From assembly GCF_014132155.1 (NCBI RefSeq), contig NZ_BLJQ01000001.1:558001-622000 (forward strand): a stretch of 64,000 bases of DNA, in the 5' to 3' direction. This document shows positions 1-64,000 of the stretch, piece by piece (position 1 is the first letter of the stretch; the number at the start of each line of letters is the position of its first letter). The notes beneath the pieces are model-generated. The model was not told the DNA's origin and searched no databases. It worked only from the letters and a program-made list of their open reading frames with translations. This stretch comes from Gluconobacter sp. Gdi. Lineage in GTDB: Bacteria > Pseudomonadota > Alphaproteobacteria > Acetobacterales > Acetobacteraceae. Made by a program: the position numbers and the translations under genes.

Positions 1-1397
1 CGGCGCCAGAAATGGCTAAATGGCAGCCGTTCCTGCGTGATTTGCGAGTGTTCCTTCCTTATCAGCTCTCGGATGAAGTCGAGCAGGTTCTGATGGACAA
101 GTCCGTAACGGGACGAAGTGCCTGGAACCGGCTGTTTGACGAGACAATGGCGAGCCTGACCGTCACGCTCGATGGTGAGATCAAGCCGCTGGGCGCCGCG
201 TTCAATACCCTAACGAGCTCAGAGCGCGAAAAGCGCGCTACAGCGGCCGAGCAGATCAGTGCTGTTCTGGCCGATAATTCCCGTCTGCTGACGATGATCA
301 CGAACACGCTCGCCAAGGACAAGGCGATCGGAGACAAGCTGCGTGGTTATCCGCGTCCGTCCAGCAGTCGCAACCGTGGCAATATGGTTGAAGACGAAGT
401 TGTGGACGCGCTGGTCAGCGCCGTTGATGAGGCTTACCCGCGTCTGTCCCATCGTTACTACGCGATGAAGGCCAAATGGCTCGGTTTGGAAAAGCTGGAA
501 CACTGGGACCGGAACGCACCTCTGCCGGGCGTGGCTGACACGATTATTCCGTGGGAGAACGGCAAGGAGATCGTCCTGAATGCCTATACGGGTTTCGATC
601 CGGCGCTTGGCGATCTGGTAAATCGCTTCCTGACGCACCCGTGGATTGATGCGGAAGTTGCGCCGGGCAAATCTTCGGGGGCGTTCGCACACCCAACAGT
701 ACCCTCTGTCCATCCTTATATTCTGATGAACTATCATGGCCGTGCCCGCGACGTGATGACGCTGGCTCATGAGCTTGGGCATGGCGTGCACCAGATCCTT
801 GCAGGCCAGAAGCAGGGTTATCTGAACTCTGCGACGCCTCTGACCCTGGCTGAAACAGCGTCCGTTTTTGGTGAGATGCTGACGTTCCAGTCTCTGCTCG
901 ACCGGGAAACTGATCCGAAGCGCCGCTGTCATCTTCTGGCAGCGAAAGTGGAGGACATGCTGAACACGGTAGTCCGCCAGATCGCGTTCTATCAGTTTGA
1001 AGTTCGTGTGCATGATGAACGGGCTAAAGGCGAGCTGTCAGCCGAACAGCTTGGTGCCATCTGGCGTGACGTGCAGGAACGCAGCCTCGGCCCGGCGTTC
1101 CACTTCACGCCGGACTACGACACCTACTGGTCCTATATTCCGCACTTCGTGCATTCGCCGTTCTATGTGTATGCCTATGCGTTCGGGGACTGTCTCGTGA
1201 ATGCGCTGTATGGTGTTTACCAAGATCAGCCAGACGGTTTTGCTGATAAATATCGCACCATGCTCGAAGCAGGCGGAACACTACGCCACAAAGAACTTCT
1301 CGCTCCGTTCGGTCTTGATGCGACGGATCCGGGTTTCTGGCGTAAAGGACTGGATGTGATCTCGGGTCTGATTGATCAGCTCGAGCAGGAGGGCTGA
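1..1397 (+). CDS. M3 family oligoendopeptidase (PepF-like), 5' end outside window
   Basis: Zinc metallo-oligopeptidase that degrades short peptides in the cytoplasm. The reading frame is open to base 3 and the visible 461 residues counted from the Met at base 12 are shorter than the roughly 600 usual for PepF-type enzymes, so the N-terminal part lies upstream of the window. The catalytic zinc motif HELGH is at residues 253-257 of the visible protein, with a downstream ETASVFGE segment supplying the third zinc ligand, the standard M3 arrangement. The stop is followed after seven bases by the next start, so it is probably co-transcribed with the ABC1 kinase. The family is clear; the exact substrate is not. 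Confidence 0.9.
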   Translation, partial: APEMAKWQPFLRDLRVFLPYQLSDEVEQVLMDKSVTGRSAWNRLFDETMASLTVTLDGEIKPLGAAFNTLTSSEREKRATAAEQISAVLADNSRLLTMITNTLAKDKAIGDKLRGYPRPSSSRNRGNMVEDEVVDALVSAVDEAYPRLSHRYYAMKAKWLGLEKLEHWDRNAPLPGVADTIIPWENGKEIVLNAYTGFDPALGDLVNRFLTHPWIDAEVAPGKSSGAFAHPTVPSVHPYILMNYHGRARDVMTLAHELGHGVHQILAGQKQGYLNSATPLTLAETASVFGEMLTFQSLLDRETDPKRRCHLLAAKVEDMLNTVVRQIAFYQFEVRVHDERAKGELSAEQLGAIWRDVQERSLGPAFHFTPDYDTYWSYIPHFVHSPFYVYAYAFGDCLVNALYGVYQDQPDGFADKYRTMLEAGGTLRHKELLAPFGLDATDPGFWRKGLDVISGLIDQLEQEG

Positions 1398-1404
1398 AAA
1401 TACC

Positions 1405-2766
1405 ATGGCGCGCGATCTCGATAATACCGGTTTGATGGGCGAACTCCGCCGGATGGCTCGGACATCTGGTGCAGTCGGCGGTATCGCTGCGCGCCTGGCT
1501 GGAAACCGTCTTGGCATCAAGACGGACAAGGGTGTCCACGCTGAAGGCCTGAAGTCTTCGCTGGGCAATCTGAAGGGGCCGCTCATGAAGGCCGCTCAGC
1601 TTCTGTCCACCATTCCCGGCGCTCTGCCGGACGAATATGCGGAAGAACTGGCTCATCTTCAGGCCAATGCACCCCCGATGGGCTGGAACTTCGTGCGTCG
1701 TCGGATGACGGCGGAACTGGGTGCTGGCTGGGAAAAGAACTTCCGCTCTTTCAGTCATGACGCTGTTGCAGCGGCGTCTCTGGGGCAGGTGCATCGGGCC
1801 CGTCTGGTTGATGGACGCGAAGTGGCCTGCAAGCTCCAGTATCCGGACATGCAGGGCGCGGTGGATTCTGATCTGCGGCAGTTCCGTGCGGCTCTAGGCG
1901 TGTATAAGCGGTTTGAAACAACGATCCGTCAGGACGAGGTTTACACCGAACTGTCTGACCGGCTTCGGGAAGAGCTGGATTATCGTCGGGAAGCCAGTCA
2001 TCTGCGCCTGTATCGGGACATGCTGTCTGAAACCCCGACTGTGACCGTTCCGGCACCCATTGAGGAACTGTCCACCGGGCGTCTTCTGACGATGGACTGG
2101 GTGTCTGGTCGCGGCATGAAGGCGGTTTTGGCGTCTGAGGCGACGCAGGAACAGCGGGACGATATGGCGCGGGCGTTGTTCCGCGCCTGGTACACACCGG
2201 TTTATCGCTATGGTGTCATCCACGGTGACCCGCATATGGGCAATTTCACCGTGCGCGATGATTACGGTCTGAACCTGCTGGATTTCGGGGCCGTCCGCAT
2301 TTTTTCCCCTCGCTTTGTTGAAGGTGTTGTGGATCTGTTTGCGGCGCTTCGGGATAACGATGAAGACAAAGCCTTCCACGCCTATAGCAAATGGGGCTTT
2401 GAAGGCTTGTCACGTGAGACGGCTGAAGTTCTGAACGAGTGGGCACGCTTCTTCTATCGGCCGCTCATGACGGATCGGGTCTGCTCCATGCAGGAGAGCA
2501 ATGATCCGGCGGAAGCCAAGCAGGTTCTGGAACGGGTCTATGATGGACTGAAGCGAACGGGCGGTGTGAAGCTGCCGCGCGAGTTTGTTCTGATGGATCG
2601 CTCGGCCATCGGTTTGGGAAGCGCTTTCCTACGTCTGGGAGCTCGTCTGAACTGGCATCAGATGTTCCAGGAACTCATTGAAGGCTTCGATGTGAATGTT
2701 CTGGCTGAGCGACAGAAAGAAGCTTTGGCCAAAGCCAAGGTGCCACCTGCGCTATCCACACTCTGA
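1405..2766 (+). CDS. ABC1/AarF (UbiB-family) atypical protein kinase
   Basis: Member of the ABC1/ADCK/UbiB family of atypical kinases, which in bacteria support ubiquinone biosynthesis or lipid-linked functions. Kinase-like signatures are visible: a lysine in VACKLQYPDM, the catalytic-loop-like HGDPHMGNF and the metal-binding LLDFGAVR. The N-terminal AAQLLSTIPGALPDEYAEEL stretch resembles the family's KxGQ-type extension, though the motif reads KAAQ here. The ATG at 1405 is chosen over an upstream in-frame TTG because a strong Shine-Dalgarno (AGGAGGG, 1387-1393) precedes it. No C-terminal hydrophobic anchor is obvious, unlike E. coli UbiB, so this is probably one of the shorter soluble ABC1 proteins. 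A terminator follows directly. Confidence 0.88.
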   Translation: MARDLDNTGLMGELRRMARTSGAVGGIAARLAGNRLGIKTDKGVHAEGLKSSLGNLKGPLMKAAQLLSTIPGALPDEYAEELAHLQANAPPMGWNFVRRRMTAELGAGWEKNFRSFSHDAVAAASLGQVHRARLVDGREVACKLQYPDMQGAVDSDLRQFRAALGVYKRFETTIRQDEVYTELSDRLREELDYRREASHLRLYRDMLSETPTVTVPAPIEELSTGRLLTMDWVSGRGMKAVLASEATQEQRDDMARALFRAWYTPVYRYGVIHGDPHMGNFTVRDDYGLNLLDFGAVRIFSPRFVEGVVDLFAALRDNDEDKAFHAYSKWGFEGLSRETAEVLNEWARFFYRPLMTDRVCSMQESNDPAEAKQVLERVYDGLKRTGGVKLPREFVLMDRSAIGLGSAFLRLGARLNWHQMFQELIEGFDVNVLAERQKEALAKAKVPPALSTL

Positions 2767-2770
2767 ACGC

Positions 2771-2813
2771 AAAAAGGGTGTCTCCCATGCGGGAACACCC
2801 TTTTTTAATTTTT
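2771..2813. terminator. bidirectional rho-independent terminator
   Basis: Stem GGGTGT (2776-2781) pairs with ACACCC (2795-2800), with an inner CCC/GGG stem, flanked by five A on the left and six T on the right. It sits between the plus-strand ABC1 kinase and the minus-strand glycosyltransferase and can serve both. Confidence 0.85.
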
Positions 2814-2839
2814 GTTCAAGGTGATGATCGAAGGTATCG

Positions 2840-4210
2840 TTAGTTTATCTTGTCAAGAATAGCTTTGGCGCTTTCGTTCCACGGAACGGGTTTGAAGTCT
2901 GAACGCACCTGTTGGGTCCAGGCTTTCAGGCCATCGGCATCCTCGATGGTCTTACGAACGAGCGTGTAGGCCTCGTTGATATTGTCGGGGTTGAAATAGC
3001 GGGTGAGCTCTCCTCCGGCTTCTGGAATGGATGTTGTCCCTGATGCCAGGCAAGGGCGTCCCATGGAGAGACTTTCTGTCACCGGCAGGCCCCAGCCTTC
3101 GAAAAATGAAGGAAAGATCGTGAAGCTGCAATCAGCGTACAGACGTCGCAGTTCGGCATCAGTAGGATTTTGAACGAAACGGATTTTCCCATCCAGCCAG
3201 CGAGCGTTTTCAAGCTGCTGCATGAGATCTGAAACGAGCCAGCCTTCTCGTCCCGCAAAGACGAGAGTGGGGACGCTTTCTGCGGGCATGTCCTCAAGCA
3301 GTTTGCGCCAGACCCGGAAAAGCAGGACATGGTTTTTACGGGCTTCGATGGTGGAGACGAAGAGGACGTATGGTTCCTGCACAACGGGTTCAGGAGCCAT
3401 GGGAGCATCCGCGAGACCAAAGCCCGTACCCAGCGGAATGGTCTGAACGGTGACATTGGTGCCAATGTCCTGTTCGGCCAGATAGGACTGCACATCGCGC
3501 GCTGTGGCATCGCTATTTGCGAAAATCATGTCTGCCAGTGGTAGAATTGCGCTGTGCCAGGCCTTGAAGGTCATGATAATCCCACGGTCGCACCATTCGG
3601 GATGACGAACCGGAACCAGATCATGCATGAGCATTCCGAACGACATACGCAGTTCATCACGCATCCATCGGATGCTCTGAACATAGTTTGGATGATGCCA
3701 GGGCGCTCCAAGAGTCAGAAAAACATCGCCGGGCTGGGCGGCATCAGCTAGCCTGGTCCCTTCATCGTACTGGATGGAGGATTGCCCTTTCTGACGTTCC
3801 TTTATCTTGGAGCGGCCCATGTCCAGAGCAAGGTGAGCAAGGGCGCGGGGTAGCGTGCTGAGTTCCCGGAGTGCCCAGCTTTCTGCTCTAAAGAAGGTTG
3901 TCAGAACGTCCTTTGAGGCAATTTTGTCGATCGGTGGTGTAACGGGAAATGATCCGGGGGAGGAAGAGCCCGCTTTGGCAGTCTTGCCTTCCATGATCTG
4001 CCGGAACAGGGTCTCAATAGACGTCCAGTCCACAGTTCGGAAACCGCGAGGGTCTCCGGAGTCTGGGCCCCGGCGAACGAACTGGACTTCATGTCCGCGG
4101 AGTTCCCGCAATCCTGCGCTGATCTCGAAAACGACACGTTGAATTCCGCTCGGTCGACTGTGATGCAGAAGGTGGAACAGAAGGTCGTCAATATCTACCC
4201 AGAGCGTCAT
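2840..4210 (-). CDS. glycosyltransferase, GT4-like (paralogue A)
   Basis: Predicted retaining glycosyltransferase of the GT-B/GT4 type, about 456 residues. It adds a sugar to a surface polysaccharide or lipopolysaccharide. The C-terminal donor-binding domain carries the family signature EGWGLPVTESL followed by SIPEAGG; the N-terminus has WVDIDDLLFHLLHHSRPSGIQRVVFE, shared with its neighbour. The start is the ATG whose first bases overlap the upstream gene's stop (ATGA, 4207-4210); a longer in-frame extension into the neighbour was rejected. It is translationally coupled to the paralogous glycosyltransferase, and the two lie downstream of the GDP-rhamnose genes on the same strand. The acceptor and donor cannot be told from sequence; GDP-D-rhamnose is a contextual guess. 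Confidence 0.85.
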   Translation of the reverse strand: MTLWVDIDDLLFHLLHHSRPSGIQRVVFEISAGLRELRGHEVQFVRRGPDSGDPRGFRTVDWTSIETLFRQIMEGKTAKAGSSSPGSFPVTPPIDKIASKDVLTTFFRAESWALRELSTLPRALAHLALDMGRSKIKERQKGQSSIQYDEGTRLADAAQPGDVFLTLGAPWHHPNYVQSIRWMRDELRMSFGMLMHDLVPVRHPEWCDRGIIMTFKAWHSAILPLADMIFANSDATARDVQSYLAEQDIGTNVTVQTIPLGTGFGLADAPMAPEPVVQEPYVLFVSTIEARKNHVLLFRVWRKLLEDMPAESVPTLVFAGREGWLVSDLMQQLENARWLDGKIRFVQNPTDAELRRLYADCSFTIFPSFFEGWGLPVTESLSMGRPCLASGTTSIPEAGGELTRYFNPDNINEAYTLVRKTIEDADGLKAWTQQVRSDFKPVPWNESAKAILDKIN

Positions 4211-5664
4211 GATTGGTCCCCGCTCAGATAGGCGGCATGACAGGCGTCCAGCACGGCATTTGCACTGTCTTCCCAAGGAACGGGTTTGAACTGTGTGCGG
4301 ACCTGATCCTGCCAGACTTTCAAGCCGGCCCTGTCTTCGATTGTCCCGCGTACAACACGATAGGCATCGTCAAAATCTTCCGGATCAAAGTAACGGGTCA
4401 GCGGACCGCCAGCTTCCGGAATGGAAGTCGAGTTGGATGCCACGCAGGGGCGGCCATTCACGAGGCTTTCGGTAACCGGCAGGCCCCAGCCTTCATAGAG
4501 AGACGGGAAAAGAGTGAACATGCAGCCGTCGTAAAGATGGGCTAGTTCATCGTCACTGGGGTCGCGCAGAAGGCGAATTTTCCCGCGGAGCCATTCCGTG
4601 TTTTCAAGTTGCTGCATGAGGTCAGAAACCAGCCAGCCAACGCGTCCTGCAAAAACGAGCGTCGGAACCTGATCTCGCGGCAGGTCAATGACCATACGCC
4701 GCCAGATCCGAAACGCCAGCAGGTGGTTTTTGCGGGCTTCAAGGGTCGAAACGAACAGCACATAGCTGTCTTTTGCGGGAAGTCCCTTGGGTCTTTCGCC
4801 CTCAGCGTGTCGAGGGGGCCCAAAACCACTGCCAATTGGAATGGTCTGGACCGGGCCCTGTAATGTCAGGCGCTGTTTGCGAGCATATTCCTCGACACTG
4901 TTGGCTGTGGAGTGGCTGATTGCCAGGAGGCGTCCGCACTGTGGCAGGGTCGTGTCCAGCCAGTGTCGGAAATCGCAGATCAAAGAGAGGGCACACCATT
5001 CCGGCCTGACGGCAGGAATGAGATCGTAAACAAGGAGAACAGGTTTAACGCCAAATACCTTGCGGAGGCTGGCCAGGCGCTCTCCAAAGTCTGGCTCGGA
5101 CCATGCGGCACCAAGGATCAGGAAAATATCACCTGGCCGAGGGGAGGCATCAGAGTTCGCTGATACAAAGGCAGCAGAGGGCTGAGTAACGGGCGCTGGT
5201 TGAGCGGGCGCAGAAGATGTGCGGTGCAGTTTCGAACGTGCATAACGTTTCAGTAACTGCAATGCACGCAGCTGATTGACAGCAATATTCAGCAGAGGGC
5301 GTGCAAGTTCTGGCGGCAGACTTTCAAGGCGCCGGATCAATGCGTGACGGAGTCCGCGCAGGAGCGAACGAGCATCCTGTCGTTTTTTAGGTGCGGTTTT
5401 GCGTGTAGAGGCAATTTTTTCTTCCGAACGGACAGAAAAAAGAGCTTCCAGTTCTTCAAAAGAGACGGACGAGAGAAGGTGTGTTTCCCCTTGGCCGCGG
5501 CGCGTCAGAACAATGCGGCCAATACTAGGTTTCTGGGCAGCCTGCTGCCGAATGACATGCAGTATTTCAAAGACAACGCGCTGAATTCCGCTGGGGCGCG
5601 CATTGTTTTCGAAGTACTGAAAGATGTCTTCAACGTCGATCCAGATAATGTAATCTTTGTTCAT
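4207..5664 (-). CDS. glycosyltransferase, GT4-like (paralogue B)
   Basis: A 485-residue GT-B glycosyltransferase, clearly a tandem duplicate of the following gene: both share the N-terminal RPSGIQRVVFEI motif, the FVSTLEARKNHL block, FAGRVGWLVSDLMQQLEN and the C-terminal EGWGLPVTESL plus SIPEAGG signature. It differs by a proline- and alanine-rich insertion around residues 150-175, which lengthens the linker between the two Rossmann domains. It is first in the two-gene unit, preceded by a 355-base AT-rich gap that probably holds the promoter. It is a likely surface-polysaccharide enzyme working with the gmd/rmd products upstream; the specificity is unknown. Confidence 0.85.
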   Translation of the reverse strand: MNKDYIIWIDVEDIFQYFENNARPSGIQRVVFEILHVIRQQAAQKPSIGRIVLTRRGQGETHLLSSVSFEELEALFSVRSEEKIASTRKTAPKKRQDARSLLRGLRHALIRRLESLPPELARPLLNIAVNQLRALQLLKRYARSKLHRTSSAPAQPAPVTQPSAAFVSANSDASPRPGDIFLILGAAWSEPDFGERLASLRKVFGVKPVLLVYDLIPAVRPEWCALSLICDFRHWLDTTLPQCGRLLAISHSTANSVEEYARKQRLTLQGPVQTIPIGSGFGPPRHAEGERPKGLPAKDSYVLFVSTLEARKNHLLAFRIWRRMVIDLPRDQVPTLVFAGRVGWLVSDLMQQLENTEWLRGKIRLLRDPSDDELAHLYDGCMFTLFPSLYEGWGLPVTESLVNGRPCVASNSTSIPEAGGPLTRYFDPEDFDDAYRVVRGTIEDRAGLKVWQDQVRTQFKPVPWEDSANAVLDACHAAYLSGDQS

Positions 5665-6019
5665 GGGTCCAGGCTAGCTTCAGTAGGGCCGACGAAAACG
5701 GCAGTAATTCAAGATATTTTGAGTGATGATTGTAGAATAAGTGTCCTTGGGTAAGCAAGGGTGAGGGGCTAACTTCCCAGGTGTCGATAAATTGTTATTT
5801 ATTTCTCGGTATTACTTTGTTTTTGACATAATTGATCAGGACGCCATCGATCAGATCGCATCTGAAGCAGAGGCAGATATCAGACGTCTTTGAGAGGATG
5901 GGGAAAGGTCTGTGTTCTTCAACCTGCCTGCGTGACAGTCCAATTTAAAAGCCTCGCCGTTACTGGGTTTTTGATATGGACACACAAAGCCAGTGCTACT
6001 GAGGTATGAATATTTGCAC
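5665..6019. other. AT-rich intergenic gap, probable promoter region of the glycosyltransferase pair
   Basis: No convincing gene was found. The centre (about 5700-5835) is much richer in A and T than the flanking genes, with runs such as ATTGTTATTTATTT. A minus-strand frame through 5851-6132 overlaps the phosphatase end and has no family resemblance. The gap separates the HAD phosphatase from the glycosyltransferases, so the latter may have their own promoter here. Confidence 0.5.
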
Positions 6020-6673
6020 TTATTGGAATGAACCTCTGTGGGAAGCCAGTTCGGCGAGAGTGGACGGGCCAACGCGAATACCTTTAATTCCAGCTGCGTC
6101 AGCCGCCTGAATATCGGTAGGCTGGTCTCCAAACATCACACATCGGGCCGGGTCTAGTTCCCATCGTGTGATTAAGTCTAAAATCATTCCGGGCGCTGGC
6201 TTACGGTCAGGACTCTGCCCCCGATACTGTTCCACCACCGCTTCTGGATGCATGGGGCAGTATCGCCAGTCATCAATGGTGCCACCGTGTTTGCGGATAG
6301 TCTCGATGACCCAGTCCATAAGCTGTTTGAGATCGTCTTCAGTGTATAACCCGCGGGCAACGCCCGACTGGTTTGTGACGATAAAAACATGATGGCCGCT
6401 ATCCGTCATCTGAGCGATGGTTTCGAGAACGTCTGGTTCCCACTCGAAGCGCTCGCGTGTTCCAACCCACCCATGATCGCGGTTGATAACGCCATCACGG
6501 TCAAGAAACACAGCTGGACGGCGTAGTCTCTTCGGTACATCGTTTTCGGCCAAGACCAAATCTGCCGGCACGCTGAGGTTATGGATGTCGCTGGGAAGGG
6601 ACAGACCCTTCAGATCTCCACAACGAAGCAGAGTTGGTAGAACATCCTGCTCCAGTGAGCAGTTTCCCGTCAA
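6020..6673 (-). CDS. HAD-IIIA phosphatase, heptose-bisphosphate phosphatase-like, with nucleotidyltransferase-like tail at its N-terminus
   Basis: The phosphatase domain begins near residue 53: RPAVFLDRDGVIN supplies the catalytic Asp pair (HAD motif I), FIVTNQSGVARG motif II, RKPAPGM motif III and MFGDQPTDIQAA motif IV. This matches the D,D-heptose 1,7-bisphosphate phosphatase (GmhB/HisB-N) group. The zinc-loop ligands are mostly missing: the loop reads CPMHPEAVVE...SPDRK where GmhB has CxH and CxC. Residues 1-50 (SLEQDVLPTLL..., then DIHNLSVPADL..A) look like the C-terminal end of a sugar-phosphate nucleotidyltransferase. No ATG lies before the domain; the first candidate is TTG at 6673, and the frame stays open up to the stop of rmd, so the start is uncertain. 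Likely role: a phosphatase step in nucleotide-sugar synthesis. Confidence 0.75.
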   Translation of the reverse strand: MTGNCSLEQDVLPTLLRCGDLKGLSLPSDIHNLSVPADLVLAENDVPKRLRRPAVFLDRDGVINRDHGWVGTRERFEWEPDVLETIAQMTDSGHHVFIVTNQSGVARGLYTEDDLKQLMDWVIETIRKHGGTIDDWRYCPMHPEAVVEQYRGQSPDRKPAPGMILDLITRWELDPARCVMFGDQPTDIQAADAAGIKGIRVGPSTLAELASHRGSFQ

Positions 6674-6718
6674 ATGCTGGAATATGGAGTGATCGAACAG
6701 GGCGAACAGTAACGTCCT

Positions 6719-7642
6719 TTATAGTGACAGACCATTCGCGGTGGCTTGCTGTAGGCTGTCTCTGTAAATATCGTCCAATGTTTGCAGCCATGGAATACGA
6801 GGGGCCCATCCGAGAGTGCTTCTGGCGAGGGTGGCATCACCGCGTGCGATGGGTGTGTCGGAAGGGCGCAGGCGAGTAGGGTCGATGATAATATCAGCCT
6901 TGATCCCGCTGATAGCGATCAGATCGTCCAGAATGGACCGAATGGATCGTGTCTGTCCGGAGCAGAGATTGAGGATTGTACCGCGTTCGAGAGAGGGGGC
7001 GGTCATCAGGACATCAAGATACGCATCGCAGACGTCCCGTACGTCCAGGAAATCACGTTGGGCATCAAGGTTGCCTACGTGAATTTCCGGCGGCTGAAGG
7101 CCCTTGGCAATGTGAGCAATCTGCGAGGCGAAAGCCGGGACGACAAAATCGACTGACTGGCCCGGACCCGTGTGATTGAATGGCCGCATCCGGATGACAT
7201 TCAGGCCCTCTTTCGCCATGGCGCCCAAAGCAAGGTCGGCTGCGGCTTTTGTTGCTGCATAAGTATTGCCAGGAGCAAGGGGGGCATTTTCCGTGACGGG
7301 AAGGCCGCGCTGGAATGTGGAGCCGTAGGCTTCAGCCGTTGAGGCGAAAAGGACTGTGCCTTCCGGGGCATGGCGCTGCATGCTTCGTGCAACATGGAGC
7401 GTGCCGTGCAGGTTGACCTGCCAGGCATGATTAGGATCCTGCCTGGCGTCGCCGATGCTTGATATGGCCGCAAGATGAATACAATGGTCCGGCTTACAGG
7501 CCGCAATAGCGGTATCAACCGCTTCTGCGTCACGGATGTCTGGACTGGAAGAAAGGATCTCGCTTTGCGGAAAGCGAGCCTTCATCCGGTCTTTTAAATG
7601 CTGCCCGACAAAGCCCCGCTGGCCCGTAACAAGAATACGCAT
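6719..7642 (-). CDS. rmd: GDP-4-dehydro-6-deoxy-D-mannose reductase
   Basis: Short-chain (extended SDR) reductase that converts GDP-4-keto-6-deoxy-mannose to GDP-D-rhamnose with NAD(P)H. Visible are the Rossmann nucleotide motif GQRGFVGQ near the N-terminus, ASTAEAYG, the catalytic YAATK, and the substrate-site blocks RPFNHTGPGQ and VGNLDAQRDFLDVRDV typical of Rmd. Its 307 residues match the family. It starts nine bases after the gmd stop and is therefore in one operon with it, giving the complete two-step route from GDP-mannose to GDP-D-rhamnose. A related family using the same substrate makes GDP-fucose, but the RPFNHTGPGQ block favours Rmd. Confidence 0.88.
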   Translation of the reverse strand: MRILVTGQRGFVGQHLKDRMKARFPQSEILSSSPDIRDAEAVDTAIAACKPDHCIHLAAISSIGDARQDPNHAWQVNLHGTLHVARSMQRHAPEGTVLFASTAEAYGSTFQRGLPVTENAPLAPGNTYAATKAAADLALGAMAKEGLNVIRMRPFNHTGPGQSVDFVVPAFASQIAHIAKGLQPPEIHVGNLDAQRDFLDVRDVCDAYLDVLMTAPSLERGTILNLCSGQTRSIRSILDDLIAISGIKADIIIDPTRLRPSDTPIARGDATLARSTLGWAPRIPWLQTLDDIYRDSLQQATANGLSL

Positions 7643-7651
7643 GAAGCGTCC

Positions 7652-8674
<1,023 letters not shown>

Positions 8675-8832
8675 TCATCTGGCCGCATGAGTCTGTTGTG
8701 GGTTAGCGCTTTAGGCTGAATACGGTCAATGCGTGGGCGCATGATGTTGTGGCGGAAGATGCTGGCAAAGGAGCGTGTCCGTTGTGCAGCGGGCGCACGT
8801 GCCCCCTTCATTCTGCATCAGAACTGGGAGAT

Positions 8833-9249
8833 TTAAAAAATCTCTTTGATCAGATCATTTCCAATGCTGAACCCTGCACCGGCTTCCACGGAGCGCGCAA
8901 AACCGGAGTTAAGGATATTGGAGAAAAATCCGTTGTCAGATGCCTGTTCAACAGCCTGAACGGGTGGTTGAGCAGTGTAGGACGATGATGCAGTGATCGT
9001 CTCTAGTTGGCTGTTCGCAGCATTTTCGAGTGCAGCGTGCAATTGCTGAAGCAGGTTGGTGACCTGTTGCTGCTCCGCCTGAAAGGACAGAGCCAACTCA
9101 CGCAGGTCCAGAGACCACTCACGAGCCTGCAAGTCTCCGGTCTGTGCGGCAGTCTGCATCTTGCCTCCCAGCGACTGAAGCGCCTGGGCGGATTGCTGGG
9201 CCTGTTGTTGAAGCTGATTGTACGTCTGCTCGATCGTCTGGACGTCCAT
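8833..9249 (-). CDS. hypothetical glutamine-rich coiled-coil protein
   Basis: A 138-residue protein with a well-placed GGAGGG ribosome-binding site ahead of its ATG, so very likely a real gene. Residues 5-80 are rich in Q, A and L and predicted helical/coiled-coil (QQQAQQSAQALQSLGG, AEQQQVTNLLQQLHAALENAA). The C-terminus (about 105-138) changes to SDNGFFSNILNSGFARSV followed by a Gly/Ala stretch ending DLIKEIF. There is no signal peptide or transmembrane segment. It is divergent from uvrB. No family was recognised; the shape could suit an oligomeric cytoplasmic or secreted-substrate-like protein, but no function is claimed. Confidence 0.7.
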   Translation of the reverse strand: MDVQTIEQTYNQLQQQAQQSAQALQSLGGKMQTAAQTGDLQAREWSLDLRELALSFQAEQQQVTNLLQQLHAALENAANSQLETITASSSYTAQPPVQAVEQASDNGFFSNILNSGFARSVEAGAGFSIGNDLIKEIF

Positions 9250-9511
9250 GATCGGTCTTCCCTCCGAAATGTGCTCGCCTCAATAGCGCGAGAAAACGAG
9301 TCTCACTATCCATTTTTAGAAATGTTATGTCATAAATTGAGTTTCGCAGATTTCTGTATTCCCGGGACACGCGGTTGGCGCGATGGCTTTGGTTCTGGAA
9401 ACAGAAGATTGGCAATCATCACGATTTTCATCATTCGTCATTGCAGAACGAAACGACAGGCCCGGTGAGACGCTCTTGTGATGTTCCCGTTTCTTTCCCA
9501 TCTTGGACCCT

Positions 9512-11719
9512 ATGGCCAAAAAACCTTCCGCGCTCCGCAATGCGACCGAAATGCCCCTGACGGCATTCATCCCTGAAAAGCAGCCTGCCAAGGCCAAGAC
9601 GCGGAAGTTTGTGGTCAAAGCTGACTATGAGCCCGCAGGGGATCAGCCCACCGCAATAGGGGAGCTTGTTCAGGGCGTAGAAGCCGGAGAGCGGGATCAG
9701 GTGCTGCTTGGTGTGACGGGGTCGGGCAAGACGTTCAGTATGGCCAAGGTCATTGAGCGGACACAGAAGCCTACCTTGATCCTTGCGCCAAACAAGACGC
9801 TGGCTGCCCAGCTTTACGGCGAGATGCGGCAGTTTTTTCCTGATAATGCCGTCGAATATTTTGTCTCGTACTACGACTACTATCAGCCGGAAGCTTACGT
9901 TCCACGGTCAGATACGTATATCGAGAAAGACAGCCAGATCAACGAACAGATCGACCGGATGCGCCATGCAGCAACGCAGGCTCTGCTGGAGCGGAATGAC
10001 GTTATCATTGTTGCGTCCGTATCCTGCATTTACGGTATCGGTTCGGTTGAGACGTATTCGAAAATGGTGGTCCGGCTTGAGGTGGGCGGCGAGATTGATC
10101 GCGAGAAGCTCATCAAAGCCCTTGTCGAGCTTCAGTATCGTCGCAACGACGCGGCCTTTGAGCGCGGGACATTCCGTGTGCGCGGCGAACAGATCGACAT
10201 TTTTCCTGTGCAGAATGAAGACCGCGCTTGGCGTGTGTCTCTGTTCGGGGATGAGATTGATCAGATCACCGAGTTTGATCCTCTGACGGGAAATAAAACG
10301 GCTGATCTGGCTGAGATCAGCGTTTACGCAAATTCCCATTATGTGACACCGCGACCAACGCTGAATCAGGCGATGATCGGGATCAAGAACGAGCTTCGGC
10401 AGCGGCTTGCGCAGTTTACCGAAGAAGGAAAATTGCTGGAGGCAGAGCGCCTGTCACAGCGGACGACGTTTGATCTGGAAATGATCGAAACGACGGGGGC
10501 GTGCAAAGGCATTGAGAACTACTCCCGTTACCTTTCAGGCCGTGGCCCCGGTGATCCGCCGCCGACGTTGTTCGAATACTTGCCAGAAGATGCACTTCTG
10601 ATTGTAGATGAGAGCCACGTCACAGTGCCGCAGATTGGCGGCATGGAGCGCGGAGACAGAGCGCGAAAATCTGTCCTGTCTGACTTTGGATTTCGGCTGC
10701 CTTCTTGCATTGATAATCGCCCGCTCGCCTTTGGTGAGTGGAATGCTTTCCGGCCGCAAAGTATCTTCGTCTCGGCAACGCCTGGTCCGTGGGAAATGGA
10801 ACAGACGGGGGGTGTGTTTGCCGAGCAGATTATTCGTCCGACAGGTCTGATTGATCCGGTAACGGATGTGAAGCCTGTGGAAGGTCAGGTTGATGATCTG
10901 CTGCACGAAGCGCGTGAGACGATTGCCAAGGGTGGACGCATTCTTGTCACAACGCTGACCAAGCGGATGGCGGAAGATCTGACGGATTATCTGGGCGAAG
11001 CGGGGATCAAAGTGCGTTATCTGCATTCTGATGTGGATACGCTGGAGCGGATCGAGATTATCCGTGATCTGCGTCTGGGTGCTTTTGATGTTCTGGTCGG
11101 GATCAACCTGCTGCGAGAGGGTCTCGACATTCCGGAATGTGCCCTCGTCGCCATTCTGGATGCAGACAAGGAAGGCTTCCTGCGATCCCGGACATCGTTG
11201 ATCCAGACAATCGGCCGTGCAGCTCGTAACGTGGATGGTCGAGTTCTGCTGTATGCGGACAAGATGACGGACAGCCTCAAATTCGCGATTGAGGAAACCG
11301 CTCGGCGACGCGCAAGGCAGACCGAGTGGAACGAAGCTCATGGGATTACGCCCATGACGGTGCGTTCGAAGATTGGTGATGCGCTGTCGTCTATCTTTGA
11401 GCAGGACTACGTCACTGTTGCACCTGACGATGCTGGCGACACGGAAGAATTCGTTGGCAAGTCTCTGCCTGTTACGATTCAGGAGCTGGAAAAGCGAATG
11501 CGTGAAGCCGCCGCCAATCTGGATTTCGAGCAGGCTGCCCGGCTGCGTGATGAGGTGCGGCGTCTGGAAGCCATTGATATGGGCCTGGAGCCACCACCGC
11601 TTGCAACGTCAACCGCCGGGCGACCGGGGGGCGGGAAAAAGCCAAAAGGCCCAACACCCCTCGGGCCGGGCGGCGGCGGCTATGACCCGAATAAGCGCAA
11701 ACGTGGCGGGCGTCGCTGA
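9512..11719 (+). CDS. uvrB: excinuclease ABC subunit B
   Basis: DNA-damage recognition helicase of nucleotide excision repair, working with UvrA and UvrC. The Walker A motif GVTGSGKTF lies near residue 70, the beta-hairpin region [12 protein letters not shown] follows, then the DEAD-like VDESHVT, the helicase motif [21 protein letters not shown], and a C-terminal UVR domain ([23 protein letters not shown]) that binds UvrC. The tail is rich in Gly, Pro and Lys. The N-terminus carries about 35 residues more than minimal UvrB. ATG 9512 is preferred to an in-frame TTG nine bases upstream. Transcribed away from the coiled-coil gene. Confidence 0.97.
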
Positions 11720-11783
11720 TCCGGCTATATGAGGGCCCCGGGTTGCCCATGACCGACCGCCATTATCAGGATTGCAGACTGTC

Positions 11784-12665
11784 ATGATTGAACTGAGTTG
11801 CGGCAAGAGCCGGCTCACTATTCTTCCCGAAACGGGAGGCTCTGTCGGCCTCTGGCAGCGGGATGGAAAAGATATTTTTCTACCAACCCCAAATGCAGCT
11901 TTGCGCGCGCTGAATGGAGTGGCAGTTGGGGCGTACCCGCTAATTCCGTATTCCAATCGTATTGCCGAGGGGCGCTTTTCATTTGGCGGAAAGAGTTACG
12001 ATCTGGCGCCGAACATGGGAGACCATCCGCACACCATCCACGGGAATGCCTGGGAGCAGCCTTGGACTATTGCTCATCAGGAGGCAAACCACGCAGTTCT
12101 GACGCTGTATCATGTCCCGCAAGAGAATGATCAGGCATGGCCTTTTGCCTATCGTGCTGCCCTGTCTTACCAACTGACAGACGCAGGTTTGGATGTTCAG
12201 ATTGCCATTGAAAACCGGGATGATGTGGAACAGCCGGTTGGGTTTGGCTTTCATCCGTTCCTTGCCGCAGCAGAAGATGCAACGTTTTCGTTCGATGCTG
12301 AAAAGGTCTGGCTGACGTCTCCGGATGGTTTGCCTGTTCAGGATGTTCCTTGTGATGGGGAATGGTCTTTTCATACGCCCAAGCCCGCTCATGACCGTTT
12401 TGTCGATAACTGCTTTGCAGGATTTGGGGGACGGGTTGTTTTGAAGCGGCCGAATGATGGGCTGGCAGTGACGGTCGAGGCAGACCCGATCTTCAAGCAT
12501 CTCGTCGTCTTTACCTCCCCGGATAGTCCTTTTGTTGCTGTGGAACCTGTTACGAACATGACGGACGCTATCAATCAGGCGGATGTTGTTGCTAGCGGGC
12601 TGCATCTCCTCAAACCAAAAACACGGATTGGCGGTCGGATGCGCTTTCGGGTCCAGGCGCTCTAA
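11784..12665 (+). CDS. aldose 1-epimerase family protein (GalM-like)
   Basis: Predicted mutarotase interconverting alpha and beta anomers of a hexose or related sugar. Family features: YSNRIAEGRF (substrate Arg), HTIHGNAWEQPW (His), the catalytic-type His in GFGFHPFLAA, and the general-base Glu in VAVEPVTNMTDA. About 293 residues from ATG 11784; a TTG twelve bases upstream is the alternative. The stop overlaps the greB start by one base (TAATG), so the two are translationally linked although functionally unrelated. Sugar specificity is not readable from the sequence. Confidence 0.85.
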   Translation: MIELSCGKSRLTILPETGGSVGLWQRDGKDIFLPTPNAALRALNGVAVGAYPLIPYSNRIAEGRFSFGGKSYDLAPNMGDHPHTIHGNAWEQPWTIAHQEANHAVLTLYHVPQENDQAWPFAYRAALSYQLTDAGLDVQIAIENRDDVEQPVGFGFHPFLAAAEDATFSFDAEKVWLTSPDGLPVQDVPCDGEWSFHTPKPAHDRFVDNCFAGFGGRVVLKRPNDGLAVTVEADPIFKHLVVFTSPDSPFVAVEPVTNMTDAINQADVVASGLHLLKPKTRIGGRMRFRVQAL

Positions 12666-13165
12666 TGTCTGAAAAAACACCACTCTCGCATTATCTTTCC
12701 CCGCGCGGTGCTGAGGTCATGCGGGCCGAGCTCAAGGAACTGGCGCAGAAAGAGCGTCCGCGCATTGTCGAAATCGTCTCCTGGGCCGCAGGCAATGGAG
12801 ATCGGTCTGAGAATGCCGATTATCAGTACGGCAAACGCCGATTGCGGGAGATCGACCGGCGTCTGAGGTTTCTGGGAAAAAGGCTGGAAAATGCGGTCAT
12901 CGTTGATCCTGCGGCGCAGACCACGCGGGATCGGGTCTTTTTTGGCGCGACCGTGACCTATGTCGATGAGGACGATGTCGAACACACCGTAACGATCCTC
13001 GGTGTAGACGAGTCGGATCTGGTACGGGGGGAGGTCAGTCTCATTTCACCCATCGCACGTGCCCTGATGCGAACCCGTGTCGGGGATGTGGCCATGTTGC
13101 AGACGCCTCGTGGCCCTGTCGAAATCGAAATTCTCAAAATCACTTATCCTGAGTCACAGGGTTGA
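12665..13165 (+). CDS. greB: transcription elongation factor GreB
   Basis: Transcript-cleavage factor that rescues backtracked RNA polymerase through its secondary channel. The N-terminal coiled-coil tip contains GDRSENADYQYGKRRLREID, the GreB form of the GreA/B signature with the acidic residues needed for cleavage; the C-terminal FKBP-like domain follows. The 166-residue length fits GreB rather than GreA. The start codon overlaps the preceding stop and the stop overlaps the beginning of the Nudix frame, indicating one transcript. Confidence 0.92.
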   Translation: MSEKTPLSHYLSPRGAEVMRAELKELAQKERPRIVEIVSWAAGNGDRSENADYQYGKRRLREIDRRLRFLGKRLENAVIVDPAAQTTRDRVFFGATVTYVDEDDVEHTVTILGVDESDLVRGEVSLISPIARALMRTRVGDVAMLQTPRGPVEIEILKITYPESQG

Positions 13166-13176
13166 AAGAGGGCGTC

Positions 13177-13590
13177 GTGCAATCTGAACCGCGTGTTGGA
13201 TGTGGCGCTGCCATTCTCGTGGATGGAAAGCTTCTGCTGATTCGTCGCAAAAAGGCGCCCGAAGCCGGATGCTGGGGACTACCCGGCGGTAAAGTAGATC
13301 TGTTTGAGCCTGTTTCGCGTGCTGTCGAACGGGAAGTTGCAGAAGAACTGGGCATTACGATCCACGCCCGGGACATGCTGTGTCTGGTCGAGCAGTCTGA
13401 TCGGGAGAGCGGTACGCATTGGATCGCCCCCGTTTATCTGGTGACGAAACTGAATGGAACGCCGAGGCTCATGGAGCCAGAAAAGCATAGTGATTTTGGC
13501 TGGTTTCCTTTGGGTGAGCTTCCCTCTTCCCTGACCACACCGACAGTGCAGGCTATGGCCGCTTTGCGTAGCCGGGCCGACATCTTTTGA
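13177..13590 (+). CDS. Nudix hydrolase
   Basis: Small pyrophosphohydrolase acting on a nucleoside diphosphate linked to another moiety. The Nudix box is complete: GGKVDLFEPVSRAVEREVAEELGI, containing the GX5EX7REUXEEXGU pattern. The GTG at 13177 is chosen because GAGGG lies five bases upstream; a TTG at 13162 overlapping the greB stop (TTGA) is an alternative that adds five residues. Substrate unknown; the N-terminal RVGCGAAILVDGKLLLIRRKK and WGLPGGK resemble NTP- or ADP-sugar-cleaving members. Confidence 0.87.
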   Translation: MQSEPRVGCGAAILVDGKLLLIRRKKAPEAGCWGLPGGKVDLFEPVSRAVEREVAEELGITIHARDMLCLVEQSDRESGTHWIAPVYLVTKLNGTPRLMEPEKHSDFGWFPLGELPSSLTTPTVQAMAALRSRADIF

Positions 13591-13673
13591 GAGCGAGCTG
13601 TGGGTGGCTTTGAAAAAGCTATTCTGGCCGCTACAGAATAAAATCCCATTTTTCCTTAGCCGGAGTTTCCGAC

Positions 13674-14651
13674 ATGTCCCGCTCACTCCGGGTCGCCGTA
13701 CAGATGGACCCGTTAGAACAGGTCAATATCGATGGCGACTCTACTTTTGCCCTCATGCTTGAAGCGCAGGCGCGTGGACACGAGCTCTGGGTTTATCCTG
13801 TAACCACGCTCAGTCTGATTGAAGGCCAGGGCAAGGGCGGCCGCCTTCAGGCGCGCGCGCGCCGGGTTGAGGTTCGCCGGGTCCGCGGAGATCATGCGAC
13901 GTTTGGTGAAGAAGAAATTCTTCCGCTGGGCGAGACCGATGTGATCCTGATGCGGCAGGACCCGCCGTTTGACATGGGGTACATCACCGCGACCCATATG
14001 CTTGAGCACGTTCATGGGGTGGGCGAGGGGCTGTCACTGGTCGTGAACGATCCAGTCGCCGTCCGGAATGCGCCTGAAAAGCTGCTTGTCACGCATTTCC
14101 CGCACCTTATGCCGCCGACATTGGTTGCATGGGATAGCCGGGATATTCTGGCATTCCGCGAGCAGCACAAGGACATCATCGTCAAGCCGCTTTACGGCAA
14201 TGGCGGCGCCGGAATTTTCCGCATCAAGCCGGATGATGAAAATCTGAAGGCTCTGCTGGAAATGCATTTTGCCCGCACCAACGAACCGTTGATGATCCAG
14301 CGCTATGAGCCCGCTGTGCGCCTTGGAGACAAGCGCATTATTCTCGTGGATGGAGCGCCAGTTGGGGCCATTAACCGCGTTCCAGCTACAGGGGAAGCGC
14401 GGTCAAACATGCATGTTGGCGGGCGTGCAGAACGGGTGGAACTGACGGAGCGCGATCGGGAGATCTGTGATTCGATCGGTCCGTACCTTCGAGATCATGG
14501 CCTAATTTTCGTTGGTATTGACGTGATCGGGGACTGGCTGACGGAGATTAACGTGACGTCTCCGACAGGCTTGCAGGAACTGGATCGCTTTGAGGGCATC
14601 AACAGTGCCGGGCTGGTTTGGGATGCGATTGAGCGGCGCTATCCATCCTGA
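13674..14651 (+). CDS. gshB: glutathione synthetase
   Basis: ATP-grasp ligase joining gamma-glutamylcysteine and glycine to make glutathione in the cytoplasm. The 325 residues and the blocks [66 protein letters not shown] and [14 protein letters not shown] are characteristic of bacterial GshB. No gshA is present in this window. A strong terminator closes the transcript. The glutathione product links to the glutathione-peroxidase-family gene further along. Confidence 0.95.
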
Positions 14652-14665
14652 AGTGAAGGAACAAG

Positions 14666-14705
14666 AAAGACGTCTGGGCGGTACAGCTCAGGCGTCTTTT
14701 TTCTC
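14666..14705. terminator. bidirectional rho-independent terminator
   Basis: Long stem: bases 14666-14679 (AAAGACGTCTGGGC) pair with 14686-14699 (GCTCAGGCGTCTTT), loop GGTACA, followed by T residues. It ends gshB on the plus strand and overlaps the 3' end of the convergent small membrane-protein gene. Confidence 0.88.
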
Positions 14706-14894
14706 TGTTTCAGGGGGCACCGCATCATAGCGGATAGGAAGCTGCAACTCGGGTGCAGGCTCGTCCTGCGCTTCCGGTGGTTTGTCCTTTACAAAACGAT
14801 TATCCCACCATTCCGTGATTTTTTCCCGAAAATGAAACACGTAGACGCCGGCCCATGTAACGAGGCAGAGCACGATCAGCAGAAAATTCAGCAT
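14688..14894 (-). CDS. small single-span membrane protein
   Basis: A 68-residue protein. The ATG at 14894 is chosen, rather than a much longer upstream frame, because a near-perfect Shine-Dalgarno (GGAGGT) stands just before it. Residues 1-20 (LNFLLIVLCLVTWAGVYVF) form one transmembrane helix, followed by a basic/aromatic juxtamembrane stretch (HFREKITEWWDNRF) and a proline- and acid-rich soluble tail. No family was recognised. It is divergent from pmtA, so the 160-base gap between them holds promoters in both directions. Confidence 0.72.
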   Translation of the reverse strand: MLNFLLIVLCLVTWAGVYVFHFREKITEWWDNRFVKDKPPEAQDEPAPELQLPIRYDAVPPETEKKDA

Positions 14895-15057
14895 CCGGGA
14901 CCTCCAAAACGGTGAAAAACGGGTAACTCGCCCGTCATCCGCAACGCGTGTCTTGCCAGATGCATGTCTTGAAGGGCAAGAAGGACCCAACTGAACGAAG
15001 TTTCCGGACAAGCTCTCCAGTCTTGATGGGGAGCGGACACAGAAGGTCGCATATATT

Positions 15058-15738
15058 ATGTCTTCAACCCTCTCCCCGCGTTCTGCACTGGATGCGGAGG
15101 CCGTCAAGGCGGCCTATCGTCGATGGGCGCGAGTTTACGATACTGTTTTTGGTGGTATCTCCGGCTATGGACGCAAGAGGGCTGTTGAAGCCGTAAACGC
15201 CCTCCCAGGAGAGCGGGTTCTTGAAGTCGGCGTTGGGACAGGCCTCGCGCTGCCGTCATATTCTCCGGATAAACGCATTACCGGCATCGATCTGTCGGAA
15301 GACATGCTTGACCGCGCACGTCAGCGCATTCTTCAGGACCGTCTGACCAATGTCGATGACCTGCTGGAAATGGATGCAGAAGCCACGACTTTCGAAGACA
15401 ACAGCTTTGACATCGCAGTTGCGATGTTCGTAGCGTCCGTCGTTCCACACCCCGACCGTCTTCTCGCCGAACTGAAGCGTGTTGTTCGTCCGGGCGGTCA
15501 CATCCTGTTTGTGAACCACTTTCTTGCAACGGGTGGCCTGCGTCTGACAGTAGAACGCGGCATGGCCCGTGCCTCGCGTTCCCTCGGCTGGCATCCGGAC
15601 TTCGCAATCGAGTCTCTTCTGCCACCAGAAGACCTGAAACGCGCGACTATGACGCCTGTTCCACCTGCCGGGCTGTTTACACTCGTGACATTGCCGCAAT
15701 GCGAGAGTAAAAGCGATGCCGCAGCCCTGGTCGCCTGA
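15058..15738 (+). CDS. pmtA: phosphatidylethanolamine N-methyltransferase (Rhodobacter-type PmtA)
   Basis: Class I SAM-dependent methyltransferase. It probably methylates phosphatidylethanolamine three times to phosphatidylcholine at the inner membrane. The SAM-binding motif VLEVGVGTGLALPSY follows YRRWARVYDTVFGG; ITGIDLSEDML and VVPHPDRLLAELKRVVRPGGHILFVNHF complete the fold. The combination of YDTVFGG near the N-terminus, the NHF motif and the 226-residue length matches the Rhodobacter PmtA branch rather than UbiE or the Sinorhizobium type. It lies upstream of the COX1-like gene with an 83-base gap. Confidence 0.78.
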   Translation: MSSTLSPRSALDAEAVKAAYRRWARVYDTVFGGISGYGRKRAVEAVNALPGERVLEVGVGTGLALPSYSPDKRITGIDLSEDMLDRARQRILQDRLTNVDDLLEMDAEATTFEDNSFDIAVAMFVASVVPHPDRLLAELKRVVRPGGHILFVNHFLATGGLRLTVERGMARASRSLGWHPDFAIESLLPPEDLKRATMTPVPPAGLFTLVTLPQCESKSDAAALVA

Positions 15739-15821
15739 TCGGCGTATGGCTCCGGTTAAGCCGGCGCCGAGTATTCCGACGCTCGCTGCGGTATTCCTTG
15801 GCAGGGACCGACTACGCGATC

Positions 15822-16997
15822 ATGACTTATCAGGCCTTCGACTCTACCCCCGCTCTTTCCAATAGACGGATCGGCGCATCCTTTATTTTACTGGCACTGT
15901 TTGCTGGTCTTCTGGGTGGGTCGTTGGCTCTGCCATTCCTTCAGATTCATCCAACTGCCGGGCAGGCTTTCTGCCACGGCATTCTGATGGCTTTCTTTGT
16001 AATCTGTCCGGCTGCGCTCGGTGGATTCGGCCAATGGCTCCTCCCTGCCGAGCTTGGAACAGACAGAACGACTCTTCCGGCTCTGACACTGACGGGCTTC
16101 TGTTTCCTGTCATCCGGCATTGTTCTTCTTCCAATCCAGCCAATCATTGCACTTGCGCTCTGGGCCGTGGGTGTTTTCGCTGTTGCGCTGGATGTCATCA
16201 CAACTTTTCTCGAAGGGCGTGTTCTTCAGTTCCGGAAGCTCTCTCCATTGGCTTGGTCCATGCTTGCGACAGCATCCGGTGTGACGATTGTCGCGCCTGT
16301 CCTTGCTGCAATCATGACGCGGATGATGATCAATGGTGCTCCGGCCAATGCTGCTCATGAGCTGGTCAGCATGCTTCATCTTCCAGAAACATCTCTGATG
16401 CTGACCCCAGCGCTGGGGTTGGTTTGCTATCTGTTGTCATCCAGCCGGAATAAGCCGGGACTGGCTGACCGGCTGGCTCCGTATGCTTTTGGCGTGATGG
16501 CTGTCGTGGGCCCGCTCTTCTGGATGGACGGCCTCTTCGGTGGTGTGCCTGCGGCAGTGCAGGGAAGCCTCGTGGTGTTGACCCAGCTTGTGCCGTCGGT
16601 CCTGCTGGTAACTGCGCTTTGCGTTGACGTCTGGAAGCAGCGCCAGGAGCTGGATGGGACGACGCTCTGGGCTCTAGGAAGTGTGATCCTTTTCTCTGCG
16701 GGTTGGATTGCAGAGTTCATGCCGGGGCATGGAACAGATCATTCAGCCGCGGCGTTTGGTGGCATTATGGCTCTCTGTGGTGGTTTCTATGCCTGGATGA
16801 TGCGTGTGCTCCCAGATCATATTCCGTCTCCACTGAGCCGCATGCATGCAGGCCTGACCTTTGTGGGAGCTCTTTGCTCTCTGACACCAGCGCTGATGGT
16901 AGTCGGAGAAGGCCTGATGGGCCTCAGCCTGCTGACATTCGGCATACTCGGACTTTTCCTGATCAAGGAGACCGGGCGCGCCCGGGCCAAAGCATGA
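15822..16997 (+). CDS. degenerate or repurposed heme-copper oxidase subunit I (COX1-like)
   Basis: A 391-residue polytopic membrane protein whose sequence aligns block by block with cytochrome c oxidase subunit I: RRIGASFILLALFAGLLGG, FCHGILMAFFVICPAALGGFG, DVITTFLEGR, LAWSMLATASGVTIVAPVLA, HLPETSLMLTPALGLVCYLL and HSAAAFGGIMALCGGFYAW. The His of CHG (residue 52) and the His of DHSAAAF (residue 307) fall where the two low-spin heme a ligands lie. The CuB ligand of HPEVY is Leu 187, the cross-linking Tyr is Ser, the HH pair is Asp-Gly (236-237) and the heme a3 His is Thr. It cannot be a normal oxidase. The stop overlaps the ctaB start (ATGA). ATG 15822 is preferred to TTG 15798. Confidence 0.75.
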   Translation: MTYQAFDSTPALSNRRIGASFILLALFAGLLGGSLALPFLQIHPTAGQAFCHGILMAFFVICPAALGGFGQWLLPAELGTDRTTLPALTLTGFCFLSSGIVLLPIQPIIALALWAVGVFAVALDVITTFLEGRVLQFRKLSPLAWSMLATASGVTIVAPVLAAIMTRMMINGAPANAAHELVSMLHLPETSLMLTPALGLVCYLLSSSRNKPGLADRLAPYAFGVMAVVGPLFWMDGLFGGVPAAVQGSLVVLTQLVPSVLLVTALCVDVWKQRQELDGTTLWALGSVILFSAGWIAEFMPGHGTDHSAAAFGGIMALCGGFYAWMMRVLPDHIPSPLSRMHAGLTFVGALCSLTPALMVVGEGLMGLSLLTFGILGLFLIKETGRARAKA

Positions 16998-17941
16998 GTG
17001 AAGCAACACCCTTAGCCCCCTCGGGGCTTTTTTCAGTTCTGGGCGATAAAGGAGACTCGTCGCTCAAGGACTGGCTGGCTCTGCTGAAGCCGCGGGTTAT
17101 TTCCCTTGTGGTGTTTACCGGCGCTGCGGGCATGGCTGTGGCTCCACAGTGGCCGTCCATCCCCATTGGCCTCATTACCATCCTGTGCATCTGTATCGGT
17201 GCTGGCGCCGCCGGTGCGATCAATATGTGGTACGACCGCGATATCGACGCAGTCATGCGCCGAACCAATGTACGCCCGATCCCTGATGGCAGAATGCCAG
17301 CGGATAGCGCGCTGGTTTATGGTATCGCGCTGTCCGTACTGTCTGTTGTCGTGCTGTGGCTCGCCACAAATGCTCTTGCCGCAGGCATTCTGGCGTTCTC
17401 GATCTTTTTCTACAGTGTCGTTTACACGATGTGGCTCAAGCGGAGTACGCCGCAGAACATCGTGATTGGGGGTGCCGCAGGGGCGTTTCCTCCGATGATC
17501 GGCTGGGCAGCGACTATGAATTCCATGGCAGTTCTGCCCGTTGCCATGTTCGCCATTGTGTTCCTCTGGACGCCACCGCACTTCTGGTCTCTGTCGCTTT
17601 ACGCGTGCAAGGATTACGACAAAGCGGGGATCCCGATGCTGCCGGTCGTCAAAGGCGCCCGTCACACACGCTGGCAGATCCTTCTTTATACATTCATCCT
17701 CACGGCCGTCTCACTGTGGCCATCTTTCGCGCATGAATGCGGAATGTTTTACACAGTGACGACAAGCCTGCTGGATCTGGGTTTCATCCTGTGCGCCTTG
17801 CGTGTGCTGATGGACCAGCAGGATGCAACGGGCGTAAGCCTGACAAAAGACAAGCCAGCGCGCTTCGCTTTCCGATATTCGCTGGCTTATCTGTTTTTTC
17901 TATTTTGTGGTCTTCTGGTGGATCGGGTTCTGCTGTCATGA
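16994..17941 (+). CDS. ctaB: protoheme IX farnesyltransferase (heme O synthase)
   Basis: UbiA-family prenyltransferase that attaches farnesyl to heme B to form heme O, needed by bo3 quinol oxidases and as precursor of heme A. The first Asp-rich site is NMWYDRDIDAVMRRT, the second DYDKAGIPMLP; WTPPHFWSLSLY is a family block. About nine transmembrane helices over 315 residues. The ATG at 16994 overlaps the stop of the COX1-like gene; a longer frame beginning inside that gene was rejected. Gene order COX1-ctaB-coxF is that of alphaproteobacterial aa3 oxidase operons, here without subunits II and III. Confidence 0.95.
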   Translation: MSEATPLAPSGLFSVLGDKGDSSLKDWLALLKPRVISLVVFTGAAGMAVAPQWPSIPIGLITILCICIGAGAAGAINMWYDRDIDAVMRRTNVRPIPDGRMPADSALVYGIALSVLSVVVLWLATNALAAGILAFSIFFYSVVYTMWLKRSTPQNIVIGGAAGAFPPMIGWAATMNSMAVLPVAMFAIVFLWTPPHFWSLSLYACKDYDKAGIPMLPVVKGARHTRWQILLYTFILTAVSLWPSFAHECGMFYTVTTSLLDLGFILCALRVLMDQQDATGVSLTKDKPARFAFRYSLAYLFFLFCGLLVDRVLLS

Positions 17942-18057
17942 AAACAACGATGCCTGATCTCGCAGCGAAACGGCGTCAGAGCCGTATCGTCGGAATTGCA
18001 GGAGGGGTCATTACCCTCGCTGCAATTTTCTATGTGATTACACTGATCCGTTTCTAA
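17938..18057 (+). CDS. CoxF-like small membrane peptide (39 aa)
   Basis: Tiny open frame starting in an ATGA overlap with the ctaB stop. The product has a basic N-terminus (LAAKRRQSRIV) and one transmembrane helix (GIAGGVITLAAIFYVITLI). Size, position directly after ctaB and the RRxxR-helix-YVIT pattern match the small CoxF protein found between ctaB and ctaG in alphaproteobacterial cytochrome oxidase operons. The usual next genes, ctaG and ctaE, are absent; a convergent gene follows instead. Assignment is by context and pattern. Confidence 0.65.
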   Translation: MKTTMPDLAAKRRQSRIVGIAGGVITLAAIFYVITLIRF

Positions 18058-18064
18058 GAACGGG

Positions 18065-18094
18065 CTTTCAGCCAGCCTGCTGGATGGCTGAAAG
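18065..18094. terminator. inverted repeat between convergent genes, possible terminator
   Basis: Ten-base perfect stem CTTTCAGCCA/TGGCTGAAAG with a ten-base loop, overlapping the stop of the minus-strand Tim44-like gene and lying eight bases after the CoxF-like stop. There is no long T run, so rho-independent function is uncertain. Confidence 0.45.
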
Positions 18095-18973
18095 GATCCA
18101 GTTCCCGCGCCCGTCTGCGCGGACAAACGTCCAGAGTTCCGTAACGGTTACGGGCTCTGTTGAGCTTCCATCAATCACATTGCCAAACGAGTCGGTTGTG
18201 ACGTCCGTCATGGAATAACGCATGGCAACCGTCGCATAGGTCAGGTTGCGTTCGCGCCAGGCTTCAGACAGATCGCCACGCTGGAACTGAACATTGGAGA
18301 CAATGTTACGTGCGCCACGGCTGGTGAGATCAGAAAGCTGTTCGTTGAAGTATCCAGCCATTTCCGGTGTGGTCATGCTGGAAAGCGCACGTGTGTTCTG
18401 TGCACTCCAGGCTGCCTGGATATCAAGAAGGAGGCGCTGGAAGCTGGTATAATCGTCGTTGCTCAACGTAACGGGAGCGCTTCCTCCAGCCGCACTGAAC
18501 GGAGCGCTGCCAGACATTCCGTTTGCTGCCGTCTTGCGACGATTAAACAGCCGAAGAACGAACATTATCAGGGCACCAATCACGAACACCTGGAACAAAA
18601 ATCCAAGGAATGACGTGCCGCCGTTCATGCCACCAAAGAACCCGTGTCCACTCAGCATTCCGAACAGACCAGCGCCCAGCAGGCCTCCTGCAAAACCTGT
18701 CATGAACGGATGGCGGTTTGGAAAGGACGGGCGATAACCCGGCGTCATGGGTGCCATCGGACGAGGAGCGGTCTGTGCACCATAGTTGGACTGCGGCGCC
18801 ATTGTCCGGTCCATTGGGCGTGTCCAGCTCGGCGTGATGGATGTCCGTGGAGGCGCACTCCAGGTGCGTGAACCACGGCTCCCCATAGAGGCACCGCCAC
18901 CCGGACGGGCATCGGCGGAACCCAGCACGCAAAGTAGCGCACAGGCGACGGAGAAAAGACGAAAATTACGCAT
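18068..18973 (-). CDS. Tim44-like domain protein with signal peptide and Gly/Met-rich membrane segment
   Basis: About 301 residues. The N-terminus (RNFRLFSVACALLCVLGSADA) is a signal peptide; then comes a Gly/Ser/Arg/Pro-rich stretch (RPGGGASMGSRGSRTW), a Gly-rich hydrophobic segment (FAGGLLGAGLFGMLSGHGFFGG) and a second helix (FLFQVFVIGALIMFVLRLF). The C-terminal third (from about residue 165) resembles the Tim44/TIM44-like fold: LLLDIQAAWSAQN, MTTPEMAGYFNEQL, TELWTFVR. The ATG shares a base with the upstream pmbA stop (TGATG), so it is coupled. Function unknown in bacteria; probably envelope-associated. Confidence 0.82.
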   Translation of the reverse strand: MRNFRLFSVACALLCVLGSADARPGGGASMGSRGSRTWSAPPRTSITPSWTRPMDRTMAPQSNYGAQTAPRPMAPMTPGYRPSFPNRHPFMTGFAGGLLGAGLFGMLSGHGFFGGMNGGTSFLGFLFQVFVIGALIMFVLRLFNRRKTAANGMSGSAPFSAAGGSAPVTLSNDDYTSFQRLLLDIQAAWSAQNTRALSSMTTPEMAGYFNEQLSDLTSRGARNIVSNVQFQRGDLSEAWRERNLTYATVAMRYSMTDVTTDSFGNVIDGSSTEPVTVTELWTFVRADGRGNWILSAIQQAG

Positions 18974-20304
18974 CAAAGTCCTGCAATGCTCATGCCATCA
19001 ATCCGGATGCTCGGCGCATTCACGCTGCTCCGGAAGGAAAGATCGCTGGCTGGAACCATACGGGAGAACATGTCCCGAAGATTTCCAGCAATCGTGAGTT
19101 CAGCAACGGGCTCAGCAAGCTCGCCGTTACGGATCATGAAGCCGGAAGCCCCTCGGCTGTAATCACCCGTCAGCATATTGATGGATGACCCCATGAGTTC
19201 CGTGACCAGTATTCCTTCCTTTATATCGGAACGCAGATCCCCTGCGGAAAGATCACCTAGTTCAAGATGAAGATTTGTCACACTTGGGCTCGGTGGACCT
19301 GAAACGCCTCTGCTTGCGCGCCCGTTGGACCGCAGGTCAAGCTGACGGGCGCTTCTGGAATCCAGCAGCCATGTGGTGAGAACGCCGTCCGAAATCAGAT
19401 CCAGAGCTGTCGCGGGGCAGCCTTCACCGTCGAAGGGACGCGAGCCCGCACCACGAATACGGCGAGGATCGTCACGGACTGTCAGGCCAGCGGACAGAAT
19501 ACGTGTCCCCATGGCTTCTTTCAGGAATGACGTGCCTCTCGCAACGGATGCGCCATTGATGGCACTCGCCAGATGACCCAACAGGCTGGAGGAAACCCGC
19601 GGATCATAAATGATGCTGTATGTGCCAGTCTTCGGACGAGAGGGGTTCACGCGCGAGACAGCACGTTCTCCTGCCTCACGGCCGATAAGGGCAGGTGCGT
19701 CCAGATCTTCCAAATGGACGGTGCCGTGATGAGCATAGTCCCGCTGCATCAGCGCGCCATCACCGGCCAGTACGCTGGCGCTGATGGAGTGCCCTGTACG
19801 GCTGTAACGCCCCATGAAGCCCGCAGACGTACCAAGCGCAATAACTGTGCGGCCATGTCCGGAAGAAGCGCCGTTGGTATTGGTAACACCAGATACAGCC
19901 AAGGCAGCGTCTTCCGCTTCTCGTGCGCGCGCCAGAAGGGCGTCCATGTGCGGTGCTGCCGTGTCTTCCAGATCCAGACCGGACGCATCAAAATGTCCAA
20001 CCATGCTGTCAGGCGCAAGACCGCCAAAGCGGTCTTCTGGCACGACAAGCGCCATGGCACAGGCCTGTTCTGCCAGGCGATCAAACTCGGCTTCATCCAG
20101 AACGCTGGTTGACACCGATGCGGCTTTTTGGCCCCGGAAAACACGGAGGCCCAGCGCAACACTTTCTGAGCGCTCTATGCCTTCAGGGACACCTTTCCGA
20201 ACCATCGCGGATTCGGATTCATTTCTGATGAACACGGCATCGGCGTGATCGGCACCATGTCGTTTGGCAGCGGCGAGGAGGGCTTCAATGGGCGTAGTGG
20301 TCAT
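18973..20304 (-). CDS. pmbA: TldD/PmbA family metalloprotease-like protein (TldE)
   Basis: The 443-residue PmbA/TldE partner of the TldD/E heterodimeric zinc protease, which unfolds and cleaves flexible peptides such as microcins and antitoxins in E. coli. Family blocks: SVALGLRVFRGQKAASVSTS, DEAEFDRLAEQA, GTYSIIYDPRVSSSLLGHL, FDGEGCPAT, and near the end GDYSRGASGFMIRNGELAEPV. TldE itself lacks the catalytic HEXXH of TldD; none is seen here, and tldD is not in the window. Its ATG overlaps the M16 protease stop (ATGA). Confidence 0.92.
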   Translation of the reverse strand: MTTTPIEALLAAAKRHGADHADAVFIRNESESAMVRKGVPEGIERSESVALGLRVFRGQKAASVSTSVLDEAEFDRLAEQACAMALVVPEDRFGGLAPDSMVGHFDASGLDLEDTAAPHMDALLARAREAEDAALAVSGVTNTNGASSGHGRTVIALGTSAGFMGRYSRTGHSISASVLAGDGALMQRDYAHHGTVHLEDLDAPALIGREAGERAVSRVNPSRPKTGTYSIIYDPRVSSSLLGHLASAINGASVARGTSFLKEAMGTRILSAGLTVRDDPRRIRGAGSRPFDGEGCPATALDLISDGVLTTWLLDSRSARQLDLRSNGRASRGVSGPPSPSVTNLHLELGDLSAGDLRSDIKEGILVTELMGSSINMLTGDYSRGASGFMIRNGELAEPVAELTIAGNLRDMFSRMVPASDLSFRSSVNAPSIRIDGMSIAGL

Positions 20305-21566
20305 GCAGCAAGCCTCGCAGTGATGTCTTCAATGGCAGGCACATTCTTCACGGGCCCGATAGCCGTGAAAGTTGGAGTGCCTGCAAAGATGGTCTTCGCA
20401 ACCCGTAGGATGTCAGCTTCCGTTACGGCATCAATTTTACCGACTGTCTCCGTGACAGGAACAGGGCGGCCATGAACCTGGATCTGGCGTGCCAGCTGTT
20501 CGCACCTGCTACCCGTGCTCTCCAGAGACATGAGCAGGGATGATTTGAGCTGCGCCCGGGCACGAGAAAGCTCTTCAGGTGTCAGGCCGTCCTGAAGGCG
20601 CTTGAGCTCGTCAATCATGACCGGCACCAGCTCAGCCACTTCGGCTTCGCCCGTTCCCGCATAAAGTCCGAACAGACCACTGTCGCTGAATGGGGAGGCA
20701 AACGAATAGACGCTGTAAACCAACCCGCGACGTTCGCGAATTTCCTGAAAGAGCCGCGAAGACATGCCGCCGCCCAACAAGGTGGACAGGATCATGACAG
20801 CGTAATGATCGGGGTGGTGATAGCTGACAGACGGGAAGCCCATCACCAGGTGGGCCTGATCCAGCTCGCGTGTGGTGCGGATGTCACCGCCGGCATAGTC
20901 CGCATTGCGGGGCGTTGAGGTCTGATGAGTGGGAAGGTCGGCGAAGTGCTCTTTCACGAGATCCACGACCTGCTGGTGATGCAGGTTGCCGGCCGCGGCG
21001 ATCGTGATGTTACGCGTGGTGTAATGTTCACGCATGTAGCCCATCAACGTCTCACGCGTCATGCCTGAAACGAGCTCTTCCGTCCCTAGCGTCGGGCGGC
21101 CCATCGGTTGCGCCGGGAAGGCACATTCCTGGAAGTGATCGAAGATGATGTCATCTGGTGTATCGTTGGCCTGACCGATTTCCTGAAGGATGACACCACG
21201 CTCACGCTCGATTTCGGCATCCAGAAACGTGCTGTGCGTGAGAATATCCCCGATGATGTCTACACCAAGCGGCAGATCCTCCTTGAGGAGCTTGACGTAA
21301 TATGCGGTGGTTTCCCGCGCAGTGTAAGCATTGATATGACCACCGACATTCTCGATCTCTTCGGCAATACGGGCTGCGGACCGTCTTTCTGTGCCTTTGA
21401 AAGCCATATGCTCGAGAAAGTGGGAGACGCCGTTGTTTTCTGCAGTTTCGTCGCGTGTGCCGATCGAAACATAGGCGCCGAAGGATACGGTCTCAACGCG
21501 TTCCATGCGTTCCGTGATGATGGTCAGACCGTTGTCGAGCGTGGTGACTTCAATCGTATCGGGCAT
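20301..21566 (-). CDS. M16 family zinc peptidase (processing-peptidase-like)
   Basis: About 421 residues. The inverted zinc motif HxxEH is present as HFLEHMAFKG near residue 49, with the distal Glu in EIENVGGHINAYTARETTAYY. This is the single-domain-pair bacterial homologue of mitochondrial processing peptidase, common next to thrC in alphaproteobacteria. The start at 21566 (MPDTIEVTTLDNG) is chosen because the family begins with this LDNGL segment; a longer in-frame version would run into the thrC terminator. Followed by pmbA with a four-base overlap. Confidence 0.92.
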   Translation of the reverse strand: MPDTIEVTTLDNGLTIITERMERVETVSFGAYVSIGTRDETAENNGVSHFLEHMAFKGTERRSAARIAEEIENVGGHINAYTARETTAYYVKLLKEDLPLGVDIIGDILTHSTFLDAEIERERGVILQEIGQANDTPDDIIFDHFQECAFPAQPMGRPTLGTEELVSGMTRETLMGYMREHYTTRNITIAAAGNLHHQQVVDLVKEHFADLPTHQTSTPRNADYAGGDIRTTRELDQAHLVMGFPSVSYHHPDHYAVMILSTLLGGGMSSRLFQEIRERRGLVYSVYSFASPFSDSGLFGLYAGTGEAEVAELVPVMIDELKRLQDGLTPEELSRARAQLKSSLLMSLESTGSRCEQLARQIQVHGRPVPVTETVGKIDAVTEADILRVAKTIFAGTPTFTAIGPVKNVPAIEDITARLAA

Positions 21567-21574
21567 GAGTTTCC

Positions 21575-21617
21575 GTAAAATCATAAAAAGACAGGCTCCC
21601 TGAGATGGGGAGCCTGT
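21575..21617 (-). terminator. rho-independent terminator of thrC
   Basis: Perfect ten-base stem ACAGGCTCCC/GGGAGCCTGT (21591-21600 with 21608-21617), loop of seven. Read on the minus strand it is followed by CTTTTTATGATTTTA. It lies between thrC and the M16 peptidase gene, so the peptidase unit probably has partial read-through or its own promoter. Confidence 0.8.
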
Positions 21618-21634
21618 AGGAAGGAACAAGCCTG

Positions 21635-23035
21635 TCAGTGGCGGCGGATATGGCTGCGAACCGCATCCTGAATACCGGCGAGCTGACTGCTCATGGTGTC
21701 ATAGCGCTCTGGGCGCTCGAAAAGATCAGCGAGGTGAGGCGGCAAAGCAGCCTTGATTCCGGTCGCCGCGAAAACGGCATCCGGGAATTTGGCAGGATGT
21801 GCAGTGGCTGCAGCGACCATCGGAATGCCCGGCTCTTGGAAGCGCTTGCCGACTGCCAGGCCGATCGCCGTATGGGGATCCGCCAGATAGAGGCTTTCGC
21901 TGTAGAAGTGACGCATGGCTTCGCTGGTCTGCTCATCACTGAGCGTCATGCCGTCAAAGACGTCTTTCATGCGCGTCCAAGCATCGTGGGGTACGGCCAT
22001 TCGGCCAGTTTCACGAAACTCTTTCATGATCGCAGCACAACGCGTCGGGTTGCGGTCCAGAAGTTCGAACAGCAGACGTTCGAAATTGGACGAGACCTGA
22101 ATGTCCATGGACGGCGAAAGGCTTGGCTCCACCGTACGGACGCTCATATCGTTTTCAATCAGAAAGCGCGTGAGAATGTCATTGCGGTTCGACCCAATGC
22201 ACAGGCGACGGATGGGGAGACCCATCTGGCGTGCGGCCCAGGCTGCCAGCACATTGCCGAAGTTGCCGGTCGGAACGGAGAAAGATACTTCGCGATCTGG
22301 TGCGCCTAATGCCAGCGCTGCCCGGACGTAATACGGGATCTGGGCGGCGATACGGGCCCAGTTGATGGAGTTGACGGCGGAAAGAGAGACTTCGTCGCGG
22401 AACGTCGTGTCTGCGAAGAGGGCCTTTACCATGTCCTGACAGGTATCGAAGTCACCCTCGACGGCAATGTTCAGGATATTGTCGTCCGGAACCGTTGTCA
22501 TCTGGCGGCGCTGAACTTCTGACGTCCGGCCTTTTGGGTGAAGAATGACGACGGACAGGCGCTCGCGGCCACGGCAGGCTTCGATGGCAGCCGAGCCGGT
22601 GTCACCGGATGTTGCACCGACGATCGTAACTTTATGGTTCCGCTGCGTCAGGACATGATCGAACAGGCGGCCGAGCATCTGCATCGCCATATCTTTGAAG
22701 GCGAGCGTAGGGCCATGGAACAGTTCAAGTGAGAAAAGGTCCTGCTCCACTTCGCAAAGCGGCGCGACAGCGGCGTGATCAAAGCCCGCATAGGCGTCCC
22801 GGGCCATGTCGCGAAGAGTATCGCGGTCAATGGCGCCTTCGGAAAACAGCGAAATGACTTCGGCAGTCAGGTCCGCGTAGGAGAGCGTGCGCCATTCACG
22901 GAACGTCTGGGCGCTGATTTTTGGCCAGCTCTCCGGCATGTAGAGACCACCGTCTCCAGCAAGGCCGGCAAGGAGGATGTCGGAGAAGTTGGGTGCGTCG
23001 GCGGTCAGGTCGCCGCGAGTAGATCGGTAGCGCAT
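21635..23035 (-). CDS. thrC: threonine synthase
   Basis: PLP enzyme that converts O-phosphohomoserine to threonine, the last step of threonine synthesis. The PLP lysine is in GPTLAFKDMAMQ; GATSGDTGSAAIEA and SVPTGNFGNVLAAW bind the cofactor phosphate. The N-terminal MRYRSTRG and 466-residue length are typical of the long bacterial ThrC type. No clear Shine-Dalgarno precedes the ATG, and only 22 bases separate it from the upstream periplasmic-protein gene, which suggests read-through transcription. Confidence 0.96.
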   Translation of the reverse strand: MRYRSTRGDLTADAPNFSDILLAGLAGDGGLYMPESWPKISAQTFREWRTLSYADLTAEVISLFSEGAIDRDTLRDMARDAYAGFDHAAVAPLCEVEQDLFSLELFHGPTLAFKDMAMQMLGRLFDHVLTQRNHKVTIVGATSGDTGSAAIEACRGRERLSVVILHPKGRTSEVQRRQMTTVPDDNILNIAVEGDFDTCQDMVKALFADTTFRDEVSLSAVNSINWARIAAQIPYYVRAALALGAPDREVSFSVPTGNFGNVLAAWAARQMGLPIRRLCIGSNRNDILTRFLIENDMSVRTVEPSLSPSMDIQVSSNFERLLFELLDRNPTRCAAIMKEFRETGRMAVPHDAWTRMKDVFDGMTLSDEQTSEAMRHFYSESLYLADPHTAIGLAVGKRFQEPGIPMVAAATAHPAKFPDAVFAATGIKAALPPHLADLFERPERYDTMSSQLAGIQDAVRSHIRRH

Positions 23036-23057
23036 GGGAAGTTTATATCACGACCTT

Positions 23058-24050
23058 CTATGGCAAGGCGATGCGAAGAATGTGCGGTTTTCCATCTTCT
23101 GATGTCAGAACGGCAACCTGATGGCTGTCAGAAACCGCCAGTGCTCCAGCCTCGAGAAGGCGAGTGTCCCGGATGAGGATCAGGGGATTGCGTTCGCTGC
23201 CGAACTGAAGGAGAGCGCCATCCGTAAGGTCAGACATGTAGAAGACGTTTTCAGGGCTTAGGGTGATGCCGCCGAGGCTCGGCGTGTCGCGCCATTCTAC
23301 AATGCCATCAAGCTGCTCAACGGGCGTGAAAGCCGGATCTGTCAGGAGGGAAGCGTCAATCCGATACAGGGGGCCGCAGGCAGGCATGTAAAACAGCCAT
23401 TGCCCCTTTGCGTCGAGCGCCAGAAACCGAACATTTCCGCCAGTCAGAGGGTGCCCGTCTGGTCCGTTGATAATTTGTGCGTTGCGCGTGAACGGTCTGC
23501 GTCCTGTGACGGATGGATCGTACGGCAGAAAGCGCTGTGCTTTACCGTCCTTCAGGGAAACGACAACGAGGGCCGGTTTTCCTTCGTCCGTCACATAGGC
23601 AAAACTTCCATGGACCTGAAGTGCCGTGAGATTGCTGCCTTTCAGCGTTCCGCCGACGAAGGGGACCGCTCCAAGAAGCTTTCCATCCACAGAGAGATGA
23701 ACAAGCTTAGCCTGAGGCGATACTGTCAGGCCCCAGTAATCCGATCCTGCCTGCGTCAGAAATGCGAGGGGTGGGATTTGTCCCTGCTCAGCGGCATCAA
23801 TCGGAAACGGATGAGTGTGATTTTGGGAATCGAGTAAAACAGGGCGACCCTCTTCACTCAAAGCCAGGAAAGTGTCTGCGCCATGTGGAAGCAGGGAGCC
23901 AAGCTGAACATGATCAAGCGCAGCATCAGCAACAATCTGTGCTGACTGCGGAGCATCTTTCCACGGATGGTCTGCATAAGCAGGTGAAGAGAACAGACCA
24001 GCAGCGCCCAGAAGGACGCTCGCGACGGAATATAAAAACCGGCTTTTCAT
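23058..24050 (-). CDS. yellow/MRJP-like periplasmic beta-propeller protein
   Basis: About 330 residues with an N-terminal signal peptide (SRFLYSVASVLLGAAGLFSSPAYA). The ATG at 24050 is picked for its GGAG box and signal sequence. The mature protein shows repeated beta-propeller-type strands and the bacterial major-royal-jelly/yellow family patterns: LTALQVHGSFAYVTDEG, GRRPFTRNAQIINGPDG, FLALDAKGQWLFYMPACGPLYRI and TDGALLQFG. Members are sometimes annotated as L-dopachrome tautomerase-related or SMP-30-like, but the reaction in bacteria is not established. It may share a transcript with thrC. Confidence 0.7.
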   Translation of the reverse strand: MKSRFLYSVASVLLGAAGLFSSPAYADHPWKDAPQSAQIVADAALDHVQLGSLLPHGADTFLALSEEGRPVLLDSQNHTHPFPIDAAEQGQIPPLAFLTQAGSDYWGLTVSPQAKLVHLSVDGKLLGAVPFVGGTLKGSNLTALQVHGSFAYVTDEGKPALVVVSLKDGKAQRFLPYDPSVTGRRPFTRNAQIINGPDGHPLTGGNVRFLALDAKGQWLFYMPACGPLYRIDASLLTDPAFTPVEQLDGIVEWRDTPSLGGITLSPENVFYMSDLTDGALLQFGSERNPLILIRDTRLLEAGALAVSDSHQVAVLTSEDGKPHILRIALP

Positions 24051-24099
24051 AGCTCCAGACATCGGCCCGTCCAGAAAATTTGGCAAGCCTCAAACAGGA

Positions 24100-24438
24100 C
24101 TAATAATCCAGCGTGGCTTCTCGCTCCGTTTTTTCTTCTCGGGTTTTCGAAGAAAGAATGCGGGCTGCATGACGTTGCACAGGCGACAGTGCCGGTCGCG
24201 GGTTGGACAGCCAGGGGGCGTGTTCATGCTCAACCGGGAAAAGCACGGCTGCATGCATAAGCAACGCCGCATCTACGGTCATGCATTCAATGGACCAGCG
24301 TTGGTCGGGCATGCGAGCAATGTAATGACCGGATGCAGTCTGTCTGATTTCAATAGGGAACGTGCGCGTGGTCATACCCTGGCGCACAGTTGCATAAACC
24401 AGGCCCGGAACGCTGCCTGTCCGTTGTTCAAGATGCAT
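24100..24438 (-). CDS. small hypothetical protein
   Basis: A 112-residue frame starting with ATG and an AGAGG-like box, 49 bases ahead of the yellow-like gene and on the same strand. The product has mixed composition (FPIEIRQTASGHYIARMPDQRWSIECM, then a basic, Lys/Glu-rich C-terminus), with no signal peptide or membrane helix. No family recognised. It is probably real because it fills the gap in strand-consistent fashion and has its own promoter space upstream, but it could be spurious. Confidence 0.5.
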   Translation of the reverse strand: MHLEQRTGSVPGLVYATVRQGMTTRTFPIEIRQTASGHYIARMPDQRWSIECMTVDAALLMHAAVLFPVEHEHAPWLSNPRPALSPVQRHAARILSSKTREEKTEREATLDY

Positions 24439-24590
24439 GGTCAGACGCCTCTGGCTAGTCTTGTTACAAGACGTTATGACGCCCAGAGTCTGAAAACTTC
24501 GTTAACGCCTCATGGTGTTTCTTTGGGGCGTCTTGCCGAAATCTTCTCGAAAGAATGGATTTTCAGGGCATTTGGCCGCATCACTGACGG

Positions 24591-26279
24591 ATGACAGGTC
24601 ATTACAAGCCAGATCCGACGCGTTTTGCTTTTGACTGCTTCGCCGGAGGCGACCTCGCGAGCGCCGAAAAATCCTTTCGTGACATCCTGGCTCATGACCC
24701 TAGGCAACCTGATGCGTGGCACGGCATGGCCTGTCTGGCTCGTGCTCGCGGGCAGAATGCGACAGCTATTGCGATGGCGGGACGGGCTTTGCAGTCTGGT
24801 GGCCTTCCAGCATCAAGATCAGCGCGTGTTCATATCACATTGGGGTTGGCACTCGCTGCAGAGGGCCATTTTGAACCCGCACGTGCGGCTCTCTCCGTAG
24901 CGCGAACATTGCAGCCTGCTGACCCGCGCGCCCATGCCGCGAGTGCTGAAGTCTTTTTGCTGCTGGGGCAGCGTAAAGCGGCCTGTGAAGCTCTGGAGGA
25001 AGCGTGCGCCCTTGCGCGCGACGATGTCGAATATCTCACAAGGCTTGGTGAAATCTATCTGCAGGACGGGCGTCCGGATAAGGCACTTTTCTGTTTTGAC
25101 AGAGTGACGAAACGTGCGCCGCGCGATGGGCGTGGCTGGGCTAATCTCGGAGCGGCGTTTTTTGAAAGCAGGCTTTTAGAGTCAGCCCTACAGGCTTTGG
25201 AAAAGGCATGTGAGTTGGGAGCCCGAACCGAAGCAACACTGAATAGTCTCGGCTTGGTTCAGATGGCTCTTGGGAATTTGCCGGAAGCACGCAGAGCCTT
25301 GGAAGAAGCATTGGGCTTTGCTCCCGAAGATGCCCGGATTGCTAATAACCTTGGAACGGTTCTAATGGAGATGGGCGAGGAAGAGACAGCCAAGCGGCTT
25401 TTTTCGGCCATCACTGATCGGACGTCTGGTTACGAGCAAGCCCAGGCGCGCTTCAATCACGCGACTATTCTGCTGGGAGAAGGTGAGTTTTCGGAAGGCT
25501 GGCAGGAATTTGAAAGTCGACATCGCCTTCTAAAGACGCCGCAGTCTTCTCCAGCGTGGGATGGCTCCGAGGGGGAATTACCGATTGCCGTGACGGCAGA
25601 GCAGGGTCTGGGAGATAGCATCCAGTTTCTGAGGTTTTTGCCTTTAGCCGCTGCCAGACGACCTCTCCGACTGCATGTCCCGGTAGATTCGTTAGTAAGC
25701 CGGATGTCTACGATGGAACATGCTCGGATTCTGGAACCAGAAGGACCTGTCGCAGGAGAAATCAGTCTTCTGAGCTTACCATTTGTTCTGGGGCTGGCGG
25801 GCCAGGGAGGAACAGCGCCCTATATGAAGTCCCCGTCGATCCCGGAGCCGCGGGTTGTTGGACTCTGCTGGGCTGGAAATCCGTCTTACAGGTTTGATCG
25901 TCGTCGCTCTCTAAATTTGGAATGGCTGAAGCCGCTACAACGTGTTGAGGGCGTTCGTTTTGTATCCCTTCAGCAGGGAAATTGCCCGGAATGGATGGAA
26001 AAGGTCTCTCTCGAAACACCCGGAGAGCTCGCGGACGCCGTAGGGCGGTGCTCGCTTGTTATTAGTGTGGATACTGCGGTGGCACACATGGCCGGTGCCG
26101 TGGGTCGCCCGCTTTGGCTGTTGAATCGCCGAGGCGGTGACTGGCGGTGGAAAACAACTCCCTGGTACCAGAATGTGCAGCAGTTCAGGCCGGAAGGCTT
26201 CCTGCCAGAAGCATGGCCACCCGTTGTGGAACAGGTGGCCGAAAACCTCAGGAAGTGGGCGCAGCAACAGCCTTCTTGA
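24591..26279 (+). CDS. TPR-repeat protein fused to a GT9/GT41-like glycosyltransferase domain
   Basis: 562 residues in two parts. Residues 1 to about 290 are tandem tetratricopeptide repeats (for example YLTRLGEIYLQDGRPDKALFCFDRV, GWANLGAAFFESRLLESALQALEKA, NNLGTVLMEMGEEETAKRLF). Residues from about 330 on resemble the donor-binding half of ADP-heptose/GT9-type transferases: VTAEQGLGDSIQFLRFLP, VGLCWAGNPSYRFDRRRSL, FVSLQQGN and SVDTAVAHMAGAVGRPLWLL. Such TPR-glycosyltransferase proteins occur in alphaproteobacteria, possibly for protein or flagellin glycosylation. Its last 32 bases overlap the 3' end of glnD on the other strand. The target is unknown. Confidence 0.8.
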   Translation: MTGHYKPDPTRFAFDCFAGGDLASAEKSFRDILAHDPRQPDAWHGMACLARARGQNATAIAMAGRALQSGGLPASRSARVHITLGLALAAEGHFEPARAALSVARTLQPADPRAHAASAEVFLLLGQRKAACEALEEACALARDDVEYLTRLGEIYLQDGRPDKALFCFDRVTKRAPRDGRGWANLGAAFFESRLLESALQALEKACELGARTEATLNSLGLVQMALGNLPEARRALEEALGFAPEDARIANNLGTVLMEMGEEETAKRLFSAITDRTSGYEQAQARFNHATILLGEGEFSEGWQEFESRHRLLKTPQSSPAWDGSEGELPIAVTAEQGLGDSIQFLRFLPLAAARRPLRLHVPVDSLVSRMSTMEHARILEPEGPVAGEISLLSLPFVLGLAGQGGTAPYMKSPSIPEPRVVGLCWAGNPSYRFDRRRSLNLEWLKPLQRVEGVRFVSLQQGNCPEWMEKVSLETPGELADAVGRCSLVISVDTAVAHMAGAVGRPLWLLNRRGGDWRWKTTPWYQNVQQFRPEGFLPEAWPPVVEQVAENLRKWAQQQPS

Positions 26280-29097
26280 TGGTTTTTGGCGTCAGGGAAG
26301 CAAGGAGTGTCTCACGTATGTGAGCCAGGCGCGTTGGATCTGTGATCTTCATGCCCAGAAGGTCACGAACATAGAAAACGTCCACAGCTCGCATTCCATA
26401 GGTGGTAATGTGAGCAGAGGAAATCTGAAGCGACTGCTCGCTCAGCGTCGTTGTGATGTCATGGAGCAGGCCAGATCTGTCACGACCGTTGATCTCGATG
26501 ACGGTGTGCCGGTCCGAAGCGGTATTATCGATCACTACACGGGGCGGAACGTGAATAGCGCGCATCCGGCGGGAAGCTCCGCGATGACGCGCTTCTGCGA
26601 TACCCTTCTTCAGGTCGAGGCGACCAGATAGGGCCTGCTCGACCAGATGATTAAGACGCCCAAGCTGGTGAGGATCTTCAAAGGAACATCCATCAGCGTC
26701 CTGAACCCAGAAAGTATCCAGAGCCATGCCATCGCTGAGGGTGTGAATGCGGGCATCCACGATCGAGGCGCCTGCGACAGCAAGGGCGCCAGCAATCTGT
26801 GAGAACAGCCCCGGATGGTCAGCACAGAGCACAGTGAGCTCCGTCACGCCGCGTTCCGGAATTGGATAAGCCTCGACCGTGACCGGTGAGCGATATCGGT
26901 CCGAATCGTGGATCATGCGCGCATGGCGCATGTGGGTATCGGTGTCGAAACCGAGCCAGTAGCTGGGATATCCGAGAGCCAGAAAATGCTCGATACTGCT
27001 TTCTGGCAGTAGCGAACTCAGACCATCCCGGGCCAATTCGCGGGCATGTGTAACGCGGCCGTCCTGCTCTGTTGCGGCCAGTCCGCCTTCCAGAACTTCT
27101 GCCACACGGGAAAACAGTTCACGGAGAAGCGTGGCTTTCCAGGCATTCCAGACTTTGGGGCTGACGGCGCGCATGTCAGCGATTGTGAGGAGGAGGAGAA
27201 GGCGAAGGCGTTCCGGAGACTGAATGGTGTCTGCGAGATCAAGGATCGTCCGGGGATCATCAATGTCTCTGGTGAATGCTGTCTGGGACAGCAGCAGATG
27301 ATGCAACACGAGCCACGAAACTGTCTCTGTCTCTTCAGGGTCCAGACCTAGTTGCGGGCAGATGGTGAGGGCAAGATCCGCCCCGAGCTCCGAATGATCG
27401 CCGCCACGGCCCTTGGCAATGTCATGGAGAAGGACCGCGACATACAGGGCCCGGCGTGAGCGCAGATCCTTGGCAAGCCCATATGCAAGCGGGATCTCAT
27501 CCGCCATATGACCCGCTTCGATCTGGCCCATCATGCGGACGGCCTCAATGATGTGCTCATCCACTGTATAGATGTGATAGCTGTCGAACTGCATCTGGCC
27601 GACAACGCGTGACCAGTCTGGCAGCAGGCGACCCAGTAGACCGGTTTCGTTCAGAATGGGAAGCCAGAACGGAACGGTCTTTGTCTCATCCGCACTCGGT
27701 TCACAGAGCAGATTAAGAAAGATCTGCGCTGTTTCCGGATCATCCCGCAGTTCAACGGCATGCCGTTCGTTGCGGATAAGCTGCTGAATGGCAAGTGGGT
27801 GCAGTTCCAGATCATGCCGGCGCGCGCAGTCCAGCATTCGGAACATGTCACGCGGGTTCTTCGCAAACGTGACCGGATCAACAGGGCAGAGACGTCCGGC
27901 AATACGTTCGAAGCCTTCTGGCCCCGGGAGTGCTTCCGGATGAGTGTCGCTGGCCTGATCCTGCAGGCGCATCAGCACGATCGGCTGAAGAACATGCGTC
28001 AGGCGCATGACGTCTCGTGCCGTCAGAAAGTAGTGTCGCATGAAGCGTTCGACACCGCGCTGACGTCCGTGCGTGGCATAGCCCATCCGGCCACCGATGA
28101 CGGGCTGAACGTCAAAGGTGAGTCGCTCTTCCGCGCGGCCGGTGATGTAGTGAAGGTGCAGCCTGACCGTCCAGAAAAAATCCCACGCACGCCGGGCGCG
28201 GTGGGTTTCACGGTTGGTCAGGAGGCCAAAGGAAATAAAGGATGGTGTCGGGACGGCTTCGGCCGGGGCCGTGCTCTGGTCTGGCGTTGTAATGGCGCAG
28301 CCAAGAGCGGCACGGCCCATCCAGTTCAGCGTTTGAAGATCACGGAGGCCGCCGCGGCCTTCCTTGATGTTCGGCTCAACCATGTAGGGGTTGTCGCCAA
28401 AACGGCGATGGCGCAGCTCACGTTCTTCAATCTTGCCACGGACAAAATCGCACAGCGTGTCGTTCTGGAGGTCCGCGCCAAGGGCGGAGCGAAGATTACG
28501 GGCGAGCGTCCGATCACCATAAAGGGGGCGCAGGTCCAGAAGGGCCGTGCGGATGGTCAGATCTTCGGCCACGTCCTTGATGCAGGCACTGATGGAGCGC
28601 GTCGCATGGCCGACTCGGAGGCCAAGATCCCAGAGGGCATAGAGAATGAACTCAATGCGTGTGGTCAGGGCCGGAGACGCATCTTCCGGAATGAGAAACA
28701 GGATATCGATATCGCTGAAGGGGGCGAGAAGGCCCGCTCCATAGCCGCCGGTGGCACACAGACAGAGTGGCTCTTCGGAGGACGCATTGTCCTGCGCGGC
28801 AGAAAGATCAGCCAGCGCACAGACAACGCTGTCGGCCTGAGCCGCGAGCGCGCGTGCCGCATCAATCCCCGAGATCAGGCGCTTTTCGAACCTGATGCGG
28901 ATATCTGCATGGCCATTGCCAAGATGACGACGAAGGATGGAGAGGACGTCATCTCGGGACGTCAGCCCCTGTGCGGCGGCAGTCTGAAGAGCTGTTTGCA
29001 GCGACGGGGTCATGGCTTTGCGGTCAGACAGGGTCGTATCCGTATCGTCAGCGAAAGGGGAAGGAAGACTTTCGCCCCAGAAACCAGCACTTTTCAA
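26248..29097 (-). CDS. glnD: [protein-PII] uridylyltransferase / uridylyl-removing enzyme
   Basis: Bifunctional nitrogen sensor (949 aa) that adds UMP to PII when glutamine is low and removes it when high. Order of domains: nucleotidyltransferase (CATGGYGAGLLAPFSDIDILFL near residue 120), the linking helical region, HD phosphohydrolase (VLLHDIAKGRGGDHSELG near 550), and two ACT glutamine-binding domains at the C-terminus (ELTVLCADHPGLFSQIAGALA, EINGRDRSGLLHDITTTLSE). The start is taken as TTG 29097, which overlaps the mutS stop (TTGA) and has an AGGAGA ribosome-binding site; ATG 29013 is possible but lacks one. No glnB is nearby. Confidence 0.95.
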   Translation of the reverse strand: MKSAGFWGESLPSPFADDTDTTLSDRKAMTPSLQTALQTAAAQGLTSRDDVLSILRRHLGNGHADIRIRFEKRLISGIDAARALAAQADSVVCALADLSAAQDNASSEEPLCLCATGGYGAGLLAPFSDIDILFLIPEDASPALTTRIEFILYALWDLGLRVGHATRSISACIKDVAEDLTIRTALLDLRPLYGDRTLARNLRSALGADLQNDTLCDFVRGKIEERELRHRRFGDNPYMVEPNIKEGRGGLRDLQTLNWMGRAALGCAITTPDQSTAPAEAVPTPSFISFGLLTNRETHRARRAWDFFWTVRLHLHYITGRAEERLTFDVQPVIGGRMGYATHGRQRGVERFMRHYFLTARDVMRLTHVLQPIVLMRLQDQASDTHPEALPGPEGFERIAGRLCPVDPVTFAKNPRDMFRMLDCARRHDLELHPLAIQQLIRNERHAVELRDDPETAQIFLNLLCEPSADETKTVPFWLPILNETGLLGRLLPDWSRVVGQMQFDSYHIYTVDEHIIEAVRMMGQIEAGHMADEIPLAYGLAKDLRSRRALYVAVLLHDIAKGRGGDHSELGADLALTICPQLGLDPEETETVSWLVLHHLLLSQTAFTRDIDDPRTILDLADTIQSPERLRLLLLLTIADMRAVSPKVWNAWKATLLRELFSRVAEVLEGGLAATEQDGRVTHARELARDGLSSLLPESSIEHFLALGYPSYWLGFDTDTHMRHARMIHDSDRYRSPVTVEAYPIPERGVTELTVLCADHPGLFSQIAGALAVAGASIVDARIHTLSDGMALDTFWVQDADGCSFEDPHQLGRLNHLVEQALSGRLDLKKGIAEARHRGASRRMRAIHVPPRVVIDNTASDRHTVIEINGRDRSGLLHDITTTLSEQSLQISSAHITTYGMRAVDVFYVRDLLGMKITDPTRLAHIRETLLASLTPKTIKKAVAAPTS

Positions 29098-31724
29098 GTC
29101 CTGTCTCCTGTAGCGAGGCGTTTAAGATCATATAGCGCGGCTAGCGCCTCTCGGGGAGAGAGATCATCCGGATTGATGGTCGTAAGCGCATCGAGGGCCG
29201 GAGAGTGCAGAACCTGCGGCTCCGGGGCGTCTTCTGATGCGTCTGCAACGGCTTCGAACAATGGCAGCGAAGAGCGGGCTTCAGCCTGTTCACGTTCGAA
29301 TGTGCTGAGAAGCCGGGAAGCACGGTTCACCACCGATTGCGGAATCCCGGCCAGTTTGGCCACATGCAGGCCCCAGCTCTTACGGGCTGAGCCAGGGCGG
29401 ACTTCATGCTGGAAAATGACCTCGCCCCGCCACTCTTTGACGGCCATAGTGTACGGAGCCAGACGCGGCAGAAACTCGGTCAGAGCGCCCAGCTCATGGA
29501 AGTGCGTAGCGAAAATCGTGCGCGAGCCAAGCTGGGTATGGAGCGCTTCAAGCGTAGCCCAGGCAATAGAGAGGCCATCCAGCGTTGCCGTTCCACGTCC
29601 AATCTCGTCGACGACGACAAGAGATTTGGGACCAGCCTGATTGAGGATGGCAGCGGTTTCAGTCATTTCCACCATGAAGGTGGAGCGGCCACGCGCCAGA
29701 TCGTCTGCCCCGCCCACGCGGGAAAATAGCCGGTCCACAACACCAATTCGGGCGCTTTTCGCCGGAACCGGCAGCCCGGCCTGCGCCATGATCACGGCAA
29801 GCGCAGTCTGGCGGAGGAATGTGGATTTACCAGCCATATTCGGGCCGGTGAGGAGCATGGCACGGTGTTCTGGGGGAAGAGCGCAGTCATTGGGAATGAA
29901 GCGTGCGTCCGCGCTGCCGGTTTCTGTGAGGGCGGCTTCGACAACGGGATGTCGGCAAGCGACCAGCTCGAAATCGGTATCGTCCGTGACAGTTGGGCGG
30001 CACCACGAGCCTCCCTCTGCCAGAATTGCGCAGGATCGTAAGACGTCTGTCAGGGCAAGATATTCTGCGACTTCGTCCAGCGCTGGAGTTTCGAGGATGC
30101 GGGTGCAGAGCGCTGTGAAAAGGTGGCGCTCCAGCGTGCTCGCTTTGTCTGCGGCCTCGAGAATGGCGCGGTCCAGCGCAGCGAGTTCTTCGGTGGAGAA
30201 GCGTGCGAGGCTCGCTGTGCCCTGTCGGAAAGAGAACTCAGGTCGTTCTTTCAGCTTCGCCCCGGCTGCAACAGGGACCTCAATGACGTAACCCAGCTGG
30301 GCATGATGGCGGATCTTGAGATTGCTGATCCCGTACTCTTCGGAGAGGCGTCCCTGAAGTGCAGCGACAATCCGTCGACTTTCGTCCCGGAGTGTCCGGT
30401 ATCGATCCAGCTCAGCATCAAATCCGATGGCGATGAAACCACCGTCCTCGATGCGTGCAGGCAATTCTTCCGCAAGCGCAGCTTTTAGCGTGTCCAACAG
30501 GGCATCGGCGCGGCCATAAAGGCCAGCAGTTAGCGTGCGGATCAGAGATGGTGTGCTCTTATCACAGGCCGGCTGGAAAAGGGCTGTCAGATCGTCAGCG
30601 GCAATCAGAGTATCGCGGATGGATGCGAGATCGCGCGGTTGGCCACGTCCTGCCGACAGCCGGCCGAGGGCGCGAGCCGGGTCTGGTGTGCGTTTAAGAA
30701 TATCGCCCAATGCGGCTGTAAAACCCGGAACGGATTGAAGCCACAGCCATGCGTTCTGACGCTCGGTGATGGTAATGGCGTTAGTGAGTGGAGAGGAAAT
30801 CCATTGAGAAAGCAGGCGGGAGCCTGCTGCTGTGACGGTGCGGGAGATCACACCGAACAGGCTGTATTTTGTCTCCCCATCACGGGTACGCAGAATATCG
30901 AGGCTGGCGCGGGTTGCTGGGTCGATCCCGAGCACGCCGCTGATGCCCTGCGGCATCGGGCGCGAGAGTCTGGGAAGCGCTCCGGCCTGACTGCGCTGAA
31001 CGTAATGAAGTGCCATGGCACAGGCGATGGCCTGCTCGTCCGGGAAGTCTCCGAGCGCATCAATCTGTGCCACCCCATAGGCACGGGAAATCAGAGTACG
31101 GGCGCTATCCAGAGACGGCGGAACAGCGACTGGTGCAAGCCGGCTGGCGTGGTCTGCCGGGATGAGCTCGGGATCTGAAAGAACTTCCGCAGCGTCCAGG
31201 CGGGCCATCAGCTCTGGAAGGGCGACTTCAGGCACGGACGTTGTCTCGAACGCGCCTGTAGAAATATCGATCCAGGCTGCGCCAATCATTTTGGAGCGGC
31301 GGTCTCCGGAGCGGGCAATAGCCAGAAGCAGATTGGCGCGGCCAGCTTCGAGCAGTTCGTCTTCCGTCAGAGTGCCCGGAGTGACGACACGGACGATCGC
31401 ACGGGGAAGGGGGCCTTTCTGGCCTTTTTGCGGTGCCTGCGTTTGCTCCGCAACAGCAACGCGAAAGCCTCGGCGAATCAGACGAGACAGGTAGGCCGGT
31501 GCCGCTGCAACAGGAACGCCGCACATGGGAATCGGCTCGCCGTTGTGATTACCCCGTGCTGTCAGCGCGATATCGAGTGCCATCGCGGCGGCCTGGGCAT
31601 CTGCGAAGAATAGCTCGTAGAAATCACCCATTCGGAAGAACAGAAGAGCATCTGGCTCCTGATGCTTGAGCGCGAACCATTGCGCCATGGAAGGCGTAGC
31701 ATTGGCGGCAGAAGGCAGGGGCAT
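29094..31724 (-). CDS. mutS: DNA mismatch repair protein MutS
   Basis: Mismatch-recognition ATPase, 876 residues. The N-terminal mismatch-binding motif is intact: the Phe and Glu in FFRMGDFYELFF insert at the mispair. The Walker A motif LLTGPNMAGKSTFLRQ, the SRVGGADDLARGRSTFMVEM signature and VVDEIGRGTATLDG Walker B identify the C-terminal ABC-type ATPase. The mutS-glnD coupling and nearby murJ are a common alphaproteobacterial order. The start ATG has no clear Shine-Dalgarno. Confidence 0.97.
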   Translation of the reverse strand: MPLPSAANATPSMAQWFALKHQEPDALLFFRMGDFYELFFADAQAAAMALDIALTARGNHNGEPIPMCGVPVAAAPAYLSRLIRRGFRVAVAEQTQAPQKGQKGPLPRAIVRVVTPGTLTEDELLEAGRANLLLAIARSGDRRSKMIGAAWIDISTGAFETTSVPEVALPELMARLDAAEVLSDPELIPADHASRLAPVAVPPSLDSARTLISRAYGVAQIDALGDFPDEQAIACAMALHYVQRSQAGALPRLSRPMPQGISGVLGIDPATRASLDILRTRDGETKYSLFGVISRTVTAAGSRLLSQWISSPLTNAITITERQNAWLWLQSVPGFTAALGDILKRTPDPARALGRLSAGRGQPRDLASIRDTLIAADDLTALFQPACDKSTPSLIRTLTAGLYGRADALLDTLKAALAEELPARIEDGGFIAIGFDAELDRYRTLRDESRRIVAALQGRLSEEYGISNLKIRHHAQLGYVIEVPVAAGAKLKERPEFSFRQGTASLARFSTEELAALDRAILEAADKASTLERHLFTALCTRILETPALDEVAEYLALTDVLRSCAILAEGGSWCRPTVTDDTDFELVACRHPVVEAALTETGSADARFIPNDCALPPEHRAMLLTGPNMAGKSTFLRQTALAVIMAQAGLPVPAKSARIGVVDRLFSRVGGADDLARGRSTFMVEMTETAAILNQAGPKSLVVVDEIGRGTATLDGLSIAWATLEALHTQLGSRTIFATHFHELGALTEFLPRLAPYTMAVKEWRGEVIFQHEVRPGSARKSWGLHVAKLAGIPQSVVNRASRLLSTFEREQAEARSSLPLFEAVADASEDAPEPQVLHSPALDALTTINPDDLSPREALAALYDLKRLATGDRT

Positions 31725-31789
31725 GAACGTGCCGATGGGTCCGGTCTCCGGTGGTGAGATATGAGGAGGGGAGGGGAAACTACCGTGTC

Positions 31790-31813
31790 CCTGCCGGTGT
31801 GTGAACCGGCAGG
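31790..31813. other. strong inverted repeat between murJ and mutS
   Basis: Nine-base perfect stem CCTGCCGGT/ACCGGCAGG with a GTGTGA loop, in the 98-base gap after the murJ stop on the minus strand. Without a T run it is not a classic terminator; it could stabilise the murJ 3' end or act as a factor-dependent stop. Confidence 0.5.
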
Positions 31814-31822
31814 ATCAGTGTC

Positions 31823-33379
31823 TTAGCGTGTGCGTCTTCTGGCGATGCGCGTTTGCAACGCTGCGAGCACGTCACTGAGTTTCAGAACCTTCAGGGCGTC
31901 GAGAGAAATGGCGTAGACCACGCCCCCGAACACGATCAGTGCGCCCAGCATGCTCAGGCGCCAGATTCCGTGCCAGTTCGGCAGGTCGGGAGCGGCGAAT
32001 TTCTGTGCTGCGGCAACCCAGAGGGCCATCATGAGAGAGGCGCCAATTATCCGGGCTGAGCGGCTTTTCAATCGTGGGTCAGGCTGGAAGATGCCACGGC
32101 GATGCAAAAGCACGGCCAGAATGGCAACGTTCACGACCGCTGCAATCGTGCTGGCCAATGGAGGGCCCACATGAGCCAGTGGCTTGTAGAGCAACAGATT
32201 GAGCGCCAGATTCAATCCAAGGGTAAAGAAACCAATCCGGACTGGCGTGCTGGTATCCCCTTCCGCGAAAAAGCCGGGCGAAAAGACCTTGATGAGTACA
32301 AATGCTGGAAGCCCGAGGGCGTAGGCCCGGAGGGACTGGGCGGACTTCAGCGCATCTGCGACCGTGAAGTGACCGTAGCTGAACAGGCCAGCCATGATCG
32401 AGGGAGCCAGTGCAATCAGGCCCATCGTTGCGGGAAGCGTCAAAAGCAGGGCGTAATCGAGGGCCCGGTTCAGGCTGGCATGTACGGAAGCGCGGTCGTT
32501 GTTGGCCACGTGTCGGGTGAGAAGCGGAAGAAGGGTTGTACCCGCAGCAGCACCAAGAACGCCAAGAGGGAGCTGGTTGATCCGGTCCGCGAAGTACAGA
32601 ATCGACGGGGAGCCAACGGGCAGTCTGGTGGCAATGATCGTGTCCACCATCAGGTTCATCTGTGTGACACCCGATCCGACGAGACCGGGTCCCATCCGGC
32701 GCATCAGACCACGGATATCTTTTGAAAAGCTGGGGCGGACGAGATGCGGCGCAACACCGGCACGATGAGCGGCCCAGTAGAGGGCACCCAGCTGAACGAT
32801 GCCCGAAATAACGACACCCCATGCACTGGTCAGCGCAACACTGTGCCAAACATAGGCCCCCAGAAAGATCGCTGCGATGCCGATGATGTTGAAACTCAGA
32901 TAGACAGCGGATGCAGCGCTGAATTTCCCCAGACCATTCAGCACGCCGGAAACCAGAGCCGCCGCACAGATCATGACCATGTAGGGGAAAGTGATCTGTG
33001 TCAGCGTCAGGGCCATCTCAAAACGCTCGCCCTGAAACCCAGGGGCAAGAATCGAGATGATGAGGGGCATGCACAGTTCACAGATGATCGTCAGGATCAC
33101 CAGCCATGCCACCAGAGCGGACAGAGCCTGCCCTGCAAAACGCAGGGCTGCGGTGCGTCCCTCAGTCTCATACTTGGCGGTAAACATCGGCACGAAGGCT
33201 GCGTTGAACGCGCCTTCTCCGAACAGTCGCCGGAACATGTTCGGCAGGCGCAGGGACACCAGATAGGCGTCTTGTGCAGGGCCGGCTCCAAGGAAGGCAG
33301 CAAGAAGCTGGTCACGAATCAGGCCCAGAACACGCGAAAGCATGGTCCAGCTGCCAACTGTCAGGAAATTGCGAAGCAT
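31823..33379 (-). CDS. murJ: lipid II flippase MurJ
   Basis: MOP-superfamily flippase (518 aa) that moves the peptidoglycan precursor lipid II across the inner membrane. About 14 hydrophobic helices are visible. N-terminal blocks SWTMLSRVLGLIRDQLLAAFLGAG and RLPNMFRRLFGEGAFNAAFVP contain the conserved arginines of MurJ; VLKVFSPGFFAEGDTSTPVRIG-type residues occur in the middle. The ATG at 33379 follows an ACAGGA element. Upstream of mutS on the same strand. Confidence 0.95.
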   Translation of the reverse strand: MLRNFLTVGSWTMLSRVLGLIRDQLLAAFLGAGPAQDAYLVSLRLPNMFRRLFGEGAFNAAFVPMFTAKYETEGRTAALRFAGQALSALVAWLVILTIICELCMPLIISILAPGFQGERFEMALTLTQITFPYMVMICAAALVSGVLNGLGKFSAASAVYLSFNIIGIAAIFLGAYVWHSVALTSAWGVVISGIVQLGALYWAAHRAGVAPHLVRPSFSKDIRGLMRRMGPGLVGSGVTQMNLMVDTIIATRLPVGSPSILYFADRINQLPLGVLGAAAGTTLLPLLTRHVANNDRASVHASLNRALDYALLLTLPATMGLIALAPSIMAGLFSYGHFTVADALKSAQSLRAYALGLPAFVLIKVFSPGFFAEGDTSTPVRIGFFTLGLNLALNLLLYKPLAHVGPPLASTIAAVVNVAILAVLLHRRGIFQPDPRLKSRSARIIGASLMMALWVAAAQKFAAPDLPNWHGIWRLSMLGALIVFGGVVYAISLDALKVLKLSDVLAALQTRIARRRTR

Positions 33380-33443
33380 TTCCTGTCTCTAGCGTATCCC
33401 GCTGACGGGTAACATATCCTCCTGAAGCCAGAAGGAACGATTT

Positions 33444-33680
33444 TTAGCGAAGAACAGTCTCGCGAGCGTAAAGTTTTTCCGAAGGACGCGTCATGGAGGG
33501 GCGAACGGCAGCCAGACCGATACAAAGCAGAACAATTTCCAGCGTCAGCATGACACTCGCCCAGAAGATACCGGGTAGGCCCAGAAAGCTCGTGACGTGA
33601 TGTGCGACAGAAGGCGTGAAGGCGCCAAGGGCAGCAACGACCAGAAGCGGCAGAATGGGCCGAAGGAGAGACGCTGTCAT
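33444..33680 (-). CDS. small two-helix membrane protein
   Basis: 78 residues with an ATG preceded by GGAGA. Two hydrophobic helices: residues 7-27 (RPILPLLVVAALGAFTPSVA) and 39-60 (FWASVMLTLEIVLLCIGLAAV), then a short basic tail. It precedes murJ on the same strand by 64 bases and is divergent from the DUF4112 gene. No family recognised; the position suggests possible co-transcription with murJ. Confidence 0.6.
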   Translation of the reverse strand: MTASLLRPILPLLVVAALGAFTPSVAHHVTSFLGLPGIFWASVMLTLEIVLLCIGLAAVRPSMTRPSEKLYARETVLR

Positions 33681-33785
33681 GAGAAGTCTCCTGTCATATT
33701 CCTGTCATGAGGCTCGCGTTTTTTGATACGCTGCGTCAAGGAAAAAGAGGAAACTCTCGATCCCGTCTGCGTGTTATTTTGTATC

Positions 33786-34241
33786 ATGGTCAAAACCGCA
33801 TTTTCCTCATCTCCATCAGACACCGCAGAACTCTTACGAAGGCTGGAGCGGCTCAAGCGTCTGGCTTGGGTTCTGAACTCGGCTGTCCGAATTCCCGGGC
33901 TTCGCATGAGAGCAGGTGTTGATACGGTCTTGGGGCTCATTCCCGGAGGAGGGCTGGCTCTTGGAACGCTCCTGTCCCTCTATATTGTCTGGGAAGGCCA
34001 CCGGATGGGTGTGGGAGCAGCAACCGTTCGCAAGATGCTGATTAATGTCGGCATTGAAGCGGTGTTTGGTGTTGTTCCGCTAATGGGGGATCTGTTCGAT
34101 ACCGTGTTCAAGGCTGACATGCGCAATGTCCGCCTGATTGAAGAGGCGCTGTCCCGGTCGGAAACCGGGGCACCATATAATTCAGTGATCGAGAAGAATC
34201 CGGCGGACGGCCTCTTCTACCCGTCCGGGCGTCGGTTTTGA
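33786..34241 (+). CDS. DUF4112 domain protein
   Basis: About 151 residues matching the DUF4112 pattern: LERLKRLAWVLNSAVRIPG, FRMRAGVDTVLGLIPGGG-like membrane turn (RMRAGVDTVLGLIPGGG), and GIEAVFGVVPLMGDLFDTVFKAD. Two hydrophobic segments (about 50-75 and 90-110) suggest an inner-membrane protein. The start is ATG 33786; a longer frame from 33723 lacks a ribosome-binding site and overlaps the promoter gap. The last 60 bases lie antisense to the 3' end of the glutathione peroxidase gene. Function unknown. Confidence 0.85.
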   Translation: MVKTAFSSSPSDTAELLRRLERLKRLAWVLNSAVRIPGLRMRAGVDTVLGLIPGGGLALGTLLSLYIVWEGHRMGVGAATVRKMLINVGIEAVFGVVPLMGDLFDTVFKADMRNVRLIEEALSRSETGAPYNSVIEKNPADGLFYPSGRRF

Positions 34242-34676
34242 AAGCGGTGTGAACCACCGCACGAGATGCCCTTCGCGGTTCACGAGGTACTTATAAAAAT
34301 TCCAGCGGGGGCGAGATAAAAATCCGCCCTCTTTACCCAACCATTTGAAGAGCGGGATGGCATCTGGCCCTTTGACATGGGCTCTGGCCGCCATAGGGAA
34401 TGAGACCCCGTAATTGCGGTGGCAGAATGTCTTGATCTCTTCTGCCGAGCCCGGCTCCTGCTCTCCAAAGTCATTCGAAGGTACGCCGAGAACGGTCATG
34501 CCATCCGGGTAGTCGCGCCCATAGAGGGACCAAAGATGCTGCAAGCCTTCATACTGGGGGGTAAAGCCGCATTTTGAGGCCGTGTTGACGATCAGGAGTG
34601 GCCGACCACGGAACTGGGAAAGATCGATCGTTTCCCCAGAGAGCCCGGGCAGGTGGAAATCATAGGCGCAGGTCAT
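34182..34676 (-). CDS. glutathione peroxidase family protein
   Basis: Thiol peroxidase of the GPx family, 164 residues, cytoplasmic (no signal peptide). The catalytic cysteine is in VNTASKCGFTPQY, the family block GVPSNDFGEQEPGS supplies the active-site Gln region, and WNFYKYLVNREG the Trp/Asn. Being a Cys-type enzyme, it may use thioredoxin rather than glutathione as reductant. A GGGGAGA ribosome-binding site precedes the ATG. Convergent overlap with the DUF4112 gene. Confidence 0.93.
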   Translation of the reverse strand: MTCAYDFHLPGLSGETIDLSQFRGRPLLIVNTASKCGFTPQYEGLQHLWSLYGRDYPDGMTVLGVPSNDFGEQEPGSAEEIKTFCHRNYGVSFPMAARAHVKGPDAIPLFKWLGKEGGFLSRPRWNFYKYLVNREGHLVRWFTPLSKPTPGRVEEAVRRILLDH

Positions 34677-34804
34677 GGTTTCTCCCCCTCATTTTCATCT
34701 ACTGTAATATCATACTGCTAAAGAGGCGAGAGCGGGGCTGGACATGGCGCTGTCATGCAGACAGGTTGTGCAACCGTTCTGTTTTTGAAAGGGAGCTTGC
34801 CTTC

Positions 34805-36010
34805 GTGATCCTGCGCGTCCTGATCGGCATGGCCGGTCTTCTCTGTCTTGGCGCGTTATTTTCCACGAATTGGCGGGCGATCGACTGGAAACTGGTTGCG
34901 CGTGCCTTAGCCCTTCAGGTGGCTATCGCAGCCGTAATTCTCTGGATTCCCGCCGGGGCACATGGGCTCCACATGATTTCCGGCGCCGTGACGAAGGTCC
35001 TGTCTTATGGGGATCAGGGAAGTGCCTTCCTTTTCGGTGGTCTTGTAGGGCCGAAAATGGACACGGTTTTCGGGGACGGAGGATTTATCTTCGCCCTCAA
35101 GGTTCTGCCTGAAATCGTGTATGTCGCGGCGCTTCTGGGGCTGATGCAACACTGGGGTGTTCTTCAGTTCCTGTCGCGCGTCATCGGTGGCGCTCTCGCG
35201 AAAATTCTTGGCACCACACAGTTGGAATCTTTTTCAGCCGTTCTGACCATTTTCCTTGGTCAGAGTGAAATGCCGATTGCACTCCAGACCTGTCTCGCCG
35301 GACTTTCTCTTGGAGAACTGGCGACGGTTCTGTGTAGCGGGACGTCATCCATCGCAGGCTCGGTTCTGGCAGGTTATGCGTCGCTAGGGGTTCCGATGGA
35401 GAACCTGCTCGCTGCATCTGCAATGGCTATTCCTGGTGGACTGCTGTTTTCACGTGTTCTGTTCCCCGGCCCGAGGCATGTCAGCACAGAAATTGCTGGG
35501 GCGGATCATGGCCATCACAGCATGTTTGAGGCCTTGGCCGAAGGTGCCATGAACGGTGCCAAAATCGCGGTTGCAGTCGGGGCGGTTCTGATTGCCTTTG
35601 TTGGCATTATTGCCCTGACAGATGGTCTTCTGGCGATGGTCGGGCTGTCTCTCGCGCAAATCCTTGGTTACGTTTTTGCGCCCTTCGCCTGGCTGATGGG
35701 CGTGCCGTGGTCTGAGTGTGTGGTGGCGGGTGGATTGCTCGGCCAGAAAATCGCTTTCAATGAATTCGTCGCCTACGTGAATCTTTCTCCCATGATTCAC
35801 GCGCATGTCCTGTCGCATCGAACCATCACGATCCTGTCTTTCGCACTGTGTGGATTTGCGAATATTTCCACCATTGGCATTTTGATTGGTGCGTTTGGGA
35901 GTGCGGAGCCGCGCAGGCGGACGGATGTATCGAAGCTGGCGGTTCGCGCTGTGGTGGCCGGTACACTTTCCAACGCCATGAGCGCCGTGATCGCCGGGCT
36001 GTTCGTCTGA
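34805..36010 (+). CDS. concentrative nucleoside transporter (CNT/NupC family)
   Basis: Inner-membrane nucleoside symporter, about 401 residues, driven by H+ or Na+. The CNT signature GxKx3NEFVAY is present as GQKIAFNEFVAYVNLS, and GQSEMPIA lies in the transport core, with multiple hydrophobic helices throughout. The GTG at 34805 is used because AAAGGGAGC precedes it at the right distance and the helix-rich protein begins there; an upstream frame starting inside gpx is rejected. It stands alone, divergent from gpx, with a 128-base shared promoter gap. Confidence 0.92.
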   Translation: MILRVLIGMAGLLCLGALFSTNWRAIDWKLVARALALQVAIAAVILWIPAGAHGLHMISGAVTKVLSYGDQGSAFLFGGLVGPKMDTVFGDGGFIFALKVLPEIVYVAALLGLMQHWGVLQFLSRVIGGALAKILGTTQLESFSAVLTIFLGQSEMPIALQTCLAGLSLGELATVLCSGTSSIAGSVLAGYASLGVPMENLLAASAMAIPGGLLFSRVLFPGPRHVSTEIAGADHGHHSMFEALAEGAMNGAKIAVAVGAVLIAFVGIIALTDGLLAMVGLSLAQILGYVFAPFAWLMGVPWSECVVAGGLLGQKIAFNEFVAYVNLSPMIHAHVLSHRTITILSFALCGFANISTIGILIGAFGSAEPRRRTDVSKLAVRAVVAGTLSNAMSAVIAGLFV

Positions 36011-36018
36011 AAAGCCAA

Positions 36019-36996
36019 TTATTCCAGCGTCGGAGGCCGGTCCAGCAGCAGCATTCTGGCTTCTTCCAGTGTAAGTTTTTCTGAAAGCAGATGGGTGATT
36101 GTCTCAAGGATCGGGACGTGCACGCCCATCTTGTGAGCGAGCGCCACAAGCGCCGGCGCGGTCAAAACGCCCTCTGCAACCGTTGTACGGGAAGCAAGGA
36201 TTTCCGACAGGGGGCGACCCTCTCCGAGCTCAATGCCGAGACTGTAGTTCCGTGAGCCCCGCCCGGTACAGGTCAGGATCAGGTCTCCAACGCCAGATAG
36301 GCCCGCCAGAGTGGCAGCACGTCCGCCCAACGCTTCGGCCAGGCGCGCAATCTCTGCGACAGCCCGGGTGATAAGGGCTGCCCGGCCATTTTCTCCCAGG
36401 CCTGCTCCGATCACGATACCCGCGCCGATCGCCACAACGTTTTTTGCTGCTCCGGCAAGCTGCACTCCCGCAATGTCGTCACTGGCATAGAGACGAAACG
36501 ATGACGAGTTGAGGATACTGGTGAGATGTTTTGCCAGCGTCAGATCTGTGCTGGCCAATGTCGCTGCTGCCGGAAGGCCTTTTGCAATTTCAATGGCGAA
36601 GTTTGGCCCGGAGAGAACGGCAGTTGGCCGATCAGGCATCGTTTCGGCGAGTGCGGTAAGTGGCAGAAGCGAGGTCGCCTGTTCCAGGCCTTTGCAGCAC
36701 GTCACGACTGGCACACCTGAAGCGAGAACACCTTCCAGTGCGACGGATACGGATCGGGCAGTCTGAACAGGCACAACCAGAAGCACAACGTCCGCATGTG
36801 TTGGGAAAACGCCTGTAACGGTAACCGCATCAGGAAGCTGAATACCGGGCAATCGAGGAAGCTCCCGGACGCCATCAGGAACTGGAGTTCGCATCCAGAG
36901 TGTAACGCGTGCTCCGGTGCGGGCCGCGGCACATGCGAGAGCCGTTCCCCAGGCGCCTGCGCCGATGACTGCGATATGGCGCCCGTTCATGTTCAT
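36019..36996 (-). CDS. gpsA: glycerol-3-phosphate dehydrogenase (NAD(P)+)
   Basis: Reduces dihydroxyacetone phosphate to sn-glycerol 3-phosphate for phospholipid synthesis. N-terminal Rossmann motif AVIGAGAWGTALA; the catalytic Lys in AGAAKNVVAIGAGI; SGPNFAIEIAKGLPAA and GVGDLILTCTGRGSRN are family blocks. The start ATG 36996 overlaps the rlmJ stop (ATGA); a second ATG six bases on is also possible. 325 residues, typical length. Confidence 0.96.
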   Translation of the reverse strand: MNMNGRHIAVIGAGAWGTALACAAARTGARVTLWMRTPVPDGVRELPRLPGIQLPDAVTVTGVFPTHADVVLLVVPVQTARSVSVALEGVLASGVPVVTCCKGLEQATSLLPLTALAETMPDRPTAVLSGPNFAIEIAKGLPAAATLASTDLTLAKHLTSILNSSSFRLYASDDIAGVQLAGAAKNVVAIGAGIVIGAGLGENGRAALITRAVAEIARLAEALGGRAATLAGLSGVGDLILTCTGRGSRNYSLGIELGEGRPLSEILASRTTVAEGVLTAPALVALAHKMGVHVPILETITHLLSEKLTLEEARMLLLDRPPTLE

Positions 36997-37820
36997 TCCT
37001 CTACCAGACGTTCGATATGCACCTGCATGTCGTCTTCCGGGTCATCCGTCGCAAGCCCCTGCTTCAACGCATTCAGGACGCGCGCGGCATCCTCTTCAAA
37101 TCCGAAAGGAGCATTCACCACCAGCATTCCGCATCCATTCAGGCGAGACGGATCCAACGCCGGGCGCAGAAGAAACTCACATGCCAGAATGTCGCGAATG
37201 CCTGCACCCTTCAGGGCATTGTAAAATGCCCGAACCGGGGTGCGGTGCTTGATGGGATACCAAACCGCGACAATGCCTGCGCGAAAGCGATTGCGGATCA
37301 GCGAGATCGCCTCAGCACATTGCGTAAAGTCGTCCAGCTTCTCAAATGGCGGATCAATCAGAACCAGACCACGCTTCAGATCTTTCGGGGGGAGAAGCGC
37401 GCGCAGAGCTTCATAACCGTTGCGATGATGAATGGAGACCTGCGGATCATCCCGGAAAAGGCGACGTAACGGGCGAACATCTTCTGGGTGAAGTTCGCAG
37501 GCCACAAGCTGGTCCTGGGGGCGCAGCGCATGGCGAGCGAGGGCCGGTGATCCCGGATAAAGGCCGAGGTCGCGCACGGCGGAGAGATAATCCTGAAGGG
37601 CTGGATCTTCCGAGTCCAGAAGTTGGCCGATCCCGCTTTTCCATTCGCCGGTTTTCTGGGCTTCCTCAGAAGACAGGTCATATTGTCCGCAGCCTGCATG
37701 TGTATCGAGAACACAAAATCCCGCAGGTTTGCGCGCGAGGGACTTCAGAAGCACCAGAAGGATCGCGTGTTTCATGCAATCCGCAAAATTTCCGGCGTGG
37801 TAGGCGTGTCTGTAGTTCAC
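36993..37820 (-). CDS. rlmJ: 23S rRNA (adenine(2030)-N6)-methyltransferase RlmJ
   Basis: rRNA methyltransferase of the RlmJ/YhiR family, 275 residues. It begins MNYRHAYHAGNFADCMKHAIL, the invariant start of this family; DTHAGCGQYDL is the SAM-binding motif and LVLIDPPFEK the catalytic DPPF. The start is GTG with no strong Shine-Dalgarno. It sits between tsaD and gpsA, with the downstream gene in four-base overlap. Confidence 0.95.
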   Translation of the reverse strand: MNYRHAYHAGNFADCMKHAILLVLLKSLARKPAGFCVLDTHAGCGQYDLSSEEAQKTGEWKSGIGQLLDSEDPALQDYLSAVRDLGLYPGSPALARHALRPQDQLVACELHPEDVRPLRRLFRDDPQVSIHHRNGYEALRALLPPKDLKRGLVLIDPPFEKLDDFTQCAEAISLIRNRFRAGIVAVWYPIKHRTPVRAFYNALKGAGIRDILACEFLLRPALDPSRLNGCGMLVVNAPFGFEEDAARVLNALKQGLATDDPEDDMQVHIERLVEE

Positions 37821-37844
37821 GGGAGACAGGTTCCGGCTATGGAA

Positions 37845-38909
37845 TCAGGAAGGGCTATGAGCGGGATGACGTTCCGCAAGAGGCCAACGGGGGCGGGCTG
37901 CGACATCTATTTCGTTGGGATGCTCACCCGCATGGAGGCGCTCAAGGGCTGCCCAGCCGATCATGACAGCATTGTCCGTGCAGAGGCGAAGCGGAGGAGC
38001 GATAAATGGGATACCGTGGCGGTCTGCGACAGTTTCCAGCGCACCGCGAAGGGTCCGGTTCGCAGCCACACCACCTGCGACGACGAGTGCAGTCGTGTGA
38101 GGCGCCATTGCAAGCGCATGTTCCGCACGGTCTGCCATGACATCTGCCACAGCCTGCTGGAAGGATGCGGCGACGTCGGCAGCGAACTGGCGCGGAAGAG
38201 CGCCTGATCCCAAGGGCTCAATCAGGCGGCTGACGGCTGTTTTCAGGCCGGAAAAAGAAAAGTCGCAGCCTTCACGCCCTTTAAGCGGGCGGGGAAGCGC
38301 AAAAGCATCAGCGCGGCCTTCCTGTGCCAGTTTTTCAAGAGCAGGCCCACCCGGCCAGCCAAGACCAAGCATTTTGGCAACTTTGTCGAAAGCCTCGCCG
38401 GCGGCGTCATCAATGGTGCCACCAAGGCGCACGTACTGGCCTGTCTGTTCCACGGAAATGCACTGGCAGTGACCGCCTGAGACCAGCATCGTCAGGAATG
38501 GAAACTGAAGATCGGCCTCAAGAGACGGCAGTCGAGCCGTCAGGACGTGCCCTTCAATGTGATTGACGGCGATAAAAGGTCGGCCCAGTGCGAGAGCCAG
38601 CCCTTTTGCATAGGAACTGCCCACAATCAGCCCACCAATCAGGCCCGGGCCAGTCGTTCCTGCGAAGGTATCAATGTCCTGCAAGGTGAGGGCGGCCTTG
38701 TCGAGTACGGACTGGACAAGGGCAGGCAGGGCATCAAGATGAGCTCGTGCTGCAATTTCCGGTACAACGCCACCAAGAATGGCGTGATCGTTCTGGGAAA
38801 GAACACCTTCAGCGAGAATGGTGCCGTCATAGGCCAGAATAGCGCAAGCGGTATCGTCGCAGGACGTTTCGATCGCCAGAAGGGGGCGGGATGCAGCAGG
38901 GTCAGACAT
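37845..38909 (-). CDS. tsaD: tRNA N6-threonylcarbamoyladenosine synthase subunit TsaD
   Basis: ASKHA-fold enzyme that, with TsaB and TsaE, places threonylcarbamoyl on A37 of ANN-decoding tRNAs. Signature sites: LLAIETSCDDTACAI, GGVVPEIAARAHLDALP, metal-binding NHIEGH, and VVAGGVAANRTLR. The start is placed at the ATG (38909) before the conserved N-terminus; ATGs at 38918 and 38936 are alternatives and none has a clear ribosome-binding site. Divergent from hemC, and the promoters of both must lie close to or within the two starts. Confidence 0.95.
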   Translation of the reverse strand: MSDPAASRPLLAIETSCDDTACAILAYDGTILAEGVLSQNDHAILGGVVPEIAARAHLDALPALVQSVLDKAALTLQDIDTFAGTTGPGLIGGLIVGSSYAKGLALALGRPFIAVNHIEGHVLTARLPSLEADLQFPFLTMLVSGGHCQCISVEQTGQYVRLGGTIDDAAGEAFDKVAKMLGLGWPGGPALEKLAQEGRADAFALPRPLKGREGCDFSFSGLKTAVSRLIEPLGSGALPRQFAADVAASFQQAVADVMADRAEHALAMAPHTTALVVAGGVAANRTLRGALETVADRHGIPFIAPPLRLCTDNAVMIGWAALERLHAGEHPNEIDVAARPRWPLAERHPAHSPS

Positions 38910-38976
38910 GGCATGCATTATGACCGAGTCTCTCATATCATGACAGCCCCGCCTGAATGAGCTACAGGTGCGGTCC

Positions 38977-40026
38977 ATGAATGCTTCCGTCCTGTCTTCC
39001 GACGCCCTTCAAAAGGTCGCGGCGGAAGCCGTCCGCCGATCTCATGCCGCCAGCCCGTCCGGCCAGCGCAAACTCCCACTTAGAGTGGGCTCGCGCGCGT
39101 CACCGCTGGCGCTGTGGCAAACGCGGACGTTCCTGACACGTCTGACCCGTTTTTGTCCGGTCCTGCGTGACATGGGAGCATTCCAGGAACATCAGATCAG
39201 CACTGAAGGTGATCGTAACCTCAGCCAGCGTCTGGCGGAAATTGGTGGCAAGGGCCTGTTTGCCAAGGAAATCCACGAAGCTCTTGTAGCGGGCCGGATC
39301 GACTTCGCAGTTCATAGCCTCAAGGATCTCGAAACCAATCTCCCTCCCGGCCTTGTCCTGGCGTGCACGCTGAAGCGTGAAGACGCCCGCGATGCCATTA
39401 TCCTGCGTGACCGGTCCACCAAAGTTGACCCGGCTGATCCGTATGCGTCCCTGCCAGAGGGTGCCTTGATCGGTTGTGCGTCCGTCCGTCGACAGGCGCA
39501 GATGCTGAGCCGTCGCCCGGATCTCCGGTTTGGGCTGCTGCGCGGCAATGTTCAGACGCGTCTCGACAAGCTGCAGGCGGGGGCGTGTGATGCCACGCTT
39601 CTGGCTCTCGCGGGACTAAGGCGTCTCGGAATGGAAGATCGTGTCGATATCGTGCTTGAACCAGACCAAATGCTTCCAGCTGCAGGGCAGGGTATCGTCG
39701 GTGTGACGGTCCGCGAGAGTGACACGGAACTGCGTGAGCTTCTGTCTGCCATCGAAGACCCGGAAGCCCGGGCCGTTTCGACTGCTGAGCGTGCTTTGCT
39801 GGCTGAGCTTGACGGTTCCTGCCGAACGCCAATTGGCGGATATGCCAGAATTGAAGCTGGCGTACTGAAACTGACGGGTATGGTTGCAAGCGAAGACGGG
39901 ACGTTCCTGATCCGCCGTGAAATCACTGGTGCGCCACTTGAGGCCGCCCGGATGGGAACGGAACTGGCAGACGAGCTGCGCCGCAATACGCCGGCAGCAA
40001 TTTTCGCCGAGATGACACGCGCCTGA
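38977..40026 (+). CDS. hemC: hydroxymethylbilane synthase (porphobilinogen deaminase)
   Basis: Polymerises four porphobilinogens into hydroxymethylbilane in heme synthesis. The cofactor-carrying cysteine is in DGSCRTPIGGYA; N-terminal LPLRVGSRASPLALWQT, QISTEGDR, KGLFAKEIHEAL and HSLKDLE bind substrate. 349 residues; the first 35 (before LPLRVGSR) form an extra, Ser/Ala-rich extension compared with E. coli HemC. The ATG at 38977 follows AGGTG. hemD starts two bases after the stop. Confidence 0.96.
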   Translation: MNASVLSSDALQKVAAEAVRRSHAASPSGQRKLPLRVGSRASPLALWQTRTFLTRLTRFCPVLRDMGAFQEHQISTEGDRNLSQRLAEIGGKGLFAKEIHEALVAGRIDFAVHSLKDLETNLPPGLVLACTLKREDARDAIILRDRSTKVDPADPYASLPEGALIGCASVRRQAQMLSRRPDLRFGLLRGNVQTRLDKLQAGACDATLLALAGLRRLGMEDRVDIVLEPDQMLPAAGQGIVGVTVRESDTELRELLSAIEDPEARAVSTAERALLAELDGSCRTPIGGYARIEAGVLKLTGMVASEDGTFLIRREITGAPLEAARMGTELADELRRNTPAAIFAEMTRA

Positions 40027-40028
40027 TC

Positions 40029-40700
40029 ATGGCGCGGCGCGCTGTTCTGGTCACGCGTCCTGAGCCGGGTCTGGCGTCTACCTCGGAGGCCCTTCAGCGT
40101 CAGGGATGGGAGGCGATTGCCTGCCCTATGCTGGAAATTCAGACCTATGAACCCATAGCCGTGACTGACTGCGCGGCTGTAGCTCTGACAAGCGCCAATG
40201 CGCTGGCCGCTCTCAAAAATTGGCCGCGAGACCGTTTGATGGTCACGGTAGGAGCAAAGACGGCTGAACATGCTCGCACCATGGGCTTTTCCAATGTTCA
40301 TGCCGCAGATGGCGACGCTGAAGCCCTGCTGGAGTTCTGCCGTCGTCACAACCTGACGGGACAGTCCCTTATGCTGGCATGTGGGAAGGGTTATGGCATC
40401 GAGCTCGCAGCAGCGTTGGGAGCACAGCGCATCGATGTATACGCAGTGACGAAGAGGAAAACTCTTACGGATGCTGCGCGAGACGCTTTGTTGAGCGATC
40501 GTATTGAAGGGGTTGTTCTTTATTCCGGAAAAACGGCTGAAGCCTTCATGGAGGCTTTGGGTGCGCCGGAGCGAAATGCTCTGTCCGGTGTGAGGGCGCT
40601 CTGTCTGTCAGGGGCCATCGCTGCACGCCTGACCGAAAAGGACTGGCGTGCAGTGGAGTGGCCCGATCCACTGGAACGGCTCGGGCCTTTCGTCACCTGA
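40029..40700 (+). CDS. hemD: uroporphyrinogen-III synthase
   Basis: Cyclises hydroxymethylbilane with D-ring inversion to uroporphyrinogen III. Sequence conservation in this family is low; the 223-residue length, the N-terminal VLVTRPEPG, the LTSANAL block and VVLYSGKTAEAF match HemD, and the tight coupling to hemC (two bases) supports it strongly. Converges with secB, with only four bases between stops. Confidence 0.9.
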   Translation: MARRAVLVTRPEPGLASTSEALQRQGWEAIACPMLEIQTYEPIAVTDCAAVALTSANALAALKNWPRDRLMVTVGAKTAEHARTMGFSNVHAADGDAEALLEFCRRHNLTGQSLMLACGKGYGIELAAALGAQRIDVYAVTKRKTLTDAARDALLSDRIEGVVLYSGKTAEAFMEALGAPERNALSGVRALCLSGAIAARLTEKDWRAVEWPDPLERLGPFVT

Positions 40701-40704
40701 AGGA

Positions 40705-41229
40705 TCAGGCTTCGCCAGCTGGCTCTGGGAACTGCTGGGCGCGCTTGGCCTGCCATAGGGCAACGAAGTCGATCGGCTGCAGAACCACCGGCGGGAAGCC
40801 ACCGTCACGGGTGACGTCGCTGATGATGGAGCGCACATACGGGAAGATCAGGCGCGGCACTTCAACCAGCAGGATCGGCTCGACGAGTTCCTGCGGAGCG
40901 TTGCCGAGAGTCACGATGGCGGCATAGGTCAGCTCGGCAATGAACACCGTGCGGCCAGCCTTGCCACCTTCTTCTGCTGCGGGCTCAGCAGCTTCGGCGC
41001 GGACGGCCAAGGCAACTTCATAAACGGGCTGCTCTTCTTCCAGGCGGTTTGCCTGAACATCGATGTTCACAGAGATCTGCGGTGCAGCGCGCAGGGTAGC
41101 GAAAATGGAAGCGCCAGCCGGGACTTCAAAGGACAGGTCCTTCGTGTACTGCAGATTGACGGCAAGCGGCATCTGCGGCGGAGCGCCTTCCATGTTCTGT
41201 GCGGTGTTGTCGGTGGTATTCTCGGACAT
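40705..41229 (-). CDS. secB: protein-export chaperone SecB
   Basis: Tetrameric cytoplasmic chaperone that keeps preproteins unfolded and hands them to SecA. About 174 residues, starting at the ATG preceded by GGAGA (41229). Family pattern: VNLQYTKDLSFEVP, NIDVQANRL, YEVALAVRAEA with an insertion of Glu/Ala residues, FIAELTYAAIVTLG, LVEVPRLIFPYVRSIISDVTRDGGFPP, the last being nearly invariant. Divergent from the Tim44-like gene, a typical alphaproteobacterial arrangement. Confidence 0.95.
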   Translation of the reverse strand: MSENTTDNTAQNMEGAPPQMPLAVNLQYTKDLSFEVPAGASIFATLRAAPQISVNIDVQANRLEEEQPVYEVALAVRAEAAEPAAEEGGKAGRTVFIAELTYAAIVTLGNAPQELVEPILLVEVPRLIFPYVRSIISDVTRDGGFPPVVLQPIDFVALWQAKRAQQFPEPAGEA

Positions 41230-41409
41230 GTACGGTCTCCGGATCCGCGAGGCGGATAGCGATGGAACGATTGCGATACAGTGGCGGTAGCATGATGTGT
41301 CATGCGCGCCAAGACGGGGTTCCTGCATGCGGAAGGTTGAGATTGGTCCGCTGTCGCCCTATCTGTAAGACAACGGAAATTCCAACGATCTGTGTGAAAC
41401 ATAATCTTC

Positions 41410-42165
41410 ATGTCTTCTGACGACATTCATCTTCCCTCCGCTCTGATGGGCCATTCCGGCCACGCGTTCCCATGGGACATCGTGGTGCTGGCAATTCTGG
41501 CGATTGCCTTGGGCTTTCGCCTGTACCGCGTGCTGGGGCGTCGCATTGGCATGCAGGGTGTGCGTCAGGAGCGTCCGCCGGTTTTCGCTGCTGGTGGGCA
41601 GGCTTCCGCCCGTCCGACGCCTCCACCGCTGCCTGGTACAAGCCAGCGGGGTGAGGAAACGGTCGTGGCGCAGGTCGAATACGACATTCCCGCTCCGGCA
41701 ACCCGGGTGGGCAGCGTACTGGGTCGTATGACCCAGCTTGATGCGGGTTTTACGCCTCAGGCTTTTCTTAAGGATGCTGAAAGCACGTTCCGCCAAATTG
41801 TTCCGGCTTTTGCTGCGGGAGACCGCGCGGCTCTGTCAGGTCTGATGACCCAGGAGACGGAAGAGGCCTTTCTCTCCGCGATCAACGCGCGTGCCGAAGC
41901 AGGCGAAACACAGCGCAGCGATCTGCGCGGTATCGAAAGCATGGCCATTCTGGATGCGATGCTTCCCACCGACGATGCGGCTGCCCAGATCGGTCGAATC
42001 GAAGTTCGGATCGTGTCCCGTCAGGTTAATATGCTGACGGATCGCAACGGAGACCCTGTACAGGGCACGGATGCCGTGACGGAATTCCACGATCTGTGGC
42101 TGTTTGAACGTCAGTTCGGGACGTCGGACGCGCGGTGGCGTCTTGCGGCATCGCGCCCAGCCTGA
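41410..42165 (+). CDS. Tim44/TimA-like domain membrane-anchored protein
   Basis: 251 residues: one N-terminal transmembrane helix (DIVVLAILAIALGFRLYRVLG, about 23-43), a proline-rich linker, then a Tim44-type C-terminal domain (AFLKDAESTFRQIVPAFAAGDRAALSGLMTQE and VTEFHDLWLFERQFGTSDARWRLAA). It corresponds to the alphaproteobacterial protein found beside secB and mltA and related to mitochondrial Tim44. The role is unclear; an inner-membrane scaffold is the usual suggestion. The mltA gene follows 16 bases later. Confidence 0.88.
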   Translation: MSSDDIHLPSALMGHSGHAFPWDIVVLAILAIALGFRLYRVLGRRIGMQGVRQERPPVFAAGGQASARPTPPPLPGTSQRGEETVVAQVEYDIPAPATRVGSVLGRMTQLDAGFTPQAFLKDAESTFRQIVPAFAAGDRAALSGLMTQETEEAFLSAINARAEAGETQRSDLRGIESMAILDAMLPTDDAAAQIGRIEVRIVSRQVNMLTDRNGDPVQGTDAVTEFHDLWLFERQFGTSDARWRLAASRPA

Positions 42166-42181
42166 AAATAGTTCGTCCATT

Positions 42182-43327
42182 ATGAAAAAGCTGCTGAGTC
42201 TGGCTGCCCTGACCCTGTTGGTCGGGTGCACCACGTCAAATGAACCGTCATCTTCTGTTTCATTGACGCCTGTAGGTTTCGATGCACTCGCGGGGTGGGA
42301 TCGGGAGGATTTCGCTTCGCTCTTGCCTGTTTTGCGGCAGGAGTGCCATCGGCTGACGCAATTGCCGCCTGAAACGCCTCTCGGGGGGGCTGAGACCCTT
42401 CCGTATGGCCGTCAGGTTGGAGACTGGTCTGGTGCTTGTGCCGGACTGGAGAGTGCTGCGGATGCCAAATCTTACCTGCAGACATGGTTTCAGCCCTACG
42501 AGACCGATACCAAAGCGTTTTACACCGGGTATTTTGAACCTCAGATTGAGGCATCTCTGACGCGCGAGGGGCCATACCAGACGCCTCTTTATGGGCGCCC
42601 GGCAGATCTGGTTCGTGCCAAAGCAACCAACGGTCAGATGGTCACGGGACGTTGGGAGAACGGTCAGTTCAAACCGTATTACGATCGTGCCCAGATTGAC
42701 GGTGGTGCTCTAGCGGGGCGCGGGTTGGAAATCGCATGGCTAAAAAGCCCTGTGGACCTGTTTTTTCTGCAAATTCAGGGCTCCGGTCGTCTGATCCTGC
42801 CAGATGGATCACAGATCCGGGCTGGTTATGACGGCAAGAATGGCCAGCCTTATGTGCCGCTTGGGCGTGTGCTGGTTGAGGATAACGAACTGGCTCCCTC
42901 TGCTGTCAGTATGGAAAGCATCCGTGCATGGCTGGAGGCGCATCCGGATCGCATGATGGCGATGATGGAGCGTAACCCGAATTACGTTTTCTTCCGCAAA
43001 GATACGGGAAGTCTGGCGCAGGGCGCGACAGGAGCATTCGGTGTGCCGCTGACCGCTGGGCGGTCCGTTGCGATTGACCGATCGATCGTGCCGTTTGCGA
43101 CCCCGCTCTGGGTTGAGACAAAGCTGCCGGATGCAAAGGGCCAGCCAGCACCATGGCAGCATCTCGTGTTCGCTCAGGATATCGGAACCGATATCAAGGG
43201 AGCGGGACGTGCCGATCTGTTCACCGGATGGGGGGCTTTTGCCCAGTATGTTGCCGGCAATCTGCATGAAAATGGCCGAATGGTCATTCTGTTGCCGCGT
43301 CCTCCAGCGGATTCGCCCACGCCATGA
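42182..43327 (+). CDS. mltA: membrane-bound lytic murein transglycosylase A
   Basis: Outer-membrane lipoprotein that cleaves glycan strands to 1,6-anhydromuramyl products. The signal peptide ends in the lipobox LVGC (Cys 16). MltA barrel: FYTGYFEPQIEASL, TPLYGRPADLV, FFLQIQGSGRLILPDG; the C-terminal 3D domain has DIGTDIKGAGRADLFTGWG with the catalytic Asp. 381 residues from the ATG at 42182; a longer frame starting in the previous gene was rejected. Its stop overlaps the methyltransferase start (ATGA). Confidence 0.94.
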   Translation: MKKLLSLAALTLLVGCTTSNEPSSSVSLTPVGFDALAGWDREDFASLLPVLRQECHRLTQLPPETPLGGAETLPYGRQVGDWSGACAGLESAADAKSYLQTWFQPYETDTKAFYTGYFEPQIEASLTREGPYQTPLYGRPADLVRAKATNGQMVTGRWENGQFKPYYDRAQIDGGALAGRGLEIAWLKSPVDLFFLQIQGSGRLILPDGSQIRAGYDGKNGQPYVPLGRVLVEDNELAPSAVSMESIRAWLEAHPDRMMAMMERNPNYVFFRKDTGSLAQGATGAFGVPLTAGRSVAIDRSIVPFATPLWVETKLPDAKGQPAPWQHLVFAQDIGTDIKGAGRADLFTGWGAFAQYVAGNLHENGRMVILLPRPPADSPTP

Positions 43328-44154
43328 TCCGGAGCCGCCGGGAAACACTCGGCGCCCATACGCTGATCCGGGGAGACTGCACCACAGTTCTGCGGCGTAT
43401 GTCGTCGCAGACGGTGGATGTCGTGGTGACGTCTCCGCCCTATAATCTTGGGATTGAATATCGCACCTATCAGGACCAGTTGCCGGAAGATGCCTATCTG
43501 GACTGGATGGAAGACGTCTGTGCCAGTGTGAAACGGATCATGAAGGACGATGGATCGTTCTTTCTGAATATCGCTGGATCATCTTCACAGCCCTGGCTGC
43601 CGTTCGAACTGATGTCCCGGTTGCGGAAGCTTTTTGTGCTTCAGAACCATATCACCTGGATCAAGTCGATTTCGGTGGGTGAAATTACCTATGGGCATTT
43701 CAAGCCGCTGAATTCACCCCGCTTTGTTAACCGTAATCACGAGCATATTTTTCATCTGACGAAAAAGGGGGACGTCAAAGTCGCCCGGTTGGATGCTGGC
43801 GTTCCATTTACGGACAAGAGCAATATCTCGCGCCGACAGCATGAGATGGATCGTCGATGCCGTGGAGACACGTGGTTCATTCCCTATGAGACCGTGCGAA
43901 GCCGAAAAGAAAAATTCAGCCATCCGGGGACGTTTCCAATCGCGTTGCCGGAAGCCTGTCTGCGGTTGCATGGCGCCAAGCCGGGCGGCGTCCTGCTGGA
44001 CCCGTTCATGGGAGTGGGGACCAGCCTGATTGCGGCGGAACGCAAGGGGTTGTCCGGCATTGGCGTGGAAAAAGACACACGTTACGTCAACATCGCCCGT
44101 AAGCGCCTCAGGGCTGCGATTGGGACCCGGGAGGAAGACTGGGAAGACGAATGA
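43324..44154 (+). CDS. site-specific DNA methyltransferase, beta-class, solitary
   Basis: 276-residue SAM-dependent amino-methyltransferase. The catalytic motif SPPY (residues 37-40, VVTSPPYNLGIEY) comes first and the SAM motif DPFMGVGTS (226-234) last, the beta-class order also seen in CcrM-like enzymes. SPPY rather than DPPY is often an N4-cytosine signature but also occurs in N6-adenine enzymes, so the base is undecided. It is shorter than CcrM and lacks its C-terminal extension. No restriction endonuclease or specificity gene is near. It is translationally coupled to mltA. Confidence 0.88.
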   Translation: MIRSRRETLGAHTLIRGDCTTVLRRMSSQTVDVVVTSPPYNLGIEYRTYQDQLPEDAYLDWMEDVCASVKRIMKDDGSFFLNIAGSSSQPWLPFELMSRLRKLFVLQNHITWIKSISVGEITYGHFKPLNSPRFVNRNHEHIFHLTKKGDVKVARLDAGVPFTDKSNISRRQHEMDRRCRGDTWFIPYETVRSRKEKFSHPGTFPIALPEACLRLHGAKPGGVLLDPFMGVGTSLIAAERKGLSGIGVEKDTRYVNIARKRLRAAIGTREEDWEDE

Positions 44155-44250
44155 TCGGTCAGACCTGTAGGTCTGACAGGATCAATCGTTTTGACTTCTT
44201 GTGTTACAATCTCCAAACCTCACATTCTCGTGACAGTGAGGAGATTTGCG

Positions 44251-45711
44251 GTGCGTCGCAGCACAATTACCAAAGGAATTGCCGGTCTGGTGGCACTGGG
44301 CGTTGTCGCCTGGGGCGGAACAGTCACCTATCTTGAGCATTTCGATCATGCTGGTGCGCCGCAGCTTCCCGCGAGCAGCCCCACACGGCATGACCCTATC
44401 GCCATGACAGCGTTTGCAGCGTTTCAGGAAGTCCGTTGTGACTACTGCCACACGCGCAACGCCGATCTGCCATTCTACTTCAAACTGCCGCTCGCCAATC
44501 AGATTATGAGCCGTGATCTGGAGCAGGGGCAGCGTCATTTTGAGTTTGCGCCGATCATTGAAGCATTCCAGCAGGGCAAGCCGCCATCGGTCGAGCAGCT
44601 TTCCCGTATTGAGGAAGTGATTGTTCAGAACCGTATGCCGCCTGCGGCTTACCTGACGATGCATCCCCATGCTCATCTGGACGAGAAACAGCGTGCGGAC
44701 ATTCTGAAGTGGGTACGTGATCAGCGTGAGCGCTATTACGCCAGCTCTGATGTGGCGCCAGGATTCCGTGGCGAAGTCCTTCAGCCGATCCCGGAAACAA
44801 TTGCCGTAGACTGGAAAAAGGCTGAACTGGGCCGGACCCTGTTCTTCGACAAGCAGCTTTCAGGGAATGGCCAGCTCAACTGTGCGAGCTGCCATGGCCT
44901 GAACAAGGGCGGTGTGGATAATCAGACCACGGCGACCGGCATTAATGGTCAGACCGGCCCGATTAACGTACCGACGGTTTACAATTCCGTCTTCAATATC
45001 GGTCAGTTCTGGAACGGTCGTGCCAAGGATCTGGCTGAGCAAGCTGCAGGCCCAGTGATGAACCCGCTGGAAATGGGATCCCATGACTGGGCATCCGTTG
45101 CCGATCGTGTGCGTGCTGAGCCTGGATATGCTGACCAGTTCACGGCCATCTATGGTTCGGACGATATCACCAAGAACACGGTGACGGACGCGATCGCCGA
45201 ATATGAAAAAACACTGATAACCCCAGACAGCCGCTTTGACCTGTACCTGAAGGGCAAGGCAGACGCGATTACGGCTCAGGAAAAGCGTGGCTATGAACGC
45301 TTTAAGGCAATTGGCTGCTCGGGCTGCCATAGCGGTGTTGCGGTCGGTGGAGACGCTTACGAAATTCTGGGTCTGGAAGGGCCGTATTTCGAGGACCGTC
45401 ACACCAAGCTGACGGCTGTGGACGATGGTCGCTTTGCCTTCACGAACAATCCGTCTGATCGTGAGCGTTTCAAGGTCCCCAACCTGCGGAACGTGGAACT
45501 GACAGGCCCGTGGTTCCATGACGGATCAGCAAAGACGCTGGACGCTGCGGTTCGTGCCATGGCCCGTTATGAGACGCCCGATCATGACATCACAGAACAG
45601 GATGTTACAGACATTGTGGCCTTCCTGAAAACTCTGACAGGAAAGTATCAGGGCATTCCGCTCAAGGATGTTCCGGCAGATGCGCCCCTTCGGGACGCGC
45701 AAGCCAACTGA
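44251..45711 (+). CDS. tri-heme cytochrome c peroxidase (membrane-anchored, quinol-peroxidase-like)
   Basis: 486 residues from a GTG preceded by AGGAG at 44238. Residues 5-25 (TITKGIAGLVALGVVAWGGTVTY) are an uncleaved anchor or signal. Three c-heme sites: CDYCH at 63-67 in an N-terminal heme-binding domain, then CASCH at 211-215 and CSGCH at 356-360 in the two lobes of a di-heme cytochrome c peroxidase (MauG/CcpA fold; family block AELGRTLFFDKQLSGNGQLNCASCHG, split here by the heme). The extra N-terminal heme matches the YhjA/QPO group that takes electrons from quinol. Periplasmic removal of hydrogen peroxide is the likely role. Confidence 0.88.
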   Translation: MRRSTITKGIAGLVALGVVAWGGTVTYLEHFDHAGAPQLPASSPTRHDPIAMTAFAAFQEVRCDYCHTRNADLPFYFKLPLANQIMSRDLEQGQRHFEFAPIIEAFQQGKPPSVEQLSRIEEVIVQNRMPPAAYLTMHPHAHLDEKQRADILKWVRDQRERYYASSDVAPGFRGEVLQPIPETIAVDWKKAELGRTLFFDKQLSGNGQLNCASCHGLNKGGVDNQTTATGINGQTGPINVPTVYNSVFNIGQFWNGRAKDLAEQAAGPVMNPLEMGSHDWASVADRVRAEPGYADQFTAIYGSDDITKNTVTDAIAEYEKTLITPDSRFDLYLKGKADAITAQEKRGYERFKAIGCSGCHSGVAVGGDAYEILGLEGPYFEDRHTKLTAVDDGRFAFTNNPSDRERFKVPNLRNVELTGPWFHDGSAKTLDAAVRAMARYETPDHDITEQDVTDIVAFLKTLTGKYQGIPLKDVPADAPLRDAQAN

Positions 45712-45771
45712 ATGTTCCAATGACGTCAGCGAGCGGCTCCGAAGAAATTCGGGGCCGTTTCTGATTCTGGG

Positions 45772-45978
45772 TTATTCTTCCTGTAATTTGCAATCTGCCG
45801 CCTGATCAATTTCATTTCTTTCTTCCGGCGTCAGGAGACCGCGTTCAAGCTCCTGCGTTGCGCGCGCTTTCGCATTTCGTGCCCGAGCCTTTGTGTCGAC
45901 GGGGTAGGCCCTTTTTTCAGGAAGGCCGAATTCATCGTCGGGTAGGCTGTCTCGCTCTTCTTTGGTCAGTTTACTCAC
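45772..45978 (-). CDS. small DUF6582-like protein
   Basis: 68 residues, GTG start after AAGGAGA. The sequence runs SKLTKEERDSLPDDEFGLPEKRAYPVDTKARARNA, a pattern seen in small proteins of unknown function on phages and chromosomes (LP..DFA.P..R.YPI.D..HARNA), followed by a charged helical tail ending in QEE. There is no signal peptide. It converges on the peroxidase. Possibly a remnant of a mobile element, but nothing else phage-like is close. Confidence 0.65.
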   Translation of the reverse strand: MSKLTKEERDSLPDDEFGLPEKRAYPVDTKARARNAKARATQELERGLLTPEERNEIDQAADCKLQEE

Positions 45979-46290
45979 GGTCTGTCTCCTTCATGAGAAG
46001 ACTTGGGAACGCTGCTGACGGTTCTACAAGGCGCAGCTCGGACAAAAATAATGGTCTCTTTCTGAATTGATACTGCGCCTGAAATGTTCGGATCTCTCGT
46101 GAGCGGGCAGTGCCACCTTAGCCAGTCATAGAGTTGTAGGACCGAACGTTCTGAAGAAGAGCCTGATGCCAAAATTGCGAGAGGCCTGAAATTACGTCTT
46201 TTCCATTGTTCGATCGGCATGGAAACAGTTACACGCAGTGCAGGTTATTTGCGGGATGCAAGACTGAGTCAGGTCAGGTGGGGTTCTTTG
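45979..46290. other. intergenic gap without recognised gene
   Basis: 312 bases between the small minus-strand gene and the Smr gene, holding both promoters. It has short open frames on both strands without family resemblance. A palindrome GAACGTTC (about 46143-46150) is present but no matching operator family is evident. Confidence 0.4.
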
Positions 46291-46869
46291 GTGGCAAAAC
46301 GGGTTCTGAAAGAGGAGGAGGAAAGCCTGTGGCGCATGGTCGTGCGCGACATCGTGCCGCTACACCCTTCCAGACCCAAATCCAAACCCGTTCCGCCACC
46401 CACGCCAAAAGTCGAAGCGGTAAAGCCTGCTCGGGTTCCGCTTGTTTCGCCTCCACCCTCTGAACAGGACCTGTCATTCCGCGCTCTTTTGGCGCGTCCA
46501 GTTCTTCGTCGACCAAGACCGCAGGATCTGCGGGTCGGTGTTCGATCACCGGGTCTGGATGATACGAGCTGGAAGCGCCTCTCCCGCGGGGAGCTCAAGG
46601 TCGATGCGAAGCTGGATCTGCATGGATATATTGTGCAGGACGCTTTTGAGCGCCTGCTGGACTTCATGCATCGCGCCAAAGCACGCAACTGGCGGTGCGT
46701 TGAAGTCGTGACAGGGCTGGGAAGTGGTGCCACGAGTGGACTGATCCGTCGGGAACTGCCGCTCTGGCTCCAGAGAGCGGACATCCGGCCCATGGTGCTG
46801 GCCGTTGTCCACCCTCATGCTGCCAACCATGGCTCCGTCCGGATTTTGCTGCGGACAAAGCGCCGGTAA
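46291..46869 (+). CDS. Smr/MutS2-C domain protein
   Basis: About 192 residues with a C-terminal Smr domain: LDLHGYIVQDAFERLLDFM (the DLHG motif), VVTGLGSGA where other Smr proteins have a TGxG motif, and VVHPHAANHGSVRILL. Smr domains bind or nick branched nucleic acids, or act in ribosome rescue. The N-terminal half is basic and proline-rich. Starts at GTG 46291 (AKRVLKEEEESLW), preceded by AGGTGGGG; longer frames start in the gap. In many alphaproteobacteria this gene directly follows mltA; here three genes intervene. Confidence 0.85.
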   Translation: MAKRVLKEEEESLWRMVVRDIVPLHPSRPKSKPVPPPTPKVEAVKPARVPLVSPPPSEQDLSFRALLARPVLRRPRPQDLRVGVRSPGLDDTSWKRLSRGELKVDAKLDLHGYIVQDAFERLLDFMHRAKARNWRCVEVVTGLGSGATSGLIRRELPLWLQRADIRPMVLAVVHPHAANHGSVRILLRTKRR

Positions 46870-46873
46870 AAGG

Positions 46874-47962
46874 TCAGAGGGGCCGCGTTTCCTGTCCGAT
46901 ACGCCAGCGCGGAGTATTCATGGCAATCCAGCGTCTCAGAGCAAGGATCGCGCCAATATCAGGCGTCGCCCTGGACAGGAATGGCGCCGCATTGTCGCCT
47001 GCAGCCAGCATAAAATGGTGCTTTTCCGCCCAGTGGCGGACGGTAGGATCTACAGCTGCGTCCCAGCAGGCCTTTTTCCAGCTTTTTACCATGTCTGGTG
47101 GGGTGAGCATGGGAAGGGCAACGGTCAGGGCTGTGTAGGTGCTTGCGGAGACCGCCTGCCATGCCCGGTATAGCGCTCCTTCCGGTGGCCGCCGCCGGGC
47201 TTCCTGATAAGCTTCCAGAAAATTGGGGATCGTGTCTGATCCGGTGTCTGACAGGTCCCCGGTATGGTAGAGCGGTGCTGTACCTGGCGGCAGTTTGGCT
47301 AGAATGGCCTCTACCGGGACATCAAGTGTATACGGAAGCACCTGAACGGCATCGACCTGATTGTTCGCGAGCGCTTCCAGTGCATCTTCCGTCCGGCTGA
47401 AGCCGGACACTGGAATAGGGCGCAGCCCCAGTAATGTCAGTCCTAGCAGTGCGTCGAGTTCGGTCCCTGTTGGGCGAGAAACAGCCAAGCGGACCGGATG
47501 ATCGTGGAAAAACCCCTTCAAGCGACTGCGGAGCGTTTTGTGCAGTTCTGCACGCGCAATCACGATAGTTGTCGTGTGAGCCGTCAGAAGGGGAATCCAC
47601 CGTGCGAAATCATAGTGGACGCGAGAGTCTCCTGTTAGGGAGGCGAGCAGGGCACTTCCCGGTGCAATCAGGGCCGTGCTTCCATCCGGGGCGCTGTTGG
47701 CATCGAAAAGATTGGCAGCGCGCACCCCATCCTGACCAATGTCAGGAGTGATTTCGAGTGGGGCGTCGAGCCCCAACGTGCGGGAAATGACTCCCGCAGC
47801 GAGTTCCCCGAACTGCCCCTGGATCGACGCTAATGTTCCGCCAAGAAGGAGATGTGCGTCAGGCAGATCGGCGGCACGGGCCACCAGAGAAGGCATGGCG
47901 CTTCCGGCACCGAGCAGGGCCAGTCCTTTCAGGCAGTCACGGCGGGTCGGGGAGCGGAACAT
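46874..47962 (-). CDS. Tat-exported TTT/Bug-type solute-binding protein
   Basis: About 362 residues. The N-terminus TRRDCLKGLALLGAGSAMPSLVARA is a twin-arginine signal, so export is folded. The mature part resembles periplasmic tripartite-tricarboxylate-transporter receptor (Bug) proteins: LGGTLASIQGQFGELAAGVI, GSTALIAPGSALLASL, and the two-lobed layout with VDAVQVLPYTL. No TctA/TctB membrane genes are near. The start codon overlaps the hemF stop (TGATG, or GTG at 47965), so it is coupled to heme synthesis. The ligand is unknown. Confidence 0.65.
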   Translation of the reverse strand: MFRSPTRRDCLKGLALLGAGSAMPSLVARAADLPDAHLLLGGTLASIQGQFGELAAGVISRTLGLDAPLEITPDIGQDGVRAANLFDANSAPDGSTALIAPGSALLASLTGDSRVHYDFARWIPLLTAHTTTIVIARAELHKTLRSRLKGFFHDHPVRLAVSRPTGTELDALLGLTLLGLRPIPVSGFSRTEDALEALANNQVDAVQVLPYTLDVPVEAILAKLPPGTAPLYHTGDLSDTGSDTIPNFLEAYQEARRRPPEGALYRAWQAVSASTYTALTVALPMLTPPDMVKSWKKACWDAAVDPTVRHWAEKHHFMLAAGDNAAPFLSRATPDIGAILALRRWIAMNTPRWRIGQETRPL

Positions 47963-48879
47963 CACGGCCAGCGGACTTCCGGAGGCATGCTCATCAGGAT
48001 TGCTTCCGTGTTCCCGCCGGTTTTTAGGCCAAACAGGGTTCCGCGGTCATGCAGCAAATTGAATTCCACATAGCGGCCGCGGCGGATCAACTGTGCGTCT
48101 CGGTCTGCATCCGTCCAGGGAGTAAACATGCGGCGACGAACAACGGCAGGGTAGGCGTCGTGGAAAGCCATGCCGATGTCTTTCGTAAAGGCGAAGTCAC
48201 CTTCAAGGCTGCCAGTCGAGAACTGATCGTAAAAGATGCCGCCCAGACCGCGGGGTTCGTCACGGTGATGCAAATGGAAGTACCGGTCACACCATTCCTT
48301 GAAGCGTGGATAGTGTTCCGGATCATGTTTGTTGCAGGCCGCTTCGAACATCTTGTGAAAGTAGTTGGCGTCGCTACGGGCTTCGGCGCTGTCGGGAAAC
48401 ATCGGCGTAATGTCGCCACCGCCGCCGAACCAGCCCTTCGTCGTGATGATCATGCGCGTATTGAAATGTGCGGCACTGACATGCGGATTGCAGGGATGAG
48501 CAACGAGGGAAACGCCTGTCGCAAAGAAGCGCGGGTCTTCAGATGCACCCGGAATGTTCTTGCGGAATTCGGGAGAGAATTCACCCCACACTGTGGAGAC
48601 GTTGACGCCAACCTTCTCGAAGACGCGTCCACGCATGACGGACATGACGCCGCCGCCGCCTTCCGGTCTGCTCCATGCCGTCCGGGTGAAGCGGCCGGCT
48701 TCCGTGCGGTCTCGCAGAACCTGCGAGCCACCCTCAACGGCTTCGTCTTCAAGTTGCTCGTAGGACGCGCAGATCCGGTCCCGGAGAGATTCAAACCAGG
48801 CCTTCGCCTCACGCTTCAGCGTATCATGAGGCACATCCGGGCGAACGAGTTCAGCAAAAACGGGGCTGATCTGGTCCAT
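47962..48879 (-). CDS. hemF: coproporphyrinogen-III oxidase, aerobic
   Basis: Oxygen-dependent decarboxylation of coproporphyrinogen III to protoporphyrinogen IX. Blocks: [68 protein letters not shown]-type ([19 protein letters not shown]) and [14 protein letters not shown], all typical of HemF. The start at 48879 has a GGGGAGAG ribosome-binding site; a longer frame from 48897 is less likely. Divergent from mtnP across a 257-base gap. Use of the oxygen-dependent enzyme fits an obligate aerobe. Confidence 0.96.
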
Positions 48880-49136
48880 TTTTCTCTCCCCTACCATCCT
48901 AAGGACGAATTCTTGTTACGCGGAGTGTCCTAGCAAATTGCGCTCAAGACGAACAGTTGGCTGGCTGCATGTCTGCTGTCGCTCTGTGGCGCGATGATGG
49001 CAGAGAGCATTTTGCCACTCCGTAAATGCCTGCGTGATTTTTTTTCGACACGGATCAGCGGAGACTTGCGCCAATCTTCCGTCTCGTGTTCCTGAACGGT
49101 CCTCAAACATGTTCATCAGGGGCGGACTGAACAATC

Positions 49137-50027
49137 ATGTCTTCGGAAACAGAAATCCAGCCGGTTATCGGCGTTATTGGTGGCTCCGGCCTCTATGATA
49201 TTGACGGTCTGGAAAACAAGGAATGGCGTCGGGTTGAAACACCTTGGGGCGAAACCTCTGACGAGCTCCTTTTCGGAACGTTTGAAGGCATCAAGTGCGT
49301 CTTCCTGCCCCGTCATGGTCGTGGTCATCCGATCCCGCCCTCACGTCTGAATTTCCGCGCAAATATTGATGCTCTCAAGCGCTCAGGCGTGACGGATATT
49401 CTGTCTCTTTCAGCTGTGGGCTCTTTAAAGGAAGAACTCCCGCCAGGTCGTTTCGTGCTTGTCGATCAGTTCATTGATCGCAGCTTCGCGCGCGAAAAAA
49501 GCTTCTTTGAGACTGGATGTGTGGCTCATGTCGGCATGGCGGACCCGGTGTCTGCTCGTCTGCTGGATGTGCTGGAAGCAGAATCCCGCAAGCTCGATAT
49601 TCCGGTCACGCGTGGTGGAACCTACATCGTCATGGAAGGGCCACAGTTCTCGACGCGTGCCGAGAGTGAGCTCTACCGGTCATGGGGTTGTTCGGTTGTT
49701 GGCATGACCAACATGCCAGAAGCCAAGCTCGCCCGTGAAGCCGAGATGACCTACGCCACTGTGGCCATGGTCACGGATTATGACTGCTGGCACACCGAGC
49801 ATGACAGCGTCACTGTTGAAGGCGTGGTAAAGGTCATGAAGGGGAATGCGGATAACGCCCGTCGCCTCGTGAAGGCTGTGATCCCCGTTCTGGGTCAGAA
49901 GCGCCCGCTTGATCTTTCCGCCGAGCGTGCGCTTGATTTTGCGATTATCACGGCACCTGAAAAGCGTGATCCGGCACTTGTCGCCAAACTGGATGCTGTT
50001 GCCGGTCGCGTTCTGAACAAAGCCTGA
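49137..50027 (+). CDS. mtnP: S-methyl-5'-thioadenosine phosphorylase
   Basis: Phosphorolyses methylthioadenosine to adenine and methylthioribose 1-phosphate, recycling the by-product of polyamine synthesis. Family blocks: VIGVIGGSGLYDI (phosphate-binding), FLPRHGRGHPIPPSRLNFRAN, MEGPQFSTRAES and VGMTNMPEAKLAREAEM. 296 residues. The MTNMPEA segment favours MTAP over plain purine nucleoside phosphorylase. No ribosome-binding site of note. Followed by two hairpins. Confidence 0.94.
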   Translation: MSSETEIQPVIGVIGGSGLYDIDGLENKEWRRVETPWGETSDELLFGTFEGIKCVFLPRHGRGHPIPPSRLNFRANIDALKRSGVTDILSLSAVGSLKEELPPGRFVLVDQFIDRSFAREKSFFETGCVAHVGMADPVSARLLDVLEAESRKLDIPVTRGGTYIVMEGPQFSTRAESELYRSWGCSVVGMTNMPEAKLAREAEMTYATVAMVTDYDCWHTEHDSVTVEGVVKVMKGNADNARRLVKAVIPVLGQKRPLDLSAERALDFAIITAPEKRDPALVAKLDAVAGRVLNKA

Positions 50028-50033
50028 GTTGAT

Positions 50034-50088
50034 TGCCGCCCGCGTAAAAACGGGTGGCAGTAGGGAAGGGCAGTCAGTGCCCTTCCTG
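50034..50088. terminator. two consecutive stem-loops after mtnP
   Basis: First GCCGCCCG/CGGGTGGC (about 50036-50058), then a perfect GGAAGGGCA (50064-50072)/TGCCCTTCC (50078-50086). The second overlaps the last codons of the minus-strand DUF2934 gene. They probably end convergent transcription, although T runs are short. Confidence 0.5.
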
Positions 50089-50460
50089 CTTCTCGTCAAT
50101 CTGAGCGTAGCCTGGCTGGCCCGCATCGGTGCTAGGGTCATCCAACAGTTCGCGTTCTTCCTTGCGATCCGCGACAGGGAAATGGCGATGGTCACCCTGA
50201 TCCGTACTGCGTTCAGGAAATTCCCCGAGGTTTTCCTGTAAGCGCGGGTCTTCGATCTGAACATCTGCCAACTCTGGCGATGGCAGATCTTCAACAGGCG
50301 TGCCCTCTGGAACGCCCTTGATGGAGATCAGGTCCGTTGCTTTATCCAGATAGGCTTCAGGGCCGCCGTCTGGCTTGCCGTCAGCTTCCCACAGTAACTT
50401 GGCTTCGCGGCGGATTGCTGCGTCACGTTTTGGATCTGCTTCGAGTGGGTTGTTGCTCAT
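50074..50460 (-). CDS. DUF2934-domain small acidic protein
   Basis: 128 residues. The N-terminal third matches the DUF2934 helix pattern (AAIRREAKLLWEADGKPDGGPEAYLDKA, split as IRREAKLLWEADGKPDGG); the rest is acidic, proline-rich and probably disordered. ATG 50460 is preceded by CAGGAG. Last gene of a dienelactone hydrolase-SDR-DUF2934 unit, two bases after the SDR stop. Function unknown; DUF2934 proteins are frequent in stress-response settings. Confidence 0.75.
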   Translation of the reverse strand: MSNNPLEADPKRDAAIRREAKLLWEADGKPDGGPEAYLDKATDLISIKGVPEGTPVEDLPSPELADVQIEDPRLQENLGEFPERSTDQGDHRHFPVADRKEERELLDDPSTDAGQPGYAQIDEKQEGH

Positions 50461-50462
50461 GA

Positions 50463-51203
50463 TCAGAACTCCTGAAGGGTTGGGCGCAGGACAATCTCGT
50501 TGATGTCCACGTCGTCAGGTTGTGAGATAGCGAAAGCGATGGCCCTCGCCACGGATTCCGCCGGAATTGCAATCTTGTAGAACGCTTCAACATGCTGACG
50601 ACTTTCGCTGTCGCCGCTGCCCGCTTTGAGTTCGCTCTCCACTGCGCCCGGTTCGATAGACGTAACGCGAAACGCGTTGCCAGCCTCCTGCCGGAGGCCA
50701 TCGCTAATGGCCCGCACGGCAAACTTCGTTCCTGAATAGACGGTGCCTCCAGGGGCGAAGACCTTGATCCCGGCAACCGAGGACAGGTTAATGACATGTC
50801 CCGATTTCTGACGCTCAAAGATCGGTAGTGCTGCGGCAATGCCGTAAAGAACGCCTTTGATGTTGATGTCGATCATCCGGTCCCATTCGTCGACCATCAG
50901 TCGTTTCATGGGGGCAATCGCCATAAGCCCGGCATTGTTCACGAGGACATCAAGACGTCCGAAGTCCTGCTCAACGGCTTTTACAACGTCGGCAACGTTC
51001 TGGCGGTTTGTGACATCCAGTGTGTAGGCCCGTGCAGTTTGGCCAAGTGCTTCGAGTTCGGAGACAATTTCGTCCAGTCGGTCCCGGCGCCGGGCGGCAA
51101 TAGCAACGTAAGCCCCTCGTGCTGCGAGATAACGCGCGGTTGCTTCACCAAGGCCGCTGCTGCCGCCTGTAATGAGAACAATTTTTCCTGCAATGCCTTC
51201 CAT
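50463..51203 (-). CDS. short-chain dehydrogenase/reductase
   Basis: Classical NAD(P)-dependent SDR, about 246 residues. TGGSSGLGEATARYLA is the nucleotide-binding motif, NNAGLM the structural motif, NLSSVAG gives the catalytic Ser and YSGTKFAVR the Tyr/Lys pair. The Arg residues in AARRRDRL after the second strand favour NADP. Resembles the YdfG/serine-3-dehydrogenase-like subgroup, but the substrate is unknown. ATG 51203 has GAGG upstream. It follows the dienelactone hydrolase by eight bases. Confidence 0.9.
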   Translation of the reverse strand: MEGIAGKIVLITGGSSGLGEATARYLAARGAYVAIAARRRDRLDEIVSELEALGQTARAYTLDVTNRQNVADVVKAVEQDFGRLDVLVNNAGLMAIAPMKRLMVDEWDRMIDINIKGVLYGIAAALPIFERQKSGHVINLSSVAGIKVFAPGGTVYSGTKFAVRAISDGLRQEAGNAFRVTSIEPGAVESELKAGSGDSESRQHVEAFYKIAIPAESVARAIAFAISQPDDVDINEIVLRPTLQEF

Positions 51204-51211
51204 GTCAGGCC

Positions 51212-51925
51212 TCACGCACGCTTGATGTGATGCTTCAGAAACGCAACGCTCCGGCTCCAGGCCAGATCACGGGCATCCTGATTGAAGCTGGAACGTTCGG
51301 GGCACCCAAAGCCATGTCCAGCCTGGTCATAGAGGAAGACCTCGACTTCCGGGCGGCTTGCGCGAATTTTCTGAACGTCGCCTGGCGGAATAGACGCATC
51401 TTCTCCACCAAAATGGAGCTGCGTCGGGCAATGCGGGGCTGTGTCACAATGGTTGGCAATACCGCCGCCATACCATCCCACGGCAGCATTAAAGTGGTGC
51501 GTCCGTGTCGCAGCCAGCCAGGCGATGAGGCCGCCCCAGCAGAAGCCGATAATCCCGACTGGGCGGTGACCATCATCCTGTCTCAGTTTCTGCGCGCAGG
51601 CTTCCAGATCCTGCTGGATCAGATCTGGCGAAATGCCACTTCGAAATTCCAGCCCTTCCTTTAGGCCAGTCTCGTTGTACGCCAGAACCGTATGGGGTTT
51701 AACGCGGTCAAAGAGGGCAGGGGCCAGAACATGGAAGCCCTGCTGAGCCAGATCAGAGCAGACGTCCCTGATGTGTCCGGTCAGGCCAAAAATTTCCTGC
51801 ACGACGACAATGGAGCGTGCGGATTCGGGGGAGCCCGTCTCCCATGCCTCGAATTCGTGACCGTCTGCTGCCTTGAGGCGAATCATGCGGCCCTCGGTCT
51901 TTTCTTGGGAATGCTTGTGGTCCAT
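51212..51925 (-). CDS. dienelactone hydrolase family protein
   Basis: Alpha/beta hydrolase with the dienelactone-hydrolase nucleophile elbow GFCWGG (Cys nucleophile), the Asp in FGGEDASIPP and the His in AGHGFGC completing a Cys-Asp-His triad. The start is ATG 51925 (MDHKHSQEKTEGR); an internal ATG at 51886 has a better GAGGG box and would remove 13 residues, so the start is uncertain. First gene of a three-gene unit, divergent from DUF4169. The substrate is unknown. Confidence 0.88.
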   Translation of the reverse strand: MDHKHSQEKTEGRMIRLKAADGHEFEAWETGSPESARSIVVVQEIFGLTGHIRDVCSDLAQQGFHVLAPALFDRVKPHTVLAYNETGLKEGLEFRSGISPDLIQQDLEACAQKLRQDDGHRPVGIIGFCWGGLIAWLAATRTHHFNAAVGWYGGGIANHCDTAPHCPTQLHFGGEDASIPPGDVQKIRASRPEVEVFLYDQAGHGFGCPERSSFNQDARDLAWSRSVAFLKHHIKRA

Positions 51926-51967
51926 TGATTTCTGTCCAGTCTCTGTAACGCCGGAAAGGCAGATGCC

Positions 51968-52162
51968 ATGAGCGACGTCATCAATCTCCGTCGGGAACGC
52001 AAACGCCGCAAGTCCGCAGAGGATGCGAAGGAAGCTGAGACCAATCGTCGTCTTCATGGCAGAACGAAAGGTCAAAAAATGGCGGATATGCTGGAGAAAA
52101 GGCGTTCCGAGGCCCTGTTAGACGGAAAGAAAATTTTTTCTGCCGAGGGCGATGGTTCTTGA
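51968..52162 (+). CDS. DUF4169 family small protein
   Basis: 64 residues matching DUF4169: SDVINLRRERKRRKSAEDAKEAETNRRLHGRTKG. Very basic and helical; no known function. A GGAAAGG element precedes the ATG. The groESL promoter begins at its last codons, so the two are adjacent but probably separately controlled. Confidence 0.85.
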   Translation: MSDVINLRRERKRRKSAEDAKEAETNRRLHGRTKGQKMADMLEKRRSEALLDGKKIFSAEGDGS

Positions 52163-52187
52163 CGAAAACGGGTGGCGGCACTACCTC
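52159..52187 (+). promoter_or_regulatory. predicted groESL promoter
   Basis: TTGACG at 52159-52164 and TACCTC at 52182-52187, separated by 17 bases, placing the transcription start just inside the CIRCE element. The -10 match is weak; the position is the main support. Confidence 0.5.
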
Positions 52188-52189
52188 TC

Positions 52190-52216
52190 TTGGCACTCTC
52201 GATATGGGAGTGCCAA
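52190..52216 (+). promoter_or_regulatory. CIRCE element (HrcA operator) of groESL
   Basis: Perfect inverted repeat TTGGCACTC (52190-52198), nine-base spacer, GAGTGCCAA (52208-52216), differing from the CIRCE consensus TTAGCACTC-N9-GAGTGCTAA at one symmetric position per arm. It lies 75 bases ahead of groES. HrcA repressor binding here would make the operon heat-inducible. Confidence 0.95.
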
Positions 52217-52291
52217 CTGCGCTGCAGTAATTGAGCGCGTAACCCGGCCGCGTCGCTTTGTAGAAGGGCACGGCCTAAAATGGAGCGATCC

Positions 52292-52582
52292 ATGACGACA
52301 TTTCGTCCCCTGCATGACCGCGTTGTAGTCCGCCGCCTGACCGGTGAAGAAAAGACCGCTGGCGGCATCATCATCCCTGACACCGCCAAGGACAAGCCGA
52401 CCGAAGGCGAGATCGTTTCCGTAGGCCCGGGCGCCCGGAACGAGCAGGGCCAGATCGTGGCTCTCGACGTCAAGGCAGGCGACAAGGTGCTGTTCGGCAA
52501 GTGGTCCGGCACCGAGGTGAAGATCAACGGTGAAGAGCTGCTGATCATGAAAGAGAGCGACATCATGGGTGTGATCGGCTGA
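52292..52582 (+). CDS. groES: co-chaperonin GroES
   Basis: 96-residue lid of the GroEL chamber. [13 protein letters not shown] at the N-terminus, the mobile loop [18 protein letters not shown], and [20 protein letters not shown] are diagnostic. ATG 52292 is preceded by GGAG at 52283; an ATG four codons earlier is too close to that box. It is under CIRCE control and is followed by groEL after 51 bases. Confidence 0.98.
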
Positions 52583-52609
52583 AAAGCCGTCCCCGTTTCC
52601 TCTCGTTAA

Positions 52610-54271
<1,662 letters not shown>

Positions 54272-54288
54272 TCCAACGCTTCAGATTT

Positions 54289-54308
54289 CCCGGCTGTCAA
54301 AAGCCGGG
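54289..54308 (+). other. small stem-loop after groEL
   Basis: CCCGGCT/AGCCGGG around a six-base loop, 17 bases after the groEL stop, just upstream of the main terminator. Possibly an mRNA 3' stabiliser. Confidence 0.4.
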
Positions 54309-54327
54309 GAGTGTGTCGAATAGATAC

Positions 54328-54368
54328 AAAAAAGCCGTCTCACCTCAGGGTGGGGCGGTTTTTTTTTG
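54328..54368 (+). terminator. rho-independent terminator of groESL
   Basis: AAAAAAGCCGTCTCACC pairs with GGGTGGGGCGGTTTTTT across a three-base loop, partly by G-T pairs, and runs into nine T residues. Confidence 0.85.
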
Positions 54369-54484
54369 ACTTATTTTGATATGCGTCCGACACATATGTG
54401 ACCCTTATGCAACGCTTGTCACAAAACCATCACGTAACAATCTAATGCGTTGGAAGTTGGGGTGACACTTTCGCAATGAAATGT

Positions 54485-54507
54485 CTAAAAGGCGTCACTG
54501 CCTTTAG
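54485..54507 (+). promoter_or_regulatory. leader stem-loop abutting the TonB-receptor ribosome-binding site
   Basis: CTAAAAGGC (54485-54493) and GCCTTTAG (54500-54507) form an eight-pair stem with a single bulged A and a GTCACT loop. The Shine-Dalgarno-like AGAAGGA begins at the base of the stem, 18 bases before the ATG at 54525. Control of translation is only an inference. Confidence 0.4.
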
Positions 54508-54524
54508 AAGGATTTCGTTTCATT

Positions 54525-57446
54525 ATGATCGTATCGCGTCGCAATACGTTACTTTGCGCATCGGTGCTGGGGATGGGGGCGCTTTCGAGCGTTGCTTATG
54601 CTGCAACCGAAAGCACTCACACCTCCTCACATGTGCGCCACAAGACTGTGACTCATAGTCCGGTGCGTTCTGCTGCGACGCCTGCAACAACCGCTCCGGC
54701 ATCGCTGGCTCGTCCAGTCGCAGCTCCGCAGTTTGCTGCGCCTGTAGCGGTCAATCGATCTCACGCTGTTCGTTCCATTGATTCTGGAACGCAGGAGAGC
54801 GTGGTTGTTACCGGTTCGGCTTTGGGAACCTCAAACAACACCAACGCCAACCCGGTGCAGATCGTTACTTCTAAGCAAATCCAGCAGACGGGTGCGACAA
54901 CACTTTCCGATTTTTTTCAGCGTCTGCCGTCGGTAGGCTCCGGCAGCCAGCAGAACACTGACACCAACGGTGGTGGTGGTGTCAGCTGCACGGATATTCG
55001 TAACCTTGGTACGAACCGCGTTCTCGTTCTGATCGACGGAAAGCGCGCCACGCTGAACAGTCAGACGTCATGTTTTGATATGAATGCTGTTCCCATCCAG
55101 CAGGTGGCGAGTGTCGAAATCCTGAAGGATGGTGGTTCAGAGCTTTATGGTGCGGACGCGGTGTCAGGCGTCATCAACATTAAGCTGCGTCACGATCTGG
55201 ATACCGGCAACATCACGATACGCGGTGGAATCACGGGGCATGGTGATGCGCCGCAGGGCGTAATTTCCGGCTTTAAGGGGTTCAACTTCGACCACGGCAA
55301 GGGTAACGTCACCGTGTTCGGTCAATACATGACGCAAGGTGGGGTGCGTCAGCGCAACCGTTCCTGGTCACGAAATAACATCCAGATCGGAAATGATGCT
55401 GATCCTTCCCAGAACCGGTTTGGATCGAGCTACTCGCCATATGGCTCGTTCTTTGGTGCCGAAAATGCCTACCGGAGTGATCTGAACGGCAATCTGGTTC
55501 CGGGAACAAGGCGCTACAATTTTGCGCGCGACACATCCCTGACAAACAACCTTCAGGATGCCACCCTGAATGGTGACGCGCATTACGACGTTAACGAACA
55601 TTTCTCGCTCTATTCGAATGTGATGTACTCACATTCGAACTCCATGACCAACATGGCAGCTGAGCCTGTGCAGGGTGGACTGTCTGCAACCGGGCCTTAC
55701 CCGACGTCCGTCACCATCCCGTCGAACTACCCAGGCAACACGACGGGTGAGGATCTCCAGATGCTTCGCCGCTATAATGAGTGGGGCCCTCGTGAGACGC
55801 AGACAGCCAGCGACACGCTAACGGCCAAGGTTGGCGCACAGGGCGTGATCTACAAAGGCTGGAAATACGACATCTCGTATACGTATGGCTCAAATATGTA
55901 TACCTACCAGCAGAGCAACATGGGCAGCTATCCGGCCCTGCTGAACAGCTATGGTCTGGAGCCGACGAACTTCGGCGATCCGGATTCTGGCATGACGTAT
56001 AATTCCAATCTGTGTGCATCGACGCCGAATTGTGTGGCGGGAAGCCCATTCTCCTCGCTTTCCCCCGCTGCTGCACAGTACTCCAACCTTAATACCACGA
56101 CGCATGGCCATTATCAGCTTCGTGATCTTAACCTGCGTATCCATAACGATCATGTCGTGAAGATGCCGTGGGCTAATGGTGGCGATGTCGGTATCGCGAT
56201 GGGTATGGAGCATCGCGGCGAACAGCTGACCTATACACCGGACCCGGCTATCCAGGCAGGGACGGCGCTGACGAACCCGCAGGGCGTGACGTCAGGCGGT
56301 TTCAACGTGACGGAAGGTTACCTCGAAGGAAAGGCGCAGCTTCTCAAGAACGCCTTCCTCGCTAAAGATCTGACCGTTGACGCTCAGGGTCGCTATTCGT
56401 CCTACAACACGTTTGGAGGCGTCAAGAACTGGAAGGCTTCCATCGACTGGGCTCCGACGCGTGATATCCGTTTCCGCGGTACGATCGGAACCTCGTTCCG
56501 TCAGCCCAATGTTAATGAGCTTTATGGTGCGCAGGCCCTGAGCTACGAGACGTCGCTTGATCCGTGCGCTGGAGCCTCCAATCCGGTTGTCGTTGCCAGC
56601 TGCATGAGGGCGGGCGTGGCGAATCCTGCCACGTTTACACAGCAAGGTGCAGGGCAGGTGGCGACTATTCAGGGTGGTAATACAAAGCTACGCCCTGAAG
56701 CAGGCAGGACTTACACATTTGGTGCAGTTCTGACGCCGCGCTGGATCCCGAACCTGTCTACCTCGGTGACGTTCTGGCATTATAATGTCAGTTCTACGGT
56801 TGGCTCACTTTCAACGAACTATATTCTAAACAACTGTTACGACGGCTCCAATACGGCGCTTTGCAACTTGGTAAGTCGCTCAGCTAACGGACAGATTGCG
56901 CAGGTCATGGCTGTAGGTCAAAACCTGGGAACCATGAACACAAGTGGTATTGACTGGGATTTTGACTATCGGATCCGTCTGACGAGCATGGATTCCATTA
57001 CGATTAGCAATAACTTGCAGAATCTGGTCAATTTCTCCCAGCAGCAGACGCCGGGCGGCCCGTATTATCACTACACCAACGCGATCTATTACCCGAACGG
57101 CACATCCAACCCGCGCTGGCGTGATTATGCCACCGCGACATGGCAGCATGGCCGGTTCTCGTTCACCTATATGGCAAACTACACCGGTGGCCTGCATTAC
57201 AACGACACCTCGTCGTTCATGCAGATGTCTGATGGGTATGGTCGTGTAAAGGCACCCGCAATGGTGCAGCAGGACATTGCCCTCGGCTACCGCTACAACT
57301 CGTGGAACTTCACGGGGGGTATCAACAATATCACGGACAAGGCTCCGCCATTCTTCCCTGATGGCGCAACGAATACCGATGCTTCGACCTATTCGTCGTT
57401 CGTTATCGGACGTAATTTCTGGTTGCAGATCAGCAAAGACTTCTAA
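54525..57446 (+). CDS. TonB-dependent outer-membrane receptor
   Basis: 973 residues: signal peptide (RRNTLLCASVLGMGALSSVAYA), an unusual His/Thr/Pro/Ala-rich linker of about 65 residues, a TonB-box-like ESVVVTG, then the plug (NPVQIVTSKQIQQTGATTLSDFFQRLP, split; VLVLIDGKRA; VASVEILKDGGSELYGADAVSGVINIKL) and a 22-strand barrel ending in an aromatic residue (LQISKDF). The plug has a CTD/SCF cysteine pair and GGGGVSC insert seen in Omp-type TonB receptors of sphingomonads and acetic acid bacteria. The substrate is unknown; no siderophore genes are near. Confidence 0.92.
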   Translation: MIVSRRNTLLCASVLGMGALSSVAYAATESTHTSSHVRHKTVTHSPVRSAATPATTAPASLARPVAAPQFAAPVAVNRSHAVRSIDSGTQESVVVTGSALGTSNNTNANPVQIVTSKQIQQTGATTLSDFFQRLPSVGSGSQQNTDTNGGGGVSCTDIRNLGTNRVLVLIDGKRATLNSQTSCFDMNAVPIQQVASVEILKDGGSELYGADAVSGVINIKLRHDLDTGNITIRGGITGHGDAPQGVISGFKGFNFDHGKGNVTVFGQYMTQGGVRQRNRSWSRNNIQIGNDADPSQNRFGSSYSPYGSFFGAENAYRSDLNGNLVPGTRRYNFARDTSLTNNLQDATLNGDAHYDVNEHFSLYSNVMYSHSNSMTNMAAEPVQGGLSATGPYPTSVTIPSNYPGNTTGEDLQMLRRYNEWGPRETQTASDTLTAKVGAQGVIYKGWKYDISYTYGSNMYTYQQSNMGSYPALLNSYGLEPTNFGDPDSGMTYNSNLCASTPNCVAGSPFSSLSPAAAQYSNLNTTTHGHYQLRDLNLRIHNDHVVKMPWANGGDVGIAMGMEHRGEQLTYTPDPAIQAGTALTNPQGVTSGGFNVTEGYLEGKAQLLKNAFLAKDLTVDAQGRYSSYNTFGGVKNWKASIDWAPTRDIRFRGTIGTSFRQPNVNELYGAQALSYETSLDPCAGASNPVVVASCMRAGVANPATFTQQGAGQVATIQGGNTKLRPEAGRTYTFGAVLTPRWIPNLSTSVTFWHYNVSSTVGSLSTNYILNNCYDGSNTALCNLVSRSANGQIAQVMAVGQNLGTMNTSGIDWDFDYRIRLTSMDSITISNNLQNLVNFSQQQTPGGPYYHYTNAIYYPNGTSNPRWRDYATATWQHGRFSFTYMANYTGGLHYNDTSSFMQMSDGYGRVKAPAMVQQDIALGYRYNSWNFTGGINNITDKAPPFFPDGATNTDASTYSSFVIGRNFWLQISKDF

Positions 57447-57479
57447 GTTCAACTGTCATTTGACCAAATGACAAAGCAA

Positions 57480-57516
57480 AACCCGCAGCTTCTTATAAGG
57501 CTGCGGGTTTTTTCTT
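57480..57516 (+). terminator. rho-independent terminator of the TonB receptor
   Basis: Perfect ten-base stem AACCCGCAGC/GCTGCGGGTT with a ten-base loop, followed by TTTTTTCTTTT. Confidence 0.92.
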
Positions 57517-57806
57517 TTAGCGGTCTTTGAATCTTCTGCTTGTACTTTGTTCAAAAATACGTAGTAGAAAAGATCGTTTAGGGCGCATCCAACCTTCTGC
57601 TCTTCCAGCAAAAGGCGGCTCTGTCTGGCCAAAATGGGGGAAGAATTTGAAGTGTGCCAGCTGCTGTGGCTACGGCGTCGTCTTCTCGGAGGACGGGCAC
57701 TGAAACAGCTGGTTAGAAGAGCTGGAACTTCCTGTGCGGCATGAACCGCTGGTCTTCTGACTATCCGGTCACACTAACAAAGCGGTGAAGTTTTCATCGC
57801 CGTTTT
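57517..57806. other. intergenic gap without recognised gene
   Basis: 290 bases between the receptor terminator and the end of the helicase gene. Only short frames are present (for example a 36-codon plus-strand frame from an ATG near 57634). The base composition is ordinary. It may be the relic of a lost gene or insertion element, but no terminal repeats were seen. Confidence 0.35.
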
Positions 57807-60731
57807 CTATGTCACACTGTCGTTTGAAGAAGTTGGTAACGGAGGAGTCAGAAACTCCGCAATATCACTGATGGTCTCTGCTAGACTTAGTCGGCGGACC
57901 TCAACACCATTCGGGAAAGCAGAGAGCAGGCGAGAAGGCATTCGGCGATCAAGCATCACGAAAACACCCCTGTCGTCGCCCTTCCGGATCAGGCGGCCGA
58001 AAGCCTGTCTTAAGCGCATTCTGGTGATGCGATCATCATAATCACCAGGTCGTCCTTCTGAAAGAAGGCGGCGTCTCTCGCGATGCAGGATATCCGGGCG
58101 CGGCCATGGTGTCTTTTCAAACACCACCATGCGTAATGCTTCTCCCGGAACGTCCACACCATCCCGCATAGCATCGGTGCCCAATAAGCAACTGTGGGTT
58201 TCCGTGCGGAAGACATCGACGAGTGTCGCGTTGTCCATCGCATCAACATGCTGGGCATATACGGGGAAGCCCTGAGCCTCCAGCGGCTCGTTAATGCGAC
58301 GATGGACCTCGCGCAGCCGACGGATTGCCGTGAAAAGCCCAAGAGCTCCCCCACCCGCTGCTTCGAATAATGCTCGAAATGCATGGGCAAGAGACGCGAT
58401 TTCGACGGAAACGTCGGTCACAACATAAGCGCGCGTCTGCTTGGCGTAGTCGAACGGGCTCATGAGCGAAGCGCGGATTGGTGGCTTCATGAAATGCGTG
58501 GCCCCAAGCCTCAGTTCTGCTGCGTGCCAGCTTTCTTCTCCATCTTCTGAGCCGGTCTGATCGCGTAAAGTGGCAGATGTCAAAAGCAGACCGTGAGCTG
58601 GGGTCTGAATAGTCGACGCAAATGGAATTGTCGGGTCCAACCAGTGACGATAGAGGCCAACGTCATGGTCCCCCTGCGCCCCACGTGTTCTGGGAAGACG
58701 TTCAGTCCGGATGAAATCAATATGGACGGGTGTCAGGTCAGGTTCAGGGGGCGTCTGAAGGGCATCCAGCATTCCGACCCAGCCTGTAACGCGGCTGATG
58801 GCGCGGCGATGCAAAGTCCGGATGAAAGCCTCGATCCGCTGGCGCGTGGGGGCTTCCATTTCCGGATCGTCTTCTACTGTTGCTTCAAGCCGTTTTGTCA
58901 GCTGGATCAGTGGGGTTTGAAGGCGCCGCAACGCTCTGGCCAAGTCCACTGCGCTCGTTTGCACTGTATCATTCGTGGGGTGCAGATCGCACTCGGTGGA
59001 GATGTATGTGGTGTCCTGTTGCGGGCCTTGGGTGCGTCGGGCTTTGAGTTGATGGTCGAGGGCCTGAAGAAACAGTTCGGCAGGGTTGTCCAGTTCCGGC
59101 TCGGGTGCCATGAGCGGGAGAAACGCGGGTGCTTCGTCTTCCTGAGGAACCGGCGCGTCCATTCCGTTTTTCAGTCTTACGCTCCAGCCCGGAGCTGGTA
59201 GCGCTCGCGCTGCTTGCAGCACGGCATGCAGTGGAGCGTCTATTGTCGGAATACGTTCAACCAGATCATCAAGGCGCCGCAGGAGTCCGCGTGCTCTGGA
59301 TCGGCTTCCTTCTGCACCCAAGAGCCAGCGTCTGAGTTCGGCTGTTTCAAGCCCTGACAGAACCATGGCAAACGCGCTGTCTGCTGCTTCAGGGACGTGG
59401 TGTCCTTCATCGAAAACATATCGCGTTGGCGTCGCATCTTCATCGGGGAGGCCGGGGGGTGCGAGGGCAGTCCAGGCCGCCTGCGACATGACAAGCGCAT
59501 GATTGGCGACGACAAGATCTGCCTGTCTGGCACGACGAATACCATGTTCCACGAAACAGGTTTGGTAATGCGGGCACGCAGCATGGATGCATTCGCCACG
59601 CCGGTCTGCCACACCGTGCAACGTACCCTGGCCGAAGAGATCGCCGAACCATCCCGGAAGGTCGCCGCCCATCAGATCACCGTCGCGGCTCGCTTCAGCC
59701 CATCGTGCGAGAAGACTGAGGGGTAGCAGGGCCGCTGCTCCGTCATTCCCCCGAGAGGTGGCGGCATTGAGCAGATCCTCCATATTCAGGAGGCACAGGT
59801 AGTTCTCACGTCCTTTGCGGACGACGACCTTTTGTCTCAGCGTTGCCTCATCGGGATAGAGACGATGAAGTTCCTGCTCGATCTGCCTTTGAAGATGTCG
59901 CGTGTAAGTGCTGACCCAGACGGCTCCATCATTCTGCTCGGCCCACAGGCTTGCAGGCGCAATATAGCCAAGGGTCTTTCCCGTGCCTGTTCCGGCTTCG
60001 GCAAGTACGACATTGGGTGATCCGAGCGTTTCCCGGGGCTCGAAAGCCGCAGTGGCAACAGACGCAAAGTCAGCCTGTCCGGGGCGTGCTTCTGCATTCT
60101 TGCCAAGGATCTGGCGTAGTCTTTCACGCGCGGCCTGCGGCGAAACGGGCTGGCTGCCGGGAGCCGGTCTGGGGGCTGTTTCCTCCCAGCGTGGCAGGCG
60201 GCGCCAGACGCGTACGGCATCATAAGGGTGCGCACTGCCCGGATCGGAGGCGGAGCCAATGGCATCGGCCACTTCGCCACTCCAGATCCAGCCGGCGCGC
60301 GTCAGCGGGAGCAGGAGGGCCCGTAAGCGCTTTCCTTCAGGAGTATCAGCTTTTTCCCGTAACTTGCCGAGAAGGGTCTCGCAGAGCAGCGGCAGGAGGT
60401 CCGCCGTAGTGATTTCTGGTGGCGTCAGTCCAAGTGCGATAGCCAGTCCACGCGGTGTGGGGGCGACGGTTGTGGCGGGACACACGAACAGAAACAGATC
60501 CAGAAGATCAAACCACGGGACGGGCTGGGACAGCGGCGTAAGATCGAGGGCGCGCAGGGCTGCTGGGCCATGAACAAGAAGCGGAGGAGGAAGTTGTGAC
60601 AGCTTCTCCCGTACTTCGTCAGCGGGAAGATCCAGAAGCTCACCATCGGGTGTCAAAAGGGAGGACAGGCCTCGTCTCGCGACAAGAGCAGGTGCGTCAA
60701 ACGGAGATGGGAAAGATGGCAAGCGCGGCAT
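57807..60731 (-). CDS. DinG-like ATP-dependent DNA helicase (XPD/iron-sulfur family)
   Basis: 974-residue superfamily 2 helicase. Walker A is AEAGTGTGKTLGY (about residue 245), the DEAD-like box is VFDEGHH (DEGH), and iron-sulfur cysteines appear as NYLCLL followed later by GECIHAACPHYQTCF, matching the XPD/DinG cluster. C-terminal motifs include LLLTSATLRDQ, LGLFTAIRRL, GTDAMRDGVDVPGEAL and RLRQAFGRLIRKGDDRG. The N-terminal 230 residues are a variable alphaproteobacterial extension that lacks a readable exonuclease motif. It probably resolves R-loops or other replication obstacles. Divergent from lysK. Confidence 0.9.
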   Translation of the reverse strand: MPRLPSFPSPFDAPALVARRGLSSLLTPDGELLDLPADEVREKLSQLPPPLLVHGPAALRALDLTPLSQPVPWFDLLDLFLFVCPATTVAPTPRGLAIALGLTPPEITTADLLPLLCETLLGKLREKADTPEGKRLRALLLPLTRAGWIWSGEVADAIGSASDPGSAHPYDAVRVWRRLPRWEETAPRPAPGSQPVSPQAARERLRQILGKNAEARPGQADFASVATAAFEPRETLGSPNVVLAEAGTGTGKTLGYIAPASLWAEQNDGAVWVSTYTRHLQRQIEQELHRLYPDEATLRQKVVVRKGRENYLCLLNMEDLLNAATSRGNDGAAALLPLSLLARWAEASRDGDLMGGDLPGWFGDLFGQGTLHGVADRRGECIHAACPHYQTCFVEHGIRRARQADLVVANHALVMSQAAWTALAPPGLPDEDATPTRYVFDEGHHVPEAADSAFAMVLSGLETAELRRWLLGAEGSRSRARGLLRRLDDLVERIPTIDAPLHAVLQAARALPAPGWSVRLKNGMDAPVPQEDEAPAFLPLMAPEPELDNPAELFLQALDHQLKARRTQGPQQDTTYISTECDLHPTNDTVQTSAVDLARALRRLQTPLIQLTKRLEATVEDDPEMEAPTRQRIEAFIRTLHRRAISRVTGWVGMLDALQTPPEPDLTPVHIDFIRTERLPRTRGAQGDHDVGLYRHWLDPTIPFASTIQTPAHGLLLTSATLRDQTGSEDGEESWHAAELRLGATHFMKPPIRASLMSPFDYAKQTRAYVVTDVSVEIASLAHAFRALFEAAGGGALGLFTAIRRLREVHRRINEPLEAQGFPVYAQHVDAMDNATLVDVFRTETHSCLLGTDAMRDGVDVPGEALRMVVFEKTPWPRPDILHRERRRLLSEGRPGDYDDRITRMRLRQAFGRLIRKGDDRGVFVMLDRRMPSRLLSAFPNGVEVRRLSLAETISDIAEFLTPPLPTSSNDSVT

Positions 60732-60893
60732 TGCGGTCAGTCTAACTGGAAGGATAGGAGCGAGCGAGTGCTTTAAGGAACAGACCGTGAAAGAACGAGG
60801 TTGCGTATGCTGTCATGTCACTGCCGGGAGGGTGTTGACACATTTCGTCATGGTTTGACGCCTGTGCAGAAACTTCGTTTGCTCTCGTACTGC

Positions 60894-60922
60894 TTGACCC
60901 GGGATACGTGTCTGCCTACGTT
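60894..60922 (+). promoter_or_regulatory. predicted lysK promoter very close to the start codon
   Basis: TTGACC (60894-60899), a 17-base spacer, then TACGTT (60917-60922). The lysK ATG is at 60934, only 11 bases downstream, so transcription would begin a few bases before or at the ATG. TTGACA at 60835 is another -35 candidate but lacks a good -10. Confidence 0.4.
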
Positions 60923-60933
60923 TTCCGGTAATC

Positions 60934-62553
60934 ATGCACAATTCCAGAACACATAACATTCCGCCCCTCGCACCTGACGCGCCGTTGCCAAAGGCATGGC
61001 CGTTCGAAGAGGCAAAAAAAATTGCCGCGCATGTTGGCGCGCGCGACCCAAAAGTGCCTGCCCTGCTTGAGACGGGATATGGCCCGTCCGGGCTGCCGCA
61101 CATCGGTACGTTTGGCGAAGTGGCCCGTACGACCTGGGTTCGGCAGGCTTTTGAGGCTCTGACAGGCCGTCCGACCCGCTTGCTCGCGTTCTCGGATGAC
61201 ATGGACGCCTTGCGCAAGGTTCCAACGAATGTGCCGCAGCAGGAACTGCTGGCAAAGCACCTGGGTCTGCCTCTGACCCGCGTTCCCGACCCTTTCGGTG
61301 AATACGAAAGTTTCGCTGCTCACAATAATGCCCGCCTGCGCCAGTTTCTTGACGGTTTCGGCTTCGACTACGAATTCGCGTCCGCGACGGACTATTATAC
61401 GAGCGGGACATTTGATGCTGCACTTCAGCGGATGCTCGAAGTGCATGATGAAGTTGTTGCGACTATTATTCCGACACTTGGTCCGGAGCGCCGCGCGACT
61501 TACTCCCCTGTTCTGCCGATTCACCCTGAAACGGGGCAGGTGATGCAGGTCCCGATCATCAAGGTGGACCCGGATGCAGGTACAGTTGTCTGGAAGGACG
61601 AAGCCGGCAAGACGTTTGAAACATCCGTCTTCGGTGGACATGCCAAGATGCAGTGGAAGGCCGACTGGGCCATGCGCTGGTATGCTCTGGGTGTCGATTA
61701 TGAAATGTCGGGCAAGGATCTGATTGATAGCGTGAAGCTGTCTTCGAAGATCTGCCGTATTCTGGGCAAGCAGCCGCCTGCCGGACTCACCTATGAACTG
61801 TTCCTTGATGCTCAGGGTCAGAAGATCAGCAAGTCCAAGGGCAATGGTCTGTCTGTCGAGGAGTGGCTGCGTTACGGCACGCCGGAAAGCCTCGGCCAGT
61901 ATATGTATCAGCAGCCTACGCGTGCGAAGCGTCTGTTTTTTGACGTTATTCCCCGCGCAACGGACGACTACCTGACATTGGTTCAGAAGGCTGAGACGCA
62001 GGAACCGGTAGACCTGATGGCAAACCCGGTCTGGTTCATTCACGGTGGAACTGTACGCCCGGAAGATACCAGCCCGGTTTCCTACACAGCGCTGTTGAAC
62101 CTCGCGAACGTGGCAAACGCAGACAATCCGGAGACACTCTGGAAATTCCTGCGTCGCTATGACGAGACGCTGTCGCCAGAAACGCATCCGTATGTCGACA
62201 AGCTCGTTCGTTGTGCTCTGACGTACTTCCAGGAGCAAGTGTACCCGAACAAGGTCTATCGTGATCCGTCCGAGACCGAACGAAAGGGGCTTGAAGACCT
62301 GGCTGTCGCTCTGGAACGGCTCCCTGTTCATACGTCTCCTGGCGATGTGCAGGATGTCGTGTTCGAGGTCGGCAAGCGCTACTTTGAGAAGTCTGAGCTG
62401 CGCTCCTGGTTCGGTTGCCTGTACGAAGTGCTGTTGGGTCAAAGCGAAGGCCCGCGCTTCGGCATTTTCGCGTCACTCTTCGGTTTGCCTGAGACTGTGG
62501 CCCTGATCCGGGGTGCACTGGCTCGCCCGGCTGCCGGGACCTCTCAGGTCTGA
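60934..62553 (+). CDS. lysK: lysyl-tRNA synthetase, class I
   Basis: Archaeal-type class I lysine-tRNA ligase (539 aa), unrelated in fold to the class II LysS of most bacteria and typical of alphaproteobacteria, spirochaetes and archaea. The Rossmann ATP site HIGH is LPHIGTFGE (near residue 55) and the KMSKS loop is KISKSKG (near 290). The C-terminal helical anticodon-binding part follows. No Shine-Dalgarno is evident before the ATG. The mprF-like gene starts five bases after its stop, so the two are almost certainly co-transcribed. Confidence 0.95.
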   Translation: MHNSRTHNIPPLAPDAPLPKAWPFEEAKKIAAHVGARDPKVPALLETGYGPSGLPHIGTFGEVARTTWVRQAFEALTGRPTRLLAFSDDMDALRKVPTNVPQQELLAKHLGLPLTRVPDPFGEYESFAAHNNARLRQFLDGFGFDYEFASATDYYTSGTFDAALQRMLEVHDEVVATIIPTLGPERRATYSPVLPIHPETGQVMQVPIIKVDPDAGTVVWKDEAGKTFETSVFGGHAKMQWKADWAMRWYALGVDYEMSGKDLIDSVKLSSKICRILGKQPPAGLTYELFLDAQGQKISKSKGNGLSVEEWLRYGTPESLGQYMYQQPTRAKRLFFDVIPRATDDYLTLVQKAETQEPVDLMANPVWFIHGGTVRPEDTSPVSYTALLNLANVANADNPETLWKFLRRYDETLSPETHPYVDKLVRCALTYFQEQVYPNKVYRDPSETERKGLEDLAVALERLPVHTSPGDVQDVVFEVGKRYFEKSELRSWFGCLYEVLLGQSEGPRFGIFASLFGLPETVALIRGALARPAAGTSQV

Positions 62554-62558
62554 CGTCG

Positions 62559-64000
62559 ATGTGCCCGCCTCGGGAAGACGACTGGCAAAATGATGGGCTT
62601 GCTCTCGACGCGGACGACGAGAGCGGGCCTGTCAAAAGCCGCTGGAAATTACTGCTGACACGTGCTCCGGCAATTGTCGGGCTCGTGCTTTTGATTGCCG
62701 CTGTGGTGGTGATCTGGCGTGAGCTGCACAATCTTTCCCTGCGGGACATTGCCAGAAGTCTCAGCGATATTCCGGATGGTGCGCTTCTGGCGGGAGCCGG
62801 GGCGACGCTTCTGTCGTATTTTATTCTATCGTTTTATGATCGCTTGGCCTGTCTGCATGTCCGGGCCAATGTGTCGTTCAAGCGCTCATCTTTTGCGGCG
62901 TTCTGCTCTTACGTCCTCTCGCATAACCTTGGCTGTGCAGCGATTTCGGGTGCTGCGGTGCGGTTTCGGCTTTATCGGAGCTGGGGTGTCGCCCCTGCGG
63001 ATATTGCCCAGATCATTGCCTTCTGCTCAGCAACCTATCTGCTGGGAACCCTCGCCTTGGTCGGAAGCATTCTGACCATTGAGCCGCATGCCATTCCGGT
63101 TCTGTCCCATCTGCCCGCTTTTCTGCTGCGGCTGGCTGGTCTTGGATGCTGGGGTATTCTGGCTGCGTATGTCGTTTTCTCTCGTATTCGTCGACATGTA
63201 AAAATCTGGCGTTACGAGATTGAAATTCCCAGCACGGGTATAGCAATCGCGCAGATTGCAGTCAGTGCCGCTGACATGGCTGCCACCGCTCTGATTGCTT
63301 ACAGTGTGCTGCCGCCGTTGCCTCCGGAAGCCCATTTTGGCTTCGGGACATTCCTTGCCATTTATATCGCGTCTTACACAGCAGGGCTGGTTGCTAGCGT
63401 TCCGGGAGGGCTGGGCGTTTTTGACAGTGCCATGCTTCTGGCATTGCGGCCATATCTTCCGGTCCCGGAAATTATGGGCGCGATCCTCGTTTTCCGCCTG
63501 TTTTACTACATTATTCCGCTGGTCATGGCGGGTCTGATGTTTGCCGGGCATGAACTGTTCCTGCGTGGAGAGCAGGCATTGGTTTCTGCTGGGCAGGCAC
63601 CAAGGCGTATCCGTCCGAGCCAAGTGGTTCGGGAGTCTGAAGCGGACTTCTCTGTCACCATTGCAACCAGCGTTCAGGCTGTAGCCGGAATTCTTCTCGT
63701 CTTTTATGCGCTGGTCGCTGAACTGCCACCTTTGCGGACGTCACTCGGTGCTGCGGTTTCGCAGATTGCAGACTTGTTCCTTACCGTATCGGGCGTTGCT
63801 CTTGTTGGGCTGGCTCTAGGGCTTTCCCAGCGCGTCGCTCTTGCATGGAAGGTTTCTCTGGGCGTTCTGGGTGCATCGGTTGTCTTGCTGGTGCTTCGTC
63901 ATGCGCCATGGGAAGCTCCGGTAGCGCTGGGCCTTGTCATGCTACTGATCGCACCGTTCCGGAATTGCTACTACCGTAGAGCGCACCTTCTCGTAGCTCC
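62559..64000 (+). CDS. MprF-like flippase / phosphatidylglycerol lysyltransferase, 3' end outside window
   Basis: The frame stays open from ATG 62559 to the window edge (480 residues). After an acidic N-terminus there are many transmembrane helices (LLTRAPAIVGLVLLIAAVVVIW near residue 31, YVLSHNLG, ASYTAGLVASVPGGLGVFDSAML, LVFRLFYYIIPLVMAGLMF). ISGAAVRFRLYRSWG, VASVPGGLGVFDS and FRLFYYIIP are the UPF0104/MprF flippase-domain motifs. Helices continue to the end, where RNCYYRRAHLL resembles the stretch before the cytoplasmic aminoacyl-transfer domain of full-length MprF. It follows lysK by five bases. Likely role: lysine transfer from Lys-tRNA to phosphatidylglycerol, or only flipping if the C-terminal domain is absent. 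Confidence 0.85.
   Translation, partial: MCPPREDDWQNDGLALDADDESGPVKSRWKLLLTRAPAIVGLVLLIAAVVVIWRELHNLSLRDIARSLSDIPDGALLAGAGATLLSYFILSFYDRLACLHVRANVSFKRSSFAAFCSYVLSHNLGCAAISGAAVRFRLYRSWGVAPADIAQIIAFCSATYLLGTLALVGSILTIEPHAIPVLSHLPAFLLRLAGLGCWGILAAYVVFSRIRRHVKIWRYEIEIPSTGIAIAQIAVSAADMAATALIAYSVLPPLPPEAHFGFGTFLAIYIASYTAGLVASVPGGLGVFDSAMLLALRPYLPVPEIMGAILVFRLFYYIIPLVMAGLMFAGHELFLRGEQALVSAGQAPRRIRPSQVVRESEADFSVTIATSVQAVAGILLVFYALVAELPPLRTSLGAAVSQIADLFLTVSGVALVGLALGLSQRVALAWKVSLGVLGASVVLLVLRHAPWEAPVALGLVMLLIAPFRNCYYRRAHLLVA

Follow-up and report, generated by a model that had tools for sequence, protein, structure and literature searches.

A COX1-derived membrane protein of acetic acid bacteria that keeps the low-spin heme histidines and is probably a heme-docking partner of the heme O synthase CtaB

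Introduction

What does the catalytic subunit of a cytochrome c oxidase do once its oxygen-reducing site has gone? The question is raised by a gene of Gluconobacter sp. Gdi, here called ctaD* (product CtaD*), which lies in the 64,000-nucleotide stretch of DNA analysed in this work (the window). An earlier note, made from the DNA letters alone, had read it as a relative of cytochrome c oxidase subunit I (COX1) in which only the low-spin heme site survives, and had tentatively suggested a b- or o-type heme carrier or a heme O carrier for CtaB. The gene itself is already known (Matsutani et al. 2014, doi 10.1016/j.bbabio.2014.05.355; Degli Esposti et al. 2023): it belongs to the same family as the 'deranged COX1-like protein' found beside ctaB in acetic acid bacteria without aa3 oxidase, which was published as lacking all metal ligands and as possibly stabilising CtaB (PMC10715153). 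We found no literature on its expression or essentiality. New in the present analysis are the finding that the low-spin pair never varies within the clade, the single origin, the purifying selection, the contrast with sister lineages, and the loss of the CuB and heme A machinery.

Descent and fold

15822-16997, + strand: ctaD*, COX1-derived membrane protein of 391 aa keeping only the low-spin heme ligands (homology, ligand map, fold match, 92 orthologues and dN/dS)

The frame runs from an ATG at 15822 to a TGA stop at 16995-16997; the mechanically called open reading frame begins at a TTG at 15798, and the conserved start is the ATG. Judged by sequence comparison, CtaD* is a clear but remote homologue of COX1. 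It matches R. sphaeroides COX1 with a phmmer E-value of 1.2e-14, Pfam PF00115 (COX1) at 8e-19, and NCBIfam CtaD_CoxA at 1e-12 with 47.5 bits, far under the equivalog cut-off of 670.75 bits. It is 98% identical to its counterpart in G. cerinus NBRC 3267. The AlphaFold2 model, built with 49 orthologues in the alignment (pLDDT 91.3, pTM 0.91), predicts a fold of 12 helices as in COX1; the PDB structures closest to it are all oxidase subunit I (VIA-align Z 34, 366 of 391 residues, 3.0 Å), as are those found by Foldseek (E 4e-11).

The earlier claim that the protein aligns to COX1 without large gaps stands in part. The homology is real and transmembrane helix II (TM-II) aligns gap-free with true COX1, but several extramembrane loops are deleted: in the alignment to true COX1, CtaD* lacks the W172 loop, the Mg/H411 region and the propionate-binding MPRRY loop, and the same three elements are missing in most or all of its relatives.

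Heme and copper ligands

Ligand positions were mapped on three true COX1 sequences from the same GTDB family, as follows.

15975-15977, + strand: codon of His52, the residue of TM-II that ligates the low-spin heme (H102 in R. sphaeroides, H61 in bovine COX1); unchanged over the tree and His in 92/92 orthologues
16740-16742, + strand: codon of His307, the residue of TM-X that ligates the low-spin heme (H421 in R. sphaeroides, H378 in bovine COX1); unchanged over the tree and His in 92/92 orthologues
16380-16394, + strand: former HPEVY motif, now L187-P-E-T-S191, with the CuB His and the cross-linked Tyr lost (alignment)
16527-16532, + strand: former CuB His-His pair, now Asp236-Gly237 (alignment)
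16734-16736, + strand: former heme a3 His, now Thr305 (alignment)

The bovine COX1 sequence was checked by H61, R38 and H378. On this map the oxygen-reduction site has been replaced, as the earlier note had proposed, with Leu187 for the first CuB His, Ser191 for the Tyr, Asp236-Gly237 for the CuB pair and Thr305 for the a3 ligand; a search of the full alignment for displaced CuB or a3 histidines found none. Both low-spin ligands, His52 and His307, are kept, again in agreement with the note, and neither is lost in any of the 92 orthologues. His307 is the low-spin histidine and not a displaced a3 His, because it lies 18 residues before the conserved W325, the spacing of the low-spin His in true COX1, where the a3 His would lie at 20.

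Other functional residues have gone as well. The D- and K-channel residues (D132, K362) are lost in most or all relatives, and the family has lost the propionate-holding Arg pair and the formyl-binding Arg, so any heme site in CtaD* must be altered.

Across the 92 orthologues, the first CuB His and the cross-linked Tyr occur in none, the a3 His in 2, the second CuB His in 30 and the third in 7. The second of these CuB positions is D236 in the window (16527-16529); in the 30 sequences with His there the motif is often His-Asp, and part of the clade therefore keeps one CuB histidine. Two tryptophans are characteristic of the derived family, W114 (16161-16163; Trp in 62 of 67) and W295 (16704-16706; 40 of 67), at positions occupied by Ala or Gly in true COX1; the two might take up the space left empty at a3/CuB.

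Orthologues and invariance

We searched 299 genomes of the GTDB family and made one scan of named genomes, which together yielded 92 derived sequences; in the family search they are confined to the acetic-acid clade, in about 20 genus-level groups, and the 50 representative genomes that were re-searched stand for 20 such groups. A contig scan with the close-relative alignment A3 returns only Gluconobacter, Neokomagataea and close kin. A class-wide profile fails to separate derived from true COX1 because it matches both; among the best matches listed outside the family, the open frames are at least 477 aa, like true COX1. One very divergent copy (genome G056, locus L097) also has both low-spin histidines.

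In a tree with 17 true COX1 sequences, a branch with SH-aLRT 100 sets the derived family apart, and its origin is single. The rooting is taken from this tree, which replaces one with three true COX1 sequences in which these were not monophyletic. The ctaB tree branches broadly like that of ctaD*.

Divergence within the family is extensive. Pairwise identity in a set of 67 sequences has a median of 26% and falls to 15%; the tree is about 40 substitutions per site long, and the median column has 21 changes. Only four columns show no change at all, H52, H307, W145 and W234, and these are also the only ones of the 201 columns invariant in the 17 true COX1 sequences that do not vary in the derived set either. 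Both low-spin histidines would fall among four invariant columns by chance with p of about 3e-4. For W145 and W234, we know of no role in heme binding. By pocket, retention is 0.35 for heme a, 0.09 for a3/CuB and 0.33 for the baseline of all true-invariant columns; the pocket lists, which follow the bovine structure, are approximate.

It is difficult to see why two of just four unchanged columns should be buried histidines unless a cofactor is held between H52 and H307, and from these sequence data CtaD* very probably binds heme.

Selection

Pairwise dN/dS (YN00) of ctaD* has a median of 0.071 in Gluconobacter, where that of ctaB is 0.023, and of 0.119 in twelve other clusters of close relatives. 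The gene clearly evolves faster than ctaB, which indicates weaker constraint than on the core enzyme; it is nonetheless under purifying selection and clearly constrained as a protein. Relaxed selection with frameshifts in relatives was looked for, and neither internal stops nor frameshifts occur in the orthologues listed. The earlier view that the gene is conserved and not merely decayed is therefore borne out by the medians of 0.07 and 0.12 and by the intact frames.

These values bear on one further reading of the locus. Matsutani and co-workers reportedly called the Acetobacter ctaD non-functional in 2014, and are said to have viewed it as a gene with 'accumulated mutations'; on such a reading ctaD* would be a decaying pseudogene, kept only since ctaB is translated through it. 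Its fast evolution relative to ctaB and the loss of all catalytic residues would fit decay. The marks of a pseudogene, disrupted frames and dN/dS near 1, are absent, however: dN/dS is 0.07-0.12, there is no frameshift or stop in the orthologues listed, and coupling to ctaB could keep the frame open but not two histidines over some 40 substitutions per site. Real loss, in sister lineages, takes the form of deletion or a stump (see below). We consider decay highly improbable and reject it on the dN/dS values and the invariance of both histidines.

Gene neighbourhood and heme machinery

15058-15738, + strand: UbiE/PmtA-like methyltransferase, upstream neighbour of ctaD* (Pfam Methyltransf_11, conserved synteny)
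16994-17941, + strand: ctaB, heme O synthase (NCBIfam PRK04375.1-2, 326.8 bits, equivalog cut-off 246)
17938-18057, + strand: coxF-like single-TM peptide of 39 aa (MKTTMPDLAAKRRQSRIVGIAGGVITLAAIFYVITLIRF), with an ATGA overlap with ctaB; named by position only

The ATG of ctaB overlaps the stop of ctaD* by 4 nt (ATGA), an arrangement kept in Gluconobacter and Neokomagataea. CtaB is the only heme O synthase: exactly one copy is present per genome in 53 of 53 genomes, the window's own included, and that copy is ctaB. It adjoins ctaD*, which lies upstream, in 41 of the 41 loci placed in both trees, and in the loci examined ctaD* is never found away from ctaB.

The gene order across the clade is gshB, methyltransferase, ctaD*, ctaB, Tim44-like, TldD/PmbA. 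Small ORFs similar to the coxF-like peptide, which has no Pfam match, follow ctaB in most relatives and also in the true COX loci L068, L070 and L072. In L068 and L072 the methyltransferase likewise stands ahead of the true cta operon. Within the family, the order in true operons is methyltransferase, COX2-type subunit II gene and ctaD, with a Cox11-like gene following (subunit II and Cox11 were recognised by reading the L068 translation). By this synteny, the derived locus is what remains of the former cta operon once subunit II and the copper chaperone are taken away.

Cox11/CtaG, the CuB chaperone, is absent from all 50 of the 50 genomes carrying ctaD*, which fits the missing CuB site. Heme A synthase (CtaA) is absent from 24 of these 50, including the window's genome and all Gluconobacter tested. 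Apart from CtaD*, we found only one COX1-family protein in the window's genome, which by its length and score is of the bo3 type: CyoB, subunit I of cytochrome bo3 (C1:627003-628349), matches PF00115 over its full length with 484 bits, against 58 bits for CtaD*. The two proteins have a homologous fold and share a cell, and CyoB needs heme O from the same CtaB. Because the window's genome has no heme A synthase that we could find, and CtaD* neither CuB nor an a3 ligand, its proposed heme should be B or O.

Directly after the ctaD* stop, within the first codons of ctaB, lies a terminator-like hairpin followed by a T run (17014-17028). Like GC hairpins with a T run occur in about ten Gluconobacter species, and the hairpin partly encodes a conserved Pro-Ser-Gly; it is a possible attenuator between ctaD* and ctaB.

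The strict linkage to ctaB, the translational overlap and the purifying selection would also suit a cofactor-free structural stabiliser of CtaB, as suggested by Degli Esposti et al. 2023 (PMC10715153). That proposal of a purely structural role rested on the loss of all metal ligands, a basis which the alignment contradicts for the low-spin pair, nor would a scaffold without a cofactor account for two buried histidines among four unchanged columns; we regard this role as improbable. A single heme site without catalysis beside the only heme O synthase could also belong to a sensor of membrane heme B/O status, for example one regulating CtaB activity. CtaD* has no signalling domain, however, and no result points specifically to sensing, so that this role seems more improbable still.

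Lineages without ctaD*

Three genomes of sister lineages that lost the oxidase (G001, G053 and G179), which fall outside the derived clade on the ctaB tree, keep ctaB beside the methyltransferase and have lost ctaD. It follows that neither linkage nor CtaB activity forces the retention of ctaD, and that retention of ctaD* in the acetic-acid clade needs a reason of its own. CyoE of E. coli also works without CtaD*, and the CtaB of A. pasteurianus was reportedly expressed alone in E. coli by Matsutani and co-workers in 2014. From all these cases, CtaB catalysis does not require CtaD*.

In G053, a stump of 47 aa (L131:4458-4598) lies between the methyltransferase and ctaB and matches true COX1; it is a genuine pseudogene remnant of a true ctaD. 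Four small genomes without ctaD* (G029, G066, G070 and G116) have no recognisable ctaB and no bo3-type match. In three of them, relatives of about 2 Mb (G029, G066 and G116), the sole COX1-family match is a protein of about 790-830 aa, possibly a quinol NO reductase.

That sister lineages run ctaB without ctaD* leaves room for a role of CtaD* separate from heme O supply, which is the main rival to a partnership with CtaB: a heme redox protein with its own job, such as a b/o-type membrane electron carrier or a quinol-linked reductase, its tie to ctaB being only historical. Low-spin hemes with two His ligands are classical centres of electron transfer, and the site kept here is that of the heme through which electrons enter the oxidase. 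Against this, ctaD* has neither a CuA subunit gene nor a conserved redox partner gene adjoining it, the proton-channel residues D132 and K362 are lost, and the gene does not occur apart from ctaB in the loci examined. We hold a separate redox role to be possible, if rather unlikely.

Discussion

The reading that we prefer builds on results that are computational throughout: descent, a single origin, loss of the binuclear centre, invariance of the histidines, purifying selection and linkage to the sole heme O synthase. CtaD* derives from the catalytic subunit of the aa3 cytochrome c oxidase that was lost by the ancestor of the acetic acid bacteria. As ctaC and ctaG/ctaE went, the unit ctaD*-ctaB-(coxF) remained; the oxygen-reducing centre, the proton channels and the propionate and Mg loops decayed, while selection maintained the fold of 12 helices and the low-spin heme site with its two histidines. 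The protein would then hold one low-spin heme between H52 and H307 and act in the membrane as a heme-docking or hand-off partner of the adjacent CtaB, on which alone the bo3 ubiquinol oxidase depends for its heme O. We give a probability of roughly 0.55 to this reading, of CtaD* as a bis-His heme B/O protein under purifying selection that probably serves CtaB as a heme-docking partner. Its second part is the softer one: a role in CtaB-linked heme handling could go either way and is our best guess because the sole heme O synthase is always alongside. Partnerships of this general kind have been described. CtaA-CtaB complexes are documented in other bacteria, and hand-off to subunit I has been proposed (PMC9145763); in yeast, Cox10 is stabilised and multimerised by Coa2 (PMC11011759).

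True CtaD/COX1 of the aa3 oxidases (R. sphaeroides 3om3/1m56, P. denitrificans 1ar1) shares with CtaD* a common fold over nearly the whole length, the low-spin His pair and a like operon position between methyltransferase and ctaB. Unlike it, CtaD* has no CuB ligands, Tyr, a3 His or K-channel Lys, its W172, Mg-site and propionate-Arg loops are deleted, neither ctaC nor Cox11 accompanies it, and it has 391 aa vs about 540. As a candidate functional heme-copper oxidase subunit I, it has the fold and the low-spin histidines; CuB, the a3 His, the Tyr, a score above the CtaD_CoxA cut-off and Cox11 are all missing. Degenerate B-family oxygen reductases (a term from PMC6431628) are likewise oxidase-derived and thought to have lost or changed O2 reduction, but belong to another family of the superfamily. 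The 'deranged COX1-like protein' fits CtaD* in being a COX1 homologue, encoded upstream of ctaB, that has no binuclear centre; as published, however, it lacks all metal-binding residues, whereas CtaD* keeps the low-spin pair in 92/92, and the published claim of total metal-ligand loss is corrected accordingly.

A gene once written off as dead thus probably still works, to judge from its conserved residues, as a one-heme membrane protein. In Gluconobacter and Acetobacter, genes can be deleted cleanly as a matter of routine. Little is understood of how heme is delivered to the catalytic subunits of oxidases in respiration, and across a whole clade of industrial bacteria ctaD* amounts to a natural experiment in which the catalytic centre has been stripped away and one heme site, with its link to the heme O synthase, has been kept. 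If it binds heme, CtaD* would be a minimal, single-site model of heme loading into the oxidase fold.
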